Source: Micromonospora siamensis (GTDB lineage Bacteria; Actinomycetota; Actinomycetes; Mycobacteriales; Micromonosporaceae). From it: DNA of 64,000 bases. The stretch spans positions 1,488,001-1,552,000 of the forward strand of contig NZ_LT607751.1 in the NCBI RefSeq assembly GCF_900090305.1, given 5' to 3'. The notes under the pieces were generated by a model. The model was not told the origin of the DNA. It did no database searches and saw nothing but the letters and a program-made list of their open reading frames with translations. The position numbers and the translations under genes are program-made. Within the stretch, counting starts at the first letter, position 1. Each line of letters starts with the position of its first letter. Of this stretch, positions 1-64,000 are shown piece after piece.

Positions 1-508
1 TCTACGACCGGCCGCCGTTCGGCAAGGGCCTCTCGCTCAAGCCGGACGCCATCGCGAAGTCGGCGAAGGAGCGGGTCGAGCAGTTCGACATCCGTACCTC
101 CTCGCCGGACGCGGCGGTCGGCACCCTCTCCGGCGGCAACCAGCAGAAGGTCATCGTGGCCCGGGAGCTGTCCCGCCCGCTGAAGCTGCTCATCGCCGCC
201 CAGCCCACCCGTGGTGTCGACGTGGGCTCGATCGAGTTCATCCACAGCCGGGTCATCCGCGAGCGGGACACCGGCACCGCCGTCATGGTGGTCTCCAGCG
301 AGTTGGACGAGGTCATCGGCCTGGCCGACCGGATCGCGGTGATGTACCGCGGTCGGGTCATCGGCATGGTCGGCCCGGACACCCCGCGCGAGGAGATCGG
401 CCTGCTGATGGCCGGCATCACCCCGGACACCGCGACCACGACCGCCGACGCCGCCGGCACCCCCGGCGACGCGCCGGTCACCCAGGCCCCTGTCGAAGAG
501 GACGAGGC

Positions 509-512
<4 letters not shown>
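1..512 (+). CDS. Nucleoside ABC importer ATP-binding protein, C-terminal part (5' end outside window)
   Basis: The reading frame is open from the left edge (first full codon at base 3), so only about 169 residues are present. Seen: an LSGGNQQK-type ABC signature, the Walker B-like stretch LLIAAQPTRGVDVGS and the switch region VVSSELDEV. The Q at the usual catalytic Glu position and the NQQK signature are typical of the second nucleotide-binding domain of duplicated ATPases in sugar and BmpA-type nucleoside importers. It ends in a low-complexity Ala/Thr/Pro tail. Its stop overlaps the start of the following permease as ATGA, and two permeases follow, so the three are translationally coupled components of one importer. 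Nucleoside rather than sugar specificity is inferred from cdd and deoA immediately downstream. Confidence 0.88.
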
Positions 513-1860
<1,348 letters not shown>

Positions 1861-1864
<4 letters not shown>

Positions 1865-3147
1865 GCATGTCCACCACCGCTGTCCCCGAGGTCGCCGTGA
1901 CCACGGTCGACGAGGGTTTCTGGACGCGGGCCCGCAAGACCGGCGCCGTGCTGCTGGCGCTGGGCCTGCTCGCGACGGGGTTGTTCGGCGCGCTCGCCAC
2001 CGGTGAGCAGGCCCGGTTCACGCTCAGCGAGACCGAGGGCGGGGCCGCCCTGGAGATCAACGGCACGGTCGGCGCGATCCTGTTCGGGATCATCGCCGCC
2101 GCGGCCGGCGCCGCCCTGCTGGCCGGGCTGCCGAAGCGCTGGTTCACGCTGGTGCTCGGCGTCGGGCTGGTCGCCTTCGTGCTGAGCTTCCTGTGCTGGC
2201 AGGTCTCCGCCGCCCCCGAGGGCCGCAACTTCATGCCGCTGGTCAACATCGTCCGGGGCACGTTCGTGCTGGCCCTGCCGCTGATCTTCGGCTCGCTGGC
2301 CGGGGTGCTCTGCGAGCGGTCCGGCGTGGTGAACGTGGCGATCGAGGGCCAGCTGCTGATGGGCGCCTTCTCCGGCGCGCTCTTCGGCAGCATCACCGGC
2401 AGCGTCTGGGTCGGCCTGGTGGCCGCCGCGATCGGCGGCGCGGTCATCTCCCTGCTGCTCGCCGTCTTCGCCATCCGGTACCTGGTCGACCAGGTGGTCA
2501 TGGGCATCGTGCTCAACCTGCTGGCGGTCGGCGTCACCGGCTTCCTCTACGAGCGGCTGATGCAGACCGACGCGCAGAAGTACAACAGCGCGCCGCGCTT
2601 CTCCAACTGGGAGATCCCGCTGCTCTCCGACATCCCGCTGATCGGTCCGGCGCTGTTCCGGGGCAACATCTTCCTCTACCTCGGGCTGCTGCTGGTGCTG
2701 GTCATCCACATCGGGCTGTTCCGTACCCGGTGGGGCCTGCGGACCCGGTCGGTCGGCGAGCACCCCACCGCCGCCGACACGCTCGGCGTGAAGGTGCTCC
2801 GGCTGCGCTACCGCAACGTGATCATGGCCGGGCTGGTCGCCGGCGTCGGCGGCGCCTCGTACACGCTGGCGCTCTACTCGTTCACCAAGAACATGATCGG
2901 CGGTAAGGGCTTCATCGCCCTGGCCGCGCTGATCTTCGGCCGGTGGAGCCCGACCGGGGCGCTGCTCGCGGCGCTCTTCTTCGGCTTCGCCGACCAGCTC
3001 GCCACGTACCTCGGCGCGATCGGCAGCAGCATCCCGAGCCAGTTCCTGGCCATGCTGCCGTACCTCGCCACGATCCTCGCGGTGGCCGGACTGGTCGGCC
3101 GGGTCCGGGCGCCGGCCGCGGACGGCAAGCCGTACATCAAGGGCTGA
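1861..3147 (+). CDS. Nucleoside ABC transporter permease 2 (BPD_transp_2 family)
   Basis: The protein has 428 residues and starts at GTG 1861, overlapping the previous stop; ATG 1867 is an alternative. It has a short N-terminal segment, an extra transmembrane helix pair, then the permease core with the motif CERSGVVNVAIEGQLLMGA (near residue 150) and SVGEHPTAADTLGV (near residue 300), as in NupQ/YufQ. These motifs match the family partner of permease 1, so a heterodimeric channel is expected. A strong hairpin follows the stop (3167-3192), ending the transporter operon. No substrate-binding lipoprotein lies in the visible part; it would be upstream of the window. Confidence 0.9.
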
Positions 3148-3166
3148 ATCCGGTGGCGCGCACCGT

Positions 3167-3192
3167 GCCCGGCGGGAACCTTCCCGCCGGGC
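3167..3192 (+). terminator. Rho-independent-like hairpin after the nucleoside importer
   Basis: A perfect 12-bp stem (GCCCGGCGGGAA, loop CC, reverse complement) starts 20 bases after the permease 2 stop. It is followed by a short T-containing stretch (3197-3202). Confidence 0.75.
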
Positions 3193-3295
3193 ATCGTGTT
3201 TCTCCGGAACGTCGGCGCAGGTGAGGGGCCTGAGTCGGGGACACCGGCCGGGACCCGGCCGAGGCGGACCGGGGTGAGTTGAGGAGAATGACGGA

Positions 3296-4000
3296 ATGAC
3301 CGAGATCGACTGGGAGCGCCTGCGGACCGCCGCCATCGACGCCATGCGGCACGCGTACGCGCCCTACTCCAAGTTCCCGGTCGGCGCGGCCGCCCTGGTC
3401 GACGACGGCCGGGTGGTGGTCGGCTGCAACGTGGAGAACGCCGGCTACGGGGTGACCCTCTGCGCCGAGTGCGGGGTGGTCTCCTCGCTGCACGCCACCG
3501 GCGGCGGCCGGCTCGTCGCGCTCTCCTGCGTCGACGCCACCGGCGAGCCGCTGATGCCCTGCGGCCGGTGCCGGCAACTGCTCTGGGAGAACGGCGGTCC
3601 GGAGTGCCTGGTCGAGGCCAAGGGCGGGCCGCTGCGGATGGCGGAGCTGCTGCCGCACGCCTTCGGGGTGGAGGACCTCGACGCCGTCGTCGGCGAGCAC
3701 CCGGTGCCGGTGGTGCCGGACCGGCTGGCCGCCTGGCGGGGGCGCGGCACCGTCTTCGTGCACCCCGACCTCTCCGCCGGGCAGCAGGTCTGGACGGCCT
3801 ACTGGGAGCGGTCCGCCGGCGACGACGCCGAGGCCGAGACCGGGGTGCTGGAGGAGGGGCCGAGCTGGGGTGACCCGGCGGAGGCGATCACCTGGGGGTT
3901 GGCGCGGACGCCGCGGGTCGTGGTGGTGGACGCGTCGGGCACGATCTTCTGGGCTGGTGAGGGTGAGCCTCCGTTGGAGATTCCGGTTCGTTGGTCTTGA
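3296..4000 (+). CDS. cdd: Cytidine deaminase with about 100-residue C-terminal extension
   Basis: The protein has 234 residues. The first about 130 are a complete zinc cytidine deaminase: YAPYSKFPVGAA, CNVENAGYG, the zinc/catalytic CAE motif, and PCGRCRQ supplying the other two cysteine ligands. It deaminates cytidine and deoxycytidine to uridine and deoxyuridine. Ordinary tetrameric Cdd proteins stop near residue 130; here a further about 100 residues continue in the same frame with good codon usage, ending in VVVVDASGTIFWAGEGEPPLEIPVRWS-like sequence. I do not recognise that extension. The gene sits between the importer and deoA, consistent with a nucleoside salvage cluster. The start ATG at 3296 is preceded by TTGAGGAGAATGACGGA with a GGAG element. 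Confidence 0.93.
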   Translation: MTEIDWERLRTAAIDAMRHAYAPYSKFPVGAAALVDDGRVVVGCNVENAGYGVTLCAECGVVSSLHATGGGRLVALSCVDATGEPLMPCGRCRQLLWENGGPECLVEAKGGPLRMAELLPHAFGVEDLDAVVGEHPVPVVPDRLAAWRGRGTVFVHPDLSAGQQVWTAYWERSAGDDAEAETGVLEEGPSWGDPAEAITWGLARTPRVVVVDASGTIFWAGEGEPPLEIPVRWS

Positions 4001-4006
4001 GGTTGG

Positions 4007-4080
4007 GGGCTCGGGCCGACCGTCCCCGGCTCCGGGCGGTCAGGCTTGATCCCTCCGCCGGGGACGCTCGGCCCGAGCCC
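4007..4080 (+). terminator. Long inverted repeat between cdd and deoA
   Basis: Arms 4007-4030 and 4057-4080 are 24 bases each with a single mismatch, separated by 26 bases. The repeat begins 6 bases after the cdd stop. No T tract follows. It probably separates cdd transcription from deoA. Confidence 0.65.
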
Positions 4081-4120
4081 GTCGTGGTCAGCGCCCGTGG
4101 GTCGGTGCGGCCCGCGTCGA

Positions 4121-4137
4121 TACTTGTATATAGCTAT
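4121..4137 (+). promoter_or_regulatory. AT-rich element in front of deoA
   Basis: The sequence TACTTGTATATAGCTAT stands out in about 72 percent GC surroundings and lies 18 bases before the likely GTG start. It may contain the -10 region of a deoA promoter and/or a regulator site. No clear -35 was found. Confidence 0.4.
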
Positions 4138-4154
4138 GGATGGGAAGCTCAGCG

Positions 4155-5435
4155 GTGAGTGCTTTTGCGGCGGTTGATGTCATTCGGGCGAAGCGGGACG
4201 GGGGGGTGCTGAGCGACGCGCAGATCGACTGGGTGGTCGACGCGTACACCCGGGGGCTGGTGGCCGACGAGCAGATGTCGGCGCTGGCCATGGCGATCCT
4301 GCTGCGCGGCATGACGGCGCCGGAGATCGCCCGGTGGACCGCCGCGATGATCGCCAGCGGGGAGCGGCTCGACCTGTCCCCGGTGACCCGGCCGACCGTC
4401 GACAAGCACTCCACCGGTGGCGTCGGTGACAAGATCACCCTGCCGTTGACCCCGCTGGTCGCCGCCTGCGGCGGCGCGGTGCCGCAGCTGTCCGGCCGGG
4501 GCCTCGGGCACACCGGCGGCACCCTGGACAAGCTGGAGTCCATCCCCGGCTGGCGGGCCGCGCTGAGCAACGACGAGTTCATCACCCAGCTCCGCGACGT
4601 CGGCGCCGTGATCTGCGCGGCCGGCGAGGGGCTCGCCCCCGCCGACCGCAAGCTGTACGCGCTGCGCGATGTCACCGGCACCGTCGAGGCCATCCCGCTG
4701 ATCGCCAGCTCGATCATGAGTAAGAAGATCGCCGAGGGCACCGGCGCGCTGGTGCTGGACGTGAAGGTCGGCTCCGGCGCCTTCATGAAGAACGTCGACG
4801 ACGCCCGCGAGCTGGCCCGCACCATGGTGGAGCTCGGCGGCGCGCACGGGGTGCGGACGGTCGCCCTGCTCACCGACATGTCCACGCCGCTCGGCCTGAC
4901 CATCGGCAACGCCGTCGAGGTGACCGAGTCGGTGGAGGTGCTGGCCGGCGGCGGCCCCGCCGACGTGGTGGAGCTGACCCTCGCCCTGGCCCGGGAGATG
5001 CTGGACGCGGCGGGCCTGCCGGACGCCGACCCGGAGGCGGCGCTGCGCGACGGGCGGGCGATGGACGCCTGGCGGCGGATGATCCGCGCCCAGGGCGGCG
5101 ACCCGGACGCCCCGATGCCCACCGCGCCCGAGGTCGAGGTGGTCCGCGCCGAGACCGACGGCTTCGTCGACTCGATCGACGCGTACGCCATGGGGGTGGC
5201 CGCGTGGCGGCTCGGCGCCGGGCGGGCCCGCAAGGAGGACCCGGTGAGCATCCCCGCCGGTGTGGTGCTGCACAAGCGCCCCGGCGACCCGGTACGCGCC
5301 GGCGACCCGCTGTACGAGCTGCGCGCCGAGCACGCCGGCCGGCTGCCGGCCGCGCTGGCCGAGGCGGCCCGGGCGGTCACCGTCGCGCCCGCCGCGGGGG
5401 AGCGTCGTCCGCTGGTCATCGAGCGGATCGGCTGA
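4155..5435 (+). CDS. deoA: Thymidine phosphorylase
   Basis: The enzyme phosphorolyses thymidine and deoxyuridine to base plus deoxyribose-1-phosphate. Seen: the N-terminal AAVDVIRAKRDGG, the family signature KHSTGGVGDK, then SGRGLGHTGGTLDKLESIPG, and KKIAEGTGALVLDVKVGSGAFMK split over residues about 190-215. About 426 residues is normal for the family. I chose GTG 4155 over ATG 4140: GGGAAG lies 7 bases upstream of the GTG, homologues start with SAFxAVDVI, and the ATG has no ribosome site. Deoxyribose-1-phosphate from this enzyme would feed deoC at 31.1 kb after isomerisation. The frame continues to the C-terminal domain without breaks. Confidence 0.95.
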   Translation: MSAFAAVDVIRAKRDGGVLSDAQIDWVVDAYTRGLVADEQMSALAMAILLRGMTAPEIARWTAAMIASGERLDLSPVTRPTVDKHSTGGVGDKITLPLTPLVAACGGAVPQLSGRGLGHTGGTLDKLESIPGWRAALSNDEFITQLRDVGAVICAAGEGLAPADRKLYALRDVTGTVEAIPLIASSIMSKKIAEGTGALVLDVKVGSGAFMKNVDDARELARTMVELGGAHGVRTVALLTDMSTPLGLTIGNAVEVTESVEVLAGGGPADVVELTLALAREMLDAAGLPDADPEAALRDGRAMDAWRRMIRAQGGDPDAPMPTAPEVEVVRAETDGFVDSIDAYAMGVAAWRLGAGRARKEDPVSIPAGVVLHKRPGDPVRAGDPLYELRAEHAGRLPAALAEAARAVTVAPAAGERRPLVIERIG

Positions 5436-5514
5436 GCCGCCGCCGACGGCGGGGTGGGTGCCCACCGGACCCCGGTGGGCGCTATCCTCCCTGGCCAGGG
5501 GGGGACGACCGGCG

Positions 5515-6228
5515 ATGAGCGACGTGAGCAGACAGGGGCCTTCAGCCGTGCTTGTACCCGCCCCCGACCCCCGGGCCGTCCGTGAGGCGAGCCTGGAGGA
5601 GCTGACCCAACTGGGGTTGCCGCTGCCGCCCAGCCAGTTCCCGCTGGTCTGGGAGCCCGGCGACGAGATCGAGTTGCGCCCGCTCCGGGAGATCGAGGCC
5701 CGGATCGCGGTGCTGCACCTGATCCTGGCCCGCTGTTTCGGGATGCCGCCGCAGGCGGCGATGAGCTGGCTGCTCAACTCGCACCTGGTGGAGATGGTCA
5801 CCCCGCCGGAGTGGGAGTTCGTGATGGGCGGCAAGGGCGACCACCGCTCGTTCGTGCTGCACCACGACGCGCTCTTCTCGCTCTGCTGGGTGCTCGGGCT
5901 GACCAAGCAGCTCGACCCGACGGTGCCGGTGGACGAGCACCTGGTGGAGCGGATGCCGAACATCGCGGCGGGGGAGTCGTTCGCGCACTGGCGGTCCCGG
6001 ATCCTGGCCGCGCCGCAGCACCCCGCCGACGTGGCGGCCCTGCTCGACCTGCACTACTGCCTGGACTGGGCCTACCTCGAGCTGGAGGAGGCCGGCCGGC
6101 CGGTGCCGGGGCTGGTCGACGCGAACGCCATCGGGCAGCGCCGGTGGGCCCTGGAGTGGGCGGTGATGCTGCGCGGGCCGTACCACGACGAGCCGCCGGG
6201 CTGGGAAGAGGTCGACCTTTCCACCTGA
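5515..6228 (+). CDS. DUF4272 domain-containing protein
   Basis: The protein has 237 residues and no signal peptide or membrane segment. Seen: an Arg/Glu-rich opening (VREASLEELTQLGLPLP), EIEARIAVLHLILARCFG, and the closing RRWALEWAVM, a pattern I associate with DUF4272. The molecular function of that family is unknown. ATG 5515 is preceded by GGGGGGACGACCGGCG. An earlier in-frame start inside deoA is unlikely because it would run antisense to conserved deoA coding. The gene is convergent with the rRNA methyltransferase gene. There are no obvious catalytic residues. Confidence 0.7.
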   Translation: MSDVSRQGPSAVLVPAPDPRAVREASLEELTQLGLPLPPSQFPLVWEPGDEIELRPLREIEARIAVLHLILARCFGMPPQAAMSWLLNSHLVEMVTPPEWEFVMGGKGDHRSFVLHHDALFSLCWVLGLTKQLDPTVPVDEHLVERMPNIAAGESFAHWRSRILAAPQHPADVAALLDLHYCLDWAYLELEEAGRPVPGLVDANAIGQRRWALEWAVMLRGPYHDEPPGWEEVDLST

Positions 6229-6289
6229 GCCCGGTCCGCCGGGGCTGGCCCCCGGGCGTGTCGCGCGCCCGGGCGTAACACGCTGACGA

Positions 6290-6333
6290 CCGTGATACCT
6301 CACCGGTATTTTGATTCCTCTGAGGTATCACGG
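6290..6333. repeat. Inverted repeat with TGATACCTCA / TGAGGTATCA arms
   Basis: 13-base perfect arms (6290-6302 and 6321-6333) flank an AT-rich 18-base spacer in the convergent gap between the DUF4272 gene and the rlmA-like gene. It probably acts as a bidirectional terminator. The ATACCTC/GAGGTAT core recurs in the palindrome at 60599-60640. Confidence 0.7.
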
Positions 6334-6343
6334 CGGGCGCCGG

Positions 6344-7210
6344 TCAGCTCCGGGGACGGGGCCGGTGCACGCCGAGGCGGACAGCCAGGGTGACGGTGAC
6401 CGGCTCGGGGAGCGTGGCGATCCGCCCGGCGATCCGCTCCGGGTCGGCGTGCCACGCGCTAGGGCCCATCCCGACCAGGGTCGCCACCTCGGTGCGGGTC
6501 AGCGCCAGGCGGGTCCGGTGCGGCGTCGACGACTCCTCGACGAAGTGCGCGCCGAGGCTCTCCGCCACCCGGTCCGCCTTGTCCGGGTCGACCCGCAGCA
6601 GGTCCAGCGCGTCGACCAGTTCCCCGAGGTGCGCGATGTCCGGGGTGACCACCAGCAGGGCGCCGGCCGGGTCGAGCACCCGGCGGAACTCGGCGCCGTT
6701 GCGCGGGGCGAAGACGTTGAGCAGCACCGTGGCCGAGGCGTCGGCCAGCGGCAGGCGCTGCCAGGTGTCGGCGAGGGCCGCCGCGGCGCGGGGGTGGGCC
6801 CGGGCCGCCCGGCGTAGCGCGGGTTTGGACACGTCCAGTGCCAGGCCCACGGCGTCGGGCAGCGCCGCCAGCACCGCGGAGAGATACCAGCCGGTCCCGG
6901 CGCCGGCGTCGACCACCAGGGGGTACGCCGCGTCGGCCGCTCGCGCGTTCCGGTTCGCGGTGGCGGCCAGGGCGGTGGCCACCGGCTCGTAGTGCCCGGC
7001 GGCGAGGAAGTCGGCCCGGGCGGCCACCATCTCGGCGCTGTCCCCGATGTGCGGGGCCCGCCCGGCGAGCAGGTTGACGTACCCCTGGCGGGCGACGTCG
7101 AAGCTGTGCCGGCGCGGGCAGCGCAGCGCCCGGGCGGTGCCGGCGGTCGCCTCGGCCAGCGGTTCGCCGCAGACCGGGCAGCGCAGCCGGTCCAGGATGC
7201 GCGGGTCCAC
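6344..7210 (-). CDS. RlmA/TlrB-like 23S rRNA (guanine-N1) methyltransferase
   Basis: The protein has 288 residues. The N-terminal zinc motif is RLRCPVCGEPL followed by LRCPRRHSFDVARQGYVNLL (Cys pairs plus His), which is diagnostic of RlmA/RrmA enzymes including TlrB and MyrA. A Rossmann methyltransferase core follows with VVDAGAGTGWYLSAVL (SAM motif I). Characterised gram-positive members methylate G748 in the tylosin/mycinamicin site of 23S rRNA. Whether this copy confers macrolide tolerance or is housekeeping cannot be told from sequence. It starts 3 bases after the MarR gene stop, so the two are co-transcribed. GTG start. Confidence 0.85.
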   Translation of the reverse strand: MDPRILDRLRCPVCGEPLAEATAGTARALRCPRRHSFDVARQGYVNLLAGRAPHIGDSAEMVAARADFLAAGHYEPVATALAATANRNARAADAAYPLVVDAGAGTGWYLSAVLAALPDAVGLALDVSKPALRRAARAHPRAAAALADTWQRLPLADASATVLLNVFAPRNGAEFRRVLDPAGALLVVTPDIAHLGELVDALDLLRVDPDKADRVAESLGAHFVEESSTPHRTRLALTRTEVATLVGMGPSAWHADPERIAGRIATLPEPVTVTLAVRLGVHRPRPRS

Positions 7211-7213
7211 GGG

Positions 7214-7717
7214 TCAGCCCTCCTGGGTGGGATCGGTCGGTGCGGCGTCCGGCGGTCGGCGGGAGCCGGCCAGATGGTCGACGACCCGGTGGGTGAGGGT
7301 GCCGAGCGCCGTCACCTCCTCGGGGCTGAGCAGGTCGATCAGGTGCCGGCGGACGGCGGCGACGTGTCCGGGCGCGGCAGCCTCGATGGCCTGCCGGCCG
7401 GCGGGGGTGAGCACGACCACCGACCCACGGCCGTCGTCGGTGCACTCCTCGCGGGTGACCAGGCCGCGCTGCTGCATCCGGCCGAGGTGGTGGGAGAGCC
7501 GGCTGCGGGACCAGAGCATCCGGTCGGCCAGCTCGCTGAGCCGCAGCCGCTGGCCCGGGGTCTCGGAGAGGTCGGAGAGGACGTCGTAGTCGGGCTCGGA
7601 GAGCCCGGCGTCCTGCGCCAGCTCGCGCGCCAGTTCCAGGTCGAGCAGGCGGCGCATCCGGCGGTAGCCGCGCCAGGCCCGCTCCTCCCGCTCGTCCAGC
7701 CAGCGCGGTTCGGTCAC
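7214..7717 (-). CDS. MarR family transcriptional regulator
   Basis: The protein has about 167 residues in a winged-helix fold: a dimerisation helix (WRGYRRMRRLLDLELARELAQDAGLS), the recognition region LRLSELADRMLWSRSRLSHHLGRMQQRGLV and wing CTDDGRGSVVVLTPAGR. I chose GTG 7717 (VTEPRWLDE) because TAGCAT lies 7 bases upstream, a leaderless arrangement; an upstream GTG at 7750 would add 11 unlikely residues across the operator. It is divergent from the F420-type reductase, with two identical palindromic boxes between them, so it probably represses itself, the downstream methyltransferase gene and the reductase. Confidence 0.88.
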   Translation of the reverse strand: MTEPRWLDEREERAWRGYRRMRRLLDLELARELAQDAGLSEPDYDVLSDLSETPGQRLRLSELADRMLWSRSRLSHHLGRMQQRGLVTREECTDDGRGSVVVLTPAGRQAIEAAAPGHVAAVRRHLIDLLSPEEVTALGTLTHRVVDHLAGSRRPPDAAPTDPTQEG

Positions 7718-7737
7718 GCCGCCGATGCTAGTCGATT

Positions 7738-7783
7738 GTTGACATGTCACTCACACGCGCCCTACGGTCGGTGACATGTCAAC
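7738..7783. promoter_or_regulatory. Twin MarR operator boxes and divergent leaderless promoters
   Basis: GTTGACATGTCAC at 7738-7750 is exactly the reverse complement of GTGACATGTCAAC at 7771-7783; each holds the palindrome TGACATGTCA. On the plus strand TTGACA (7739-7744), an 18-base spacer and TACGGT (7763-7768) form a near-consensus promoter, with the reductase ATG at 7776. One box covers its -35, the other its start codon. Confidence 0.75.
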
Positions 7784-8189
7784 CAGATTGTGGGAGCTGT
7801 TCGGGGACCGCGGGCGCGGGGTGCTGGTCACCCTGCGCCGGGACGGCGGGCCGCAGCTGTCGAACCTCGACTACCTGGCCGAGCCCGGCCTGATCCGCTG
7901 CTCCACCACCGGCGACCGGGCCAAGGTGCGCAACCTGCGCCGCGACCCCCGCGCCAGCTTCCACGTGACCACCCCCGACGGTGGGGCGTACGCGGTGGCG
8001 GAGGGGACCGCGACCGTCGGCCCGGCCGCGACGTCCCCGGACGACCCGGCCGTCGAGGAGCTGGTCGAGGTCTACCGCCGGATCCGCGGCGAGCACCCCG
8101 ACTGGGTCGACTACCGGGCGGCCATGGTCGCCGACGGACGGCTGGTCCTGCGGCTCACCGTCGACCGGGTCTACGGCTGGCGCCCCTGA
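7776..8189 (+). CDS. PPOX-class F420-dependent oxidoreductase
   Basis: The protein has 137 residues and a split-barrel flavin/F420-binding fold. Seen: RGVLVTLRRDGGPQLSNLDY at the N-terminus, IRCSTTGDRAKVRNLRRDPRASFHV in the middle, and LVEVYRRIRGEHPDW near the C-terminus, all typical of the Rv1155-like group. These proteins bind F420 or flavin and reduce small electrophiles or quinone-like compounds; the substrate here is unknown. The ATG lies inside the right MarR box, 7 bases after the TACGGT -10, so the message is predicted to be leaderless. The divergent MarR regulator suggests induction by a small molecule. Confidence 0.88.
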   Translation: MSTRLWELFGDRGRGVLVTLRRDGGPQLSNLDYLAEPGLIRCSTTGDRAKVRNLRRDPRASFHVTTPDGGAYAVAEGTATVGPAATSPDDPAVEELVEVYRRIRGEHPDWVDYRAAMVADGRLVLRLTVDRVYGWRP

Positions 8190-8235
8190 CCACGTCACCC
8201 CGGCGGGCCCGTCACCGGGCGACCGACCGGCTGAC

Positions 8236-8241
8236 TAGTGT
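8236..8241 (+). promoter_or_regulatory. -10 element of leaderless add message
   Basis: TAGTGT is followed by 6 bases and the add ATG at 8248, the spacing expected for a leaderless actinobacterial transcript. There is no Shine-Dalgarno sequence. The -35 is not evident. Confidence 0.55.
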
Positions 8242-8247
8242 CTGAGC

Positions 8248-9324
8248 ATGGTCGCAATCCGATACGAGGACATCGTCAAGGTCCCGAAGGCGCTGCTGCA
8301 CGATCACCTCGACGGCGGACTGCGCCCGGCGACGATCGTCGAGCTGGCCGCGGAGGTCGGCCACGAGTTGCCCACCACCGACCCGGAGGCGCTGGGCCGC
8401 TGGTTCGTCGAGGCCGCCGACTCCGGTTCGCTGGAGCGCTACCTGGAGACCTTCGCGCACACCGTCGCGGTGATGCAGACCGCCGACGCGCTGCGCCGGG
8501 TCGCCCGCGAGTGCGCGCTGGACCTGGCCGCCGACGGGGTGGTCTACGCCGAGGTGCGGTTCGCCCCCGAACAGCACCTGGAGCGGGACCTCACCCTCGA
8601 CCAGGTGGTCGAGGCGGTGCTGGCCGGCTTCGTCGAGGGCAGCGAGCAGGCCGCCGCGCAGGGGCACCGGATCCGGGTCGGGACCCTGCTCACCGCGATG
8701 CGGCACGCCGCCCGGTCGCAGGAGATCGCCGAGCTGGCCGTGCGGCACCGCGACGAGGGCGTCGTCGGATTCGACATCGCCGGCGCCGAGGCCGGCTTCC
8801 CGCCCACCCGGCACCTGGACGCCTTCGAATACCTGCAACGCGAGAACTTCCACTTCACCATCCACGCCGGCGAGGCGTTCGGGCTGCCGTCGATCTGGCA
8901 GGCCATCCAGTGGTGCGGCGCCGACCGGCTCGGCCACGGCGTACGCATCGTCGACGACATCACCCCCGGCGAGCCGCCGGTGCTCGGCCGGCTGGCCGCG
9001 TACGTGCGGGACAAGCGGATCCCGCTGGAGCTCTGCCCGTCGTCGAACGTGCAGACCGGGGCCGCCCCCTCCATCGCCGAGCACCCGATCGGGCTGCTGC
9101 GTGACCTTCGTTTCAGGGTGACGGTGAACACCGACAACCGGCTGATGAGCGGCACCTCGATGTCGCGGGAGATGGCGCTGCTGGTGGAGGCCTTCGGCTA
9201 CGGCTGGAAGGAGCTCCAGTGGTTCACCATCAACGCCATGAAGAGCGCCTTCATCCCGTTCGACGAGCGGCTGCGGATCATCGACGAGGTGATCAAGCCG
9301 GCGTACGCGAAGCTGCTGGACTGA
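8248..9324 (+). CDS. add: Adenosine deaminase
   Basis: The protein has 358 residues, the normal length, and converts adenosine and deoxyadenosine to inosine and deoxyinosine with one zinc ion. Seen: the metal motif [11 protein letters not shown] (HxH), HAGEAFG with the catalytic Glu, RLGHGVRI with the catalytic His, and the late Asp region [17 protein letters not shown]. The stop codon directly abuts the stop of the convergent uridine kinase gene (TGATCA shared centre), leaving no intergenic terminator. With cdd, deoA and deoC it belongs to the salvage theme of this window. Confidence 0.95.
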
Positions 9325-9930
9325 TCAGTGCTGGTGCGGGTGGCCGGACAGCAGGTCGGCCACCCGCCGGAGCACCTCCCGGGCCCGGGCCGCCTCGGCG
9401 CCCAGCCCGGTCTGCCGGCGCAGCACCGCCGGCTCCTCCCGCAGCAGCGCCACGCCGCGGCGCAACAGCACCCGGGGCGCCTTGCGCTGCTCGGCCAGAT
9501 CCCGCGCCAGCCGACGCAGGAAGGTCGCCCCACGCGGGCGGCGCAGCGCGTACGCCCCGGCGAGCAGGCCCTGGCGGCGGCACTCCTCGACGATCTCCGC
9601 GGCGAAAATCCCTTCGGCCACGAAAATCGGCGATCCGGCTACGTCGAATGGCCGACTGGCCACCCGACGGTCCGCGCCGATCGCATAAACCGGCACATCG
9701 GCCTTGCCGTGCCGGGCCAGCCGGGCGATCGTTTCCACCGCCGCGTCGGCGTCCCAGGACAGCGGTGATTCCCAGTCCACGAGGCCATCGCGGCGCGGCA
9801 ACGTAGGGTCGTCACCGTTCTTGTAGAAGTCGTCCAGGCAGAGCACCGGAAGTCCGGTTCGCTGCGCGATGTACGACTTTCCGGAGCCGGAAGGACCGGC
9901 CAGGAGGACGACGCGGTGCGGGTGTTCCAT
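9325..9930 (-). CDS. Uridine kinase-like P-loop kinase
   Basis: The protein has 201 residues. P-loop LLAGPSGSGKSYIAQ at the N-terminus, then LCLDDFYKNGDDPTLPR, the nucleoside-binding DDFY motif of uridine kinases, and FVAEGIFAAEIV. The C-terminal third is Arg-rich and lacks the longer UPRT-like regions of other kinases. It probably phosphorylates uridine/cytidine for salvage. The start ATG is at 9930, with only a weak GAAAG upstream. It is convergent with add, stop to stop. Confidence 0.85.
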   Translation of the reverse strand: MEHPHRVVLLAGPSGSGKSYIAQRTGLPVLCLDDFYKNGDDPTLPRRDGLVDWESPLSWDADAAVETIARLARHGKADVPVYAIGADRRVASRPFDVAGSPIFVAEGIFAAEIVEECRRQGLLAGAYALRRPRGATFLRRLARDLAEQRKAPRVLLRRGVALLREEPAVLRRQTGLGAEAARAREVLRRVADLLSGHPHQH

Positions 9931-10123
9931 GACTTTCGGTGACTCCGGCCAGACGGATTGCGAGCAAATTGCAGCAACATCTCATCACACCCGGAGCGAG
10001 GGCCAACCTGGGCTTTCTTCTTGCGGGGCGGCGTGATGGAATGCCGGGGGTCCGACCCGCCGGGTCGGTCGCTGGGCGTTGCCCGGGGCAACGCACGGAA
10101 GTTGTGATCGCGAGGGCGGTGAC

Positions 10124-13100
10124 GTGAGCAAACGGCCGAAGACGGCGGGCTCCTTCCTGTCGCGTCTGCGCCGGCCGGCCGGTCGGCTTCGCGACATGCC
10201 GATCTGGTCCAAGCTCGGTCTCATCATGATCGTGCCGACCATCGCCACGGTCGTCGTGGGTACCAGTGGTCTGGTCGACCACCTGGACACCCTCAACAAC
10301 GCCAACCGTGCCGGTGACCTGGCCAACCTCGTGGGTTACTCCGGGGATCTGGTCAACAGCCTCCAGGACGAGCGCACCGCCGCCGTCCTGCTGCTCGGCG
10401 CCGAGAAGAGCACCCAGGCCGAGGAGCAGTACCGCGGGGCGTACAACCGGGTGAACCAGCGGGTCGACCAGGCCAAGACGCCGTACTCCCAGCAGCGCCT
10501 GGAGATCGAGGACCTGCCGGCGAGCTTCGAGGCGCTCCTCGGCGACATCGACGAGAGCCTCAAGGACCTCCCCGGCATCCGCAGCCAGGTCTACAACGGC
10601 CGGATTCCGCTGACCGGGACGGTGCAGAAGTACGAGGGTCTGATCAACGACCTGCTCGACCTCCGCGACTCGGCCACCCAGCTCGCCGGTGACAACGACC
10701 TGAGCGAGCGGATGCGCGCCGCCGCGGCGACCGCCCGGGCGAAGGAATACCTCTCCCTGCGCCGGGTCGTGGTGCACCGGGCGCTGATCCAGAAGGCGTT
10801 CACCGACACGCTGCGCAAGGACTACATCGCCACCGACACCGGTCAGCAGCAGGCCCTGCAGAGCTTCCGCGCGGTCGCCAACGACTCGGAAATGGACTTC
10901 TTCCAGCAGAACGTCGCCGGCTCCGACCAGCGCGAGGCCGACAACTACAGCGGCTGGGTCGATGCCAACACCACCGAGAGCATGGTGGGCGCACCCTTCG
11001 GGCCGGACCAGTGGGACGCCGCCATGGTGGCCAACTCCCGGCTGTACCGCACCGTCGAGGCGAAGCTCGACAGTGACGTGGTCCGGGACGCCGACGCCCT
11101 CCGCTCGGACGTGCAGCGCCAGGTCTTCCTGGAGACCGGCCTGCTGCTCAGCATGCTGCTGCTGGCGATCCTCTTCGCCTACCTGGTCGCCCGCTCGATG
11201 GCCAGGTCGCTGCGCGACCTGCGCCAGGGCGCGCTCTCCATCGCCCAGTTCGGGCTGCCACAGGCGGTGGCCCGGCTGCGCGACCCGCAGCTGGCCAGCC
11301 AGCACTCGCCGGCCCAGCTGGCGAACCAGATCGCCGAGCCGCTGCCGGTCCGCAGCAAGGACGAGTTCGGCCAGGTGACCGAGGCGTTCAACGCCGTCCA
11401 CCTGGAGGCCGTCCGGACCGCTGCCGAGCAGGCCGCCCTGCGGTCGTCGGTCGCCACGATGTTCGTCAACCTGGCGCGCCGGTCGCAGATCCTCGTCGAC
11501 CGGTTGATCGGCCACCTCGACCGGCTGGAGCGCGGCGAGGAGGACCCGGACCGGCTGGCCGAGCTCTTCCAGCTCGACCACCTGGCCACCCGGATGCGCC
11601 GCAACGACGAGAACCTGCTCGTGCTCGCCGGCGCCGACTCCACCCGCGTGCAGCGCGAACCGGCCGCCCTGATCGACGTGCTGCGGGCCGCGCAGTCCGA
11701 GGTCGAGCACTACACCCGGATCGAGTTCGGCTCGATCGACCGGGACATCGAGGTGGCCGCCCACGCGGTCAACGACCTCGTGCACCTGGTCGCCGAGCTG
11801 TTCGACAACGCCACCGCCTTCTCCCCGCCGGACTCGCAGGTCATGGTGGAGGCCCGGCGGATCGGTGACCGCGCCACCCTCTACGTCGAGGACCGGGGCA
11901 TCGGCATCAGCGCCGAGCAGCTCCACGACCTCAACGATCGGCTGGCCACTCCGCCCCAGGTGGACGTGGCGGTCTCCCGGATGATGGGTCTGGTCGTGGT
12001 CGCCCGGCTGGCCTCCCGGCACGGCGTCAAGGTGGAGCTGCGGCCGGGCGTGGACCGCGGCACGGTGGCCGAGGTCGGCCTCCCCGGCTCGGTGCTGGTG
12101 CCCCGCGCCCTCGCCGGCCGGGGCCAGCCCGGTGCGCTCCCGGCGGGCAACCCCGCCGCCCCGCAGCAGTCCGGTCCGGCCCCGACCTTCGGCGCGCTGC
12201 CGGCCCTGGGCAACCTGCCGGCCAACCCCGGCACCTCGCCCTCGGGCAACCAGCTCACGCTCGGCGGCCGGCCGTTCGAGCCCGCCCCGCGCAACGGCAC
12301 GCCGGCCGCGGCCGGGCCGCTGCCAGCCTGGTCGGACCTGACCGGGGCCAGCAGCACCAACGGCAGCGACGCGTTCCGGCCGCGCTCGACCAACGGCCAG
12401 CCGATCGACCCGCTGCCGCATCGCCGCTCCGACGGCGATCCGGCCGTCACGGGGCAGCAGCCGACCATCCCGCGGCAGCTGCCGAGCAGCCCGGAGGCGC
12501 GCCCGTACACTCCGCCGCCGGTCTCCGCGCCGCCGCTGCCCCCGGTGTCGTCCCCGCCGGTCTCCGGCGTGCCGACCTCGGGTCAGCCGTTGCCGAGCCG
12601 TCCGGTGTCCGGCGTGCCGACCTCCGGCCTGCCGTCGCCGAGTCGCCCGGTCTCCGCGGCGCCGGAGCAGAGCCAGCCGCTGCCCACCCGGCCGGTGTCG
12701 GCCGCGCCGGCCGCCGATGCGCCGCAGGTCGGTGCGATGCCGTCCCGTCCGGTCACCGGCACCCCGGCCACGCCCGCCCCGCCGGTCTGGCCGCCGGTCG
12801 CCACCCCGGAGCGCGAGACCGCCGCGCCGCCGGTGCCCGAACGGCTCTCGGCGTCGCTCGACATGACCTCGGAGCTGCCACGGGTCTCCCGCCCGGAGAC
12901 CCCGGCCCCGTCGCCGGCCGCCGGCCGCCCGCCGGTGGCCGCGTCGCCCGCCCCGGCCGCCGCCCGACCGGCCCCGCCGCAGCAGGGCCCCAACCGCCAG
13001 CGGTACGCGGACGAGACGATGGAGCTGCCGATATTCCGGGAGCTCGAGTCGGCCTGGTTCCGGACCCGTCGACCGGGCCCGGATGAGGCGGCTCAGGCCG

Positions 13101-13666
13101 CACCGGCCGCCGGTGGCAACGGCGCCCCGACCCAGCAGTTCGCCGCGGTCGACGCCACCGGCCGCGTCGCCCAGAACACCGCCCCCGGTACGACGACAGG
13201 TAACCCACCGATGGCAAACACGCCGATCGCCGGCGGAACCCCGCGGGCGAGCGGCCCGGTCAACGGCGGCGCCCGACCCGGCCTCGCCGAGAGCCTGCCG
13301 AACCGCCGTACGGCGACGCCGCCGCCCGGTGGCTGGCAGACCGCCGCCGACGACGGGTGGAAGGCGGCCTCGGCGGCCAGTGAGGTTCCGGTCGCCGAGA
13401 CCACGCAGAAGGGTCTGCCGAAGCGGAAGCCGATGGCGCAGCTGGTGCCCGGCGCCGTGGAGAAGCCGACCACCTCGGTGCAGCGGCGGACGCCCGAGGC
13501 CGTTCGCGGCCTGCTGTCGGCCTACCATCGAGGCGTGCAGCGTGGCCGTACCCACCCGTCGGACGGCAATTCGACCACCCCGGAGGGGACTCCGGGTGGG
13601 CAGCAGTCCTCGCAGTCTGGCTCAGGCCCGGTGGCCGGGAGCGGGCAGAAGGAGCAACAACGATGA
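10124..13666 (+). CDS. Conservon sensor kinase CvnA-like (NIT domain, HATPase)
   Basis: The protein has about 1180 residues. Order: a cytoplasmic start, membrane helix ([21 protein letters not shown], near residue 30), extracytoplasmic nitrate/nitrite-sensing-like domain (about 50-330), a second helix ([21 protein letters not shown]), HAMP-like linker, and a GHKL ATPase with N-box [15 protein letters not shown] and G-box VEDRGIGIS. There is no classical phospho-acceptor H-box. About 400 Pro-rich residues follow, then a conserved tail ([27 protein letters not shown]). GTG 10124 was chosen (VSKRPKTAG). It heads a four-gene conservon; cvnB overlaps its stop. The cognate signal is unknown. The same tail recurs in the protein at 16597-19203. 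Confidence 0.9.
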
Positions 13667-14067
13667 CAACCACTCAGGATCTCGGTTGGCTGCTCGCCAA
13701 CTTCGCTGACCGGGTACCCGGTGTCGCCCACGCGGTCGCCGTCTCCGCGGACGGCCTGCTCCTGGCGTCGTCGCGGGACCTGCCGCGGGACCGGGCCGAC
13801 CAGCTGGCGGCCATCGCGTCCGGCTTGGTCAGCCTGACCCAGGGGGCCGCCCGTTGCTTCGAGGGTGGCGCGGTGCTGCAGACCGTGGTCGAGATGGACA
13901 ACGGCTTCCTGTTCCTGATGTCCATCTCGGACGGCTCCTCGTTCGCCGTACTGGCCGCGCGCAGCTGTGACGTCGGCCAGGTCGGGTACGAGATGGCCCT
14001 GCTGGTCGACCGGGTGGGTGAGGCCCTCACGCCGCAGCCCCGCACGGCCGTCGGGATGATGGGCTGA
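13663..14067 (+). CDS. Roadblock/LC7 domain protein (CvnB-like)
   Basis: The protein has 134 residues forming one roadblock/LC7 domain: [31 protein letters not shown], then the helix [18 protein letters not shown] and beta strands [17 protein letters not shown]. In conservons this protein pairs with the kinase and the small GTPase, by analogy to regulators of eukaryotic and Myxococcus MglA GTPases. The ATG overlaps the kinase stop (ATGA), so it is translationally coupled. The length is normal. No membrane segment. Confidence 0.92.
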
Positions 14068-14166
14068 ACATCGCGCTGACCCTCCGGTCAGGCGGAGCAA
14101 CAACGACACAACGACGGGTTTCACCGGTGCGAACCGGCACGGGGTACGAAGGAGGTGAGCGGCGAC

Positions 14167-14544
14167 ATGGCCGATCGTGACGAACCGACCGGAGCGTTGG
14201 TCCGTCCATACGCCGTGACCCGCGGTCGTACCCGTCCCCGGCTCGACATCGCGCTGGAGGCGCTCGTCGAGACGACGGTGCGCGGTCGGGCCGCAGCCAG
14301 TGGCAATGGCGGGCAGGGCCGTGAGCACCAGTACATCGCCGCGCTGTGTGACGGACGTGTGCAGTCGCTAGCCGAGATCGCGGCGCGGATGCAGCTTCCG
14401 CTCGGCGTGGCCCGGGTGCTCATCGCCGACATGGCGACGGATGGCCTGGTCGCGGTCCACGAGCCGACCATTCTGGACGACTCGGATGACGCGGTGGGCA
14501 CTGAACTGCTGGAGAGGGTGCTGAGTGGACTTCGCAGGCTCTGA
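14167..14544 (+). CDS. DUF742 protein (CvnC-like)
   Basis: The protein has about 125 residues. Seen: LVRPYAVTRGRTRPR, the DUF742 signature, then a helix-turn-helix-like C-terminal half (LAEIAARMQLPLGVARVLIADMATDGLV). It is the third gene of the conservon. ATG 14167 was preferred because AAGGAGG lies 11 bases upstream; the in-frame GTG 14155 directly abuts that ribosome site. The 100-base gap after cvnB contains no gene. Its end overlaps the next start by 20 bases. Molecular role unknown; it may be a DNA-binding or adaptor component. Confidence 0.88.
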   Translation: MADRDEPTGALVRPYAVTRGRTRPRLDIALEALVETTVRGRAAASGNGGQGREHQYIAALCDGRVQSLAEIAARMQLPLGVARVLIADMATDGLVAVHEPTILDDSDDAVGTELLERVLSGLRRL

Positions 14545-15139
14545 CATGTCGCACCGCCCGCCGACCCCGAGCGGGCGAGTGACGTCGGCGAAGATCGTTA
14601 TCGCCGGTGGTTTCGGCGTCGGTAAGACGACGCTGGTCGGCTCGGTCTCGGAGATCACACCGCTGACCACCGAGGCCATCATGACCTCCGCCGGCGTGGG
14701 CGTCGACGACACCCGGCAGGTGCCGGGCAAGACGACGACCACGGTGGCGATGGACTTCGGCCGTATCTCGATCGACCGGGACCTGATCCTGTACCTGTTC
14801 GGTACGCCCGGTCAGACGCGGTTCTGGTTCATGTGGGACGAGCTGGTCCGTGGCGCCATCGGCGCCGTGGTGCTGGTCGACACCCGCCGGTTGGCCGACT
14901 GCTTCGCGGCGATCGACTTCTTCGAGCACCGGCGGCTGCCGTACCTGGTGGCCATCAACTGCTTCGACGGGATGCAGTACCACGACCCGCAGGACGTCCG
15001 GGAGGCGCTCGCCATCTCCAGTGACGTCCCGGTGGTGGCCTGCGACGCGCGTAACCGGGAGTCGACCAAGCACGTGCTGATCTCGCTTGTCGAGTACGTG
15101 CTGACCATGCGGCGTTCCCGCGCCGTCGCGCCCGCCTGA
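14525..15139 (+). CDS. Conservon small GTPase (CvnD-like)
   Basis: The protein has 204 residues. G1 P-loop GGFGVGKTTLVGS, the TTTTVAMDFGRI switch-like region, G3 GTPGQTRFWFMWDEL, and base-recognition loop region VAINCFDG. It is a Ras-like/MglA-like GTPase of the ATP/GTP-binding protein family that completes conservons. GTG 14525 overlaps cvnC; ATG 14546 would remove seven residues and is possible. Conservon complexes are thought to act at the membrane as G-protein-like switches; the output here is unknown. A strong hairpin follows the stop. Confidence 0.92.
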   Translation: MDFAGSDMSHRPPTPSGRVTSAKIVIAGGFGVGKTTLVGSVSEITPLTTEAIMTSAGVGVDDTRQVPGKTTTTVAMDFGRISIDRDLILYLFGTPGQTRFWFMWDELVRGAIGAVVLVDTRRLADCFAAIDFFEHRRLPYLVAINCFDGMQYHDPQDVREALAISSDVPVVACDARNRESTKHVLISLVEYVLTMRRSRAVAPA

Positions 15140-15151
15140 GCTGACGACGTA

Positions 15152-15187
15152 CGCGCCCGGCACCGGTTCCGACCGGTGCCGGGCGCG
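15152..15187. terminator. Bidirectional terminator between conservon and lipoprotein gene
   Basis: A perfect 16-bp stem (15152-15167 with 15172-15187) and a 4-base loop lie between convergent genes, 12 bases after the GTPase stop. Confidence 0.85.
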
Positions 15188-15241
15188 TGGTGCATCCGGC
15201 GTCCGGTGTGGCGGGAGCGGCCGTCCACACCGGAGGGGGAC

Positions 15242-16465
15242 TCAGGAGACCCGGGTCCACTCCCCATGGCTGACCTGGTAGACACCCAGCGAACCCCGCT
15301 CCAGGCCGCTGTGACGGCTGGGGGAGAAGGTGTACGCGCCGGCCATGCCCTCGGACACCTGGGTACGCAGGAACGCCCGGATCCGTCCGTGGTCCACCGT
15401 GCCCGACGCCCGGGCCGCGTCGGTGACCAGGGTGAGGGCGTCGGAGGCGTACGGGGCGAAGCCGCTGAAGCCTCCGTACAGCTGGATGTAGCGGAACACG
15501 AAGTCCCGCCGGGCCAGCGCGGCGTTGGTGGTGTTGGTGAGGGTGGACCCGCCGAGCGAGATCGGGTGGATGGCGTAGGCCCCCTCGACGGAGCTGAGGT
15601 TGCGCTCCTGGAGGGTGTCCTCGTTGACCGCTGCCGGGTCGAAGTAGAGCGGTCCACGGTAGCCCACGATCCGCAGCGCCCGGGCCGCCTCTCCGGTGTC
15701 CGGCGGGTGCGTCCACACCACGACGGCCTTCGGCCCCCGGTCGGCGAGCTCGCGCAGCACGGGCCGGAAGTTATCCCCGGTCCGCGGCAGCCGGACGACC
15801 CGGGCCAGGTCCACGCCCGCCGCCTCGGTCGCCCGTTTCATCGCCGCCACCCCCGCGTCGCCGTGCAGCCCGTGCCCGGCGACCAGCACCACCCGGCGGT
15901 GCTCCCTGGTCACGAGCAGCTGGACGAGACGCGCGGCGACGTCCTGGGAGTCCGGGGTGACCTTGTAGACGTACGTCCGCTCGGCCAGCGGCAGCACGAT
16001 CCCGTCGCCGTACGCCAGGGAGATGAACGGGATCCGGATCTCCTGGGCCTGGGCGATGATGCCCAACGACGTCTCGGCGAGGGTGCCGCCGATCAGGGCG
16101 TGCACGTTGTCCTTCAGCGCCAGCTCGCGCGCCTGTCGGGCGGCCGTACGCGGGTCGCTGGCGTTGTCGCGCAGCACCACCCGGATCTTGCGGCGCATGT
16201 TGCCGACCTGCACGCCCTCGACGTTGAGCTCGTCGGCGGTGATCCGCAGGGCCCGCTCCTGGAGCACGCCGAGCGCCGCGCCGGGGCCGCTCAGTTCCAG
16301 GCTGGCGCCGACCACGATTTCCCGGCTGTCCTGGGCCCGGCTGCCGCTCGTACCCGGCGCACCCTGGTCGTTCCGCCCGCAGCCGCTCAGCAGCAGGCCG
16401 CCGGCCGTGGCGGTGAGCAGACCCCGGCGGGTCAGCGTGGACGGATGAATTGCCGGTGTCGCCAT
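15242..16465 (-). CDS. ABC-type substrate-binding lipoprotein (periplasmic-binding protein type I fold)
   Basis: The protein has 407 residues. The N-terminus has TRRGLLTATAGGLLLSGCG: twin arginines, a hydrophobic core and a lipobox (LSGC), so a Tat-exported lipoprotein is likely. The body begins IVVGASLELSGPGAALG, typical of branched-chain amino acid binding proteins (LivJ-like, Peripla_BP_6), and continues with ALIGGTLAETSLGIIAQAQ. No permease or ATPase is adjacent; instead it faces the conservon and precedes the IS110-like gene region on the same strand. It could be an orphan binding protein that acts as a sensor input. The ligand is not predictable. Confidence 0.88.
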   Translation of the reverse strand: MATPAIHPSTLTRRGLLTATAGGLLLSGCGRNDQGAPGTSGSRAQDSREIVVGASLELSGPGAALGVLQERALRITADELNVEGVQVGNMRRKIRVVLRDNASDPRTAARQARELALKDNVHALIGGTLAETSLGIIAQAQEIRIPFISLAYGDGIVLPLAERTYVYKVTPDSQDVAARLVQLLVTREHRRVVLVAGHGLHGDAGVAAMKRATEAAGVDLARVVRLPRTGDNFRPVLRELADRGPKAVVVWTHPPDTGEAARALRIVGYRGPLYFDPAAVNEDTLQERNLSSVEGAYAIHPISLGGSTLTNTTNAALARRDFVFRYIQLYGGFSGFAPYASDALTLVTDAARASGTVDHGRIRAFLRTQVSEGMAGAYTFSPSRHSGLERGSLGVYQVSHGEWTRVS

Positions 16466-16596
16466 CGCAGTCGCCTTCCCACCCCGGCGTCCTGCCGCCG
16501 GCTGTTCCGCCGGGTATGCTCCCGGCCGTCCTCACCCGGCGTCAACTTCTCCGGGTGTGGGTAGGAACACGCAGGTGGGAGGCGGTTACTCGGCGG

Positions 16597-19203
16597 TCAG
16601 GAGCGGTAACCGGCGGAGCGGTACTCGTACTCCCGATCGTCGTCGCGGTCGCCGGTGTCGCGGCTGAAGTCCCATCCGCCGGCGGCCTCGCGGCCCGGGC
16701 GGCCGCCGACGGCGAACCCCCCGATCTCCTGTCCCCGCCGCCAGCCGCGGAAGTAGCCGGTGGTGTTCTCGGCGAGGCTCGCCGCGTCCCGGACGATCCG
16801 CAGCGGACGCTCGTCGCGCAGCGGGGAACCCGGCACCAGGTTGGCCTGCGGCACCCGCTTGGGCAGCCCGGCGTCGGTGGAGGCGCTGATCTCGGGTTGG
16901 GCGGCCTTCTCGGCGGCCTGCCATCCGGTGTCGGCGGTGGTCGACCAGTCCAGGTCGGTCTCGTCGGTGTGCCCGACGAACCAGGCGGACTTGGCCGCGG
17001 CGAAGATCAGCAGGTCGCCGTCGCCGTCGTCGGCGACCGGCGGGGGCCGGAACTCGGTCGGCGCCGGTCGGTGCTCCAGCGGCCCGCGGGTGGTGACCGG
17101 CGGTGTCCCCAGTCCGGCGTCGCCGCGGCCCAGGTCACCGCGGCCGGCGTCACCGCGGCCGAGGTCGCCACGGGCGGTCTCACGGCGGCCCAGGTCACCG
17201 CGGCCGGCGTCACCGCGGCCGAGGTCGCCACGGGCGGTCTCACGGCGGCCGAGGTCGCCACGGCCGGCGTCACCGCGGCCCAGGTCACCGCGGCCGAGGT
17301 CGCCACGGGCGGTGTCGGCCCGGCTGGGGAGGCCACGACCGAGGTCGTCCCGGCCGGTGTCGGCGCGGCCGGGCTGCGTACGGTCCACGAGCCGCAGCGG
17401 CGGGGTCTCCAGGCGCGGGTCGGTGGCCGGGCCCGAGCCTTCGCGCAGGGCGCGGTCGGCCAGCGGCGGCGGCTCCACCAGCCGCAGCATCGGCGGCTCC
17501 TGCGGCAGGTCGTCGGCGAGCCACGGCGGGGTCACCCGGTTGCGGCTGGCACCCGGGTCGGTGGGCGCGTCGACCTTGCGCTCGCCGCGGTCCCGGTAGG
17601 AGTATCCGGCCTGGTCCTCGGCAGCCGTGTCGGCCAGCTCGTCACCGGTGTTGACCAGCGGCCAGTTGGCCCGCGAGCCCGGCGCGGCCGCGGGCTCCTG
17701 GCCGGGACGCGGGGTGGGCACCGGAACGCTCAGGTCCGTGACGCTGAACCCGCCGGTCGGCGGCTCGTCCGGAGTGGTCTTGGGACGCGGCGGGATGACC
17801 GTCCGCTGCCGCTCGGCGCGAGCGCTGTTGATCGCGGCGGTGGTCAGCGTCGGGCGGAACGGCTCACCGGCCTCGGCCGGCGGCACCTTGCCACGCTGGG
17901 CGGGCGCCATCGGGGTGATGCCCGGCGGCGGGGGCGGCGGCGCGGAGACCGGCCGGTTGGCCGGAACCTCCAACCGGCGCGCGGCCGGGGCGACGGGCTC
18001 GCCGCGCGACGGCGGGGCGGAGATGGGGGCACCCGGGCCGGCGGCCGGCGACACCGGGGTGACCGGCGCGGGGGCCACCGGAGGCGGGGACACCGGCGCC
18101 GGCGCGACCGGGGGCGGGCCGAGCGGACGGGGAGCGGTCGGCATCCCGGCGCCGGAGACCGGCTCCGGACGGCTGCGTCGACCACCCGACGGCGCCGGCT
18201 GCGGCTCGCCGCCGCCGCGCAGGGCGCGCAGCCCGCTGCCGGTGGCGCCCAGCGCGGCCAGGTCGCCGACCGGGTCGCCGCGCCGGGCGGCGGCCCGTCG
18301 GCCCGGGGCCGGGGCGACCCGCTCGTCGAGCGCACCGACCAGGGCCTCGCAGCCCGCGTCGCAGGCCCGGACGGAGGCGACCGCCTGCCGGACGGTCTCG
18401 GCGACGGCGGATGTGAGGGAACGGTTCACGGTGGCCCGGCGAGGGGTCTCGGAGACGGCCACCCGCAGGGCGGTCACCGCGTCGCCGATCTCGCCCACGT
18501 CGGCGACCCCGTCGGCGGCCAGGTGGGCCACCACGGCGTCGGCGGCGGACTCCCGCCCGGGGCCGAGCATGCCGGGCTCGGGCAGCGCGTCGAGCACGGC
18601 CAGCGTCACCGGGTCGGCCGGGTCCGGGTAGGCCCGCAGCGCGGCCGGGTAGAGCTCGCGGAGCACCTCGCGCAGGGCGACGGCGGCGGAGTGCCGGCCG
18701 CTGGAGAGTGCGGCGTGCGCCGAGAGCACCTGCTTGTAGCCGGCCAGGTCGCGCGGCGCCGGGAGGGTCACCGCGGAGAGGGCACCGGCCTGGAGGGCGC
18801 GGGCCAGGCCCACGGCCCGGCGCTCGGCCGGCGGGGACTGCATCTCCTCCAGGGAGTCGTCGTCGGCGAAGCGCTCGGCGAAGTCGTCCACCAGGTCGTC
18901 GTCGGCGATGGCCAGCGGCCGGCCGGCCGCGCTGAGCAGCGCGGTGACCGTGTGGTCGTCGCTGTCCGCGGCGATCGCCGCACCGCTCGGCCCGCCCGAC
19001 CGTTCCACGAGCAGGGCGACCAGCCGGGCGTAACCCGCCGCGTCGTCGCCGATCTCGCAGACATGAAGCAGACGGCCTGCGTCGTCGACCACAGCTGACG
19101 TCAGCGCCGATCCGGCCGAGGCCGGTCGGTCGGCCGGATCCGCCGAGGCCAGACCGCAGTACACGCGCACGAGCGCCACGGCGTCGTCCTCCTCCCGGGA
19201 CAC
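16597..19203 (-). CDS. Conservon-associated protein: IS110-transposase-like N-terminus, repeat region, CvnA-type tail
   Basis: The protein has about 868 residues. Residues 1-290 (VSREEDDAVALVRVYCGLAS onward) resemble the RuvC-like N-terminal half of IS110/DEDD transposases: a YxGL opening, a hydrophobic strand IAADSDDH, LLSAAGRPLAI, and a basic helix region with LREVLRELYPAAL. The expected catalytic Asp after GL is Ala, so activity is doubtful. Then Pro/Ala-rich linker, a GRGDL-type tandem repeat (17117-17312) and a tail with SAWF, GWQAAEKA, GLPKRVPQANLVPG and RGWRRGQ, which aligns with the sensor kinase at 10124-13666. I chose GTG 19203 because the longer start would overlap the upstream gene by 41 bases. 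No transposon ends are visible. Function unknown. Confidence 0.72.
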   Translation of the reverse strand: MSREEDDAVALVRVYCGLASADPADRPASAGSALTSAVVDDAGRLLHVCEIGDDAAGYARLVALLVERSGGPSGAAIAADSDDHTVTALLSAAGRPLAIADDDLVDDFAERFADDDSLEEMQSPPAERRAVGLARALQAGALSAVTLPAPRDLAGYKQVLSAHAALSSGRHSAAVALREVLRELYPAALRAYPDPADPVTLAVLDALPEPGMLGPGRESAADAVVAHLAADGVADVGEIGDAVTALRVAVSETPRRATVNRSLTSAVAETVRQAVASVRACDAGCEALVGALDERVAPAPGRRAAARRGDPVGDLAALGATGSGLRALRGGGEPQPAPSGGRRSRPEPVSGAGMPTAPRPLGPPPVAPAPVSPPPVAPAPVTPVSPAAGPGAPISAPPSRGEPVAPAARRLEVPANRPVSAPPPPPPGITPMAPAQRGKVPPAEAGEPFRPTLTTAAINSARAERQRTVIPPRPKTTPDEPPTGGFSVTDLSVPVPTPRPGQEPAAAPGSRANWPLVNTGDELADTAAEDQAGYSYRDRGERKVDAPTDPGASRNRVTPPWLADDLPQEPPMLRLVEPPPLADRALREGSGPATDPRLETPPLRLVDRTQPGRADTGRDDLGRGLPSRADTARGDLGRGDLGRGDAGRGDLGRRETARGDLGRGDAGRGDLGRRETARGDLGRGDAGRGDLGRGDAGLGTPPVTTRGPLEHRPAPTEFRPPPVADDGDGDLLIFAAAKSAWFVGHTDETDLDWSTTADTGWQAAEKAAQPEISASTDAGLPKRVPQANLVPGSPLRDERPLRIVRDAASLAENTTGYFRGWRRGQEIGGFAVGGRPGREAAGGWDFSRDTGDRDDDREYEYRSAGYRS
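17117..17312. repeat. In-frame tandem repeat encoding GRGDL/GRGDA/GRRETA units
   Basis: About 13 copies of a 15-base unit, arranged in higher-order 60-base blocks, within the coding sequence of the IS110-like protein. The encoded peptide alternates RGDLG, RGDAG and RRETA, giving a highly charged flexible linker. Copy number is probably variable between strains. Confidence 0.8.
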
Positions 19204-19243
19204 AAGGCTTTCTCTGCCAGGAACTGATGCTCCCCGGTGCGGG

Positions 19244-20158
19244 TCAGTCGCGCCAGTCCACGACGGCAGAGATCTTGCCGACAATGGTGCGCCAACCCAG
19301 ACTCGCGGTTTGTGCCCCGATTTTCTTCAACCGTCGGCGGCCCATGAAACCACCGATTCCGCCGTTGACAGAGGCCCGCAGTGCCTCGTCCAGGTCGTCC
19401 AGGCTGGAGCCGGCGGAGAGCATGTCGAGCACGGCCGGTAGCCGCATCGCGTACGCCAGGTCACGGGCGACCTCGCCGGCCTCGATCAGGAGCGTGGGAT
19501 CCCACGTGTCGTGGCCGCCGCGCAGGTTCTCCACCACGAGGTCCAGCTCGTAGGTGTCCTCGTCGAGCGGGGCGATGTCGGCGGGTTCCACCCGTTCGGA
19601 CAATTCATTCCAGCTGTCCAGCTGGGACAGATCGTTGGGCGCACCGGAACGGATGAAACTGACCAGGGACTCGGGGGTCTTGAACAACAGCAGGCGGCCC
19701 CGGTGGCTCAGGAAGGCCGGGACCTCCTCGTCGCCCGCCTCGTCCTCGTCGGACTCGTCGTCCTCGTTCTCGTCCTCGTCGTCGGTGCGGCCGGACTCGC
19801 GCTTCTCGTCCTCGACCTCCGCGAACTCGGCGGCGAACTCCTCGTCGAGGATCACCACCTCGTCCTCGTCCTCGGCCTCCGCCGCCTGGCGGCGGGCGAG
19901 GAACGGGTCGTCCTCGTCGCGCTCGGCCACGTCCGTCGGGGTCAGCTCCCGCGCCGGCCGGTACGCCCGCAGCGTGAAGCCGGTGCCGGCGGGCAGGGCG
20001 ATCTCGACCGGGTCGATCCGCAGCTCGTCCCAGAGTGGGGAGCGGTCCCGGTGCGCGGCCTCGGACGTCGCGTCGGCGACGTCGGGCTCGACCGTCCCCT
20101 CGGTCTCGTCGAGCTCGGGCTCGTCGGCGTCGGGCCGTTGGGGCGACTGGCGGGCCAC
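19244..20158 (-). CDS. Conserved hypothetical acidic protein
   Basis: The protein has about 304 residues. The N-terminal half is very acidic (stretches such as DDEDENEDDESDEDEAGDEE). The C-terminal half looks globular: RLLLFKTPESLVSFIRSGAPNDLSQLDSWNEL and MRLPAVLDMLSAGSSLDDLDEAL. No membrane segment or catalytic motif. GTG 20158 was chosen because GGAGG lies 6 bases upstream in CACGGAGGTCAGCGTG. It is 40 bases upstream of the IS110-like gene on the same strand, so the two are probably co-transcribed. I do not recognise the function; any name implying primosome activity would be unsupported. Confidence 0.75.
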   Translation of the reverse strand: MARQSPQRPDADEPELDETEGTVEPDVADATSEAAHRDRSPLWDELRIDPVEIALPAGTGFTLRAYRPARELTPTDVAERDEDDPFLARRQAAEAEDEDEVVILDEEFAAEFAEVEDEKRESGRTDDEDENEDDESDEDEAGDEEVPAFLSHRGRLLLFKTPESLVSFIRSGAPNDLSQLDSWNELSERVEPADIAPLDEDTYELDLVVENLRGGHDTWDPTLLIEAGEVARDLAYAMRLPAVLDMLSAGSSLDDLDEALRASVNGGIGGFMGRRRLKKIGAQTASLGWRTIVGKISAVVDWRD

Positions 20159-20290
20159 GCTGACCTCCGTGTGCGTCGGGTTGCCCACTCGCCGACACCT
20201 CCGGCCGCCGAGTGACTCTGCGCACATACCCTAGTGGTCGGCTCCGGATGGGCCGGACCCGCACCCCGGTGGCGCTCCCACCGACCGACA

Positions 20291-20305
20291 AGTAGCGTGT
20301 CTACT
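20291..20305. promoter_or_regulatory. Candidate PadR operator overlapping its own promoter
   Basis: AGTAG CGTGT CTACT is an imperfect-centre palindrome directly before the PadR ATG (20307). The -10-like TAGCGT (20293-20298) lies within it, which fits autorepression. Confidence 0.55.
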
Positions 20306-20306
20306 C

Positions 20307-20648
20307 ATGAAGGCCCAGGCGCTGCACGGACACCTCGACGCGCTGCTGCTCGCGGTGCTCGAGCAGGGCGCGCTGCACGGCTACGCCATCATCGAGGCGC
20401 TGCGGGCCCGCAGCGCCGGCGCCCTGGATCTGCCCACCGGCACCATCTACCCGGCGCTGCGCCGGCTGGAGCGCGCCGGGTACGTCGCGAGTTCGTGGAG
20501 CACGGTCAACGGCAGGGAACGGCGGACCTACCAACTCACCGACGCGGGCGGTCGGGCACTGGCCGGCGAGCGGGCCGGCTGGCAGGAGTTCAGCGCCACG
20601 GTCGGCCGGTTCCTCGGCGCCGGCGAGCCACCCACCGCCCCGGCCTGA
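20307..20648 (+). CDS. PadR family transcriptional regulator (small)
   Basis: The protein has 113 residues with the PadR winged helix: LDALLLAVLEQGALHGYAIIEALRARS, then LDLPTGTIYPALRRLERAGYV and the wing NGRERRTYQLTDAG. Small (PadR-s2-like) members lack the long C-terminal dimerisation helix pair. Such regulators usually repress a nearby membrane protein or transporter gene; here the convergent neighbour (20692-21363) carries the HAAS/permease-prefix type sequence that often accompanies PadR proteins. The predicted message starts close to the ATG with no Shine-Dalgarno. Confidence 0.9.
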   Translation: MKAQALHGHLDALLLAVLEQGALHGYAIIEALRARSAGALDLPTGTIYPALRRLERAGYVASSWSTVNGRERRTYQLTDAGGRALAGERAGWQEFSATVGRFLGAGEPPTAPA

Positions 20649-20691
20649 CGCGGATCGGGCCGCCCTGGCCCGGGGCACGGACCCAGCGGGC

Positions 20692-21363
20692 TCAGCGGGC
20701 GGTACGCAGCCAGCCGTGCGCCGCCCGACCCAGGTTGCCCAGGGCAGCTCCGACGACCAGCGGCCCGATGATCATCGGCGGCCAGGTGAGCGCGGCGTCC
20801 CAGAGACCGACCGACCAGAGATAGAGCGCGCTGCCGGCCAGGGCGCCCACCACGAGCGCGCCGGTCAGCCCGAGGCCGGTCAGCCGGGCGGCGGGCGGCA
20901 GCCCCGGCTCGCCCCGGCGGGCCGCCCGGGTGAGCACCAGCAGACTCGCGGCGGCCAGCAGCGCGGCCACCACCCAGGCCACGTTCAGCGTGGTGGAGAG
21001 CAACAGGAAACCGGCGGGCGGGTGTGAGCCGTCCCGGTCCCAGCTCGAACCCTGCCAGGTCAGGTCGCCGCCGACGATCAGCACCGAGGCGACCGCCAGT
21101 CCGCGTACGGCGAAGCGCCGCAGCGCCCCGGCGGCCAGCTCCGCCTGGTACGCCGGCACCAGCCGGTCCGCGCTGCCGAACTCGGCGACCGCCCGGCGCT
21201 CGGCGTCCGGCCCGGACAACCCGTCGGCCCGGTACGCCTCGGCGGCGTCGTGCAGCGCGTCCCGCGCCTCGGTGAGCAGCTCGGTCCTCAACCGGGCCGG
21301 CCCGTGCAGCCGTACGGCCAGTTCCCGCAGGTGGGCCTCGACCGGTGTCCCGTCCCCGTGCAT
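20692..21363 (-). CDS. HAAS/permease-prefix domain membrane protein
   Basis: The protein has 223 residues. Residues 5-75 (VEAHLRELAVRLHGPARLRTELLTEARDAL, then GLSGPDAERRAVAEFGSADRLVPAYQAELA) match the helical prefix domain found in PadR-associated signalling proteins and permeases. Then four hydrophobic segments (LAVASVLIVGG; FLLLSTTLNVAWVVAALLAAASLLVL; ALVVGALAGSALYLW; MIIGPLVVGAALGNL). Probable partner of the PadR regulator, though it lies convergently rather than downstream of it. Function unknown. Confidence 0.75.
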   Translation of the reverse strand: MHGDGTPVEAHLRELAVRLHGPARLRTELLTEARDALHDAAEAYRADGLSGPDAERRAVAEFGSADRLVPAYQAELAAGALRRFAVRGLAVASVLIVGGDLTWQGSSWDRDGSHPPAGFLLLSTTLNVAWVVAALLAAASLLVLTRAARRGEPGLPPAARLTGLGLTGALVVGALAGSALYLWSVGLWDAALTWPPMIIGPLVVGAALGNLGRAAHGWLRTAR

Positions 21364-21433
21364 GCGCCCACCCTGCCACGGCGGCGCCCTCGCTGGGGTC
21401 CGGGAGATCCCCGGTCCCGTCCCCGAGTCGCCG

Positions 21434-23332
21434 TCAGGGGGCGAGTGCCAGGTAGCCGCGTTCGGCCGCCTCCTGGCGCAACCACTGCTCCCGGTACCAG
21501 CCCGGCGCGGCGGCCAGCTCGGCGTGCCGGCCCCGCTGGACCGCCCGTCCGGCGTCCAGCACGACGATCTCGTCGAAGTCGGCCAGGCCGCTGAGCCGAT
21601 GGCTGATCAGCAGCACCGAGTGCCCGGCCGGGGTGGCGGCGAGCACCGAGGCGAGCACCGCGTCGGCCGCCGCCGGGTCGAGCCCTTCGGTCGGTTCGTC
21701 CAGCACCAGCACCCCGGGGGCGGCCAGCACCGCGCGGGCCAGGGCGAGCCGCTGTCGTTGCCCGCCGGAGAGCTGCCCGCCTTCCTCACCGACCACGGTG
21801 TCCCAGCCGTGCGGCTGGTCGCGTACCCAGTCCAGCAGGCCGGCGGCCCGGGTGGCGGCGGCCAGCTCGTCGTCGGTCGCGCCGGGGCGCCCGAGCAGCA
21901 GGTTCTCCCGGACGGTGGCGTGGAAGACGTACGCCTCGGCGAGCAGGCCACCGACCGCCCGGGGCAGCTGCTCGGGCGGGTAGCCGGCCAGGTCGACGCC
22001 GTCCACGGTGATCCGCCCCCGCTCGGGGACGACCGTGCCGGTGACCACGGCCGTCAGGGTGCTCTTGCCGGCACCGCTCGGGCCCACCACCGCCACCCGC
22101 CGGCCGGCCGGCAGGTCCAGGTCGAGCCGGTCCAGCGCCGGTGCGGCGTCGGCCCGGTACCGGACCGTCACCCCGGTCAGCCGGACGTGGTGCGGTCCTT
22201 CGGCCAGGGCCGGAGCCGCATCGCCCGGGCCCGGTCCGGGGCCCGGCGGGAGGAGGCCGGTGGCACCGCCGGTGTCCGCCGCCCCGGTGCGTTCCGCGCC
22301 GAGGTCCGGCCCGCCGGCACCGGGTGCGGTGGCCGTGGGTGCGGTTGCCTCGGGCGTGGTGAGCAGGTCGGCGACCCGGGCCAGGCCGGCGCCGAGCAGG
22401 GTGCGCTGCCGGGCGGCGGCGACCAGCGCCAGGGCGATCTCCACGGCGGCCAGCGTCCCGACGGCGAGCACCCCGACCAGCACCCCGCCGACCCCGGAGC
22501 GGAGCGCCACCAGCACCACGGCGCCGGCGGTGAGGCCGGCCAGCAGCACTCCGGCGGCGTCCACCGCGAAGCCGGCGGCGGCCAGCCGTCGTTCCAGCCG
22601 GGCCAGCCGCTCGGCCCGGCCCCGGGCGGCGGCGAGCGCCGTCCCGGTGGCCCCGAAGGCGGCCAGGTCAGCGGCGCCGTGGGTGAGGTCGATCGCGTCC
22701 ACGGCGAGCGCCCCGCGCAGCGGCGCCACCTGGTCCGCGCTGCGCCGGGTCAGCCGGGTGGCGAGCAGCGGCAGGGCGACCCCGGCCAGCAGCAGCCCGA
22801 CCGCCAGCACCCCCGCCGCCGGCAGGGAGATCAGTGCCGCCCCGCCGACCGCGAGCACCCCGACCAGCGCGGCGGCGGCGCCCGGCACGAGCACCCGCAG
22901 CAGCAGGTCCTGGACGGCCTCCACGTCGGAGACCAGCCGGCTCAGCGCGTCCCCGGAGCGTTGGGTGGTGGCGGAGCGCCCGGTGGACAGGGTGGCGAAG
23001 ACCCGGGCCCGGACGTCGGTGATCATGCGGAGCACCGCGTCGTGACCGGCCAGCCGTTCGGTGTAGCGGAACACGCCCCGGCCGATCGCCAGCGCCCGGA
23101 CCGCGACGATGGCGACGGTCAGCCGGTCCAGCGGAGGCTGGCCGGCGGCGCTCATCAGCAGCCAGGTGGCCGTGGCCATCAGGGCGAGCCCGGCGAACTC
23201 GGTGGCGGCGGCGAGCAGCCCCGCGCCGACCAGCCGGCCCAGGTAGGGCCGGGCCAGCCGGAGCACCGCCCGCTCGGCGGACGCCCGCCCGCTCCCGCCC
23301 GCACCGCCGCTCACGCCTGGACCCCCGCTCAC
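21434..23332 (-). CDS. cydC: Thiol reductant ABC exporter subunit CydC
   Basis: The protein has about 632 residues. A membrane domain with six hydrophobic helices (GLALMATATWLLMSAAGQPPL in helix two) precedes an ATPase with Walker A VGPSGAGKSTLTAVVTG, signature LSGGQRQRLALARA and Walker B VLVLDEPTEGLD. CydDC exports glutathione or cysteine-type thiols and is needed to assemble cytochrome bd. GTG 23332 overlaps the cydD stop (GTGA); a second GTG at 23314 arises from an 18-base duplication and could also be used. Last gene of cydABDC. Confidence 0.92.
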   Translation of the reverse strand: MSGGPGVSGGAGGSGRASAERAVLRLARPYLGRLVGAGLLAAATEFAGLALMATATWLLMSAAGQPPLDRLTVAIVAVRALAIGRGVFRYTERLAGHDAVLRMITDVRARVFATLSTGRSATTQRSGDALSRLVSDVEAVQDLLLRVLVPGAAAALVGVLAVGGAALISLPAAGVLAVGLLLAGVALPLLATRLTRRSADQVAPLRGALAVDAIDLTHGAADLAAFGATGTALAAARGRAERLARLERRLAAAGFAVDAAGVLLAGLTAGAVVLVALRSGVGGVLVGVLAVGTLAAVEIALALVAAARQRTLLGAGLARVADLLTTPEATAPTATAPGAGGPDLGAERTGAADTGGATGLLPPGPGPGPGDAAPALAEGPHHVRLTGVTVRYRADAAPALDRLDLDLPAGRRVAVVGPSGAGKSTLTAVVTGTVVPERGRITVDGVDLAGYPPEQLPRAVGGLLAEAYVFHATVRENLLLGRPGATDDELAAATRAAGLLDWVRDQPHGWDTVVGEEGGQLSGGQRQRLALARAVLAAPGVLVLDEPTEGLDPAAADAVLASVLAATPAGHSVLLISHRLSGLADFDEIVVLDAGRAVQRGRHAELAAAPGWYREQWLRQEAAERGYLALAP

Positions 23333-23348
23333 GCCTGGACCCCCGACG
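23311..23348. repeat. 18-base tandem duplication across the cydD stop / cydC start
   Basis: The block containing GGGGTCCAGGCGTGAGCG occurs twice with 18-base period, so the junction contains two GTGAGC starts for cydC (23332 and 23314). Confidence 0.7.
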
Positions 23349-25002
23349 GTGCGGGGGACAGTTCGGTGACCCGGCCGTCGGCGACCCGGATGATCCGGTC
23401 GGCGTCGGCGAGCAGGGCCGGCCGGTGCGCCACCAGCAGGGCCGTACGCCCCGCGACGAGCCGCCGGGTGGCGTCCAGCACGACCGCCTCGCTGGCGGTG
23501 TCCAGCCGCGCGGTGGGCTCGTCGAGCAGCACCAGCGGGGCGTCCCGCAGGAAGGCGCGGGCCAGCGCCACCCGCTGCCGTTGGCCGCTGGACAGGCCGT
23601 GCCCCCGCTCGCCCAGCACCGTGGCCAGCCCGTCGGGCAGGGCGGCGACCACCTCGTCCAGGGCCGCGTCGCGTACCGCGCCGGCCAGCGCGGAGGCCGG
23701 GGTGTCCGGCGCGCCGAGGGTGATGTTGTCGGCCAGCGGGGCGGCGAAGAGGTGCGCCCGCTGCGGCACCCAGGCCACCTGCCGGCGCCAGTCGTCCGGG
23801 TCGACCGTCGCCAGGTCCACCCCGTCGACGGTGACCCGGCCGCTGGTCGGGGTGACGAAGCCGAGCAGCAGGTTGAGCAGGGTGCTCTTGCCGGCGCCGC
23901 TGGGCCCGATGACGGCGATCCGCTCGCCGGGGCGGATGGTCAGCGTGACGTCCCGCAGCGCGGTGGTCCGGTCGTACTCGACGGTCACCGCCTCGAAGCG
24001 GATCTCGCCGCGGCCGTCCGGTGCCGGGACCGGCCGACCGGTCGGGGCGGCCACCGGGCCGGCGGTGACGGTGAGCGCCTCGTCCAGCGCGGTCAGCCCC
24101 TCCATGCTGGCGTGGAAGCGGCTGCCGGCGGCCCGCAGCGGCAGGTAGGCCTCGGGGGTGAGCAGCAGCACCAGCAGCGCGGTGGAGAGGGTGATGCCGC
24201 CGCCGAGCAGCCGGATGCCGACCGGTACCGCGACCAGCGCCACCGACAGGGTGGCGATCAGCTCCAGCACCAGCGCCGAGAGGAAGGCGATCCGCAGGGT
24301 CTTCATGGTGGCCTGCCGGTGTCCGTCGGCCATTCGGCGGACCACCTCCACCTGACCCCGGGCCCGGCCGAAGGCGCGCAGGGTGGGCAGCCCGGCCACC
24401 ATGTCGAGGAAGTGCCCGCCGAGCAGCGAGAGCCGGCGCCACTGCCGTTCGGTGGCGGCCTGGGCCTGCCAGCCCAGCAGGGCGCCGAAGACCGGGATGA
24501 GCGGGAGGGTCAGCGCGATGATCAGCGCCGAGCTCCAGTCGGCGAAGACGATCCGGGCCAGCACCGCCAGCGGCACGGTGACGCTCAGCACGAGCTGCGG
24601 CAGGTAGCCGGTGAAGTAGGCGTCCAGCGCGTCCAACCCGCGCCCGGTCAGCGTGGCGAGCTGCCCGGCGCGCTGCCCGGCAACCCAGGTCGGCCCGTGC
24701 GCCCCGACCGCGGCGAGCAGCTCGACCCGCAGCGCCGCCTTGACCGTCGCCGCGGCCCGGGCCGCGACCGTGCCCTGCGCCCAGGTGACCGCCGACCGGG
24801 CGGCCACCGCGACGAGGAAGCCGGCCAGCGCCGGCCGGTCCAGTCGCCCGTCGACCGCCGTCGCCAGCAGGGCCGCCAGCGCGGTCGCCTGCGCCACGAC
24901 CAGCAGCGCCGTCACCCCGCCGAGCAGGGCGAGCACGGCGAGGTCGCGCCCGGCCGCGGGGACCCGGCGCAGCAGACGCGGGTCGAACGGGCGGCGGTTC
25001 AC
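23329..25002 (-). CDS. cydD: Thiol reductant ABC exporter subunit CydD
   Basis: The protein has 557 residues. Hydrophobic domain first (LAVLALLGGVTALLVVAQATALAALLA), then ATPase with GPSGAGKSTLLNLLLG, signature LSSGQRQRVALARAFL and Walker B LVLLDEPTARLD. Partner of CydC. The start ATG overlaps the cydB stop (ATGA) and its own stop overlaps the cydC start, so the whole operon is tightly coupled. Length and motif order are normal for actinobacterial CydD. Confidence 0.92.
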   Translation of the reverse strand: MNRRPFDPRLLRRVPAAGRDLAVLALLGGVTALLVVAQATALAALLATAVDGRLDRPALAGFLVAVAARSAVTWAQGTVAARAAATVKAALRVELLAAVGAHGPTWVAGQRAGQLATLTGRGLDALDAYFTGYLPQLVLSVTVPLAVLARIVFADWSSALIIALTLPLIPVFGALLGWQAQAATERQWRRLSLLGGHFLDMVAGLPTLRAFGRARGQVEVVRRMADGHRQATMKTLRIAFLSALVLELIATLSVALVAVPVGIRLLGGGITLSTALLVLLLTPEAYLPLRAAGSRFHASMEGLTALDEALTVTAGPVAAPTGRPVPAPDGRGEIRFEAVTVEYDRTTALRDVTLTIRPGERIAVIGPSGAGKSTLLNLLLGFVTPTSGRVTVDGVDLATVDPDDWRRQVAWVPQRAHLFAAPLADNITLGAPDTPASALAGAVRDAALDEVVAALPDGLATVLGERGHGLSSGQRQRVALARAFLRDAPLVLLDEPTARLDTASEAVVLDATRRLVAGRTALLVAHRPALLADADRIIRVADGRVTELSPAPSGVQA

Positions 25003-26006
25003 CAGTACACCGGTGCCCTACCGTCGATCCGTCCCCGGAAAATCCACCAGCACATCGCCTGAAAGCCTAGTAGGGCCGGAACGAGGGGCAGCGTCAGCCA
25101 GCCCAGCAGGGACAGGGTGGGCCCGCTGGCCGCCGCGTCGGCCACGGTCAGCCCGGTCACCGGGTCGGTCCCGGAGACCAGCGCCCACGGCCACCGGGCC
25201 GCCCCGACCAGCGCCACCGGCAGCGCCAGCGCCGCCGAGGTGGCGGCGAAGGCCAGGCCGGGCCGCCGCCGGCCGAGCGCTGCCCGGGCCACCAGCAGGG
25301 CCGTGACCAGCAACGACAGCAGGAGTACGGCCACCAGGGGCTGCTGCGTGCCGGCGCGTACCCGGTCGGAGAGCAGGCCCACGACGGTGGCCGCGCCGAC
25401 CGCGGCGAGCGCCACCGGCGCCAGCCGCCGGGCCAGCCGGGTCGTCGCCGCGGCGTCCGCCCGGGGCAGCCGCAGCGTGAGGAAGGTCGCACCGTGCACC
25501 GCCACCAGCGCCACCACGGCCAGCCCGGCGGCGGCGACGAACGGGGTGAAAAGGTGGGTGACCCCGGTGGCGTGCCCGTCCGCCGACATCGGCAGCCCCT
25601 GGAGCAGCCCGGCGAGCAGGGCGCCCCAGCCGAGCGCGGCGAGCGCGCTGCCGGCGACCACCACCCGGTCCCACCGCCTCCGGGCGCGGCCCCCGTCGGG
25701 GCGGCTGCGCAGCTGCACCCCGGCGGTCACCAGCACCACCCCGGCCAGGGCGCCCAGCACGGCCGGGTAGTACCCGGAGAGCAGCTCGCCCTCCAGCACC
25801 GGGAACGCGCCGAAGAGGATCCCGACGGCGGTCACCAGCCAGACCTCGTTGCCGAGGAAGAACGGGCCGAGCGCGGTGAGGGTGGCCCGCCGGGCGGCGG
25901 GCGAGCCACCCCGGGCGAGCAGCAGGCCGACGCCGTAGTCGTAGCCGCCGAGCACCAGGTAGGTGGCGAAGAAGAGGCCGAGCAGGGCGTACCAGGCGAG
26001 CTCCAC
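24999..26006 (-). CDS. cydB: Cytochrome bd ubiquinol/menaquinol oxidase subunit II
   Basis: The protein has 335 residues and about nine hydrophobic segments. It begins VELAWYALLGLFFATYLVLGGYDYGVGLLL, the diagnostic CydB start with the G-x-D-x-G element, and contains GPFFLGNEVWLVTAVGILFGAFP. With CydA it forms the high-affinity terminal oxidase. GTG 26006 was chosen, with GGAG about 11 bases upstream and the cydA stop 12 bases away. Its end overlaps cydD. Confidence 0.94.
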   Translation of the reverse strand: MELAWYALLGLFFATYLVLGGYDYGVGLLLARGGSPAARRATLTALGPFFLGNEVWLVTAVGILFGAFPVLEGELLSGYYPAVLGALAGVVLVTAGVQLRSRPDGGRARRRWDRVVVAGSALAALGWGALLAGLLQGLPMSADGHATGVTHLFTPFVAAAGLAVVALVAVHGATFLTLRLPRADAAATTRLARRLAPVALAAVGAATVVGLLSDRVRAGTQQPLVAVLLLSLLVTALLVARAALGRRRPGLAFAATSAALALPVALVGAARWPWALVSGTDPVTGLTVADAAASGPTLSLLGWLTLPLVPALLGFQAMCWWIFRGRIDGRAPVYW

Positions 26007-26017
26007 GGGGGTCTCCC

Positions 26018-27268
26018 TCAGGCGAGTACGGGTTGGCGGGGGTGGTCGTCGCTCTCCGGCGCCGGCGGGCGGCCCAGCGCCGGGTCGTGCGCGCCGCGGG
26101 CGGCGTGCCGGGCGAGCAGCACCCAGTTGGTGACGGCGAGCGTGCCGAGCAGCAGCCCGAACCCGACCAGTGAGGCGAGCATCAGCCCGGCGTCCACGTC
26201 GGAGACGGCCCGCGAGGTGGGGAGCAGCCCGTACGCCGCCCAGGGCTGGCGGCCGACCTCCCGGGCGATCCAGCCGAGGATCACCGCGACGAACGGCAGC
26301 GGCAGGGCGAACAGGATCAGCCAGAGCGGGAAGCGCAGCCGGATCACCGCGTCCCGCCAGAGCAGGGGGAGCAGCAGCCAGACGGCGCCCAGGGTGAAAC
26401 CGATCAGGATCATGAAGCCCAGGCCGACGTTGGAGAGCACCGGCGGGGTCCAGTCGCCGGGCCCGAACCGCGTGGTCCACTCGGCGACCAGCGCGTCCCG
26501 CCCCGGCCCGCCGCCGAACTTGGTGGGCTGCACCTGCCCGACCGGCCCGAACTGGGCGAAGCCGAAACCCTGGACGGCGGAGACGGCCAGCGCCGCGACG
26601 ACCAGGCCGATCCGCAGCGAGCTGCGGAACAGCGCGAAGTCGGGGGTACGCCGGATCAGGTGCCAGGCGCTCACCGCGGCCATCAGCATTCCACCGGTGA
26701 GCAGCGACGCGGCGAGCACGTGCCCGAACGCCATGCCGAGGGTGGGGTTGGTCAGCAGCGCGCCGAAGTCGGTGAGGTGGGCGACGCCGTCGCGCAGCTC
26801 GTAGCCGACCGGGTTCTGGAGCCAGGAGTTCGCCACCATGATCCAGAACGCCGAGGCGTACGCGGTGATCGCGACGCCCCAGAGCAGCGCGAGGTGCACG
26901 CCGCGACGCAGCCGGTGCCAGCCGAAGATCCACATTCCGAGGAACGTGGACTCCAGGAAGAACGCCAGCAGGGTCTCGATGGCGAGCGGGGCCCCGAAGA
27001 CGTTGCCCACGTAGCGCGACAGTCCGCTCCAGTTCAGGCCGAACTGGAACTCCATCACGATGCCGCTGGCGATGCCGAGCACGTAGTTGATCACGTAGAG
27101 CTGGCCCCAGAACCGGGTGAGCCGTTCCCACTTCGGGTCGCCGGTGAGGAACCCGGCGGTCTGCATCCCCACCAGGAGGGTGACCAGGCCCAGGGTGACC
27201 ACCACGAAGAGGAAGTGGATCGAGGTGGTGGTGGCGAACTGCAGGCGCGCGAGGAGCAGGGTGTCCAT
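26018..27268 (-). CDS. cydA: Cytochrome bd oxidase subunit I
   Basis: The protein has 416 residues. It begins MDTLLLARLQFATTTSIHFLFVVVTLG, with the heme b595 His near residue 18; further motifs GIASGIVMEFQFGLNWSGLSRYVGNVFGAPLA and WKHLI-type helices are present. About nine transmembrane helices. The length indicates the short Q-loop form, as in most Gram-positive enzymes. First gene of cydABDC; the 100-base gap upstream has a -10-like TAGGAT (complement at 27305-27310). The M56/BlaI pair lies upstream on the same strand. Confidence 0.94.
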   Translation of the reverse strand: MDTLLLARLQFATTTSIHFLFVVVTLGLVTLLVGMQTAGFLTGDPKWERLTRFWGQLYVINYVLGIASGIVMEFQFGLNWSGLSRYVGNVFGAPLAIETLLAFFLESTFLGMWIFGWHRLRRGVHLALLWGVAITAYASAFWIMVANSWLQNPVGYELRDGVAHLTDFGALLTNPTLGMAFGHVLAASLLTGGMLMAAVSAWHLIRRTPDFALFRSSLRIGLVVAALAVSAVQGFGFAQFGPVGQVQPTKFGGGPGRDALVAEWTTRFGPGDWTPPVLSNVGLGFMILIGFTLGAVWLLLPLLWRDAVIRLRFPLWLILFALPLPFVAVILGWIAREVGRQPWAAYGLLPTSRAVSDVDAGLMLASLVGFGLLLGTLAVTNWVLLARHAARGAHDPALGRPPAPESDDHPRQPVLA

Positions 27269-27368
27269 GGCCGCTCTCCAGGGGTTGGCTCGCTTGTGAT
27301 AGCGATCCTACACGTAGCGTCCCTACCTATCAGGCCCGGCCGCGGCGCCGTCCCGCTCAGCGGCGGAA

Positions 27369-28274
27369 TCAGCTCAGGAACAGTGAGATCGGCAGGGCGG
27401 CCAGGGTTGCCGACACGGCCAGCGCGACCGCCCCGAGCAGCCGGGGCGGGCGGTCGGCCACCATCAGCCGCTGCACCCGTACGTCCAGGTCCCGGTCACC
27501 GACCCCGAGCGCGCCGGCGGGCGTGATCCGGTCCCCGCAGGCGGCGAAGCGGCGCAGGGCGCCGGCCAGCGGCGCCTCGGCGTGCAGCTCCCGGGCCTTG
27601 TCGTCGGCGCGCATCTCGACCAGCAGGGCGACCCGCTCGTACGCCCTGCCGACCCAGCGGAACCAGGGCAGCGCCCGGCGCAGCGCGGTGAACGGCAGCA
27701 GCACCAGGTCGTGCCGCTCCTGGGCGTGCGCCCGCTCGTGGGTCAGCACCGCGGCCAGCTCCTCGCCGTCCAGCAGGCTGAGCGTCCCGGCGCTCACCAC
27801 CACGCGGGGGCGCACCCCCGGCAGGCAGTACGCCGCCGCGCTCGGGTGGTCGAGCACCAGCGCGCCGGGCACCGTCGGGTCCCGGCGGGCCACCAGGGTC
27901 AACAGGTCCCGGTGCCGACGCTGGGCCCGGACGCTCGCGTGGATGCTGCGCACGGTCGTGGTGATCAGCACCGCCCCGATGCCGAAGCCGACCCCGACGC
28001 CGGCCAGGTGCGCCGTGCCCAGCCCCGCCGGCAGTTGGCCGTGGGTCAGGTCGGTGGCCAGGGCGAGCAGGGCGCCACCGGTCGGCCGGTCGTACGCGGC
28101 CAGCCCGAGCGCCATCGGCACGCCCATCGCGGACAGGCCGAGTGCCAGCCCGACCGCCTGCCAGCAGACGATCGCGACCCGCGGAGCACGCCAGGTCCAG
28201 GTGGACCGGGCCAGGACCTGCGCGGTGAGATAGCAGGCCAGCATCGACGCGGCGAAGTGCACGGCGTACGCCAC
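27369..28274 (-). CDS. M56 family metallopeptidase (BlaR1-like) membrane protein
   Basis: The protein has 301 residues. Hydrophobic helices at the N-terminus (AASMLACYLTAQVLA; LALGLSAMGVPMALGLAA) and end flank the zinc protease motif LTHERAHAQERHDL (HExxH variant HERAH) followed by EMRADDKARELH with the third ligand Glu. It lacks the C-terminal penicillin-binding sensor domain of true BlaR1, so it is a minimal BlaR-like protease. It lies 10 bases after the BlaI gene stop and is presumably co-transcribed; it may cleave BlaI. The inducing signal is unknown. Confidence 0.85.
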   Translation of the reverse strand: MAYAVHFAASMLACYLTAQVLARSTWTWRAPRVAIVCWQAVGLALGLSAMGVPMALGLAAYDRPTGGALLALATDLTHGQLPAGLGTAHLAGVGVGFGIGAVLITTTVRSIHASVRAQRRHRDLLTLVARRDPTVPGALVLDHPSAAAYCLPGVRPRVVVSAGTLSLLDGEELAAVLTHERAHAQERHDLVLLPFTALRRALPWFRWVGRAYERVALLVEMRADDKARELHAEAPLAGALRRFAACGDRITPAGALGVGDRDLDVRVQRLMVADRPPRLLGAVALAVSATLAALPISLFLS

Positions 28275-28284
28275 GGCTGCCGCC

Positions 28285-28731
28285 CTACCGGTCCGTCGCC
28301 TCGTCGGTGCGGCGCGGCCGGCCGGCCCGTGGGTCGTCGACCCGGTCGGTCAGCTGCTGGCCGGTCAACCCGGCCTCCGCGCCGAGCGCCGTCCGCAGCA
28401 CCTCCGCCTCGGTGCCGGTCACCGACCGGGCGAAGCGGACCAGCGCCGCGTCCCGGCTGCCACCGAGGTCGAGGGCGTCGAGCATGAGCTGGGCGATGTG
28501 CGCCTCCCGGCTGGCGGCGGCCCGGTAACGCCAGGCCCGCCCCTCCCGCTGGCGCTGCACCATGCCCTTGCCGGCGAGCCGGTCCAGCACGGTCATCACC
28601 GTGGTGTACGCCAGCTCGCGCCCGTCCAGGGCGTCGGCGACCTCCCGCACGGTCACCCCGTCCGACGTGGCGGGGACCGAGTCCCACAACACGTCCATCA
28701 CCGCACGCTCAAGATCGCCCAGCCGAGTCAC
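28285..28731 (-). CDS. BlaI/MecI/CopY family repressor
   Basis: The protein has 148 residues. Winged helix: MTRLGDLERAVMDVLWD, TVREVADALDGRELAYTTVMTVLDRLAGKGMVQRQREGRAWRYRAA, then a C-terminal dimerisation helix region. GTG 28731 lies 6 bases after TAGGAT, so the message is predicted leaderless. The protein would repress its own operon and probably other promoters. In Mycobacterium tuberculosis a BlaI/BlaR pair controls beta-lactamase and respiratory genes; the adjacent cyd operon makes a respiratory role possible here, which is inference. Confidence 0.9.
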   Translation of the reverse strand: MTRLGDLERAVMDVLWDSVPATSDGVTVREVADALDGRELAYTTVMTVLDRLAGKGMVQRQREGRAWRYRAAASREAHIAQLMLDALDLGGSRDAALVRFARSVTGTEAEVLRTALGAEAGLTGQQLTDRVDDPRAGRPRRTDEATDR

Positions 28732-28737
28732 GCCCCA

Positions 28738-28760
28738 ATCCTACCCCCCGTAGTAGACCC
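28738..28760 (-). promoter_or_regulatory. BlaI leaderless promoter with GTAG-type operator
   Basis: On the minus strand TAGGAT (complement 28738-28743) is 6 bases from the BlaI GTG. Around it CTACCCCCCGTAG with the half-site GTAGTAGA (plus strand, 28741-28757) is a candidate BlaI operator. Confidence 0.45.
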
Positions 28761-28793
28761 ACCCCGAGTGCCAGGGGCAGGGGCCAACTACCC

Positions 28794-28833
28794 GGAAAGA
28801 GTGGCCTCCCTGACGACGGAGACCACTCTTTCC
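28794..28833. terminator. Terminator after the half-length aldehyde dehydrogenase gene
   Basis: Arms GGAAAGAGTGG (28794-28804) and CCACTCTTTCC (28823-28833) pair perfectly, with additional CTCC/GGAG pairing inside. Confidence 0.75.
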
Positions 28834-28865
28834 ACGAAGTTGCGCAGCTCTTGGCGCGAAAGGGG

Positions 28866-29690
28866 CTAGACGCCCTTGGGGTGCCAGACGGTCTTGGTCT
28901 CCAGCAGGACCGTCATCCGGGTGATGCCGGGATCCGCGGTCCAGTCGTGGTCGGCGGGGGCCGGCCGGAGCACCCGCTTGAGGTTCTCCGCAGCCTTGAC
29001 CTCCAGGTCGGCGGCCAGCTCGGCGTCCGCCACCCCGGTCAGGTCGAGCGCGTTGACGTCCATGTGGCTGGCCAGCGTCGGCACCGTCTCGGTCAGCCTG
29101 CCGGTGAGGATGTTGACCACCCCGCCGGGCAGGTCGGAGGTGGCCAGTACCTCGGCCAGGGTCACCGCCGCCAGCGGAGCCGCCGGGGAGGCGGCCACCA
29201 CCACGGTGTTGCCGGTGACGATCGCCGGGGCGATCACGCTGACCAGGCCGAGCAGGGCCGGCTGCTCGGGCGCCACCACGGCCACCACGCCGGTCGGCTC
29301 GGGCGCCGAGAGGTTGAAGTACGGGCCGGCGACCGGGTTCGCGCCGCCGTACACCTGGGTGAGCTTGTCGGCCCAGCCGGCGTACCAGACCCAGCGGTCG
29401 ATCGCCGCGTCCACCTCGTCGGCCGGTACGCCGAGGGCGACGAACTGCTCCCGCCGGCCCTCCAGCATCTCGGCGACCCGGTAGAGGATCTGACCCCGGT
29501 TGTACGCGGTCGCCCCGGCCCACCCCTTGACGGCGGCCCGGGCGGCCACGACGGCGTCCCGCGCGTCCTTGCGCGATGCCAGCGACACGTTGGAGTCCTG
29601 CACGAGATACGACCGTCCCGACTCGCTGCGGGGGAACTTGCCCCCGATGAAGAGCTTGTACGTCTTGCGTACCGCGACCCGCTCAGACAT
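28866..29690 (-). CDS. Half-length aldehyde dehydrogenase-like protein
   Basis: The protein has 274 residues and resembles the N-terminal, NAD-binding half of aldehyde dehydrogenases: YKLFIGGKFPRSESGRSY, GVVAVVAPEQPALLGLVSVIAPAIVTGNTVVVAAS and DLPGGVVNILTG. It lacks the catalytic Cys domain; the region after residue 230 diverges (VLRPAPADHDWTADPGI) and ends with TVWHPKGV. The reading frame is intact and codon usage is normal, so it looks maintained rather than decayed. ATG 29690 overlaps the preceding full aldehyde dehydrogenase by 8 bases. A structural or regulatory partner of that enzyme is plausible. Confidence 0.82.
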   Translation of the reverse strand: MSERVAVRKTYKLFIGGKFPRSESGRSYLVQDSNVSLASRKDARDAVVAARAAVKGWAGATAYNRGQILYRVAEMLEGRREQFVALGVPADEVDAAIDRWVWYAGWADKLTQVYGGANPVAGPYFNLSAPEPTGVVAVVAPEQPALLGLVSVIAPAIVTGNTVVVAASPAAPLAAVTLAEVLATSDLPGGVVNILTGRLTETVPTLASHMDVNALDLTGVADAELAADLEVKAAENLKRVLRPAPADHDWTADPGITRMTVLLETKTVWHPKGV

Positions 29691-31116
29691 TGAGGTAGCC
29701 CTCCAGCCCGTGCCGGCCGCCCTCGCGACCGTAGCCCGACTCCTTGTAGCCGCCGAACGGCGAGGTGGGGTCGAACTTGTTGAACGTGTTGGCCCAGACC
29801 ACGCCGGCGCGCAGCCGGTCGGCCATCCACAGGATCCGGGAACCCTTGTCGGTCCAGATCCCGGCCGACAGCCCGTACGGCGTGTTGTTGGCCTTTTCGA
29901 CGGCCTCGGCGGGCGTGCGGAACGTGAGCACCGACAGCACCGGCCCGAAGATCTCCTCGCGGGCGATCCGGTGCGCCTGGGTGACCCCGGTGAAGATGGT
30001 CGGCGCGAACCAGAAGCCCCGCTCGGGCAGCTCGCACGCGGGCGACCAGCGCTCGGCGCCCTCGGCGGAGCCGGCGTCGGAGAGCTCCCTGATCCGGGCC
30101 AGCTGGGCGGCCGAGTTGATCGCGCCGATGTCGGTGTTCTTGTCCAGCGGGTCGCCGACCCGCAGCTGCGCCATCCGGCGCTTCAGCGACTCCAGCACCT
30201 GCTCGGCGACGTTCTCCTGGATCAGCAGCCGGGAGCCGGCGCAGCAGACGTGGCCCTGGTTGAAGAAGATGCCGTTGACGATGCCCTCGACGGCCTGGTC
30301 GACCGGGGCGTCGTCGAAGACGATGTTGGCGGCCTTGCCGCCCAGCTCCAGGGTGAGCTTCTTGCGGGTGCCGGCGACCGAGCGGGCGATGGCCCGGCCG
30401 ACCTCGGTGGAGCCGGTGAAGGCGACCTTGTCCACGCCCGCGTGCTCGACCAGCGCCCGGCCGGTGTCACCGGCGCCGGTGACGATGTTGACCACGCCGG
30501 CCGGCAGGTCGGCCTGCTGGCAGATCTCGGCGAAGAGCAGCGCGGTCAGCGGGGTGGTCTCGGCCGGCTTCAGCACCACCGTGTTGCCGGCGGCGAGCGC
30601 CGGGGCGATCTTCCAGGCCAGCATCAGCAGCGGGAAGTTCCACGGGATGACCTGCGCGGCCACGCCGAGCGCCTTCGGGTCGGGCCCGAAACCGGCGTGC
30701 TCCAGCTTGTCGGCCCAGCCGGCGTAGTAGAAGAAGTGCGCGGCGACCAGGGGCAGGTCGACGTCGCGGGACTCCTTGATCGGCTTGCCGTTGTCCAGGG
30801 ACTCCAGCACGGCCAGCTCGCGGGAGCGCTCCTGGATGATCCGGGCGATCCGGAACAGGTACTTGGCCCGGTCCCGGCCCGGCATCGGACCCCAGACCTG
30901 CTCGTACGCCCGACGGGCGGCGCGCACCGCGCGGTCGACGTCCCCGGCGCCGGCCTCGGCGACCTCGGCGAGCACCTCCTCGGAGGCGGGGTTGATCGAC
31001 TTGAAGCTGCCGCCGTCGGCCGGGTCGACGAACTCACCGTCGACGAAGAGCCCGTACGAGGGCTTGAGGTCCACCACCGAGCGGGACTCGGGGGCGGGGG
31101 CGTATTCGAAGATCAC
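29683..31116 (-). CDS. Aldehyde dehydrogenase family protein
   Basis: The protein has 477 residues. Cofactor region VIPWNFPLLMLAWKIAPALAAGNTVVLKPAE, general-base Glu in LTLELGGKAANIVFDDA and catalytic Cys in FFNQGHVCCAGSRLL; C-terminal PTSPFGGYKESGYGREGG. A complete, probably active NAD(P)-dependent enzyme. GTG 31116 lies 2 bases after the deoC stop, so the operon is deoC, this gene, then the half-length gene. It probably oxidises acetaldehyde released by DeoC; substrate by context only. Confidence 0.92.
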   Translation of the reverse strand: MIFEYAPAPESRSVVDLKPSYGLFVDGEFVDPADGGSFKSINPASEEVLAEVAEAGAGDVDRAVRAARRAYEQVWGPMPGRDRAKYLFRIARIIQERSRELAVLESLDNGKPIKESRDVDLPLVAAHFFYYAGWADKLEHAGFGPDPKALGVAAQVIPWNFPLLMLAWKIAPALAAGNTVVLKPAETTPLTALLFAEICQQADLPAGVVNIVTGAGDTGRALVEHAGVDKVAFTGSTEVGRAIARSVAGTRKKLTLELGGKAANIVFDDAPVDQAVEGIVNGIFFNQGHVCCAGSRLLIQENVAEQVLESLKRRMAQLRVGDPLDKNTDIGAINSAAQLARIRELSDAGSAEGAERWSPACELPERGFWFAPTIFTGVTQAHRIAREEIFGPVLSVLTFRTPAEAVEKANNTPYGLSAGIWTDKGSRILWMADRLRAGVVWANTFNKFDPTSPFGGYKESGYGREGGRHGLEGYLNV

Positions 31117-31118
31117 GC

Positions 31119-32078
31119 TCAGTCCAGGGTGAAGTAGTCGGGACCGGCGTAGACGCCGGTCGTCAGCTTGGTGCGCTGCATGAGCAGGTCGTTCAGCAGG
31201 CTGGACGCGCCGAACCGGAACCAGTCCGGGTCCAGCCAGTCCGCGCCGACGGTCTCGTTGACCATGACCAGGTACTTGATGGCGTCCTTGGTGGTCTTGA
31301 TCCCGCCGGCCGGCTTCACGCCGACCTGCCGTCCGGTGGCGGCGCGGAAGTCGCGGACCGCCTCCAGCATCACCAGGGTCACCGGCAGGGTGGCCGCGAC
31401 CGGCACCTTGCCGGTGGAGGTCTTGATGAAGTCGCCGCCGGCCAGCATGGCCAGCCAGGAGGCCCGGCGCACGTTGTCGTAGGTGGCCAGCTCGCCGGTC
31501 TCCAGGATCACCTTGAGGTGCGCGTCCCCGCACGCCTCCTTGGTGGCGACGATCTCGTCGTAGACCTCGGAGTAGCGCCCGGCCAGGAACGCGCCCCGGT
31601 TGATCACCATGTCGATCTCGTCGGCGCCGGCCTCGACGGCCGCCCGGACGTCCGTCAGCTTGATCTCCAGCGGCGCCTGCCCCGAGGGGAAGGCGGTCGC
31701 CACGCTGGCCAGGTGCACTCCCGACCCCCGGAGCACCTCGGCCACGTACGGGACCATCGCCGGGTAGACGCAGACCGCGCCGACGTGCGGGCAGGACGGG
31801 TCGGCCGGGTCGGGGCGCAGCGCCTTGGCGGCCAGCGCCCGCACCTTGCCGGGGGTGTCCGCCCCTTCCAGGGTGGTCAGGTCGACCATCCGGATGGCGA
31901 GGTCGATCGCCTGCGCCTTCGCCGTGGTCTTGATGGAGCGGGTGCCGAGCTGTGCCGCCCGCTGCTCCGCGCCGACCTGGTCCACGCCCGGCAGGCCGTG
32001 CAGGAAGGTCCGCAGAGCGGTCTCGGATCGTCCCAGCTCGGAGAGGTCCGACCGGGCCGACGTCGCTGTCGCCGTCAT
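31119..32078 (-). CDS. deoC: Deoxyribose-phosphate aldolase
   Basis: The protein has 319 residues and cleaves 2-deoxyribose-5-phosphate to acetaldehyde and glyceraldehyde-3-phosphate. Seen: CVYPAMVPYVAEVL, EIDMVINRGAFLAGRY, LKVILETGEL and the Schiff-base Lys region GVKPAGGIKT. The length matches the longer actinobacterial/eukaryotic-type enzymes. ATG 32078 was chosen, with TAGTAT 7 bases upstream indicating a leaderless message. First gene of an operon with two aldehyde dehydrogenase-type genes; divergent from upp. Confidence 0.95.
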   Translation of the reverse strand: MTATATSARSDLSELGRSETALRTFLHGLPGVDQVGAEQRAAQLGTRSIKTTAKAQAIDLAIRMVDLTTLEGADTPGKVRALAAKALRPDPADPSCPHVGAVCVYPAMVPYVAEVLRGSGVHLASVATAFPSGQAPLEIKLTDVRAAVEAGADEIDMVINRGAFLAGRYSEVYDEIVATKEACGDAHLKVILETGELATYDNVRRASWLAMLAGGDFIKTSTGKVPVAATLPVTLVMLEAVRDFRAATGRQVGVKPAGGIKTTKDAIKYLVMVNETVGADWLDPDWFRFGASSLLNDLLMQRTKLTTGVYAGPDYFTLD

Positions 32079-32085
32079 GCCCCGA

Positions 32086-32091
32086 ATACTA
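32086..32091 (-). promoter_or_regulatory. -10 element of leaderless deoC message
   Basis: TAGTAT on the minus strand, 7 bases before the deoC ATG (32078); no Shine-Dalgarno sequence is present. Confidence 0.5.
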
Positions 32092-32214
32092 CGCACCCGC
32101 GAGTCGAGTGATCTTGGTCACGGCCGCCCGGTCGCGAGCGCCACACGTGAGCGGCGTCGCTGGTCAGCCGGCACCCGCCGTGCGGCGCGGCCCGGACCGG
32201 TAGGTTGAGCGATC

Positions 32215-32847
32215 GTGGACGTACACGTCATTGACCACCCGCTCGCCCAGGCGCGGCTGACCGCCATGCGGGACGCCCGGACCGACTCGCCGTCGTTCCG
32301 GGCGGCGCTGCGCGAACTCACCACCATGCTGGTGTACGAGGCCGCGCGCTCCTTCCCCGTCGAGAAGTACCCGGTGCAGACCCCGGTCACCGGCACCGAG
32401 GGCACCCGGCTGGCGAACCCGCCGCTGCTGGTGCCGGTGCTGCGGGCCGGGCTCGGCATGGCCGACGCCGCGCTCGGGCTGCTGCCCGAGTCGTCGATGG
32501 GCTTCGTCGGACTGGCCCGCGACGAGGAGACGTACGAGCCGCGCGCGTACATGGAGTCGCTGCCCCGGGACCTGGCCGGACTGCCGGTGCTGGTGCTCGA
32601 CCCGATGCTGGCCACCGGCGGCTCGCTGGAGCACTGCTGCCGGCTGCTCGCCGACCGCGGCTGCACCGACATCACCGTGCTCTGCGTGCTCGCCGCCCCG
32701 ATCGGCATCGAGCGGCTGGAGCGTTCCGGCCTGCCGTTGCGCCTGGTCACCGCGTCGATCGACGAGGGCCTGAACGACAAGATGTTCATCGTCCCCGGCC
32801 TGGGCGACGCCGGTGACCGTCAGTTCGGCGGCATGCCCCGCTTCTGA
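32215..32847 (+). CDS. upp: Uracil phosphoribosyltransferase
   Basis: The protein has 210 residues, standard length, and makes UMP from uracil and PRPP. Seen: [20 protein letters not shown] at the start (H-P-L motif), [12 protein letters not shown], the PRPP loop [14 protein letters not shown], and the C-terminal uracil site [16 protein letters not shown] 32215 is preceded by TAGGTT 8 bases upstream, which may be its -10 in a near-leaderless message. Divergent from deoC, completing base salvage after thymidine/uridine phosphorolysis. Confidence 0.95.
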
Positions 32848-32909
32848 CCCCACCCGGGGGCGGCGCGTTGTGGCCCGGGGCGTGCGCGTAGGCGCTACCG
32901 TCTCGGGCC

Positions 32910-33587
32910 ATGACTGGTGTCGCGCTCGCCGAAGAGCTGCTCCTCCTCGCCTATGACGACGAATCCGGCAAGGCGACCATGCCCCGGATCAGCCTCGACC
33001 TGGGCATGGCCGCGGCCGTGCTGGTCGAGCTGGCCCTGGCCAACCGGATCGCCTACGCCGACAGCAACCTGGCGGTGACCGACCCGACACCGATCGGTGA
33101 GCCGGTCACCGACGAGGTGCTCGCCAAGATCGCCGCAGACACCCCGCACACCCCCTCCTCCTGGGTGCAGCGGCTCCGGCACGGCCTGCGCGACCGGATC
33201 CTGGGCGACCTGGTGGACCGGGGCGTCGTCCGGGACGTCGACGAGACCGAGTTGGGCTTCATCCACGTGCACCGCTATCCCTCGACCGACCCGTCGGTGG
33301 AGGCGGACATCCGCCGCCGGCTGGCCGAGGCGCTGACCGGCGGGCAGCTCCCCGACGAGCGGACCGCCGCGCTGGCCACCCTGGTCGCCGTGCTGCGGAT
33401 GGAGCCGGCGCTGCACCTGGCCGGCGACGAGGCGGCCGGCGTCCGCCGCCGCCTGGAGGAGATCGCCGGCGGGGCCGGCTTCTCCGGTGACGTCAGCCTC
33501 GACGACAGCGTCGTGCGCCCCTCGGTGGCCCTGGTCGTCGCCACCCTCGCCCAGGCCGTCGACCACGCCCTCGGCAAGCGCGTCTGA
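32910..33587 (+). CDS. GPP34 (GOLPH3/VPS74) family phosphoprotein
   Basis: The protein has 225 residues. Begins LAEELLLLAYDDESGKATMP followed by LDLGMAAAVLVELALANRIAY, a pattern diagnostic of GPP34. C-terminal helices LTGGQLPDERTAALATLVAVLRM. Eukaryotic members bind phosphoinositides in Golgi trafficking; bacterial members are abundant in actinobacteria and of unknown role. TACCGT lies 8 bases before the ATG. A hairpin follows at 33642-33671. No membrane segment. Confidence 0.9.
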   Translation: MTGVALAEELLLLAYDDESGKATMPRISLDLGMAAAVLVELALANRIAYADSNLAVTDPTPIGEPVTDEVLAKIAADTPHTPSSWVQRLRHGLRDRILGDLVDRGVVRDVDETELGFIHVHRYPSTDPSVEADIRRRLAEALTGGQLPDERTAALATLVAVLRMEPALHLAGDEAAGVRRRLEEIAGGAGFSGDVSLDDSVVRPSVALVVATLAQAVDHALGKRV

Positions 33588-33641
33588 CCCGTGCCCGCCC
33601 GGCCCGCGCCGTCCACCCGGCGCGCCGTCCGCCCGGCCCGC

Positions 33642-33671
33642 GCCGTCCGCCCGGCGGGCCGGGTGGACGGC
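33642..33671 (+). terminator. Terminator of the GPP34 gene
   Basis: A 13-bp stem with one G-U pair (33642-33654 and 33659-33671) and a 4-base loop, 55 bases after the stop. Confidence 0.7.
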
Positions 33672-33819
33672 TCGACCGGACTGGCCCGGGACGCGGCGGC
33701 CGGAGCGCGACCGTCGCCGTCGCCCAACCGGCCGCCGGTGGGTGCGCTACGCACGGTATTGCCGGCACCCTGCTCACCGAGCGTGCCGGCCGACCGACCC
33801 TCGGAGACACCCCGGCCCT

Positions 33820-33936
33820 CCTTTGCTCTGCTGCCCCGTCCGCAACACCGGGTGTGAGCTGGGCAGACGCACGCACCTACCTCGACCGCCCAGGTCACTG
33901 TCCGTGCCTGTCGCGTGGGGTGCAGCAGAGCAAAGG
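33820..33936. repeat. 15-base inverted repeat pair CCTTTGCTCTGCTGC
   Basis: CCTTTGCTCTGCTGC at 33820-33834 and its exact reverse complement at 33922-33936, with 87 bases between. It lies in a gene-free stretch. The enclosed segment has no open frame with a start. Could be a dispersed element or a long-range hairpin. Confidence 0.65.
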
Positions 33937-34027
33937 CAGGGGGCGCGGTTGTCGGTGGTCGTGAGACCGCTACGGTCCGTGGCTGCCTGGTGGCCGTCGC
34001 CGACAGGGCGGCGGCGCGGCGTGGGAG

Positions 34028-35692
34028 TCAGAGGCCGAGGAGGGCGGCGATCTCGGCGCGGAGGGCGGAGGCCGCGGCCTGGGCGCGGGTGCGGGCCGCG
34101 GGGACGTCGCCGTCCGCTGCCGGCTCCACCACCTCCAGGTACGCCTTCAGCTTCGGCTCGGTGCCGGAGGGGCGGATCACCGCTCGGGCCCCCGCCGTCC
34201 GCAGGATCACCACGTCGGAGTCCGGCAGCAGGTCCCGCGCCTCGGCGAGCGGCTGCCCCAGCAGCGTGGCCGGGGTGGCCGCCCGGACCCGGGCCATCAT
34301 CTCCGTGATCAGCCGCAGGTCGTCGACCCGTACGGAGAGCTGGTCGGTGTGGTGCACCCCGAACTCGGCGGCCAGCTCGTCCAGCCGGTCGGTCAGGGTG
34401 CGCCCCTGCGCCTTCAGGCCGGCGGCCAGCTCGGCGACGGTCAACGCGGCGGTGATGCCGTCCTTGTCGCGTACGTGCTCCGGGGCCACGCAGTAGCCCA
34501 GGGCCTCCTCGTAGCCGAAGACCAGCGGCTGCGCCCCGCCACCGGCCCGGACGATCCACTTGAACCCGGTCAGCGTCTCGTCGTACGGCAGGTCGCGGGC
34601 GGCGCACATGGCGCGCAGCAGGGACGACGACACGATGGTGGTGGCGTACAGGCCGCGGACCCCGCGCCGCATCAGGTGGTCGGCGAGGAGCGCGCCCACC
34701 TCGTCGCCGCGCAGCATCCGCCACGAGTCGCCGTCCCGGACGGCCACCGCGCAGCGGTCCGCGTCGGGGTCGTTGGCGATCGCCAAATCGGCGCCGATCC
34801 GGTCGGCGAGCGCGACCAGCCGGTCCACCGCCCCCGGCTCCTCCGGGTTGGGGAAGGAGACGGTGGGGAACTCCGGGTCGGGTTCGGCCTGGTCGGGCAC
34901 CACGCCGGGCACCGGGAAACCGGCCCGGGCGAAGGCGGCGGTCAGCACGGCCGCGCCCACCCCGTGCAGCGGGGTGTACGCCACGGCCAGGTCCCGGGGC
35001 CCGTCCGGCGCGACCACCGCGGCGGCCCGCTCGACGTACGAGACGACCAGGTCGTCGCCGAGCACCTGGCCGGGCGGGCCGAGCGGCACCTGGGTCAGCG
35101 GGCCGACCGCGCGGATGGCCGCCTCGATGCCGGCGTCGGCCGGCGGGACGATCTGCGCGCCCGTGCCCAGCTCGCCGCCGAGCCGGGCACCCAGGTAGAC
35201 CTTGTAGCCGTTGTCCTGCGGCGGGTTGTGGCTGGCCGTCACCATCACGCCGGCTGCCGCGTCGAGGTGCCGCACCGCGTACGCCAGCACCGGGGTGGGC
35301 AGCGGGCGGGGCAGCAGCAGCGCGGGCCGGCCGGCGCCGGTGGCGACCTGGGCGGTGCGCTCGGCGAACTCCCGGGAACCGTGGCGGGCGTCGTACCCGA
35401 TCACCAGCGGTCCGGTGGCGCCCTGGGCGGCGAGCCAGCCGACCAGCCCGGCCGCGGCCTGGGTGACCACGGCGAGGTTCATGCCGTTCGGCCCGGCGCG
35501 CAGCGGGCCGCGCAGCCCGGCGGTGCCGAAGGTCAGCGGGCCGGCGAACCGGTCGGCCAGTTCCGGGCCGCTGCCCGGCAGTTGGTCGAGCACCGCCCGC
35601 AGCTCGTCCCGGCTGGCCGGGTCGGGGTCGTCGTCGAGCCAACGCCGGGCCTGCTCGCGAAGGTCGTCGATGTCAGTGGTGTCCGCCGTCAT
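34028..35692 (-). CDS. Phospho-sugar mutase (phosphomannomutase/phosphoglucomutase family)
   Basis: The protein has 554 residues. Alpha-D-phosphohexomutase domains in order: GTAGLRGPLRAGPNGMN substrate loop, active-site phosphoserine in GVMVTASHNPPQDNGYKVY, metal loop IANDPDADRCAVAV, sugar loop FGYEEALGYCV and phosphate loop IRPSGTEPKLKAYLEVV. Family members of this length also act as phosphopentomutases, and the location beside upp and deoC makes conversion of deoxyribose-1-phosphate plausible; specificity is not readable from sequence. ATG 35692 was chosen; GTG 35707 is an alternative. Confidence 0.9.
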   Translation of the reverse strand: MTADTTDIDDLREQARRWLDDDPDPASRDELRAVLDQLPGSGPELADRFAGPLTFGTAGLRGPLRAGPNGMNLAVVTQAAAGLVGWLAAQGATGPLVIGYDARHGSREFAERTAQVATGAGRPALLLPRPLPTPVLAYAVRHLDAAAGVMVTASHNPPQDNGYKVYLGARLGGELGTGAQIVPPADAGIEAAIRAVGPLTQVPLGPPGQVLGDDLVVSYVERAAAVVAPDGPRDLAVAYTPLHGVGAAVLTAAFARAGFPVPGVVPDQAEPDPEFPTVSFPNPEEPGAVDRLVALADRIGADLAIANDPDADRCAVAVRDGDSWRMLRGDEVGALLADHLMRRGVRGLYATTIVSSSLLRAMCAARDLPYDETLTGFKWIVRAGGGAQPLVFGYEEALGYCVAPEHVRDKDGITAALTVAELAAGLKAQGRTLTDRLDELAAEFGVHHTDQLSVRVDDLRLITEMMARVRAATPATLLGQPLAEARDLLPDSDVVILRTAGARAVIRPSGTEPKLKAYLEVVEPAADGDVPAARTRAQAAASALRAEIAALLGL

Positions 35693-35739
35693 GCCTCTTG
35701 ATAGCACGACGGCGGATCACCGCTGGGCGTCGCCCCGGG

Positions 35740-37866
<2,127 letters not shown>

Positions 37867-38055
37867 TGAAAAGCCACCGGGGGATATCGAGGGGGCTGGG
37901 ACACAACCCCCCTATCTTGCTGGTTCCGACGCCCGATGCGAAACCCGACGCGGCGTGCCGTTGTCGACGGCGACCATCCGTGCCCGGCAGTTCACCAGGT
38001 GTCGAGGACGATGTGGTGTGCGGTATCCCTCACCCGTCGATGCCCGGTGGCGTCC

Positions 38056-38061
38056 TACCAT
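38056..38061 (+). promoter_or_regulatory. -10 element of leaderless mutase message
   Basis: TACCAT followed by 6 bases and ATG 38068, with no Shine-Dalgarno sequence. Confidence 0.5.
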
Positions 38062-38067
38062 CCGGGG

Positions 38068-39648
<1,581 letters not shown>

Positions 39649-39659
39649 CCGGTCCCGTC

Positions 39660-39696
39660 ACGCCCCGTTCCCGGTTCCCGACCGGGGGCGGGGCGT
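39660..39696 (+). terminator. Terminator of the mutase gene
   Basis: Arms ACGCCCCG (39660-39667) and CGGGGCGT (39689-39696), with further CCGG/CCGG pairing inside. Confidence 0.7.
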
Positions 39697-40057
39697 TCGC
39701 GTGGGAAATGGGGATACCGCGACGGCTTTCCGGGTACCCCGATCGGGTGAACGGGGACGGACAGCGTGTCCGGTCGGGCGATGCGCGCCCATGTCACCGT
39801 CGGGAGTCGCGCGACAGCTCGGTGTTGTCGGTGAATTGTCCGAGCGGCAGTTAATTGTTGCGACTAATGCGACAATTCGCCTCAGCGGCATTGGTGCCGT
39901 CGGGGAATTCGTGACCGGCCCGGCCGGTCACCCGCTGTAGGAGGTGTGGGGCAGATGACGGCGTTCGACCGCGATCCACCTGCTGTCCCGCAGATTTTCG
40001 AGCACGCCCAGCCGGCGTCGGGTGACGCTTCGCGCTCCGACCGCTACCGAAGTGATG

Positions 40058-40088
40058 TTGCGCAGCGTCACCGTCGGAGGTCTAGGCT
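40058..40088 (+). promoter_or_regulatory. Candidate promoter of the M20 hydrolase gene
   Basis: TTGCGC (40058-40063), a 19-base spacer and TAGGCT (40083-40088), giving a leader of about 46 bases to GTG 40141. Confidence 0.45.
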
Positions 40089-40140
40089 GTCTGCTGTCCT
40101 GCCGGAAGATCCATCCACCACTAGTGATCGAGAATTCGAC

Positions 40141-41400
40141 GTGACGAGTGCGTTGACGCTGCCCACGGGCGGCCAGCTGGCGTCGTCCTGGCCGGATGCG
40201 CCAGCCGGTTCCCAGCCCCTGCCCTTCGAGCTGGACCACCTGCTCGCCCTCCGGGTACCGGGGTTGATCGCCACCCGGCGTCACATCCACTCGCATCCCG
40301 AACTCTCCGGCGAGGAGTACGAGACCGCCTCGCTGATCGCCCGGGAACTCTCCCTGGCCGGGCTCACCCCCCGGATGCTGCCCAAGGGCAACGGGGTCAT
40401 CTGCGACATCGACGGCCGCCCGGACGGGCCGGTCATCGCGCTCCGCGCCGACATCGACGCTCTGCCGCTGACCGACTCCAAGGACGTCCCGTACCGCTCC
40501 ACCGTGGACGGCGTCTGCCACGCCTGCGGCCACGACGTGCACACCGCGGTGATGCTGGGCGTCGGCATGCTGCTGGCCCAGCTCGCCGACGCCGGGCAGC
40601 TCGACGGCCGGGTCCGGCTGATCTTCCAGCCCGCCGAGGAGATCCTGCCCTGCGGCTCGCTGGAGGTGATCGAGGCCGGCGGGCTCGACGACGTGGTGCA
40701 GATCTTCGCCCTGCACTGCGACCCCAACCAGCCGGTCGGCAAGGTCGGCCTGCGGGTCGGGCCGATCACCGCCGCCGCCGACAACGTGACCGTACGGCTG
40801 ACTGGCCCCGGAGGCCACACCGCCCGTCCGCACCTGACCGTCGACCTGGTCGACGCGCTCGGCCGGCTGATCACCGAGGTGCCGGCGCTGGTGAGCCGTC
40901 GGGTGCCGGCCAACAGCGGCCTGCTGCTGGTGTTCGGCCACGCCTCGGCCGGCACCCGCTACAACGTCATCCCCTCCGAGGCCTGCGCCTCCGGCACCCT
41001 GCGGGTGATGGACCGGGACACCTGGGAGCAGGCGCCGAAGATCGTGGCGCAGGTGGTCCGGGACGTGATCGCCCCGACCGGCGCGACCGTCGACCTGGAA
41101 TACCTGCGCGGCCGGCCGCCGGTCTGCAACGACGCCCGCGCCATCCAGGTGCTCACCGCGGCGACCGCCGCCGCGCTCGGCCCGGAGGGCATCGCCGAGA
41201 CCCCGCAGAGCATGGGCGGCGAGGACTTCTCCTGGTATCTGGAGCACGTCCCGGGGGCCCTGGCCCGGCTCGGCGTCGGCCGCTCCGGGCCCAACGTCGA
41301 CCTGCACCGCGCCTCGTTCGACGTGGACGAGCGGGCGATCCCGGCCGGCGTACGCGTCATGGTGCAGACCGCGCTGCGGGCGCTGGCCGCGGCACGCTGA
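40141..41400 (+). CDS. M20 family amidohydrolase/peptidase
   Basis: The protein has about 419 residues. Metal-binding and catalytic motifs in order: RRHIHSHPELSGEEYETA, ALRADIDALPLTD, HACGHDVHTAVMLG, FQPAEEILPCGSLEVIEAGGLDD, and GGEDFSWYLEHVPG with a later LHRASFDVDE. These define the hippurate hydrolase/N-acyl amino acid hydrolase group. GTG 40141 was chosen because the in-frame sequence before it has low-GC wobble bases and a promoter. The substrate is unknown; deacylation of N-acyl amino acids is likely. No signal peptide. Confidence 0.87.
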   Translation: MTSALTLPTGGQLASSWPDAPAGSQPLPFELDHLLALRVPGLIATRRHIHSHPELSGEEYETASLIARELSLAGLTPRMLPKGNGVICDIDGRPDGPVIALRADIDALPLTDSKDVPYRSTVDGVCHACGHDVHTAVMLGVGMLLAQLADAGQLDGRVRLIFQPAEEILPCGSLEVIEAGGLDDVVQIFALHCDPNQPVGKVGLRVGPITAAADNVTVRLTGPGGHTARPHLTVDLVDALGRLITEVPALVSRRVPANSGLLLVFGHASAGTRYNVIPSEACASGTLRVMDRDTWEQAPKIVAQVVRDVIAPTGATVDLEYLRGRPPVCNDARAIQVLTAATAAALGPEGIAETPQSMGGEDFSWYLEHVPGALARLGVGRSGPNVDLHRASFDVDERAIPAGVRVMVQTALRALAAAR

Positions 41401-41491
41401 CCGGCGCCCGGGCCCGGACGCGGCGCGGCGGCGGGCCGATTGGGGCAGACTGCGTCGAGGACGACACGATTCTCCTGATCGAGGAGTCATC

Positions 41492-42121
41492 ATGCAGCTG
41501 ACCAAGTACGCCCACTCCTGCCTGCGGGTCGAGCACGACGGGGGAGTGCTGGTCATCGACCCGGGCACGTTCAGCGACCCGGTGTCGCTCGACGGGGCGG
41601 ACGCCGTGCTGATCACCCACAAGCACCCGGACCACCTCGACGTCGAGGCGGTACGCCGCCAGCTCGACCGCCGGCCGTTCGTCATCCACGGCCCGGCGTC
41701 GCTGGCCGAGGTGCTGGGCGACGCCGCGTCCGCGCTCACCCCGGTCGAGCCGGGCGAGTCGTTCACCGCGGCGGGCGTGCCGGTCCGGGCGTACGGCGGC
41801 CGGCACGCGGTCATCCACCCGGACATCCCGGTGATCGACAACCTGGGCTACCTGCTCGACGACGTGGTCTACCACCCGGGCGACTCCCTGGTGGCCCCCG
41901 AGGACGTACGGGTGGACACGCTCTTCGCGCCGATCCACGCCCCCTGGTCGAAGTTCTCCGAGGTGGTCGACTTCATCCGGGCGGTCGCCCCACGCCGGGT
42001 CTACGCGCTGCACGACGGGCTGCTCAACGACCGCGGTTACGCCGTACTGGACCAGCAGTACGCCGCGTTGGCCCACAGCGACTACCAGCGGCTCGCCCCG
42101 GGCACCTCGCTGGACGCCTGA
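41492..42121 (+). CDS. MBL-fold metallo-hydrolase
   Basis: The protein has 209 residues. It begins MQLTKYAHSCLRVEHDGG, with the metal motif LITHKHPDHLD (HxHxDH) and later His residues in GGRHAVIH, VYHPGDSL and ALHDGLLND. It belongs to the UlaG/YtkL-like group of the metallo-beta-lactamase superfamily. GAGGAG lies 5-7 bases before ATG 41492. The stop is 4 bases before the out-of-frame ATG of the next gene. The substrate is not predictable. Confidence 0.88.
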   Translation: MQLTKYAHSCLRVEHDGGVLVIDPGTFSDPVSLDGADAVLITHKHPDHLDVEAVRRQLDRRPFVIHGPASLAEVLGDAASALTPVEPGESFTAAGVPVRAYGGRHAVIHPDIPVIDNLGYLLDDVVYHPGDSLVAPEDVRVDTLFAPIHAPWSKFSEVVDFIRAVAPRRVYALHDGLLNDRGYAVLDQQYAALAHSDYQRLAPGTSLDA

Positions 42122-42125
42122 GGAG

Positions 42126-43167
42126 ATGCCCGGCCCCCCCCCGCGAGCTGGTCGAACGCCTCTACGGCCAGCCGCCCGACCGGTTCGTCGCCGCCCGGGA
42201 CGAGGCGGTGGCGCAGGCGCGCCGGGCCGGTGACCGGGCCGCCGCCCGGCAGATCGCCGGGCTGCGCCGGCCGACCGTGGCGGCCTGGCTGGTCAACCTG
42301 CTGGCGCTGCGCCGGCCGGAGCTGGTGGCCGAGCTGGTGGAACTCTCCGGCGCACTACGTTCGGCGCAACGGGAGCTGCGCGGGCCACGGCTGCGGGAGC
42401 TCTCCGGCCAGCGTCGGGCGGTGGTCGCCGCCCTCGTCGCCGAGGTGCGCAAGCTGGCCGCCGCCGAGGGCGCCCCGGCCGGGAAGCTGCCGCTGGCGGA
42501 GGTGGAGGCGACGCTGAACGCGGCGCTGTCGGACGCCGACGTCGCCGAGCAGGTCCGCTCCGGGCAGCTGCTCCGGGCGGCCAGCTACGCCGGCTTCGGC
42601 GAGGTGCCCCGCCCGCAGCTGCGGCTGGTCACCGGCGGCGAGCAGGAGGAGCCGGCCGTCGACGAGGGCGCCCGGGCCGGGCAGGGCGCTGCGGACCGGG
42701 GCACCGGCGCCGGCCCGGGTGGCGGCCCGCGGGCGGACCGGGAGGCGGCCGGTCGTGGCACCCGGGCCGAGCGGGAGGCGGCGGCGCGGGCCGAGCGGGA
42801 GGCGGCGCGGGCCGAACGGGCCGCTCAGGCGGAACGCGCCGAACGGGCCCGGCAGCGCCGGGCGCTGGAACGCGAGTTGGCGAAGGCGCGTACCGCCCTG
42901 GAGCGGGCGGGCGACGACCTGACCGACGCGACCACCGCCGAACGGGAGAGCGCCGAGGCGCTGGCCGACATCGAGGCGGAGCTGGTCGAGCTGGAGCGCC
43001 GGCGGGCCGCCGCCGAGCAGGAGCTGAGCCGGGCGAAGCTGGCCCGCCGGGGCGCCGAACGCGGGGTAGCCGCAGCCCGCCGGCGCGCCGGTGAGGTGGA
43101 GGGCGCCCTGGAGGAGCTGGCGGCCGAAGAGGGGGCTGACGGCGACCGCGCCGACCGGGCAGACTGA
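42126..43167 (+). CDS. Hypothetical coiled-coil protein, start disrupted at a C9 tract
   Basis: The clear coding frame carries RELVERLYGQPPDRFVAARDEAVAQARRAGDR from about 42142, but no start codon lies in that frame before GTG 42208. An ATG at 42126, right after the MBL gene and a GAGGAG ribosome site, is out of frame by one base because the run of C at 42134-42142 has nine bases; eight would join it in frame. The protein (about 345 residues) has LRRPTVAAWLVNLLALRRP, then a long Arg/Glu/Ala coiled coil (about 200-310). Function unknown. If nine C is real, translation must start at GTG 42208 or by slippage. Confidence 0.65.
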
Positions 43168-43201
43168 TCGCGATGGATGCATTCCGTGGGCGGGTGGCCG
43201 G

Positions 43202-43954
43202 ATGACGCCGGAGCAGATCGCCGCCGCCAGCAAGCCGACCGTGCTGGAGCTCGGCGACGTGTTCAGCCGCTGCCCCGGCACGCTGCGCCGGGCCCGGCTG
43301 CTCGGCATCTCCGGGTGGGCCTTCTACGTCACCGGCCGGGCGGGAGCGCTCGGCGACGTCCGGGCCGAGACGGTGGCCGCCGCGCTCGGCTTCATCGCGC
43401 CGGACGCGGTGGCCGACGGCTGGGACGCCGCGGCGCGTACGGTGCGGCCGGTCGAGGTGGCGGCGGCGAACCTGGCGGAGTGCTGCCGCTGGGGTGGGCA
43501 GCAGCTCGGTCCGCTGCCCGGTACGGCCCGGCTGGCCGAGCTGCTGCACCGGATCGTCGGAGCCGCCGACGCGACCGGGATGCCGCTGTTCGCCGCGTGG
43601 CGGGCCATGCCGCTGCCCGAGGACGGGCCGGGGGCCAGGGCGGCCGTGGGGCTGCTGCTGCTGCGCGAGCACTTCGCCGGGGCGTACCTGCTGGCGGTGC
43701 GGGCCGGCGGAATGAGCCCGGTGGAGGCGGTGCTGGCCGGACCGGAGGGTGCGGCCGGGGCCGCGGCCTGCGGCTGGCCGCCGCCGTACCCGCCGGTGGG
43801 GCCGCTGGTCCGGCGCCGGCTCTGGGCGGAGGCGGTGACCGACCGGCTGGCCTCGGCCGCGTTCCGGTCGCTGGGCCCGGGCGAGGGCGTCGAGCTGCTG
43901 GAGCTGCTGACCACCGTCCGGGGACAGCTGCGCCGGCCGGGTTCGGCCGGCTGA
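43202..43954 (+). CDS. SCO6745/SalK-like helical protein
   Basis: The protein has 250 residues. The arrangement DVFSRCPGTLRRARLLGISGWAFYVTGRAGALGDVRAETVAAALGFIAPDAVADGWDA is very like the SCO6745 family (GxxGxxxYFxxRAAPLG pattern), whose role is unknown. ATG 43202 was chosen, overlapping nothing and following GCCGG; upstream frame codes for the 3' end of the coiled-coil gene. No membrane segment. The remainder contains Ala/Leu-rich helices. Confidence 0.6.
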   Translation: MTPEQIAAASKPTVLELGDVFSRCPGTLRRARLLGISGWAFYVTGRAGALGDVRAETVAAALGFIAPDAVADGWDAAARTVRPVEVAAANLAECCRWGGQQLGPLPGTARLAELLHRIVGAADATGMPLFAAWRAMPLPEDGPGARAAVGLLLLREHFAGAYLLAVRAGGMSPVEAVLAGPEGAAGAAACGWPPPYPPVGPLVRRRLWAEAVTDRLASAAFRSLGPGEGVELLELLTTVRGQLRRPGSAG

Positions 43955-44013
43955 CCGGGCCGGGGCCGGAAAATCGGCGGCGCGGGACGCGTGCGGCTGC
44001 CAGGATCACGGCC

Positions 44014-44964
44014 GTGACGCTCCCCGCCGGCTGGACCGCCCGCCGCCCCACCCTCGACGACGTACCGGCGATCCTGGCGGTGGTGCACGCCGCCGACACG
44101 TACGCCATCGGGTTTCCCGACTTCTCCGCCGAGGACGTGGTGGAGTGCCTGACCGCGCCGCACACCGACCCGGCGGCGGACTGCTGGCTCGGCCTGGACG
44201 CCGACGGCGCGGTGGTCGCCTGGGCGACCATGGACAACCCGACCGGGGTGGGGCGGGAGTTCGTCGAGGTCTACGTGGACCCGGAACGCGGCCACCAGCT
44301 GCGTGGGCCGCTGCTGCACCGGCAGCTGGCCCGGGTCGCCGAGCGGGCCACCGGACGCGGCCTGCCGGCGCTCACCGTCCGGTGCGCCGCCTACCCGCCG
44401 GAGCAGCGGTGGCGGGAGATCCTGCGGGACGCGGGCTTCGGCTTCGCCAAGCGGTACGTGCGGATGAGCCGGCCGCTGCCCGCCGACCCGCCGGTCACCC
44501 CGTCCGGCGTCCTGGTCCGGTCGGTCCGCCCGGACGACCAGGACGACCTGCGCGCCTTCCACCGGATCTACGAGACGGCCTTCGCCGACACCCTCGACCA
44601 CGACCCCCGGGACTTCGCCACCTGGCGGGAGCGGATCGGCCCGGACCCTGCCTGGGACGAGTGGTTCGTGGCCGAGGTGGACGGGGCGCCGGCGGGCGTC
44701 CTGCGCTCCTCCGGCCAGGGCGCCGACCGCGACGAGGGATGGGTCAAGAACCTGGCCGTGCTGCCCGGGCAGCGCCGCCGGGGCGTGGGCGCCGCGCTGC
44801 TCGGGCACGCCTTCGCCGCGTACGCGGCCAAGGGGCGGGCCACCGCCGGCCTCGGGGTGGACCTGGCCAACCCGACCGCCCCGCTGTCGCTCTACCGCTC
44901 GGTGGGGCTGCGGGAGACCCTGACCGTCGACATGTACGAGCTGGTCGTGCCGGCCGGTGTGTGA
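44014..44964 (+). CDS. Tandem GNAT N-acetyltransferase
   Basis: The protein has 316 residues with two GNAT domains. The first (1-155) has VEVYVDPERGHQLRGPLLHRQL; the second (about 160-316) begins VLVRSVRPDDQDDLRAF and has the acetyl-CoA loop VKNLAVLPGQRRRGVGAALLGHAFAAYAAKG. GTG 44014 was chosen: VTLPAGWTARRPTLDDVPAIL is a standard GNAT start. Such mycothiol-synthase-like double domains acylate small amines; the substrate is unknown. No residues specific to MshD could be verified. Confidence 0.87.
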   Translation: MTLPAGWTARRPTLDDVPAILAVVHAADTYAIGFPDFSAEDVVECLTAPHTDPAADCWLGLDADGAVVAWATMDNPTGVGREFVEVYVDPERGHQLRGPLLHRQLARVAERATGRGLPALTVRCAAYPPEQRWREILRDAGFGFAKRYVRMSRPLPADPPVTPSGVLVRSVRPDDQDDLRAFHRIYETAFADTLDHDPRDFATWRERIGPDPAWDEWFVAEVDGAPAGVLRSSGQGADRDEGWVKNLAVLPGQRRRGVGAALLGHAFAAYAAKGRATAGLGVDLANPTAPLSLYRSVGLRETLTVDMYELVVPAGV

Positions 44965-45036
44965 TGCGCGACGCCACCGGGGGTCGGCGGCCGGCCGGTC
45001 GGGGCGGCGGAGCAGACTGGACGGGTGGGATACGCG

Positions 45037-45492
45037 CTACGCCGTCGCGGTGCCGGTGGGGCGGGACCGCAGCTCGGTGACGTAGTCGTCCGGGGCGCCC
45101 GCCTTCTGCGCGGCGTTCGCGATCTCCGACAGGTACCACGCGGTGGGCAGCCCACCCTCGTACCCCTCGAAGACGTACACCCAGGCCGTCACGTCCCCGT
45201 CGAGCGTCGAGACGCGTACGGTGATCTTGCGGTACGTCCCGGCGGTCACGCCCTCGATCTCGTCGAGCTGCGCGGCGTCGTACGGGTGGATGTCGTAGAG
45301 CGCCACGAAGACCCGGTCGCCCGGGGACTCGACGACGGTGCTGACCGAGCCCTCCCAGCCGATGACGTCCTCGCCCGCGAAGGTGAGCCGCCAGCCCTCC
45401 AGCCAGCCGGTGCCCACCATCGGCGAGTGCGGGCAGTAGGCGCGCATCCGAGCGGGATCGAGGTTTGAGCCGTAGGCGGCGTAATGACGCAC
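45037..45492 (-). CDS. Gamma-glutamylcyclotransferase/AIG2-like protein
   Basis: The protein has 151 residues. It begins MRHYAAYGSNLDPARMRAYCP, the substrate-binding YGSN loop of the GGCT fold, with a central YDIHPYDAAQLDEIEG containing the catalytic-type Glu and WVYVFEGYEGGLP. Probably cleaves gamma-glutamyl amines or a related small peptide. GTG 45492 lies 7 bases after TATCGT, a leaderless arrangement. It is divergent from the quinone dehydrogenase gene. Confidence 0.88.
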   Translation of the reverse strand: MRHYAAYGSNLDPARMRAYCPHSPMVGTGWLEGWRLTFAGEDVIGWEGSVSTVVESPGDRVFVALYDIHPYDAAQLDEIEGVTAGTYRKITVRVSTLDGDVTAWVYVFEGYEGGLPTAWYLSEIANAAQKAGAPDDYVTELRSRPTGTATA

Positions 45493-45499
45493 GGCGATG

Positions 45500-45505
45500 A
45501 CGATA
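45500..45505 (-). promoter_or_regulatory. -10 element of leaderless GGCT-like message
   Basis: TATCGT on the minus strand, 7 bases before GTG 45492. Confidence 0.45.
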
Positions 45506-45598
45506 GCCCGGCGGACGGGTGGGGGAGAATACGACGGTGCGTGTCGGACACGTTCGGGAGAAGAAAGTCACTGTGAGCACTGACGAGGGGCGATCGTT

Positions 45599-47002
45599 GT
45601 GAGCCAGATCGTGATCATCGGCGGAGGGCCGGCCGGGTACGAGGCGGCCCTGGTCGCCGCCCAGCTGGACGCTGATGTCACCGTCGTGGAGGCCGAGGGG
45701 GCCGGTGGGGCCTGCGTGCTCTCCGACTGTGTGCCGTCCAAGACCTTCATCGCCAGCTCGCAGGTGGTCACCGGCTACCGGGACACCGAGGAGTTCGGCG
45801 TGCACTCCGACGGGCTGGAGGCGGTCACCGTCGACGCCCGGGCCGTGCACGAGCGGGTCAAACGGCTGGCGCTGGCCCAGTCCGCCGACATCCACGACAA
45901 GCTGGTCAAGGCCGGGGTCAGCTTCGTGGCCGGCAACGCCCGGCTCGGCGAGGACACCCTCGGTCACACCCACCGGGTGCTGGTCACCCCGGCCGGCGGC
46001 GGCGAGGAATACTCCATCGCCGCGTCGACCGTGCTGATCGCCACCGGGGCCACCCCGCGCCAGCTCCCGACCGCCGTGCCGGACGGCGAGCGCATCCTCA
46101 CCTGGCGCCAGGTGTACGACCTGCCCGAGCTCCCCGAGCACCTGATCGTGGTCGGCTCCGGGGTGACCGGCGCCGAGTTCGCCAGCGCCTACCTGGCGAT
46201 GGGGGTCCAGGTCACCCTGGTCTCCAGCCGCGACCGGGTGATGCCGCACGAGGACGCCGACGCCGCCATGGCGATCGAGCGGGTCTTCCGCAACCGGGGC
46301 ATGAGCATCCTCAACAACTCGCGCGCCGACGCGGTCCGCCGGGTCGGCGACGGTGTCGAGGTCGAGCTCTCCGACGGCCGGGTCGTCGCCGGCTCGCACG
46401 CGCTGATCGCGGTCGGCTCCATCCCGAACACCGCCGGCCTGGGCCTCGCCGAATACGGCGTCGAGCTGGCCCGGGGCGGCTACGTCCAGGTCGACCGGGT
46501 GTCGCGTACCAACGTTCCGGGCGTCTACGCGGCCGGCGACTGCACCGGCGTGCTGCCGCTGGCCAGCGTCGCCGCCATGCAGGGCCGGATCGCCATGTGG
46601 CACGCGCTGGGCGAGGCGGTCCGGCCGCTGCGGCTGCGTACCGTCGCGGCGAACGTCTTCACCGACCCGGAGCTGGCCACCGTGGGCGTCTCGCACGACG
46701 AGGTGGCCGCCGGCAAGGTGCCCGCCCGGCAGGTGATGCTGCCGCTGTCCGGCAACGCCCGGGCGAAGATGGACGACCTGGCCGACGGCTTCGTCAAGCT
46801 CTTCTGCCGGCCGGCCAGCGGCCAGGTCATCGGCGGCGTGGTGGTGGCCCCCAAGGCCAGCGAGCTGATCCTGCCGATCACCATGGCGGTGGAGAACAAC
46901 CTCACCGTCAACGAGCTGGCCCAGACGATCACCATCTACCCGTCGCTGTCCGGGTCGATCACCGAGGCCGCCCGCCAGCTCATGCTGCACGAGCTGGAGT
47001 AG
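45599..47002 (+). CDS. NAD(P)H-quinone dehydrogenase of the LpdA type
   Basis: The protein has 467 residues and a flavoprotein disulfide reductase fold. FAD loop VIIGGGPAGYEAALVAAQLD, then GGACVLSDCVPSKTFIASS, in which a Cys pair is spaced as in Rv3303c-type proteins (CVLxDCVPSK) rather than CxxxxC lipoamide dehydrogenases. NAD(P) loop VVGSGVTGAEFASAYLAMG and the second FAD motif GVYAAGDCTG. Rv3303c reduces quinones and is not a lipoamide dehydrogenase. GTG start 45599. A hairpin follows between this and the NmrA gene. Confidence 0.9.
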   Translation: MSQIVIIGGGPAGYEAALVAAQLDADVTVVEAEGAGGACVLSDCVPSKTFIASSQVVTGYRDTEEFGVHSDGLEAVTVDARAVHERVKRLALAQSADIHDKLVKAGVSFVAGNARLGEDTLGHTHRVLVTPAGGGEEYSIAASTVLIATGATPRQLPTAVPDGERILTWRQVYDLPELPEHLIVVGSGVTGAEFASAYLAMGVQVTLVSSRDRVMPHEDADAAMAIERVFRNRGMSILNNSRADAVRRVGDGVEVELSDGRVVAGSHALIAVGSIPNTAGLGLAEYGVELARGGYVQVDRVSRTNVPGVYAAGDCTGVLPLASVAAMQGRIAMWHALGEAVRPLRLRTVAANVFTDPELATVGVSHDEVAAGKVPARQVMLPLSGNARAKMDDLADGFVKLFCRPASGQVIGGVVVAPKASELILPITMAVENNLTVNELAQTITIYPSLSGSITEAARQLMLHELE

Positions 47003-47008
47003 CGCGCG

Positions 47009-47042
47009 CCGCTGACCGTCGGGCCCGCCCGGCGGTCAGCGG
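47009..47042. terminator. Terminator between convergent quinone dehydrogenase and NmrA-like genes
   Basis: CCGCTGACCG (47009-47018) pairs perfectly with CGGTCAGCGG (47033-47042). It overlaps the 3' end of the NmrA-like gene. Confidence 0.7.
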
Positions 47043-47869
47043 AAGGCGTCGGCGTGGTCGGCGACCCATTCGGCGTACGGGCGGGCGGGGTGCCCCGTGA
47101 CCCGCTCGACGGTGTCGGTGACCGCCTCCGGCCGGTCGACGAAGGCGGCCCATCCGGCCAGCGCGGCGTCGGCGAAGGCGGGATCGCCGAACGCCGCCGT
47201 CAACCCCCGTCGCGCCTCGTCGAGCGGCTGCTCCGCCCAACGCAGCTCCCGGCCGATCACCCGGCCGATGGTGTGCACCTGTTCCTCCTGGGTGAGGGTG
47301 CCCGGCCCGCTGATCAGCAGCCGGTCGCCGAGGTGGCGGTCCGTGGTCAACGCCGCGACGGCCACCTCGGCGAGGTCCCGCTCGTGCACCAGCGACCGGG
47401 CCGCGGCAGGGTACGGCCAGCGCACCTCGTCGCCGGCCCGGACCTGTCGGGCCCACATCAGGGTGTTCGCGGCGAAGCCCACCGGCCGCAGGAACGTCCA
47501 GGGCGCCCCGGACGCCTCGACGGCCCGCTCCACGATCCCCCAGAAGGTGTCCGGCTGGTCGGCGCCCGGCGCGGACAGGTAGACGGCCCGGGCGCCCCGC
47601 TCGGCGATCAGCCGGGCGACCTCCGGCGCGTGCGTGCGGGCCACGGCCGGATCGGTGAACGGCCAGATCAGGAAGACCGCGTCCACCCCGGCCAGGTGCG
47701 GTGCCAGCGAGGCCGGGTCGGCCAGGTCGGCGGCGACCACCTCCACCCCGGCCGGCAGCTCGGCGGCCTCCGGTTTGCGGGTCACCGCGCGTACCCGCTC
47801 GCCCCGCGTCGCCAGCAGCGACACCACCTCGCGGCCCACCGTGCCGGTCGCCCCCGTCACCAGGATCAT
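47036..47869 (-). CDS. NmrA-like NAD(P)-binding protein
   Basis: The protein has 277 residues. The N-terminal dinucleotide-binding motif ILVTGATGTVGREVVSLLATRG (G-x-x-G-x-x-G), an atypical SDR of the NmrA/HSCARG group, with VYLSAPGADQP and a substrate-loop FLRPVGFAAN. It lacks the YxxxK active site of classical reductases and may act as a redox sensor or reductase. It is convergent with the quinone dehydrogenase gene. ATG 47869 is preceded by GGAGGC on the minus strand. Confidence 0.85.
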   Translation of the reverse strand: MILVTGATGTVGREVVSLLATRGERVRAVTRKPEAAELPAGVEVVAADLADPASLAPHLAGVDAVFLIWPFTDPAVARTHAPEVARLIAERGARAVYLSAPGADQPDTFWGIVERAVEASGAPWTFLRPVGFAANTLMWARQVRAGDEVRWPYPAAARSLVHERDLAEVAVAALTTDRHLGDRLLISGPGTLTQEEQVHTIGRVIGRELRWAEQPLDEARRGLTAAFGDPAFADAALAGWAAFVDRPEAVTDTVERVTGHPARPYAEWVADHADAFR

Positions 47870-47958
47870 CTGCGCCTCCAGCGTCGCACGGGGCGCGTCC
47901 GGCCCCGTCCCGACACCGACGCTAGGAGCTGAAGCGCGGTTGAGGTCAACCGTCGCGG

Positions 47959-48294
47959 TCAGGCGACATTGAGCTGGATGTTGCCGATCCGGGCAACCAC
48001 CTCGACGTGCCCGCCGAGACCGGTCACGTACGCGCGGAGAGTCTCCAGGGTGGTGGTCTCCCCGTTCTCGATCTGGCTGATCCGCGCTTGCGAGAGGCCG
48101 GCCGCCTCCGCGAGCTGGGTCTGGGTCATGCCGAGCTGCTTACGGATCTCCGCCAACTGAGCGCCGCTGACAGCAGCGAGCATCTGTTCGCGCATCCGCC
48201 CGCGCCGGGCCACCCGGCCGGGTTCCTCCCAGGTCGGGTCCAACTCCCGGGCCTTCGCCTTGACGTCCCGCCAGTCCGATCCACCGGTCATCAT
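47959..48294 (-). CDS. HigA-like antitoxin, XRE family
   Basis: The protein has 111 residues. Helix-turn-helix IRKQLGMTQTQLAEAAGLSQARISQIENGETTTLETLRAYVTGLGGHVEVVARIG, the XRE DNA-binding domain typical of HigA. It starts ATGA-overlapping the toxin stop (48291-48294) and is therefore coupled to the toxin gene upstream. The N-terminal third (DWRDVKAKARELDPTWEE) probably contacts the toxin. It likely represses the operon through the palindrome at 48665-48681. Confidence 0.9.
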   Translation of the reverse strand: MMTGGSDWRDVKAKARELDPTWEEPGRVARRGRMREQMLAAVSGAQLAEIRKQLGMTQTQLAEAAGLSQARISQIENGETTTLETLRAYVTGLGGHVEVVARIGNIQLNVA

Positions 48295-48656
48295 TGAGCT
48301 TCCTTCAGGCTGGCCAGGTGCTCCTGGAACCGTTCATCCGCCAAGGGTATGGCCGTCCGGTACCAACTCTGCCACTGGCCGGACTTGTCTCCGGCGATGA
48401 GGAAGACCGCCTCCCGGAGCGGATCGAATGCGAAGATCATGCGTACCTCCGTCCAGCCGGTCGACCCGGGGCGCAGCTCCTTCATGTGGTGGAACAGGCT
48501 CCCCTTGAGGCGGTCGACCAAGGGCCGGCCCAGGGCCGGGCCGTGCTCGGAGAGCAGATCGATCGCTTCGCTGACCAGATCCGCAGTGACCGGGTCGGTC
48601 CTGCACAGACCAAGGAACCATGATTCGACCTCGGGATGAAGCCTGATGTCCCACAC
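48291..48656 (-). CDS. HigB-like RelE/ParE-family toxin
   Basis: The protein has 121 residues. It begins MWDIRLHPEVESWFLGL, then LVDRLKGSLFHHMKELRPGSTGWTEVRMIFAFDP with REAVFLIAGDKSGQW, the Gp49/HigB-type RelE fold; Arg and Lys residues in the central strands are consistent with mRNA cleavage on the ribosome. Toxin-first order is typical of HigBA. GTG 48656 lies 6 bases after TATATT, so the message is predicted leaderless. Function is inferred from fold and gene order. Confidence 0.9.
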   Translation of the reverse strand: MWDIRLHPEVESWFLGLCRTDPVTADLVSEAIDLLSEHGPALGRPLVDRLKGSLFHHMKELRPGSTGWTEVRMIFAFDPLREAVFLIAGDKSGQWQSWYRTAIPLADERFQEHLASLKEAQ

Positions 48657-48662
48657 CCAGCA

Positions 48663-48681
48663 AATATAAAAAGGCCTTATA
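48663..48681 (-). promoter_or_regulatory. HigBA-like promoter and operator
   Basis: TATATT (complement 48663-48668) is 6 bases from the toxin GTG. Overlapping it is TATAAAAAGGCCTTATA (48665-48681), with TATAA/TTATA ends, a candidate HigA operator in an unusually AT-rich spot. Confidence 0.55.
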
Positions 48682-48719
48682 GGCGCGGGCGGTCCGACAC
48701 GCTCGGACGTACGGCCAAG

Positions 48720-49337
48720 TTAGTCGGCGGTGACCTCGGTGGGGGCGTTGCGGGCGGCGATCACCGTCATCGCCCACCCCGCCGCCGCGAACCCGGCCGC
48801 CGCCGCCGTCGCGATCAGCGCCAGCCGCCACGCCGACTCGGTCAGCGCCGTGCCGCCCAGGTGCCCGACCAGGGCGCCGTAGGTGGCCCAGCCGATCGCC
48901 GCGGTCAGCTCGTAGAGCACGAACAGGCGGTACGGGTAGCGGCTGCGGCCGGCCGAGAAGCAGGCCGCCATCCGGCCGCCCGGGACGAAGCGGCAGAGCA
49001 GGATCACCATCGGTCCGGGGCGGCGCAGGCCGCGGGTGACCCGCTTGGCGACCCGGCGGGCCCGGTTCGGCTCGGCGTGCCGGGGCAGCCGGCGGTCCGG
49101 GGCCACCCGGCCGAGCAGGTAGCAGGCCAGGTCGCCGACGAAGACGCCGAGCGCGCCGACCGCGATGGTGGTGGGCAGGCTGAGCCCGCCGTACACGGTG
49201 AGCGCGCCGCCGGTGATCATCACGACCTGGGTGGGCACGATCGGCACGAAGGCGTCCACCACGAGCAGGCCGAGGAGCAGCAGGTAGGCCCACGCCGGTG
49301 ACGCGACGTCAGTGAGTAATTCGGGCACGACTGCCAC
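48720..49337 (-). CDS. DedA family membrane protein
   Basis: The protein has 205 residues with four or five membrane segments. Seen: AYLLLLGLLVVDAFVPIVPTQVVMITGGAL, VFVGDLACYLLGR and the hallmark VILLCRFVPGGRMAACFSAGRSR (DedA R-F-x-P-G-R motif). DedA proteins act in undecaprenyl phosphate recycling or lipid flipping. ATG 49337. No neighbour suggests a special partner. Confidence 0.9.
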   Translation of the reverse strand: MAVVPELLTDVASPAWAYLLLLGLLVVDAFVPIVPTQVVMITGGALTVYGGLSLPTTIAVGALGVFVGDLACYLLGRVAPDRRLPRHAEPNRARRVAKRVTRGLRRPGPMVILLCRFVPGGRMAACFSAGRSRYPYRLFVLYELTAAIGWATYGALVGHLGGTALTESAWRLALIATAAAAGFAAAGWAMTVIAARNAPTEVTAD

Positions 49338-49682
49338 CTCGCCGGATCCGGCCGATCGAATGTGCCGAGCCTGCTCCCGTGTCCGCCGTCACGCTCGGCG
49401 GGGCCGGCCGGCGGTGACCACGGACACCACCCCGGGCCCCGATGACAACGACGCCGGTCGGTGCGGGGTGACGGGTGGTGACATGCCGACGCGTACCCGG
49501 AGCGGGCGGCGGATCGGCGTCCGTGCGCGTACCGTGGTGAGTCGCGCGGCCCACGCACGTCGGGTCCCCCGTTCCTGACGACGTGGCCGCCGCGGGTCGC
49601 CGGCAGGTCCCGTGCCGGCGACCCGCACCCAGCTCTCCGAAATTCGTTGCGCGGCTGGCGCCGCCGCGCCTACCGTCGCGGC
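49338..49682. other. Intergenic region between dedA and the ThrRS leader
   Basis: 345 bases, GC rich. Near its end is the leaderless promoter of the leader peptide. Otherwise I see only short low-quality frames and no RNA signature such as a T-box. Confidence 0.6.
49647..49676 (+). promoter_or_regulatory. Leaderless promoter of the ThrRS leader peptide
   Basis: TTGCGC (49647-49652), an 18-base spacer and TACCGT (49671-49676), followed by 6 bases and the leader ATG at 49683. Spacing fits transcription starting at or next to the A of ATG. Confidence 0.6.
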
Positions 49683-49736
49683 ATGTGCAGCGCGATGGTG
49701 ACCACGACGCCGGGTATCCCCGGCGCGCCGCACTGA
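49683..49736 (+). CDS. Thr-rich leader peptide (17 residues)
   Basis: The encoded peptide is MCSAMVTTTPGIPGAPH, with three consecutive threonine codons (49701-49709). Directly behind them GCCGGG/CCCGGC (49709-49714, 49719-49724) can form a small hairpin. The stop is 11 bases before a perfect 15-bp hairpin and about 97 bases before a threonyl-tRNA synthetase gene. The layout is that of ribosome-mediated attenuation: scarce charged Thr-tRNA would stall the ribosome on the Thr codons. No homology evidence was available; the peptide is a prediction. Confidence 0.62.
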   Translation: MCSAMVTTTPGIPGAPH

Positions 49737-49747
49737 CGTAACCGTCG

Positions 49748-49782
49748 ACGAGGCCCCGGGGCGAACCGCCCCGGGGCCTCGT
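49748..49782 (+). terminator. Candidate threonine attenuator hairpin
   Basis: A perfect 15-bp stem (49748-49762 with 49768-49782) and a 5-base loop GAACC. No U tract follows. The CCCCGG at 49718-49723 in the leader could pair with CCGGGG of the left arm as an anti-terminator. Confidence 0.65.
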
Positions 49783-49833
49783 GGCGTTCCGGGCCAGCTC
49801 GCCTCCGGGTCGTACCCGATCAAGGAGAGCGAC

Positions 49834-51045
49834 ATGATCGACCACCGCAGGCTCGGCCGGGAGCTGGAGCTGTTCGTCTCCGACCCGCTGGTGGGCGCCG
49901 GGCTGCCCATCTGGCTGCCGGCCGGCGCCGCCGCCCGGCACGCCGTCGAGGAGTACGTCCGCGACCTGGAGCGCCGGGCCGGCTACCGGCACGTGTACTC
50001 GCCGCCGCTGGGCAAACGGGAGCTGTTCGAGCTCTCCGGGCACCTCGGCTACTTCGCCGCCGACATGTTCCCGCCGATGCGGCTCAGCGCCGACGACGAG
50101 TTCGTGCTCCGGCCGGCGCTCTGCCCGCACCACGCGCTGGTCTTCCGGGCCCGCGGCCGCTCCTACCGGGAGCTGCCGCTGCGGATCGCCGAGATCGGCG
50201 GCATGTACCGGGCGGAGCGCTCCGGGGTGCTGGGCGGGCTGTCCCGGGTACGGGCCATCTCGCTCAACGACGCGCACAACTTCTGCGCCCTGGACCAGGT
50301 GGGTGAGGAGGTACGCGAGATCCTCCGGCTGATCGGCGAGGCGCACGCCGCGCTGGGCGTACGACCGGCCGGGTTCCGGCTGTCGCTGCGCGGGCCGGGG
50401 GAGAAGTACGTCGGCGACGACGCCCAGTGGGCGCGGGCCGAGGAGCTGCTCCGCGCGGCGCTCGACGGGGTGGCGTACACCGAGGCGCCCGGCGAGGCGG
50501 CGTTCTACGGCCCGAAGATCGACATCCAGGTCGTCGACGCGGCCGGCCGGGAGTCGACCATCTCCACCGTCCAGCTCGACTTCGACAAGCCGGAACGGTT
50601 CGACCTGTCGTACACCGCCGCCGACGGGAGCCGGCAACGGCCGGTGATGGTGCACCGGAGCCTGGTCGGCAGCATGGAGCGGCTCTTCGCGTACCTGATC
50701 GAGGTGCACCAGGGCGCGTTTCCGGTCTGGTACGCCCCGGTGCAGCTGGTGCTGCTCCCGGTCGACGACGGCCAGGCGGCGGCGGCCGAGGCGCTGGCCC
50801 GCCGGGCCGGGGCGGCCGGCCTGCGGGTCGAGGTCGACCACGGCGGCTCGTTGGGTGCCCGGGTCCGGGACGCGGCCCGCCGCCGCATCCCGTACGCCGG
50901 GGTGATCGGCGCCCGGGAGGCCGCCGCCGGCGCGGTCGCGCTGCGCCTGCGCGACGGGCGGTCCCTGCCCCCGATGCCCGCCGACGAGGCCCTCGCCCTG
51001 CTCGACCGGATGGTCACCACCCATTCCGCTGCCCTCCTGCCCTAG
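49834..51045 (+). CDS. Threonyl-tRNA synthetase, short form without TGS and editing domains
   Basis: The protein has 403 residues and starts directly at the catalytic core; canonical ThrRS has about 650 residues with TGS and editing domains first. Zinc ligands of the active site are all there: Cys in LRPALCPHH, His in SLNDAHNFC, His in [13 protein letters not shown]. Class II motif 2 MYRAERSG is also present. The C-terminal about 110 residues form the anticodon-binding domain ([17 protein letters not shown]). It should charge tRNA-Thr with no editing site of its own. AAGGAGAG lies 6 bases upstream of the ATG. Probably a second ThrRS, with the main one outside the window; a role in stress or antibiotic tolerance is possible. 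Confidence 0.88.
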
Positions 51046-53156
51046 CGCACCGCCGGTTCCGGCTCCGCGTCGACGGAGGCGGCGGCGGTGAACTGGGAGT
51101 GGTAGAGGTCGTGGTAGGCGCCCCCGGCGGCCAGCAGCTCCTCGTGGGTGCCCTGCTCGACGATCCGGCCGTTCTCCATCATCAGGATCAGGTCGGCGTC
51201 GCGGATGGTGGAGAGCCGGTGGGCGATGACGAAGCTGGTCCGGTCCGAGCGCAGGGCGGCCATCGCCCGTTGGAGCAGCACCTCCGTGCGGGTGTCCACC
51301 GAGCTGGTCGCCTCGTCCAGGATCAGCAGCGACGGCTCGGCCAGGAACGCCCGCGCGATGGTGATCAGCTGCTTCTCGCCGGCGCTGACGTTGCTGCCCT
51401 CCTCGTTGATCACGGTGTCGTAGCCGTCGGGCAGGCTGCGCACGAAGCGGTCCACGAAGGTGGCCCGGGCGGCGGCCAGGATCTCCTCCTCGCTGGCGCC
51501 CGGGCGGCCGTACGCGATGTTGTCGCGGATGGTGCCGCCGAACAGCCAGGTGTCCTGGAGCACCATGCCGATCCGCCCGCGCAGCTCGTCGCGGGTCATC
51601 GTGGTGATGTCCTGCCGGTCCAGGGTGATCCGGCCGGCGTCCAGCTCGTAGAAGCGCATGATCAGGTTGACCAGCGTGGTCTTGCCGGCGCCCGTCGGGC
51701 CGACGATCGCCACGGTGTGACCCGGCTCGGCGACCAGCGACAGGTCGTCGATCAGCGGCTTGTCCGGCTCGTAGCGGAAGGAGACGTGCTCGAACTCGAC
51801 CCGGCCGGCGACCCGGCCCGAGGCCACCCGGTCCGGGGCCTGCTCCTCGGCGTCGAGCACCGCGAAGACCCGCTCGGCGGAGGCCACCCCGGACTGGAGC
51901 AGGTTCGCCATCGAGGCGACCTGGGTGAGCGGCTGGGTGAACTGCCGCGAGTACTGGATGAACGCCTGCACGTCGCCGAGGCTCATCGTCCCGGACGCCA
52001 CCCGCAGCCCGCCGACCACGGCGATCGCCACGTAGCTGAGGTTCCCGACGAACATCATCGCCGGCATGATGATCCCGGAGATGAACTGGGCGCCGAAGCT
52101 GGCCTGGAACAGCTCCTCGTTCTTGGCGGCGAACGCCGCCTCGACCTCCCGCTGCCGGCCGAAGACCTTGACCAGCTCGTGCCCGGTGTACGCCTCCTCG
52201 ATCTGCCCGTTCAGCTCGCCGGTGTGCCGCCACTGGGCGATGAACCGGCGCTGCGACCGCTTGGCGATCAGCCGGGTGACGATCACCGACAGCGGCACCG
52301 CGACCAGCGCCACCAGGGCGAGCACCGGGGAGATCCAGAACATCATCCCCAGCACGCCGACCACGGTCAGCACCGAGGTGAGCAGCTGGCTGAGCGTCTG
52401 CGACAGGGTCTGGGAGACGTTGTCGATGTCGTTGGTGACCCGGCTGAGCAGCTCACCGCGGGGCTGCCGGTCGAAGTACGGCAGCGGCAGGCGGTTGAGC
52501 TTGTCCTCCACGTCGGCGCGCAGCCGCAGCACGGTCCGCTGCACCACCCCGTTGAGCAGCCAACCCTGCCACCAGGAGAGCAGGCTCGCCGCCAGGTAGA
52601 GGCCGAGCGCCAGCAGCAGCACCCGGCCCAGCGCGTCGAAGTCGATGCCGACGCCGGGCACCACGTCCATCCGGGCCAGCATGTCGGCGAGGTTGTCGTT
52701 GCCGGCGGCGCGGGCGCCCGCGACGGCTTGGTCGAGGGTGCTGCCGGCGGGCAGCTGCCGGCCGACAACGCCGGTGAAGATGATGTCGGTGGCGTGGCCG
52801 AGGATCTTCGGGCCCACCACGGCCGCCGCGACGCTCGACACCCCGAGCGCGATGATCGTGGCCAGCTGCAACCGGTGCGGCCGCAGCCGGCCCAGCAGCC
52901 GCCGCGCGGACGGCCCGAAGTTCATCGACTTCTCCGCCGGCATGGCGGCGCCCATCCACGGCGGGCCGCCACGCTGCCCGCCCGGGGGGAGCCGCTTCGG
53001 CGTCCGCGGGTCGCCGGCCGGCTTCTGCTCGGGTACGCCCTTGCCGCCCTTGCGCGCGGGCGGGGTCTCCCACCAACCCGGGTCCTTCCGCCCGTCCGGC
53101 CCCGTGCCTGCCCGGGACTGCGGGGCCCGCGCCCCCGGCTCGTTCGGCGCGCTCAT
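51042..53156 (-). CDS. ABC exporter half-transporter B (multidrug-type)
   Basis: The protein has 704 residues. A long N-terminal tail of about 110 residues, six-helix membrane domain ([50 protein letters not shown]), then ATPase with [16 protein letters not shown], signature [16 protein letters not shown] and Walker [14 protein letters not shown] with catalytic Glu. The partner gene upstream has a degenerate Walker B, so this subunit probably carries the main ATPase site. Start ATG overlaps the mini-ORF stop (ATGA) at 53153-53156. Its stop overlaps the ThrRS stop as CTAG. Probably drug or lipid export. Confidence 0.92.
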
Positions 53157-53218
53157 GCGGCGCCTCCCTTCGTTCGCGACTGCGGGGCCCGCAGGACCGG
53201 CTCACTCCTCGCGCTCAC
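53153..53218 (-). CDS. 21-codon mini-ORF bridging two ABC exporter genes
   Basis: Peptide [21 protein letters not shown] (written 5' to 3': [15 protein letters not shown] then TKGGAA). GTG overlaps the stop of the upstream ABC gene (GTGA) and its stop overlaps the ATG of the downstream one (ATGA). The first 15 residues resemble the first 15 of the downstream protein ([15 protein letters not shown]), so it looks like a duplicated start region. It carries AAGGGAGG, the ribosome site of the downstream gene. Probable role is translational coupling. Confidence 0.5.
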
Positions 53219-54948
53219 GCGGCAACCTCCGCGGTCTGCTGGGACGCCACGATCTCGGCGTACGTCGGGCAGGTCGCCAGCAGTTCGTCGTGCCGGCCGA
53301 CGCCGACCACGCCGCCGTCCTCCAGCACGATGATCTGGTCGGCGTCGACGATCGTGGACACCCGCTGGGCCACGATCACCACCGTCGCGTCGGCGGTGAC
53401 CGGCCGCAGCGCCGCCCGCAGCCGGGCGTCGGTGGCGAGGTCCAGCGCCGAGAACGAGTCGTCGAAGAGGTAGATCTCCGGCTTGCGGACCAGCGCCCGG
53501 GCGATGGCGATCCGTTGTCGCTGGCCGCCGGAGACGTTCGTGCCGCCCTGCGCGATCGGGGCGTCCAGCCCGCCGGGCATCTCGGCCACGAAGTCCCGGG
53601 CCTGGGCGATCTCCAGCGCCGCCCAGAGCTCCTCGTCGGTGGCGTCCGGGTTGCCGTACCGCAGGTTGCTGGCGACCGTGCCGCTGAACAGGTACGGCCG
53701 CTGCGGCACCAGCCCGATCCGGCGCCACACCTCGTCCGGTTCCAGCAGCCGGACGTCGACCCCGTCCACCAGGACCGCGCCGGCGGTCGGGTCGACCAGC
53801 CGGGGGATCAGGGTGAGCAGGGTGGTCTTGCCGGCGCCGGTCGAGCCGATGACGGCGGTGGTCCGGCCGGGACCGGCCCGGAAGGAGATGTCGTGCAGCA
53901 CCGGCGCGCTGGCCCCCGGGTACTGGAAGGAGACCCGGCGCAGCTCCAGTTCGGCGCGGCCGGTCACCGAGATCACCGGGTCGGTCGCCGGCACCACCGA
54001 CGACTCGGTCTCCAGCACCTCGACGATCCGCTCCGAGCAGACCGCCGCCCGGGGCACCATCATCAGCATGAAGGTGGCCATCATGACGGCCATCAGGATC
54101 TGGATCAGGTACTGCACGAAGGCGGTGAGCGCGCCGATCTGGATCTGGCCGGCGTCGACCCGCTGGGCGCCGAACCAGAGCACCGCCACGCTGGTGACGT
54201 TGAGGACCAGCATGATGATGGGGAAGATCAGCGCCTGGAGCCGGCCGACCCGCAGCGCGGTCGCCGTCAGGTCGGCGTTCGCCCGGCCGAACCGCTCGGT
54301 CTCGTACGGCTCCCGGACGAACGCGCGGATCACCCGGATGCCGCTGATCTGCTCGCGCAGCACCCGGTTGACGGTGTCGATGCGGGTCTGCATGAGCCGG
54401 AAGCCCGGCACCATCCGCCGGGTGACCAGGCCCAGCGCGATCGCCAGCACCGGCACGCTGACCAGCATCAGCCAGGACAGGCCGATGTCCTCGCGCAGCG
54501 CCATCACCACCCCGCCGACGCTCATGATCGGCGCGGCGACCAGCATGGTGCAGCTCATCAGCACCAGCATCTGGACCTGCTGCACGTCGTTGGTGTTGCG
54601 GGTGATCAGCGAGGGGGCGCCGAACCGGTTGACCTCGCGCGCCGAGAAGCGGTTGACCTGGGTGAAGATCGCGGCCCGGGTGTCCCGGCCGAAGGCCATC
54701 GCGGTCCGCGCCCCGAGATAGACCGCCACCACCGAGCAGGCGATCTGCACCAGGCTGACCAGCAGCATCCACCCGCCGGTACGCAGGATGTAGTCGGTGT
54801 CGCCACGGGCGATGCCCTTGTCGATGATGTCGGCGTTCAGGCTCGGCAGGTAGAGCGAGGCCATGGTGCCGGCGAACTGGAACAGCACCACGGCGGCCAG
54901 CGGCCCCCGGTACGGCCGCAGGCCACTGCGGAGCAGGCGGATCAGCAC
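53215..54948 (-). CDS. ABC exporter half-transporter A (degenerate Walker B)
   Basis: The protein has 577 residues: membrane domain, then ATPase with [18 protein letters not shown] and signature VSGGQRQRIAIARAL. Walker B reads IYLFDDSFSALD, with Asp in place of the catalytic Glu, the usual sign of the non-hydrolysing site in heterodimeric exporters (TM287/288-like). It would pair with the downstream exporter gene. GTG 54948 overlaps the MarR stop by 7 bases. Operon: marR, this gene, mini-ORF, partner. Confidence 0.92.
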   Translation of the reverse strand: MLIRLLRSGLRPYRGPLAAVVLFQFAGTMASLYLPSLNADIIDKGIARGDTDYILRTGGWMLLVSLVQIACSVVAVYLGARTAMAFGRDTRAAIFTQVNRFSAREVNRFGAPSLITRNTNDVQQVQMLVLMSCTMLVAAPIMSVGGVVMALREDIGLSWLMLVSVPVLAIALGLVTRRMVPGFRLMQTRIDTVNRVLREQISGIRVIRAFVREPYETERFGRANADLTATALRVGRLQALIFPIIMLVLNVTSVAVLWFGAQRVDAGQIQIGALTAFVQYLIQILMAVMMATFMLMMVPRAAVCSERIVEVLETESSVVPATDPVISVTGRAELELRRVSFQYPGASAPVLHDISFRAGPGRTTAVIGSTGAGKTTLLTLIPRLVDPTAGAVLVDGVDVRLLEPDEVWRRIGLVPQRPYLFSGTVASNLRYGNPDATDEELWAALEIAQARDFVAEMPGGLDAPIAQGGTNVSGGQRQRIAIARALVRKPEIYLFDDSFSALDLATDARLRAALRPVTADATVVIVAQRVSTIVDADQIIVLEDGGVVGVGRHDELLATCPTYAEIVASQQTAEVAA

Positions 54949-55463
54949 GGCCGGCCTCCCGGTGTCGGCTCGTCGGATTCCTCGATCGATGGGTTCAACC
55001 GGCTGCCCTCCCCGTCGGACATGGTCACGATCAATTCGGTCAGGAACTCGCGGATGACCGCCTTCTTCGCCGGGTCGGCGTCGACGGAGGTCAGCGGGGG
55101 GTCGCGGTGGATCAGGTCGAGCAGGGCGTCGGCCTGCTCCCGGCCCTTCGCGGTCAGGGTGAGCTGCACGCTGCGCCGGTCGGCGGTGTCCCGGCGGCGC
55201 TCGACGAACCCGTCCCGCTCCAACGTGTCGACGATCCCGGTGAGGGTGGCGGGCCGGACGAAGCAGTGTTCGGCGACGTCGCGGTGGCTGCTGTCGCCGG
55301 CCCGGGCCAGGGTCAGCAGCACCCGCATCCCGGCCGGGGTCAGCCCGTGGTGCTCGGCCAGATAGCGACCCCAGTGCTGGTCGACCAGGTGGCTGGCGAC
55401 GCCGAGCAGCCGGCCCAGCGGCGCGTGGTGGAGCACGTCGGGGAAGCGGACCAGGGGTTCCAT
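54942..55463 (-). CDS. MarR family regulator of the ABC exporter operon
   Basis: The protein has 173 residues. Winged helix: GRYLAEHHGLTPAGMRVLLTLARAGDSSHRDVAEHCFVRPATLTGIVDTLERDGFVERRRDTADRRSVQLTLTAKG. ATG 55463 was chosen because GAGGG lies 7 bases upstream; GTG 55469 is too close to that site. First gene of the exporter operon, so an autoregulated efflux repressor is the simplest reading. An inverted repeat lies upstream at 55471-55499. Confidence 0.9.
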   Translation of the reverse strand: MEPLVRFPDVLHHAPLGRLLGVASHLVDQHWGRYLAEHHGLTPAGMRVLLTLARAGDSSHRDVAEHCFVRPATLTGIVDTLERDGFVERRRDTADRRSVQLTLTAKGREQADALLDLIHRDPPLTSVDADPAKKAVIREFLTELIVTMSDGEGSRLNPSIEESDEPTPGGRPC

Positions 55464-55470
55464 CTGCACG

Positions 55471-55499
55471 CCCTCACGTTAGCCACCAAACGGTGAGGG
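55471..55499. promoter_or_regulatory. Candidate operator upstream of the exporter MarR gene
   Basis: CCCTCAC (55471-55477) and GTGAGGG (55493-55499) form an inverted repeat around GTTAGCCACCAAAC. It spans the ribosome site and start region of the operon. Confidence 0.45.
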
Positions 55500-55535
55500 C
55501 CCAAACTATTTTCCGCGATTCATCCTGACGGGTCG

Positions 55536-56084
55536 TCAGGGGGTTGGTCGGCCACCGGTCCGGGGCTCGTCGGGCGCGGTGGCGACGTACTCACGCATCA
55601 CCTCGGCGACCTCCTGGAGGAACCGGGTGGTCGCCGCCGCCTGCTCCGGGGTGAGCCGGGCGACGGCCGCCTCCACCCCGGTCAGCATCGGGCGCAGCGC
55701 GGCCAGCACCTCGTCGAAGGCGTGCCCGGTGACCTGGAGGGAGAGCCGTCGCCGGTCGCTGGGGTGCGGCCGGCGTTCCACGTGCCCGGCCTGGACCAGC
55801 CGGTCGACCAGGGTGGTCGCCGAGGCGGAGCGGATGCCGAGCCGGTTGCCCAGTTCCACCGGGCCCAGCGGCACCGGCGAGGAGATCAGGTGGTCGATGG
55901 CCGCCGCGTCGGTGGCGCCAATGCCCAGCCGGCGGGCCAGCGCCCCCCGGGTGTCGCCGGCCGCCCGCAGCACCTCGCGCAGCGCCCGGGCCGCCTCGCT
56001 GCTGGTGTGCCCGGTGCTCGCCGCCGCCCCGCCGGGCGCCGGTGCGACGTCTTCCGGCCCTCCGGTTGACGAGACCCCGTCCAT
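55536..56084 (-). CDS. MarR family regulator divergent from the MFS exporter
   Basis: The protein has 182 residues. A disordered N-terminus of about 30 residues, then ALRREVLRAAGDTRGALARRLGIGATDAAAIDHLI-like helices and the wing region VPLGPVELGNRLGIRSASATTLVDRLVQAGHVERRPHPSDRRRLSLQVTGHAF. ATG 56084. The intergenic region holds a perfect palindrome; the regulator probably represses the exporter gene and itself. Confidence 0.9.
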   Translation of the reverse strand: MDGVSSTGGPEDVAPAPGGAAASTGHTSSEAARALREVLRAAGDTRGALARRLGIGATDAAAIDHLISSPVPLGPVELGNRLGIRSASATTLVDRLVQAGHVERRPHPSDRRRLSLQVTGHAFDEVLAALRPMLTGVEAAVARLTPEQAAATTRFLQEVAEVMREYVATAPDEPRTGGRPTP

Positions 56085-56125
56085 GGGTAAAAGCTAGCAT
56101 CCCAGGTAGCTAGAAAATCTAGCTA
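56066..56125. promoter_or_regulatory. MFS exporter promoter with TAGCTAGA palindromic operator
   Basis: Plus-strand TTGACG (56066-56071), 16-base spacer, TAAAAG (56088-56093). TAGCTAGA AAA TCTAGCTA (56107-56125) is a perfect 8-bp palindrome near the predicted start of transcription; a related AGCTAG half-site lies at 56092-56097. AGGAGG (56131-56136) is 5 bases before ATG 56142. Confidence 0.7.
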
Positions 56126-56141
56126 AAGCGAGGAGGTAGTG

Positions 56142-57764
56142 ATGCGCAGCGAGGGGCGCGGACGCTGGTGGGGGCTGTTCGCCATCAGCCTCGGCGTGGC
56201 GATGATCATCGTGGATGCCACGATCGTCAACGTCGCCGTACCGCAGATCATCCGCGACCTGGAGATCACCTCCACCGACGCGCAGTGGGTGCAGGAGGCG
56301 TACACGCTGGTCTTCGCGGCGCTGCTGCTGGTGGCCGGCCGGTTCGCCGACCGGTCCGGGCGGCGGCGGATGTTCGTCACCGGCGTCGCCGTCTTCGTCG
56401 CGGCCAGCGTGCTCGCCGCGGTCGCCGGCTCCGGCGAGGCGCTGATCGCCGCCCGGGTGGTGCAGGGCATCGGTGGAGCGATGATGCTGCCCACCTCGCT
56501 CTCCCTGCTCAACGCCAACTTCACCGGCCGGGAGAAGGGCATCGCCTTCGCCGTCTGGGGCTCCACCATCGGCGGTGCCGCCGCCCTCGGCCCACTGCTC
56601 GGCGGCTGGCTCACCACCACGTACTCGTGGCGCTGGGCCTTCGGCATCAACATCCCGGTCGGCCTCGCCGTCGTGGTCGCCACCCTGGCCCTGGTCGCCG
56701 AGTCCCGCGACGACCGGGCCGAACGCCGGGTCGACCTGCTCGGCGCGCTGCTGTCGGTGATCGGCATGACCGGGGTGGTCTTCGCGCTGATCGAGGGCCG
56801 CACCTACGGCTGGTGGCAGCGGGAACGCCCGTTCAGCCTCTTCGGGCTCGACTGGACCGCCGCGATCTCGCCGGTCCCGGTCGCCGGCATCGTCGGCCTG
56901 GCGGTGCTCGGCGTATTCCTGGTTCAGCAGGTGCGACGCAACCGCGCCGGCCGGCCCGCCCTGCTGGACCTGTCGTTGTTCGGCATCGCCTCGTTCCGCA
57001 ACGGCATCCTGGCCGCCGCGATCGTCAGCCTCGGCGAGTTCGGCCTGCTCTTCGCCCTGCCGCTGTGGTACCAGAACGTCCTGGGCTACAGCGCCTTCGA
57101 CACCGGCCTGGCCCTGTTGCCGCTGGCCGTGGGCAGCTTCGTCGCCAGCGGGCTCGGCGCCGCGCTCACCCGCAAGCGCGGAGCCGCCCGGGCGGTCCAG
57201 CTCGGCGTCGCCGCCGAACTGGTCGGCGTCGCCGGCCTCGGCCTGGTCGTCTCGCCGGACACCAGCTGGTGGGCACCGCTGGGCTTCCTCTTCGTGTACG
57301 GCATGGGCGTCGGCCTGGCCACCGCGCAGCTCACCGGCGTCTCCCTCGCCGAGGTCCCGGTACGCCAGAGCGGCCAGGGCTCCGGCCTGCAGAGCACCGC
57401 CCGGCAGGTCGGCTCCGCCCTCGGCATCGCGGTGCTCGGCACCGTCCTCTTCGCCGGCCTCGGCGGCATCCTCACCGACCGCCTCGCCGACCAGCCCGGC
57501 CTCGCGCCCGCCCAGCGGGAGCAGGTGGTGGCCGCAGTCAAGGAGAGCGCCGGGGCGGCGATCGGCGGGCTGGCCGCGGATCCGCGTACCGCCCCGATCG
57601 CCCAGGAGGCGAAGGTGGCCTTCTCCGACGCCACCCGGTACGCCGCCTTCGCCGCGGCCGGCTTCCTGCTGGTCGGCCTGCTCGCCTGCCTGCGCCTGCC
57701 CCGGGTCGACGCCGACCAGGCCGAAACCCCGCCCGCCGCCCCCGCCGAGCCCGCGAAGGCGTGA
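56142..57764 (+). CDS. MFS drug exporter (EmrB/QacA, DHA2 family)
   Basis: The protein has 540 residues with 14 predicted membrane segments. Motif A variant LLVAGRFADRSGRRRMF, and DHA2 motif IVDATIVNVAVPQI in helix one with RVVQGIGGAMMLPTSLSLLNANF in helix four. ATG 56142 was preferred over GTG 56139 because of the AGGAGG spacing. The gene is divergent from a MarR gene and behind a strong palindrome, typical of inducible multidrug exporters. Proton-driven export of lipophilic compounds is expected. Confidence 0.93.
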   Translation: MRSEGRGRWWGLFAISLGVAMIIVDATIVNVAVPQIIRDLEITSTDAQWVQEAYTLVFAALLLVAGRFADRSGRRRMFVTGVAVFVAASVLAAVAGSGEALIAARVVQGIGGAMMLPTSLSLLNANFTGREKGIAFAVWGSTIGGAAALGPLLGGWLTTTYSWRWAFGINIPVGLAVVVATLALVAESRDDRAERRVDLLGALLSVIGMTGVVFALIEGRTYGWWQRERPFSLFGLDWTAAISPVPVAGIVGLAVLGVFLVQQVRRNRAGRPALLDLSLFGIASFRNGILAAAIVSLGEFGLLFALPLWYQNVLGYSAFDTGLALLPLAVGSFVASGLGAALTRKRGAARAVQLGVAAELVGVAGLGLVVSPDTSWWAPLGFLFVYGMGVGLATAQLTGVSLAEVPVRQSGQGSGLQSTARQVGSALGIAVLGTVLFAGLGGILTDRLADQPGLAPAQREQVVAAVKESAGAAIGGLAADPRTAPIAQEAKVAFSDATRYAAFAAAGFLLVGLLACLRLPRVDADQAETPPAAPAEPAKA

Positions 57765-57797
57765 GGGAAGGGCCCCTGCGAGCCAGGGGCCCTTCCC
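57765..57797. terminator. Terminator between MFS and DoxX genes
   Basis: A perfect 14-bp stem (57765-57778 and 57784-57797) with loop CGAGC, right after the MFS stop, between convergent genes. Confidence 0.85.
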
Positions 57798-57820
57798 CCG
57801 TCACCTTCGGCGACGACCGG

Positions 57821-58264
57821 TCAACCGCCGAACGCGACCGCCAGTGCGGCGGCGACGAACACCAGCTGGAGGGCGGTGCGTACGCCCAGCGGGGTGACCG
57901 GCCGGCCGGCGAGGGTGAGCCGGCGGCGGGCGGCCGTGACGTTGGCCGGGAACATGGCCAGCGTCAGCAGCGCCAGGCCGGCGGCGGCCCAACGGGCGGT
58001 GGCCGGCACGAGCAGTGCGACCGCTCCGGCGAGTTCCAGCACGCCGGTCAGGGTGACCAGCAGGTCGGGCCGGGGCAGCGCGGGCGGGACCATGGCGATC
58101 AGGTCGGCGCGGCGGGACGCGAAGTGGGCCACGCCGGTCAGCAGGAACATCAGCGCCAGGCCGACCCGCAGCGCGGGGTGCCAGCCGTCCAGGGCGGACG
58201 CGCCCAGCAGGCCGGCGAGCCGGGCCGCCGTGGTGCCGGCGAGGAGAGCGATCAGGGGTGCCAC
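57821..58264 (-). CDS. DoxX family membrane protein
   Basis: The protein has 147 residues and four hydrophobic segments: VAPLIALLAG-containing start, HPALRVGLALMFLLTGVAHF, LLVTLTGVLELAGAVALLVP and WAAAGLALLTLAMFPANV. The DoxX fold is found in actinobacterial membrane oxidoreductase complexes tied to thiol and oxidative stress. GTG 58264 was chosen since GGAGGG lies 6 bases upstream; an earlier in-frame start would reach into the operator. Divergent from the TetR gene. Confidence 0.85.
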   Translation of the reverse strand: MAPLIALLAGTTAARLAGLLGASALDGWHPALRVGLALMFLLTGVAHFASRRADLIAMVPPALPRPDLLVTLTGVLELAGAVALLVPATARWAAAGLALLTLAMFPANVTAARRRLTLAGRPVTPLGVRTALQLVFVAAALAVAFGG

Positions 58265-58283
58265 GGGTGTCCCTCCGGAGACC

Positions 58284-58343
58284 AATCTTGTCGATGACAA
58301 GATTGAGCCCTGAAGGGGTAACTTGTCAATGACAAGTTAGGCT
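58284..58343. promoter_or_regulatory. Two TetR operators and leaderless tetR promoter
   Basis: Operator 1 (58284-58304) has arms AATCTTGTC and GACAAGATT around GAT; operator 2 (58320-58338) has AACTTGTC and GACAAGTT around AAT. Both share TTGTC-N3-GACAA, centres 35 bases apart. TAGGCT (58338-58343) is 6 bases before the tetR ATG, so transcription is predicted to be leaderless. Confidence 0.75.
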
Positions 58344-58349
58344 GTCGGC

Positions 58350-58898
58350 ATGGCCGGATCGCGTTCGTACCATCACGGGGACCTGCGCCGCGCGCTGCTC
58401 GACGCGGCGGCCCAGGCGATGGCCGGGTCCGACCCGGCCGCCCTGAGCCTGCGCGACCTGGCCCGCCGGGCCGGCGTCTCGCACGCCGCCCCCGCCCACC
58501 ACTTCGGCGACAAGGCCGGGCTGCTCACCGCGCTGGCCACCCAGGGGTTCGACCTGCTCGGCGAGGCGCTGCGGGGCGGCGGGGACGACCTGCTGGCCAC
58601 CGGCGTGGCCTACGTCGGCTTCGCGGTGCGGCACAAGGCCCACTTCGAGGTGATGTTCCGCCCGGAGCTCTACCGCGCCGACGACCCGGAGCTGGTGGCG
58701 GCCCGCGACCGCACCGGGGAGCTGCTGCGCGCCGGGGTCGCCCGGCACACCGGAGGCGACCCGGACGTCGACGCGCTCGCGGCCTGGTCCATCGTGCACG
58801 GCTTCGCGACGCTCTGGCTCTCCGGCGCCCTGCCGACCCGGGTCGGCGCCGACCCGGAGGCCGCCGCCCGCGAGGTGATCGGCCGGCTGTTCCGCTGA
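58350..58898 (+). CDS. TetR/AcrR family regulator
   Basis: The protein has 182 residues. N-terminal DNA-binding segment YHHGDLRRALLDAAAQAM, LSLRDLARRAGVSHAAPAHHFGDKAGLLTALATQGF, then an all-helical ligand domain containing a HFEVMFRPELYRADDPEL region typical of the TetR_C_13-like group. It is divergent from doxX and preceded by two palindromes. ATG 58350; leaderless. The inducer is unknown. Confidence 0.92.
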   Translation: MAGSRSYHHGDLRRALLDAAAQAMAGSDPAALSLRDLARRAGVSHAAPAHHFGDKAGLLTALATQGFDLLGEALRGGGDDLLATGVAYVGFAVRHKAHFEVMFRPELYRADDPELVAARDRTGELLRAGVARHTGGDPDVDALAAWSIVHGFATLWLSGALPTRVGADPEAAAREVIGRLFR

Positions 58899-58940
58899 CC
58901 GCCGGGCCCCTCGCCGACTGGGGCGAGGGGCGACCGGCGG
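58899..58940. terminator. Terminator between tetR and guaB1 genes
   Basis: Inner stem GCCCCTCGCC (58906-58915) and GGCGAGGGGC (58922-58931), with outer CCGCCGG/CCGGCGG pairing. Confidence 0.75.
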
Positions 58941-58941
58941 C

Positions 58942-60640
<1,699 letters not shown>

Positions 60641-60689
60641 GTCCGAGTGCTCTCGTCCTCGCCAGCCCGCGCACCCTCAGGGCGTCGGG

Positions 60690-62441
60690 TCAGGCGATGG
60701 TGCAGATGGCGGCGCCGGCGCCGATGGTCGCGCCGACCGCGGCGGAGAGGCCGCTGACGGTGCCGGCCTTGTGGGCGTGCAGCGGCTGCTCCATCTTCAT
60801 CGCCTCCAGGACGACCACCAGGTCACCCTCGGCGACGGTGTCCCCGTCCGCTACGGCGATCTTGACGATGGTGCCCTGCATGGGCGAGGTGAGCGAGTCC
60901 CCGCCGACGGTGGCGCCGGCCTTGGCGCCGCCACCCCGCCGGGCCGGCTTCTTCGCGGCGGGCGCGGCGGTGGTCGTACCAGCGGCGAGGCCGGCGGGGA
61001 GGGTCACCTCCAGCCGCTTGCCACCCACCTCGACCACGACGGTCTCGCGCTCGGCCGGGCCCTCGGCGGCGCCAGGGGTCGCGGTGAAGGCCGGCACGGT
61101 GTTGTCGAACTCGGTCTCGATCCACCGGGTGTGCACGGTGAACGGCTCGGCGGTGAACGCCTCGTCCCGGACCACCAGGCGGTGGAAGGGCAGCGCGGTG
61201 GCCATGCCGTCGACGACCATCTCGTCCAGGGCGCGGCGGGCCCGCTCCAGGGCCTCGGTACGCGTCTCGCCGACGATGATCACCTTGGCCAGCAGCGAGT
61301 CGAAGTTGCCGCCGATCACGTCACCGGCCGAGATGCCGGTGTCGACCCGGACGCCGGGGCCGCTGGGCAGCCGCAGCGCGGTGACCGTGCCCGGGGCGGG
61401 CAGGAAGTTGCGGCCCGGGTCCTCGCCGTTGATCCGGAACTCGATGGCGTGCCCGCGCGGCGTCGGGTCCTCGGTGATCCGCAGCTTGTCGCCGTCGGCG
61501 ATCCGGAACTGCTCGCGGACCAGGTCGATGCCGGCGGTCTCCTCGGTGACCGGGTGCTCGACCTGGAGCCGGGTGTTGACCTCCAGGAAGGAGATGGTGC
61601 CGTCCGCGCCGACCAGGTACTCGACCGTGCCGGCGCCGTGGTAGCCGGCCTCCCGGCAGATCGCCTTGGCGCTGTCGTGGATCTGGGCGCGCTGGGCGTC
61701 GGTGAGGAACGGCGCGGGGGCCTCCTCGACCAGCTTCTGGTGCCGGCGCTGCAACGAGCAGTCCCGGGTGCCGACCACGATCACGTTGCCGTGCTGGTCG
61801 GCGAGGACCTGCGCCTCGACGTGGCGCGGCTTGTCCAGGTAGCGCTCGACGAAGCACTCACCCCGGCCGAACGCGGCGACCGCCTCGCGGGTGGCCGACT
61901 CGAACAGGTGCGGGATCTCCTCCATCGTGCGGGCCACCTTGAGGCCGCGCCCGCCGCCGCCGAAGGCCGCCTTGATCGCGACCGGCAGGCCGTGGTCCAC
62001 GGCGAACGCGATCACCTCGTCGGCACCGCCGACCGGGTCCGGCGTGCCGGGGACCAGCGGGGCGCCGGCGCGCTGGGCGATGTGCCGGGCGGTCACCTTG
62101 TCGCCGAGGTCGCGGATCGCCTGCGGCGTGGGGCCGATCCAGGTCAGCCCGGCGTCGATGACGGCCTGGGCGAAGTCGGCGTTCTCGGAGAGGAAGCCGT
62201 AGCCGGGGTGCACCGCGTCGGCGCCGGCCTTCGCGGCGACGTCGATCAGCTTGTCGATCCGCAGGTAGCTGTCCGCCGCGGTGTCGCCGCCGAGGGCGTA
62301 CGCCTCGTCGGCGAGGGTGGCGTGCAGGGCGTCCCGGTCGGAGTCGGCGTAGACGGCGACGCTGGCCAGGCCGGCGTCGCGGCAGGCGCGGATGACGCGG
62401 ACGGCGATCTCGCCGCGGTTGGCGATGAGTACCTTGCGCAC
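60690..62441 (-). CDS. Acetyl-/propionyl-CoA carboxylase alpha subunit (biotin carboxylase + BCCP)
   Basis: The protein has 583 residues. Biotin carboxylase domain: [38 protein letters not shown]-grasp [43 protein letters not shown]-terminal biotin carrier [19 protein letters not shown] with the biotinylated Lys in EAMKM. GTG 62441 with GGAGG 9 bases upstream. It makes malonyl- or methylmalonyl-CoA with a beta subunit encoded elsewhere; it can feed the mutase substrate pool at 38 kb. Confidence 0.95.
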
Positions 62442-62560
62442 CTTGGTGCTCCTCCCCGGGGGTCGATGACCGGGAGTGTATCGGCCGGCCCGCCGACCCT
62501 AACGATCGCTCAGTGTGGGATGCGGCACTGCCGTTCCGACGGCTAGTCAAACTTGTTTAT

Positions 62561-62566
62561 TACGCT
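62561..62566 (+). promoter_or_regulatory. -10 element of leaderless PadR message
   Basis: TACGCT followed by 6 bases and GTG 62573; AAACTTGTTT lies just upstream. Confidence 0.45.
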
Positions 62567-62572
62567 TGTGGG

Positions 62573-63190
62573 GTGTCGGCAACGCGGATGATGATTCTGG
62601 GCCTGGTCAGGTGGATGCAGCCGGTGCACGGCTATGACGTGCGACGTGAGCTGCTGAGCTGGAGCGCGGACAAGTGGGCCAACGTGCAGCCCGGCTCGAT
62701 CTACCACGCGCTGCGCAAGCTCGCCGACGAGGGCCTGCTGCGCGCGGTCTCCACCGAGCAGGTCGGCGCCCGCCCCGCCCGCACCTCGTACGAGGTGACG
62801 CCGAAGGGGGAGGAGGAGTTCGAGACGCTGCTGCGGGCCCAGTGGTGGCAGGTCCACGACCGGCCGGACCCGTTCACGGCGGCCTTCTCGTTCCTGCCCG
62901 CGCTGCCCCGCGGCGAGGCGGCGGCGGCACTGCGCAACCGGGCGAACCTGATCCGGGCCGGGCTCGGCGCGGCCCGCGCCTCGATGGAGTCGGACTGGGC
63001 GCGCAACAACAAGCCCGTGCACGTGACGTGGATGTTGGAACTCTGGCTCGCCCGGGCCGAGGTGGAGATCTCCTGGTGCGAGCGGGTCGCGGAGCGGATC
63101 GAGTCGGGAGTGTCGTACCTGCCCGCTGGGATGGAGCGCGCACCGGGCTGGCGGAACGGCGAGAAGCCCGGCGACCTGAACGCGGATTAA
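62573..63190 (+). CDS. PadR family regulator of a DrrA-type ABC transporter
   Basis: The protein has 205 residues. PadR winged helix (ILGLVRWMQPVHGYDVRRELLSWSADKWANVQPGSIYHALRKLADEGLLRAV) and the longer PadR C-terminal helical domain (AAALRNRANLIRAGLGAARASMESDW; YLPAGMER). GTG 62573 chosen (VSATRMMILGL), with -10 TACGCT 6 bases upstream. It lies directly upstream of a daunorubicin-type ABC ATPase and probably represses it. Divergent from the carboxylase gene. Confidence 0.9.
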   Translation: MSATRMMILGLVRWMQPVHGYDVRRELLSWSADKWANVQPGSIYHALRKLADEGLLRAVSTEQVGARPARTSYEVTPKGEEEFETLLRAQWWQVHDRPDPFTAAFSFLPALPRGEAAAALRNRANLIRAGLGAARASMESDWARNNKPVHVTWMLELWLARAEVEISWCERVAERIESGVSYLPAGMERAPGWRNGEKPGDLNAD

Positions 63191-63196
63191 TCAACG

Positions 63197-63226
63197 TTGA
63201 CCATAAGAGTTATATCGCGATAGCCT
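63197..63226 (+). promoter_or_regulatory. Promoter and TATCGCGATA operator of the DrrA-type gene
   Basis: TTGACC (63197-63202), an 18-base spacer, TAGCCT (63221-63226). The perfect palindrome TATCGCGATA (63213-63222) overlaps the spacer and -10. Probable PadR operator. Confidence 0.55.
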
Positions 63227-63308
63227 CACGCTGCCGCGCGGGACAGGTGCGTTCCGACGCGGGCGATCGGCGGCCGGTCACCTCCGGCCCGGACGACCAG
63301 GAGCAGAG

Positions 63309-64000
63309 ATGATCGAGACCAGGGGGCTGCGGAAGTCGTTCCGCTCCCGCGCGGGTAGGGAGACGAAGACCGTCGACGCTGTACGCGGGGTGGACCTGGC
63401 GGTCGCCGAGGGCGAGATCTTCGGCTTCCTCGGCCCCAACGGGGCCGGCAAGACCACCACGCTGCGGATGCTCGCCACGCTGATCGAGCCGGACGGCGGG
63501 GAGGCCACCATCGCCGGCGCCGACCTGCGCAAGGACCCGGCCGGGGTGCGCCGCCGGATCGGCTACGTGCCGCAGGGCGGCAGCACCTGGGACGACTCCA
63601 CCGCCCGCGAGGAACTGGTGCTCCAGGCGCGGCTCTACGGCATCGGCAAGGCCGACGCCCAGCGGCGGGCCGTCCGCGCCCTGGACGCCTTCCAGCTCAC
63701 CGAGTACGCCGACCGCAAGTGCAAGACGTACTCCGGTGGCCAGCGCCGCCGGGTCGAGATCGCGCTCGGCATCATCCACGAGCCGAAGATCGTCTTCCTG
63801 GACGAGCCGACCACCGGCCTCGACCCGCAGAGCCGTGCCCACATGTGGGACGAGATCCGCCGGCTGCGCGCCGAGGGGATGACCGTCTTCATCACCACCC
63901 ACTACCTCGACGAGGCAGACGCGCTCTGCGACCGGATCGCGATCATGGACAACGGCGAGGTGGTCGCCGAGGGCACCCCGGCCGAACTCAAGCGGGAGAT
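63309..64000 (+). CDS. DrrA-like ABC transporter ATPase, N-terminal part (3' end outside window)
   Basis: About 230 residues are present. Walker A FLGPNGAGKTTTLRML, VPQGGSTWDDSTAREELVLQARLYG, signature YSGGQRRRVEIALGII, Walker B IVFLDEPTTGLDPQSR, H-loop TTHYLDEADALCDRI. The STWD/AREELV pattern and the trailing LDEADALC fit the daunorubicin-resistance ATPase group, which exports drugs or lipids with a small permease next to it (not in window). ATG 63309 has GGAGCAG nine bases upstream. Regulation by the adjacent PadR is likely. Confidence 0.9.
   Translation, partial: MIETRGLRKSFRSRAGRETKTVDAVRGVDLAVAEGEIFGFLGPNGAGKTTTLRMLATLIEPDGGEATIAGADLRKDPAGVRRRIGYVPQGGSTWDDSTAREELVLQARLYGIGKADAQRRAVRALDAFQLTEYADRKCKTYSGGQRRRVEIALGIIHEPKIVFLDEPTTGLDPQSRAHMWDEIRRLRAEGMTVFITTHYLDEADALCDRIAIMDNGEVVAEGTPAELKRE

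Follow-up and report, generated by a model that had tools for sequence, protein, structure and literature searches.

A conserved threonine leader with two hairpins before short threonyl-tRNA synthetase genes of actinomycetes, a probable ribosome-mediated attenuator

Micromonospora siamensis encodes two threonyl-tRNA synthetases (ThrRSs), and the locus described here raises the question of how the shorter one is controlled and to which signals it might respond. The window, i.e., the whole stretch of 64,000 nucleotides that was analysed, belongs to a 6.25-Mb one-contig genome and carries the leader locus on its + strand. The gene behind this leader, thrS2 (Table 1), had already been recognized as a short ThrRS in the preliminary description of the locus; its product matches TIGR00418, consists of the class II core and anticodon-binding domains and aligns to a solved full-length ThrRS from residue 242 on, and no TGS or editing domain was found in it by domain search. 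The second ThrRS, encoded elsewhere in the genome, is full-length, contains a SAD domain and shares 42% identity with it. A cyanobacterial ThrRS pair is the source of the idea of zinc paralogues among these enzymes (PMC9437257). Within the family, 135 of 200 genomes have a short ThrRS (E <= 1e-120), and in the window the neighbours of thrS2 are the VTT-domain gene on one side and ABC transporter genes on the other; because the gene is so widespread and has such neighbours, self-resistance to borrelidin or obafluorin is not favoured as an explanation. Adjacent Gp49-like and HTH genes on the - strand (window positions 47959-48656) form a probable toxin-antitoxin pair.

Between the divergent VTT-domain gene and thrS2, a promoter with the arrangement TTGCGC-18-TACCGT precedes a 17-codon ORF with three consecutive Thr codons, as the preliminary description had it, and its coordinates agree on re-reading. 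Nevertheless, two features were absent from that description, namely the GAAATT box of the promoter and hairpin 1, which starts inside the last Thr codon of the leader and overlaps it. The hairpin that had been placed 11 nt after the leader stop (here hairpin 2) does begin at this distance, but its stem comprises 16 perfect pairs around a 3-nt loop and not 15. The leader region is more stable than its shuffled versions (z -5.39; 0 of 200 shuffles as stable). In the window, Rfam gave no match at the gathering threshold, and up to E 1 it gave only four chance matches to microRNA families around the locus; with no covariance-model match, a T-box riboswitch or another known RNA family is not supported, and the absence of a canonical T-box, stated from the outset, is borne out.

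Table 1. Positions, in window coordinates, of the features around the thrS2 leader.
Feature	Position	Strand	Description and basis
VTT-domain gene	48720-49337	-	Divergent neighbour upstream of the thrS2 leader
WhiB7/WblC-type box GAAATT	49639-49644	+	2 nt 5' of the -35 element; sequence and cross-locus window test
-35 element TTGCGC	49647-49652	+	Sequence; TGCG columns weakly conserved
-10 element TACCGT	49671-49676	+	18 nt after the -35 element; 6 nt 5' of the leader ATG
Leader ORF MCSAMVTTTPGIPGAPH*	49683-49736	+	17 codons and TGA; frame test
Regulatory Thr codons ACC ACG ACG	49701-49709	+	Thr-run count over distinct loci
Hairpin 1 (protector)	49708-49725	+	Arm A CGCCGGG 49708-49714, arm B CCCGGCG 49719-49725
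Candidate antiterminator	49718-49761	+	CCCCGG 49718-49723 with CCGGGG 49756-49761; ensemble calculation, masked ribosome
Hairpin 2 (terminator-like)	49748-49782	+	Arm C 49748-49763, arm D 49767-49782; without U-tract
Possible third hairpin	49799-49832	+	CTCC 49803-49806 with GGAG 49824-49827; MFE structure
Shine-Dalgarno-like AAGGAG of thrS2	49822-49827	+	Sequence
thrS2, short ThrRS, 403 aa	49834-51045	+	Class II core and anticodon-binding domains

Upstream regions were taken from 115 of the 135 family genomes with a short ThrRS and from all 65 of the 393 class genomes with a match to it (E <= 1e-110), one of which (G260) is a full-length ThrRS. A first set of 148 distinct upstream regions, 141 of which contain an ORF with at least three consecutive Thr, was enlarged by 87 loci, and the window copy (L001), other synthetases of the same genome (L002-L004), the full-length ThrRS of G260 (L237) and two loci at contig ends (L233 and L242) were excluded before the usable loci were counted. 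As a control for Thr runs in the 148 regions, runs of the next residue, Arg, were found in 38, and runs of Thr on the reverse complement in two. The check set beforehand, that the ORF, its Thr codons and the hairpin be conserved before short ThrRS genes, was passed at 253 of the 254 usable loci, all with a leader carrying the Thr run. After merging of identical upstream sequences, these 253 loci gave 231 distinct ones (73 from contig records, 157 from genomes and one from the window), which are not distinct species, many being closely related, and many of the merged pairs were one place sampled twice. The sole exception, L160 (G184), keeps the promoter including the -10 element, the hairpins and a similar ORF, with a single Thr and the run lost. 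The leader was found from Micromonospora to Streptomyces, Kutzneria and Amycolatopsis, and direct reading places it before 63 of the 65 ThrRS matches of the class, the exceptions being G260 and a contig end (G331).

The leader peptides follow the pattern M-variable-TTTP-(G/D/E), with a VPAR ending in most Streptomyces and relatives, and the residues preceding the Thr run vary widely. Across the 231 distinct loci, the run comprises exactly three Thr in 222, two in eight (the NTTPG leaders of five Salinispora and L124, as well as L119 and L259) and four in one. Among the leader Thr codons only the third base varies. In a frame test based, for each locus, on the first ATG with TAnnnT 6-7 nt 5' of it, 219 distinct loci offer such an ATG and the other 12 of the 231 do not; in 218 of the 219 it shares the reading frame of the Thr codons. 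A TAnnnT motif 6-9 nt before the chosen start is found in all 231, with a scoring that favours such starts. The ORF with the Thr codons is leaderless as judged from the position of the -10 element, and, by all sequence signs, it seems to be translated.

The control codons show a bias towards ACG, which is used less than ACC for Thr. ACG occupies the three control places in 231, 223 and 160 of the 231 distinct loci; two places 5' of the hairpin proline there are 223 ACG, six ACC, one ACA and one ACT, and three places 5' of it, where 223 of 231 loci encode Thr, there are 160 ACG, 62 ACC and one ACT. Six ORFs of the window use 115 ACC, 27 ACG and one ACT (ACG 27 of 143). At the last Thr codon the bias is explicable because this codon pairs in hairpin 1, but this does not hold for the two codons before it. 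The 143 short-ThrRS genes compared (648 ACC, 13 ACG and six ACT) themselves nearly avoid ACG (13 of 667), although their own leaders use mostly this codon.

Both hairpins are conserved together with the ORF. Hairpin 1, with a stem of 6-9 pairs, is present in all 231 loci and begins 2 or 3 nt before the end of the Thr run in 210 of them, while hairpin 2 reaches at least 10 uninterrupted pairs in 180. In an alignment of 91 model matches (A3), two rows of which are wrong-strand matches and which leans towards the model structure, to which it was fitted, 91.0% of the cells of the two hairpins pair and 16 of 22 pairs vary on both sides. The covariation score was 0.287, compared with 0.118 (sd 0.006) for shuffled and 0.047-0.081 for slid alignments; both-sided changes occur in 13 of the 15 pairs of hairpin 2 and compensatory changes in three of the seven pairs of hairpin 1, the latter being found also in the genuine leaders L049, L248 and L078/L250/L251. 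A further alignment (A1) contains 85 of 86 representatives, with L154 left out. The locus thereby presents conserved hairpins between leader and gene, behind a leaderless ORF whose codons suit the amino acid of that gene, the arrangement of the actinobacterial leader-peptide elements thrL, trpL2 and leuL1 (PMC8079986).

A covariance model (R1), built from many of the loci that it then finds, scored the window leader at 81.2 bits and the next place in the same genome at 36.4 bits, and no other gene with a Thr leader was found in this genome. Among the 393 class genomes, R1 gave 66 matches of at least 50 bits by hand count, 61 of them in genomes with short ThrRS. Two more are leaders that are themselves intact but are followed by a truncated short ThrRS or by none (L297 in G571 and L310 in G410), apparent remnants after gene loss. 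The other three (L298-L300, from G417, G524 and G545) belong to one family without a short-ThrRS match and precede a full-length ThrRS, with the SAD domain confirmed for L298; in these, the full-length gene is preceded by the same Thr leader with its two hairpins. In 346 genomes of the phylum, all seven matches (E <= 1e-6) lie before short ThrRS, four of them checked directly and three known from the class search. Similar GC hairpins also occur elsewhere in these genomes: fifteen R1 matches without ThrRS, with scores of 29-48 bits, resembled GC hairpins lying at an open-frame end or close to one, and these could suggest that the ORF is accidental and the hairpin an ordinary gene-end terminator. 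Conservation, reading frame and covariation contradict such an accident, and the closest gene upstream for which a family match was obtained is encoded on the opposite strand, so that this explanation is extremely improbable.

With a probability of roughly 0.8, the leader is a ribosome-mediated transcription attenuator of thrS2, and on paper it works like the classical type. The mRNA would begin at the ATG of the 17-codon leader. When threonyl-tRNA is plentiful, the ribosome would reach the stop codon and cover arm B, so that hairpin 2 could form and transcription would end; without a ribosome, hairpin 1 would sequester arm B and hairpin 2 would form too. When threonyl-tRNA is short, the ribosome would stall on the Thr codons and cover arm A, and arm B, thus freed, could pair with arm C, which would block hairpin 2 and allow transcription of thrS2. 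The sequence signs support the attenuator reading of the preliminary description, and from them we infer its responsiveness to threonine.

The spacing of the arms fits classical ribosome-mediated attenuation when the modelled ribosome covers the RNA beginning 14 nt 5' of the P codon and ending 12 nt on, counted from the first base of the A codon. In this model, half or more of arm A is masked at every one of the 231 loci by a ribosome stalled on either the first or the last Thr, and with the ribosome on the last Thr 80% or more of arm B stays free, again at all 231. A ribosome at the stop codon would hide half or more of arm B in 216 loci, but not in the other 15, and would leave at least 80% of arm C free in 230. 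The proposal that the CCCCGG segment can compete for the left arm of hairpin 2 holds, since it can pair with CCGGGG of arm C. The ensemble of this B:C pairing, computed on the RNA as it would be before synthesis of arm D, has three or more expected pairs in 221 of the 231 loci when the ribosome stalls at the first Thr and in 201 when it stalls at the last (the other 30 have fewer), compared with two loci with a ribosome at the stop and eight without a ribosome. Part of this seems to follow from base composition: in the composition control, at least three B:C pairs were predicted in a fraction of 0.957 of the loci, compared with 0.900 after shuffling of C and 0.840 after shuffling of B, whereas at least 6.5 pairs were predicted in 0.749 of the loci and in about 0.40 of the shuffled ones. 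The B:C antiterminator is therefore a plausible structure, only partly beyond what composition gives. Moreover, at equilibrium the B:C pairing should lose out to hairpin 2 with its 16 GC-rich pairs, as the MFE fold, which shows hairpin 2, would also suggest, and therefore the switch must be kinetic.

The 8 nt that follow the stem of hairpin 2 contain 2.26 T on average, and five or more T in eight of 231 loci, and a terminator scan that requires a T-run gave no match at the locus. Because hairpin 2 has no U-tract, the strict class of Rho-independent attenuators is not claimed here. The same lack of a U-tract could mean that hairpin 2 does not terminate at all and that the leader instead controls translation of thrS2, with the third hairpin hiding the Shine-Dalgarno sequence. 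In Streptomyces and relatives, this hairpin has the form GTGGTC.CTCGC...GCGAG.GAGACCAC, with the Shine-Dalgarno sequence of thrS2 in the stem; in an alignment of 57 of 74 loci with Streptomyces-type leaders, three of the 57 coming from the family of the window, 80.4% of the cells of its 11-pair stem are paired, compared with 34-54% when slid. In addition, the region folds better than its shuffles (mean z -1.45, 225 loci), and the Shine-Dalgarno positions pair at 0.68, compared with 0.59 with shuffled spacers (212 of 231 loci). However, the fraction of Shine-Dalgarno positions paired is the same in both states of the switch (0.686 and 0.684, 213 loci), the covariation of the third hairpin is weak (0.164 compared with 0.139 shuffled) and RNAalifold returned no consensus stem for it, and control of translation in place of termination appears quite unlikely. 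As a part of the switch, the Shine-Dalgarno hairpin was rejected, since its pairing does not change between the states; if real, it would be a separate brake.

The promoter adds a second layer to the attenuator. In the published consensus of WblC/WhiB7 promoters, GAAAWY is followed by 3 bp, TKGMNN, 16-19 bp and TANNNT, with the start 7-8 bp further on (PMC7157823). The window promoter, GAAATT-2-TTGCGC-18-TACCGT with the A of the ATG 7 bp past the -10 element, is of this type; thus, the -35 and -10 elements of the preliminary description stood, and the box beside them had been missed. Across 230 loci (one of the 231 being too short), an AT-only tetramer lies in the box window in 170 and is missing in 60, compared with 0-13 loci in six shifted windows, and an exact GAAAWY is found in 65, compared with 0-1. 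Among the proteins of the window genome is a WhiB protein whose tail is AT-hook-like and which might bind this box. S. coelicolor thrS2, here matched to the window gene by its name, is named first among the representative WblC-activated synthetase genes (PMC7157823), and promoters of this regulon share with the window promoter the box by the -35 element, the 16-19 bp spacer, TANNNT and the start at 7-8 bp, while the gap between box and -35 element is 2 bp in the window and 3 bp in the consensus (PMC7157823); a leader of thrS2 is not mentioned in the main text of that paper. Through such a box, transcription of thrS2 would itself rise under translation stress, and the gene would probably have two inputs, translation stress at the promoter and shortage of threonyl-tRNA at the attenuator. 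Sigma-E is a possible further input, as SCO3778, a threonyl-tRNA synthetase, is among the sigma-E binding targets reported in ethanol-stressed cells (PMC10771440).

The type of this promoter, together with the description of wblC itself as attenuated by a uORF in the study that reports S. coelicolor thrS2 as WblC-activated (PMC7157823), might also suggest that the leader is a general sensor of translation stress, like the uORF of wblC/whiB7, in which the Thr run is merely an effective stalling sequence and any antibiotic-stalled ribosome on the leader opens thrS2. This is unlikely, however: the Thr codons are kept by coding, as their variation in the third base alone indicates, while the preceding residues vary widely, and the product of thrS2, by its family, charges tRNA-Thr. 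Moreover, the three genomes in which the same Thr leader serves a full-length ThrRS (L298-L300) have no AT-only tetramer at the box position.

Attenuation by Thr codons in a leader peptide is the logic of the Thr_leader family of Rfam, which belongs to the gammaproteobacterial thrABC operon. That element differs from the present one in operon and organisms, and no Rfam match was obtained at the window locus. Within Actinobacteria, the classical attenuators of the trp operon, ilvB, trpS and leuS likewise combine cognate codons with competing hairpins and also stand before tRNA synthetase genes (PMC1262725). Seliverstov et al. (2005) surveyed the synthetase operons of Actinobacteria and reported Trp, Cys and Leu/Ilv structures and ileS T-boxes, the other pathways being without conserved structures, and the survey as consulted names no Thr element (PMC1262725).

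The closest relative in print is thrL (SLIV_19412) of S. lividans TK24, a leaderless ORF upstream of thrS (SLIV_19410) with the peptide MKRVRPFLETTPGFVPAR* (PMC8079986, Droste et al. 2021), so that the earlier remark that no described Thr leader was known for this class of ThrRS needs correcting, a thrS gene with such a leader being in print. Like the window leader, thrL is leaderless, has a Thr run with Pro next and thrS behind it, and its peptide ends in VPAR before the stop; its one hairpin lacks a U-tract, as hairpin 2 does here, and it has two Thr where the window leader has three (PMC8079986). The gene behind it, thrS (SLIV_19410), is a putative short ThrRS. Termination at thrL is called unclear by Droste et al., whose account of it, as far as consulted, includes no cross-genus comparison, first hairpin, antiterminator or WhiB7-type box (PMC8079986). 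Leaders of the thrL kind precede a short ThrRS in S. phaeofaciens (L112), whose peptide MQRAQPFLTTTPETVPAR closely resembles S. lividans thrL, and in S. tropicalis (L104), Streptomyces sp. NRRL F-5122 (L100) and Streptomyces sp. AP-93 (L105). The metL leader of metNIQ in S. lividans contains TTTPGAR (PMC8079986), which is very like the core of the Thr leaders, and it may be worth re-examining whether the metL leader belongs to methionine. The type of mechanism and one printed instance, S. lividans thrL (PMC8079986), are therefore already known. In the literature searched, which covered few subscription journals, no other description of such a Thr element was found, nor were its wide conservation, detailed anatomy, covariation, ACG bias and pairing with a WhiB7-type promoter.

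A more far-reaching reading, which is doubtful, would see in the locus a stress switch with two inputs whose purpose is to supply an editing-less ThrRS, through WhiB7 on the promoter, an attenuator tuned to ACG and regulated mistranslation. WhiB7 would activate the promoter in translation stress, and read-through would occur only when the threonyl-tRNA for ACG is short. If this were true, induction of the editing-less enzyme could raise the misincorporation of serine for threonine and thereby aid intrinsic antibiotic tolerance.

For the attenuator itself, the set of 231 distinct sequences, together with the covariance model, provides an annotation rule for an element without an Rfam match here. 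The locus links a WhiB7-type promoter, as employed under antibiotic stress, to an attenuator specific for an amino acid, and the question of why the WhiB7 regulon contains tRNA synthetases becomes directly testable. The findings suggest how many actinomycetes may reserve a second, editing-less ThrRS, which would be released when charged tRNA-Thr is short.
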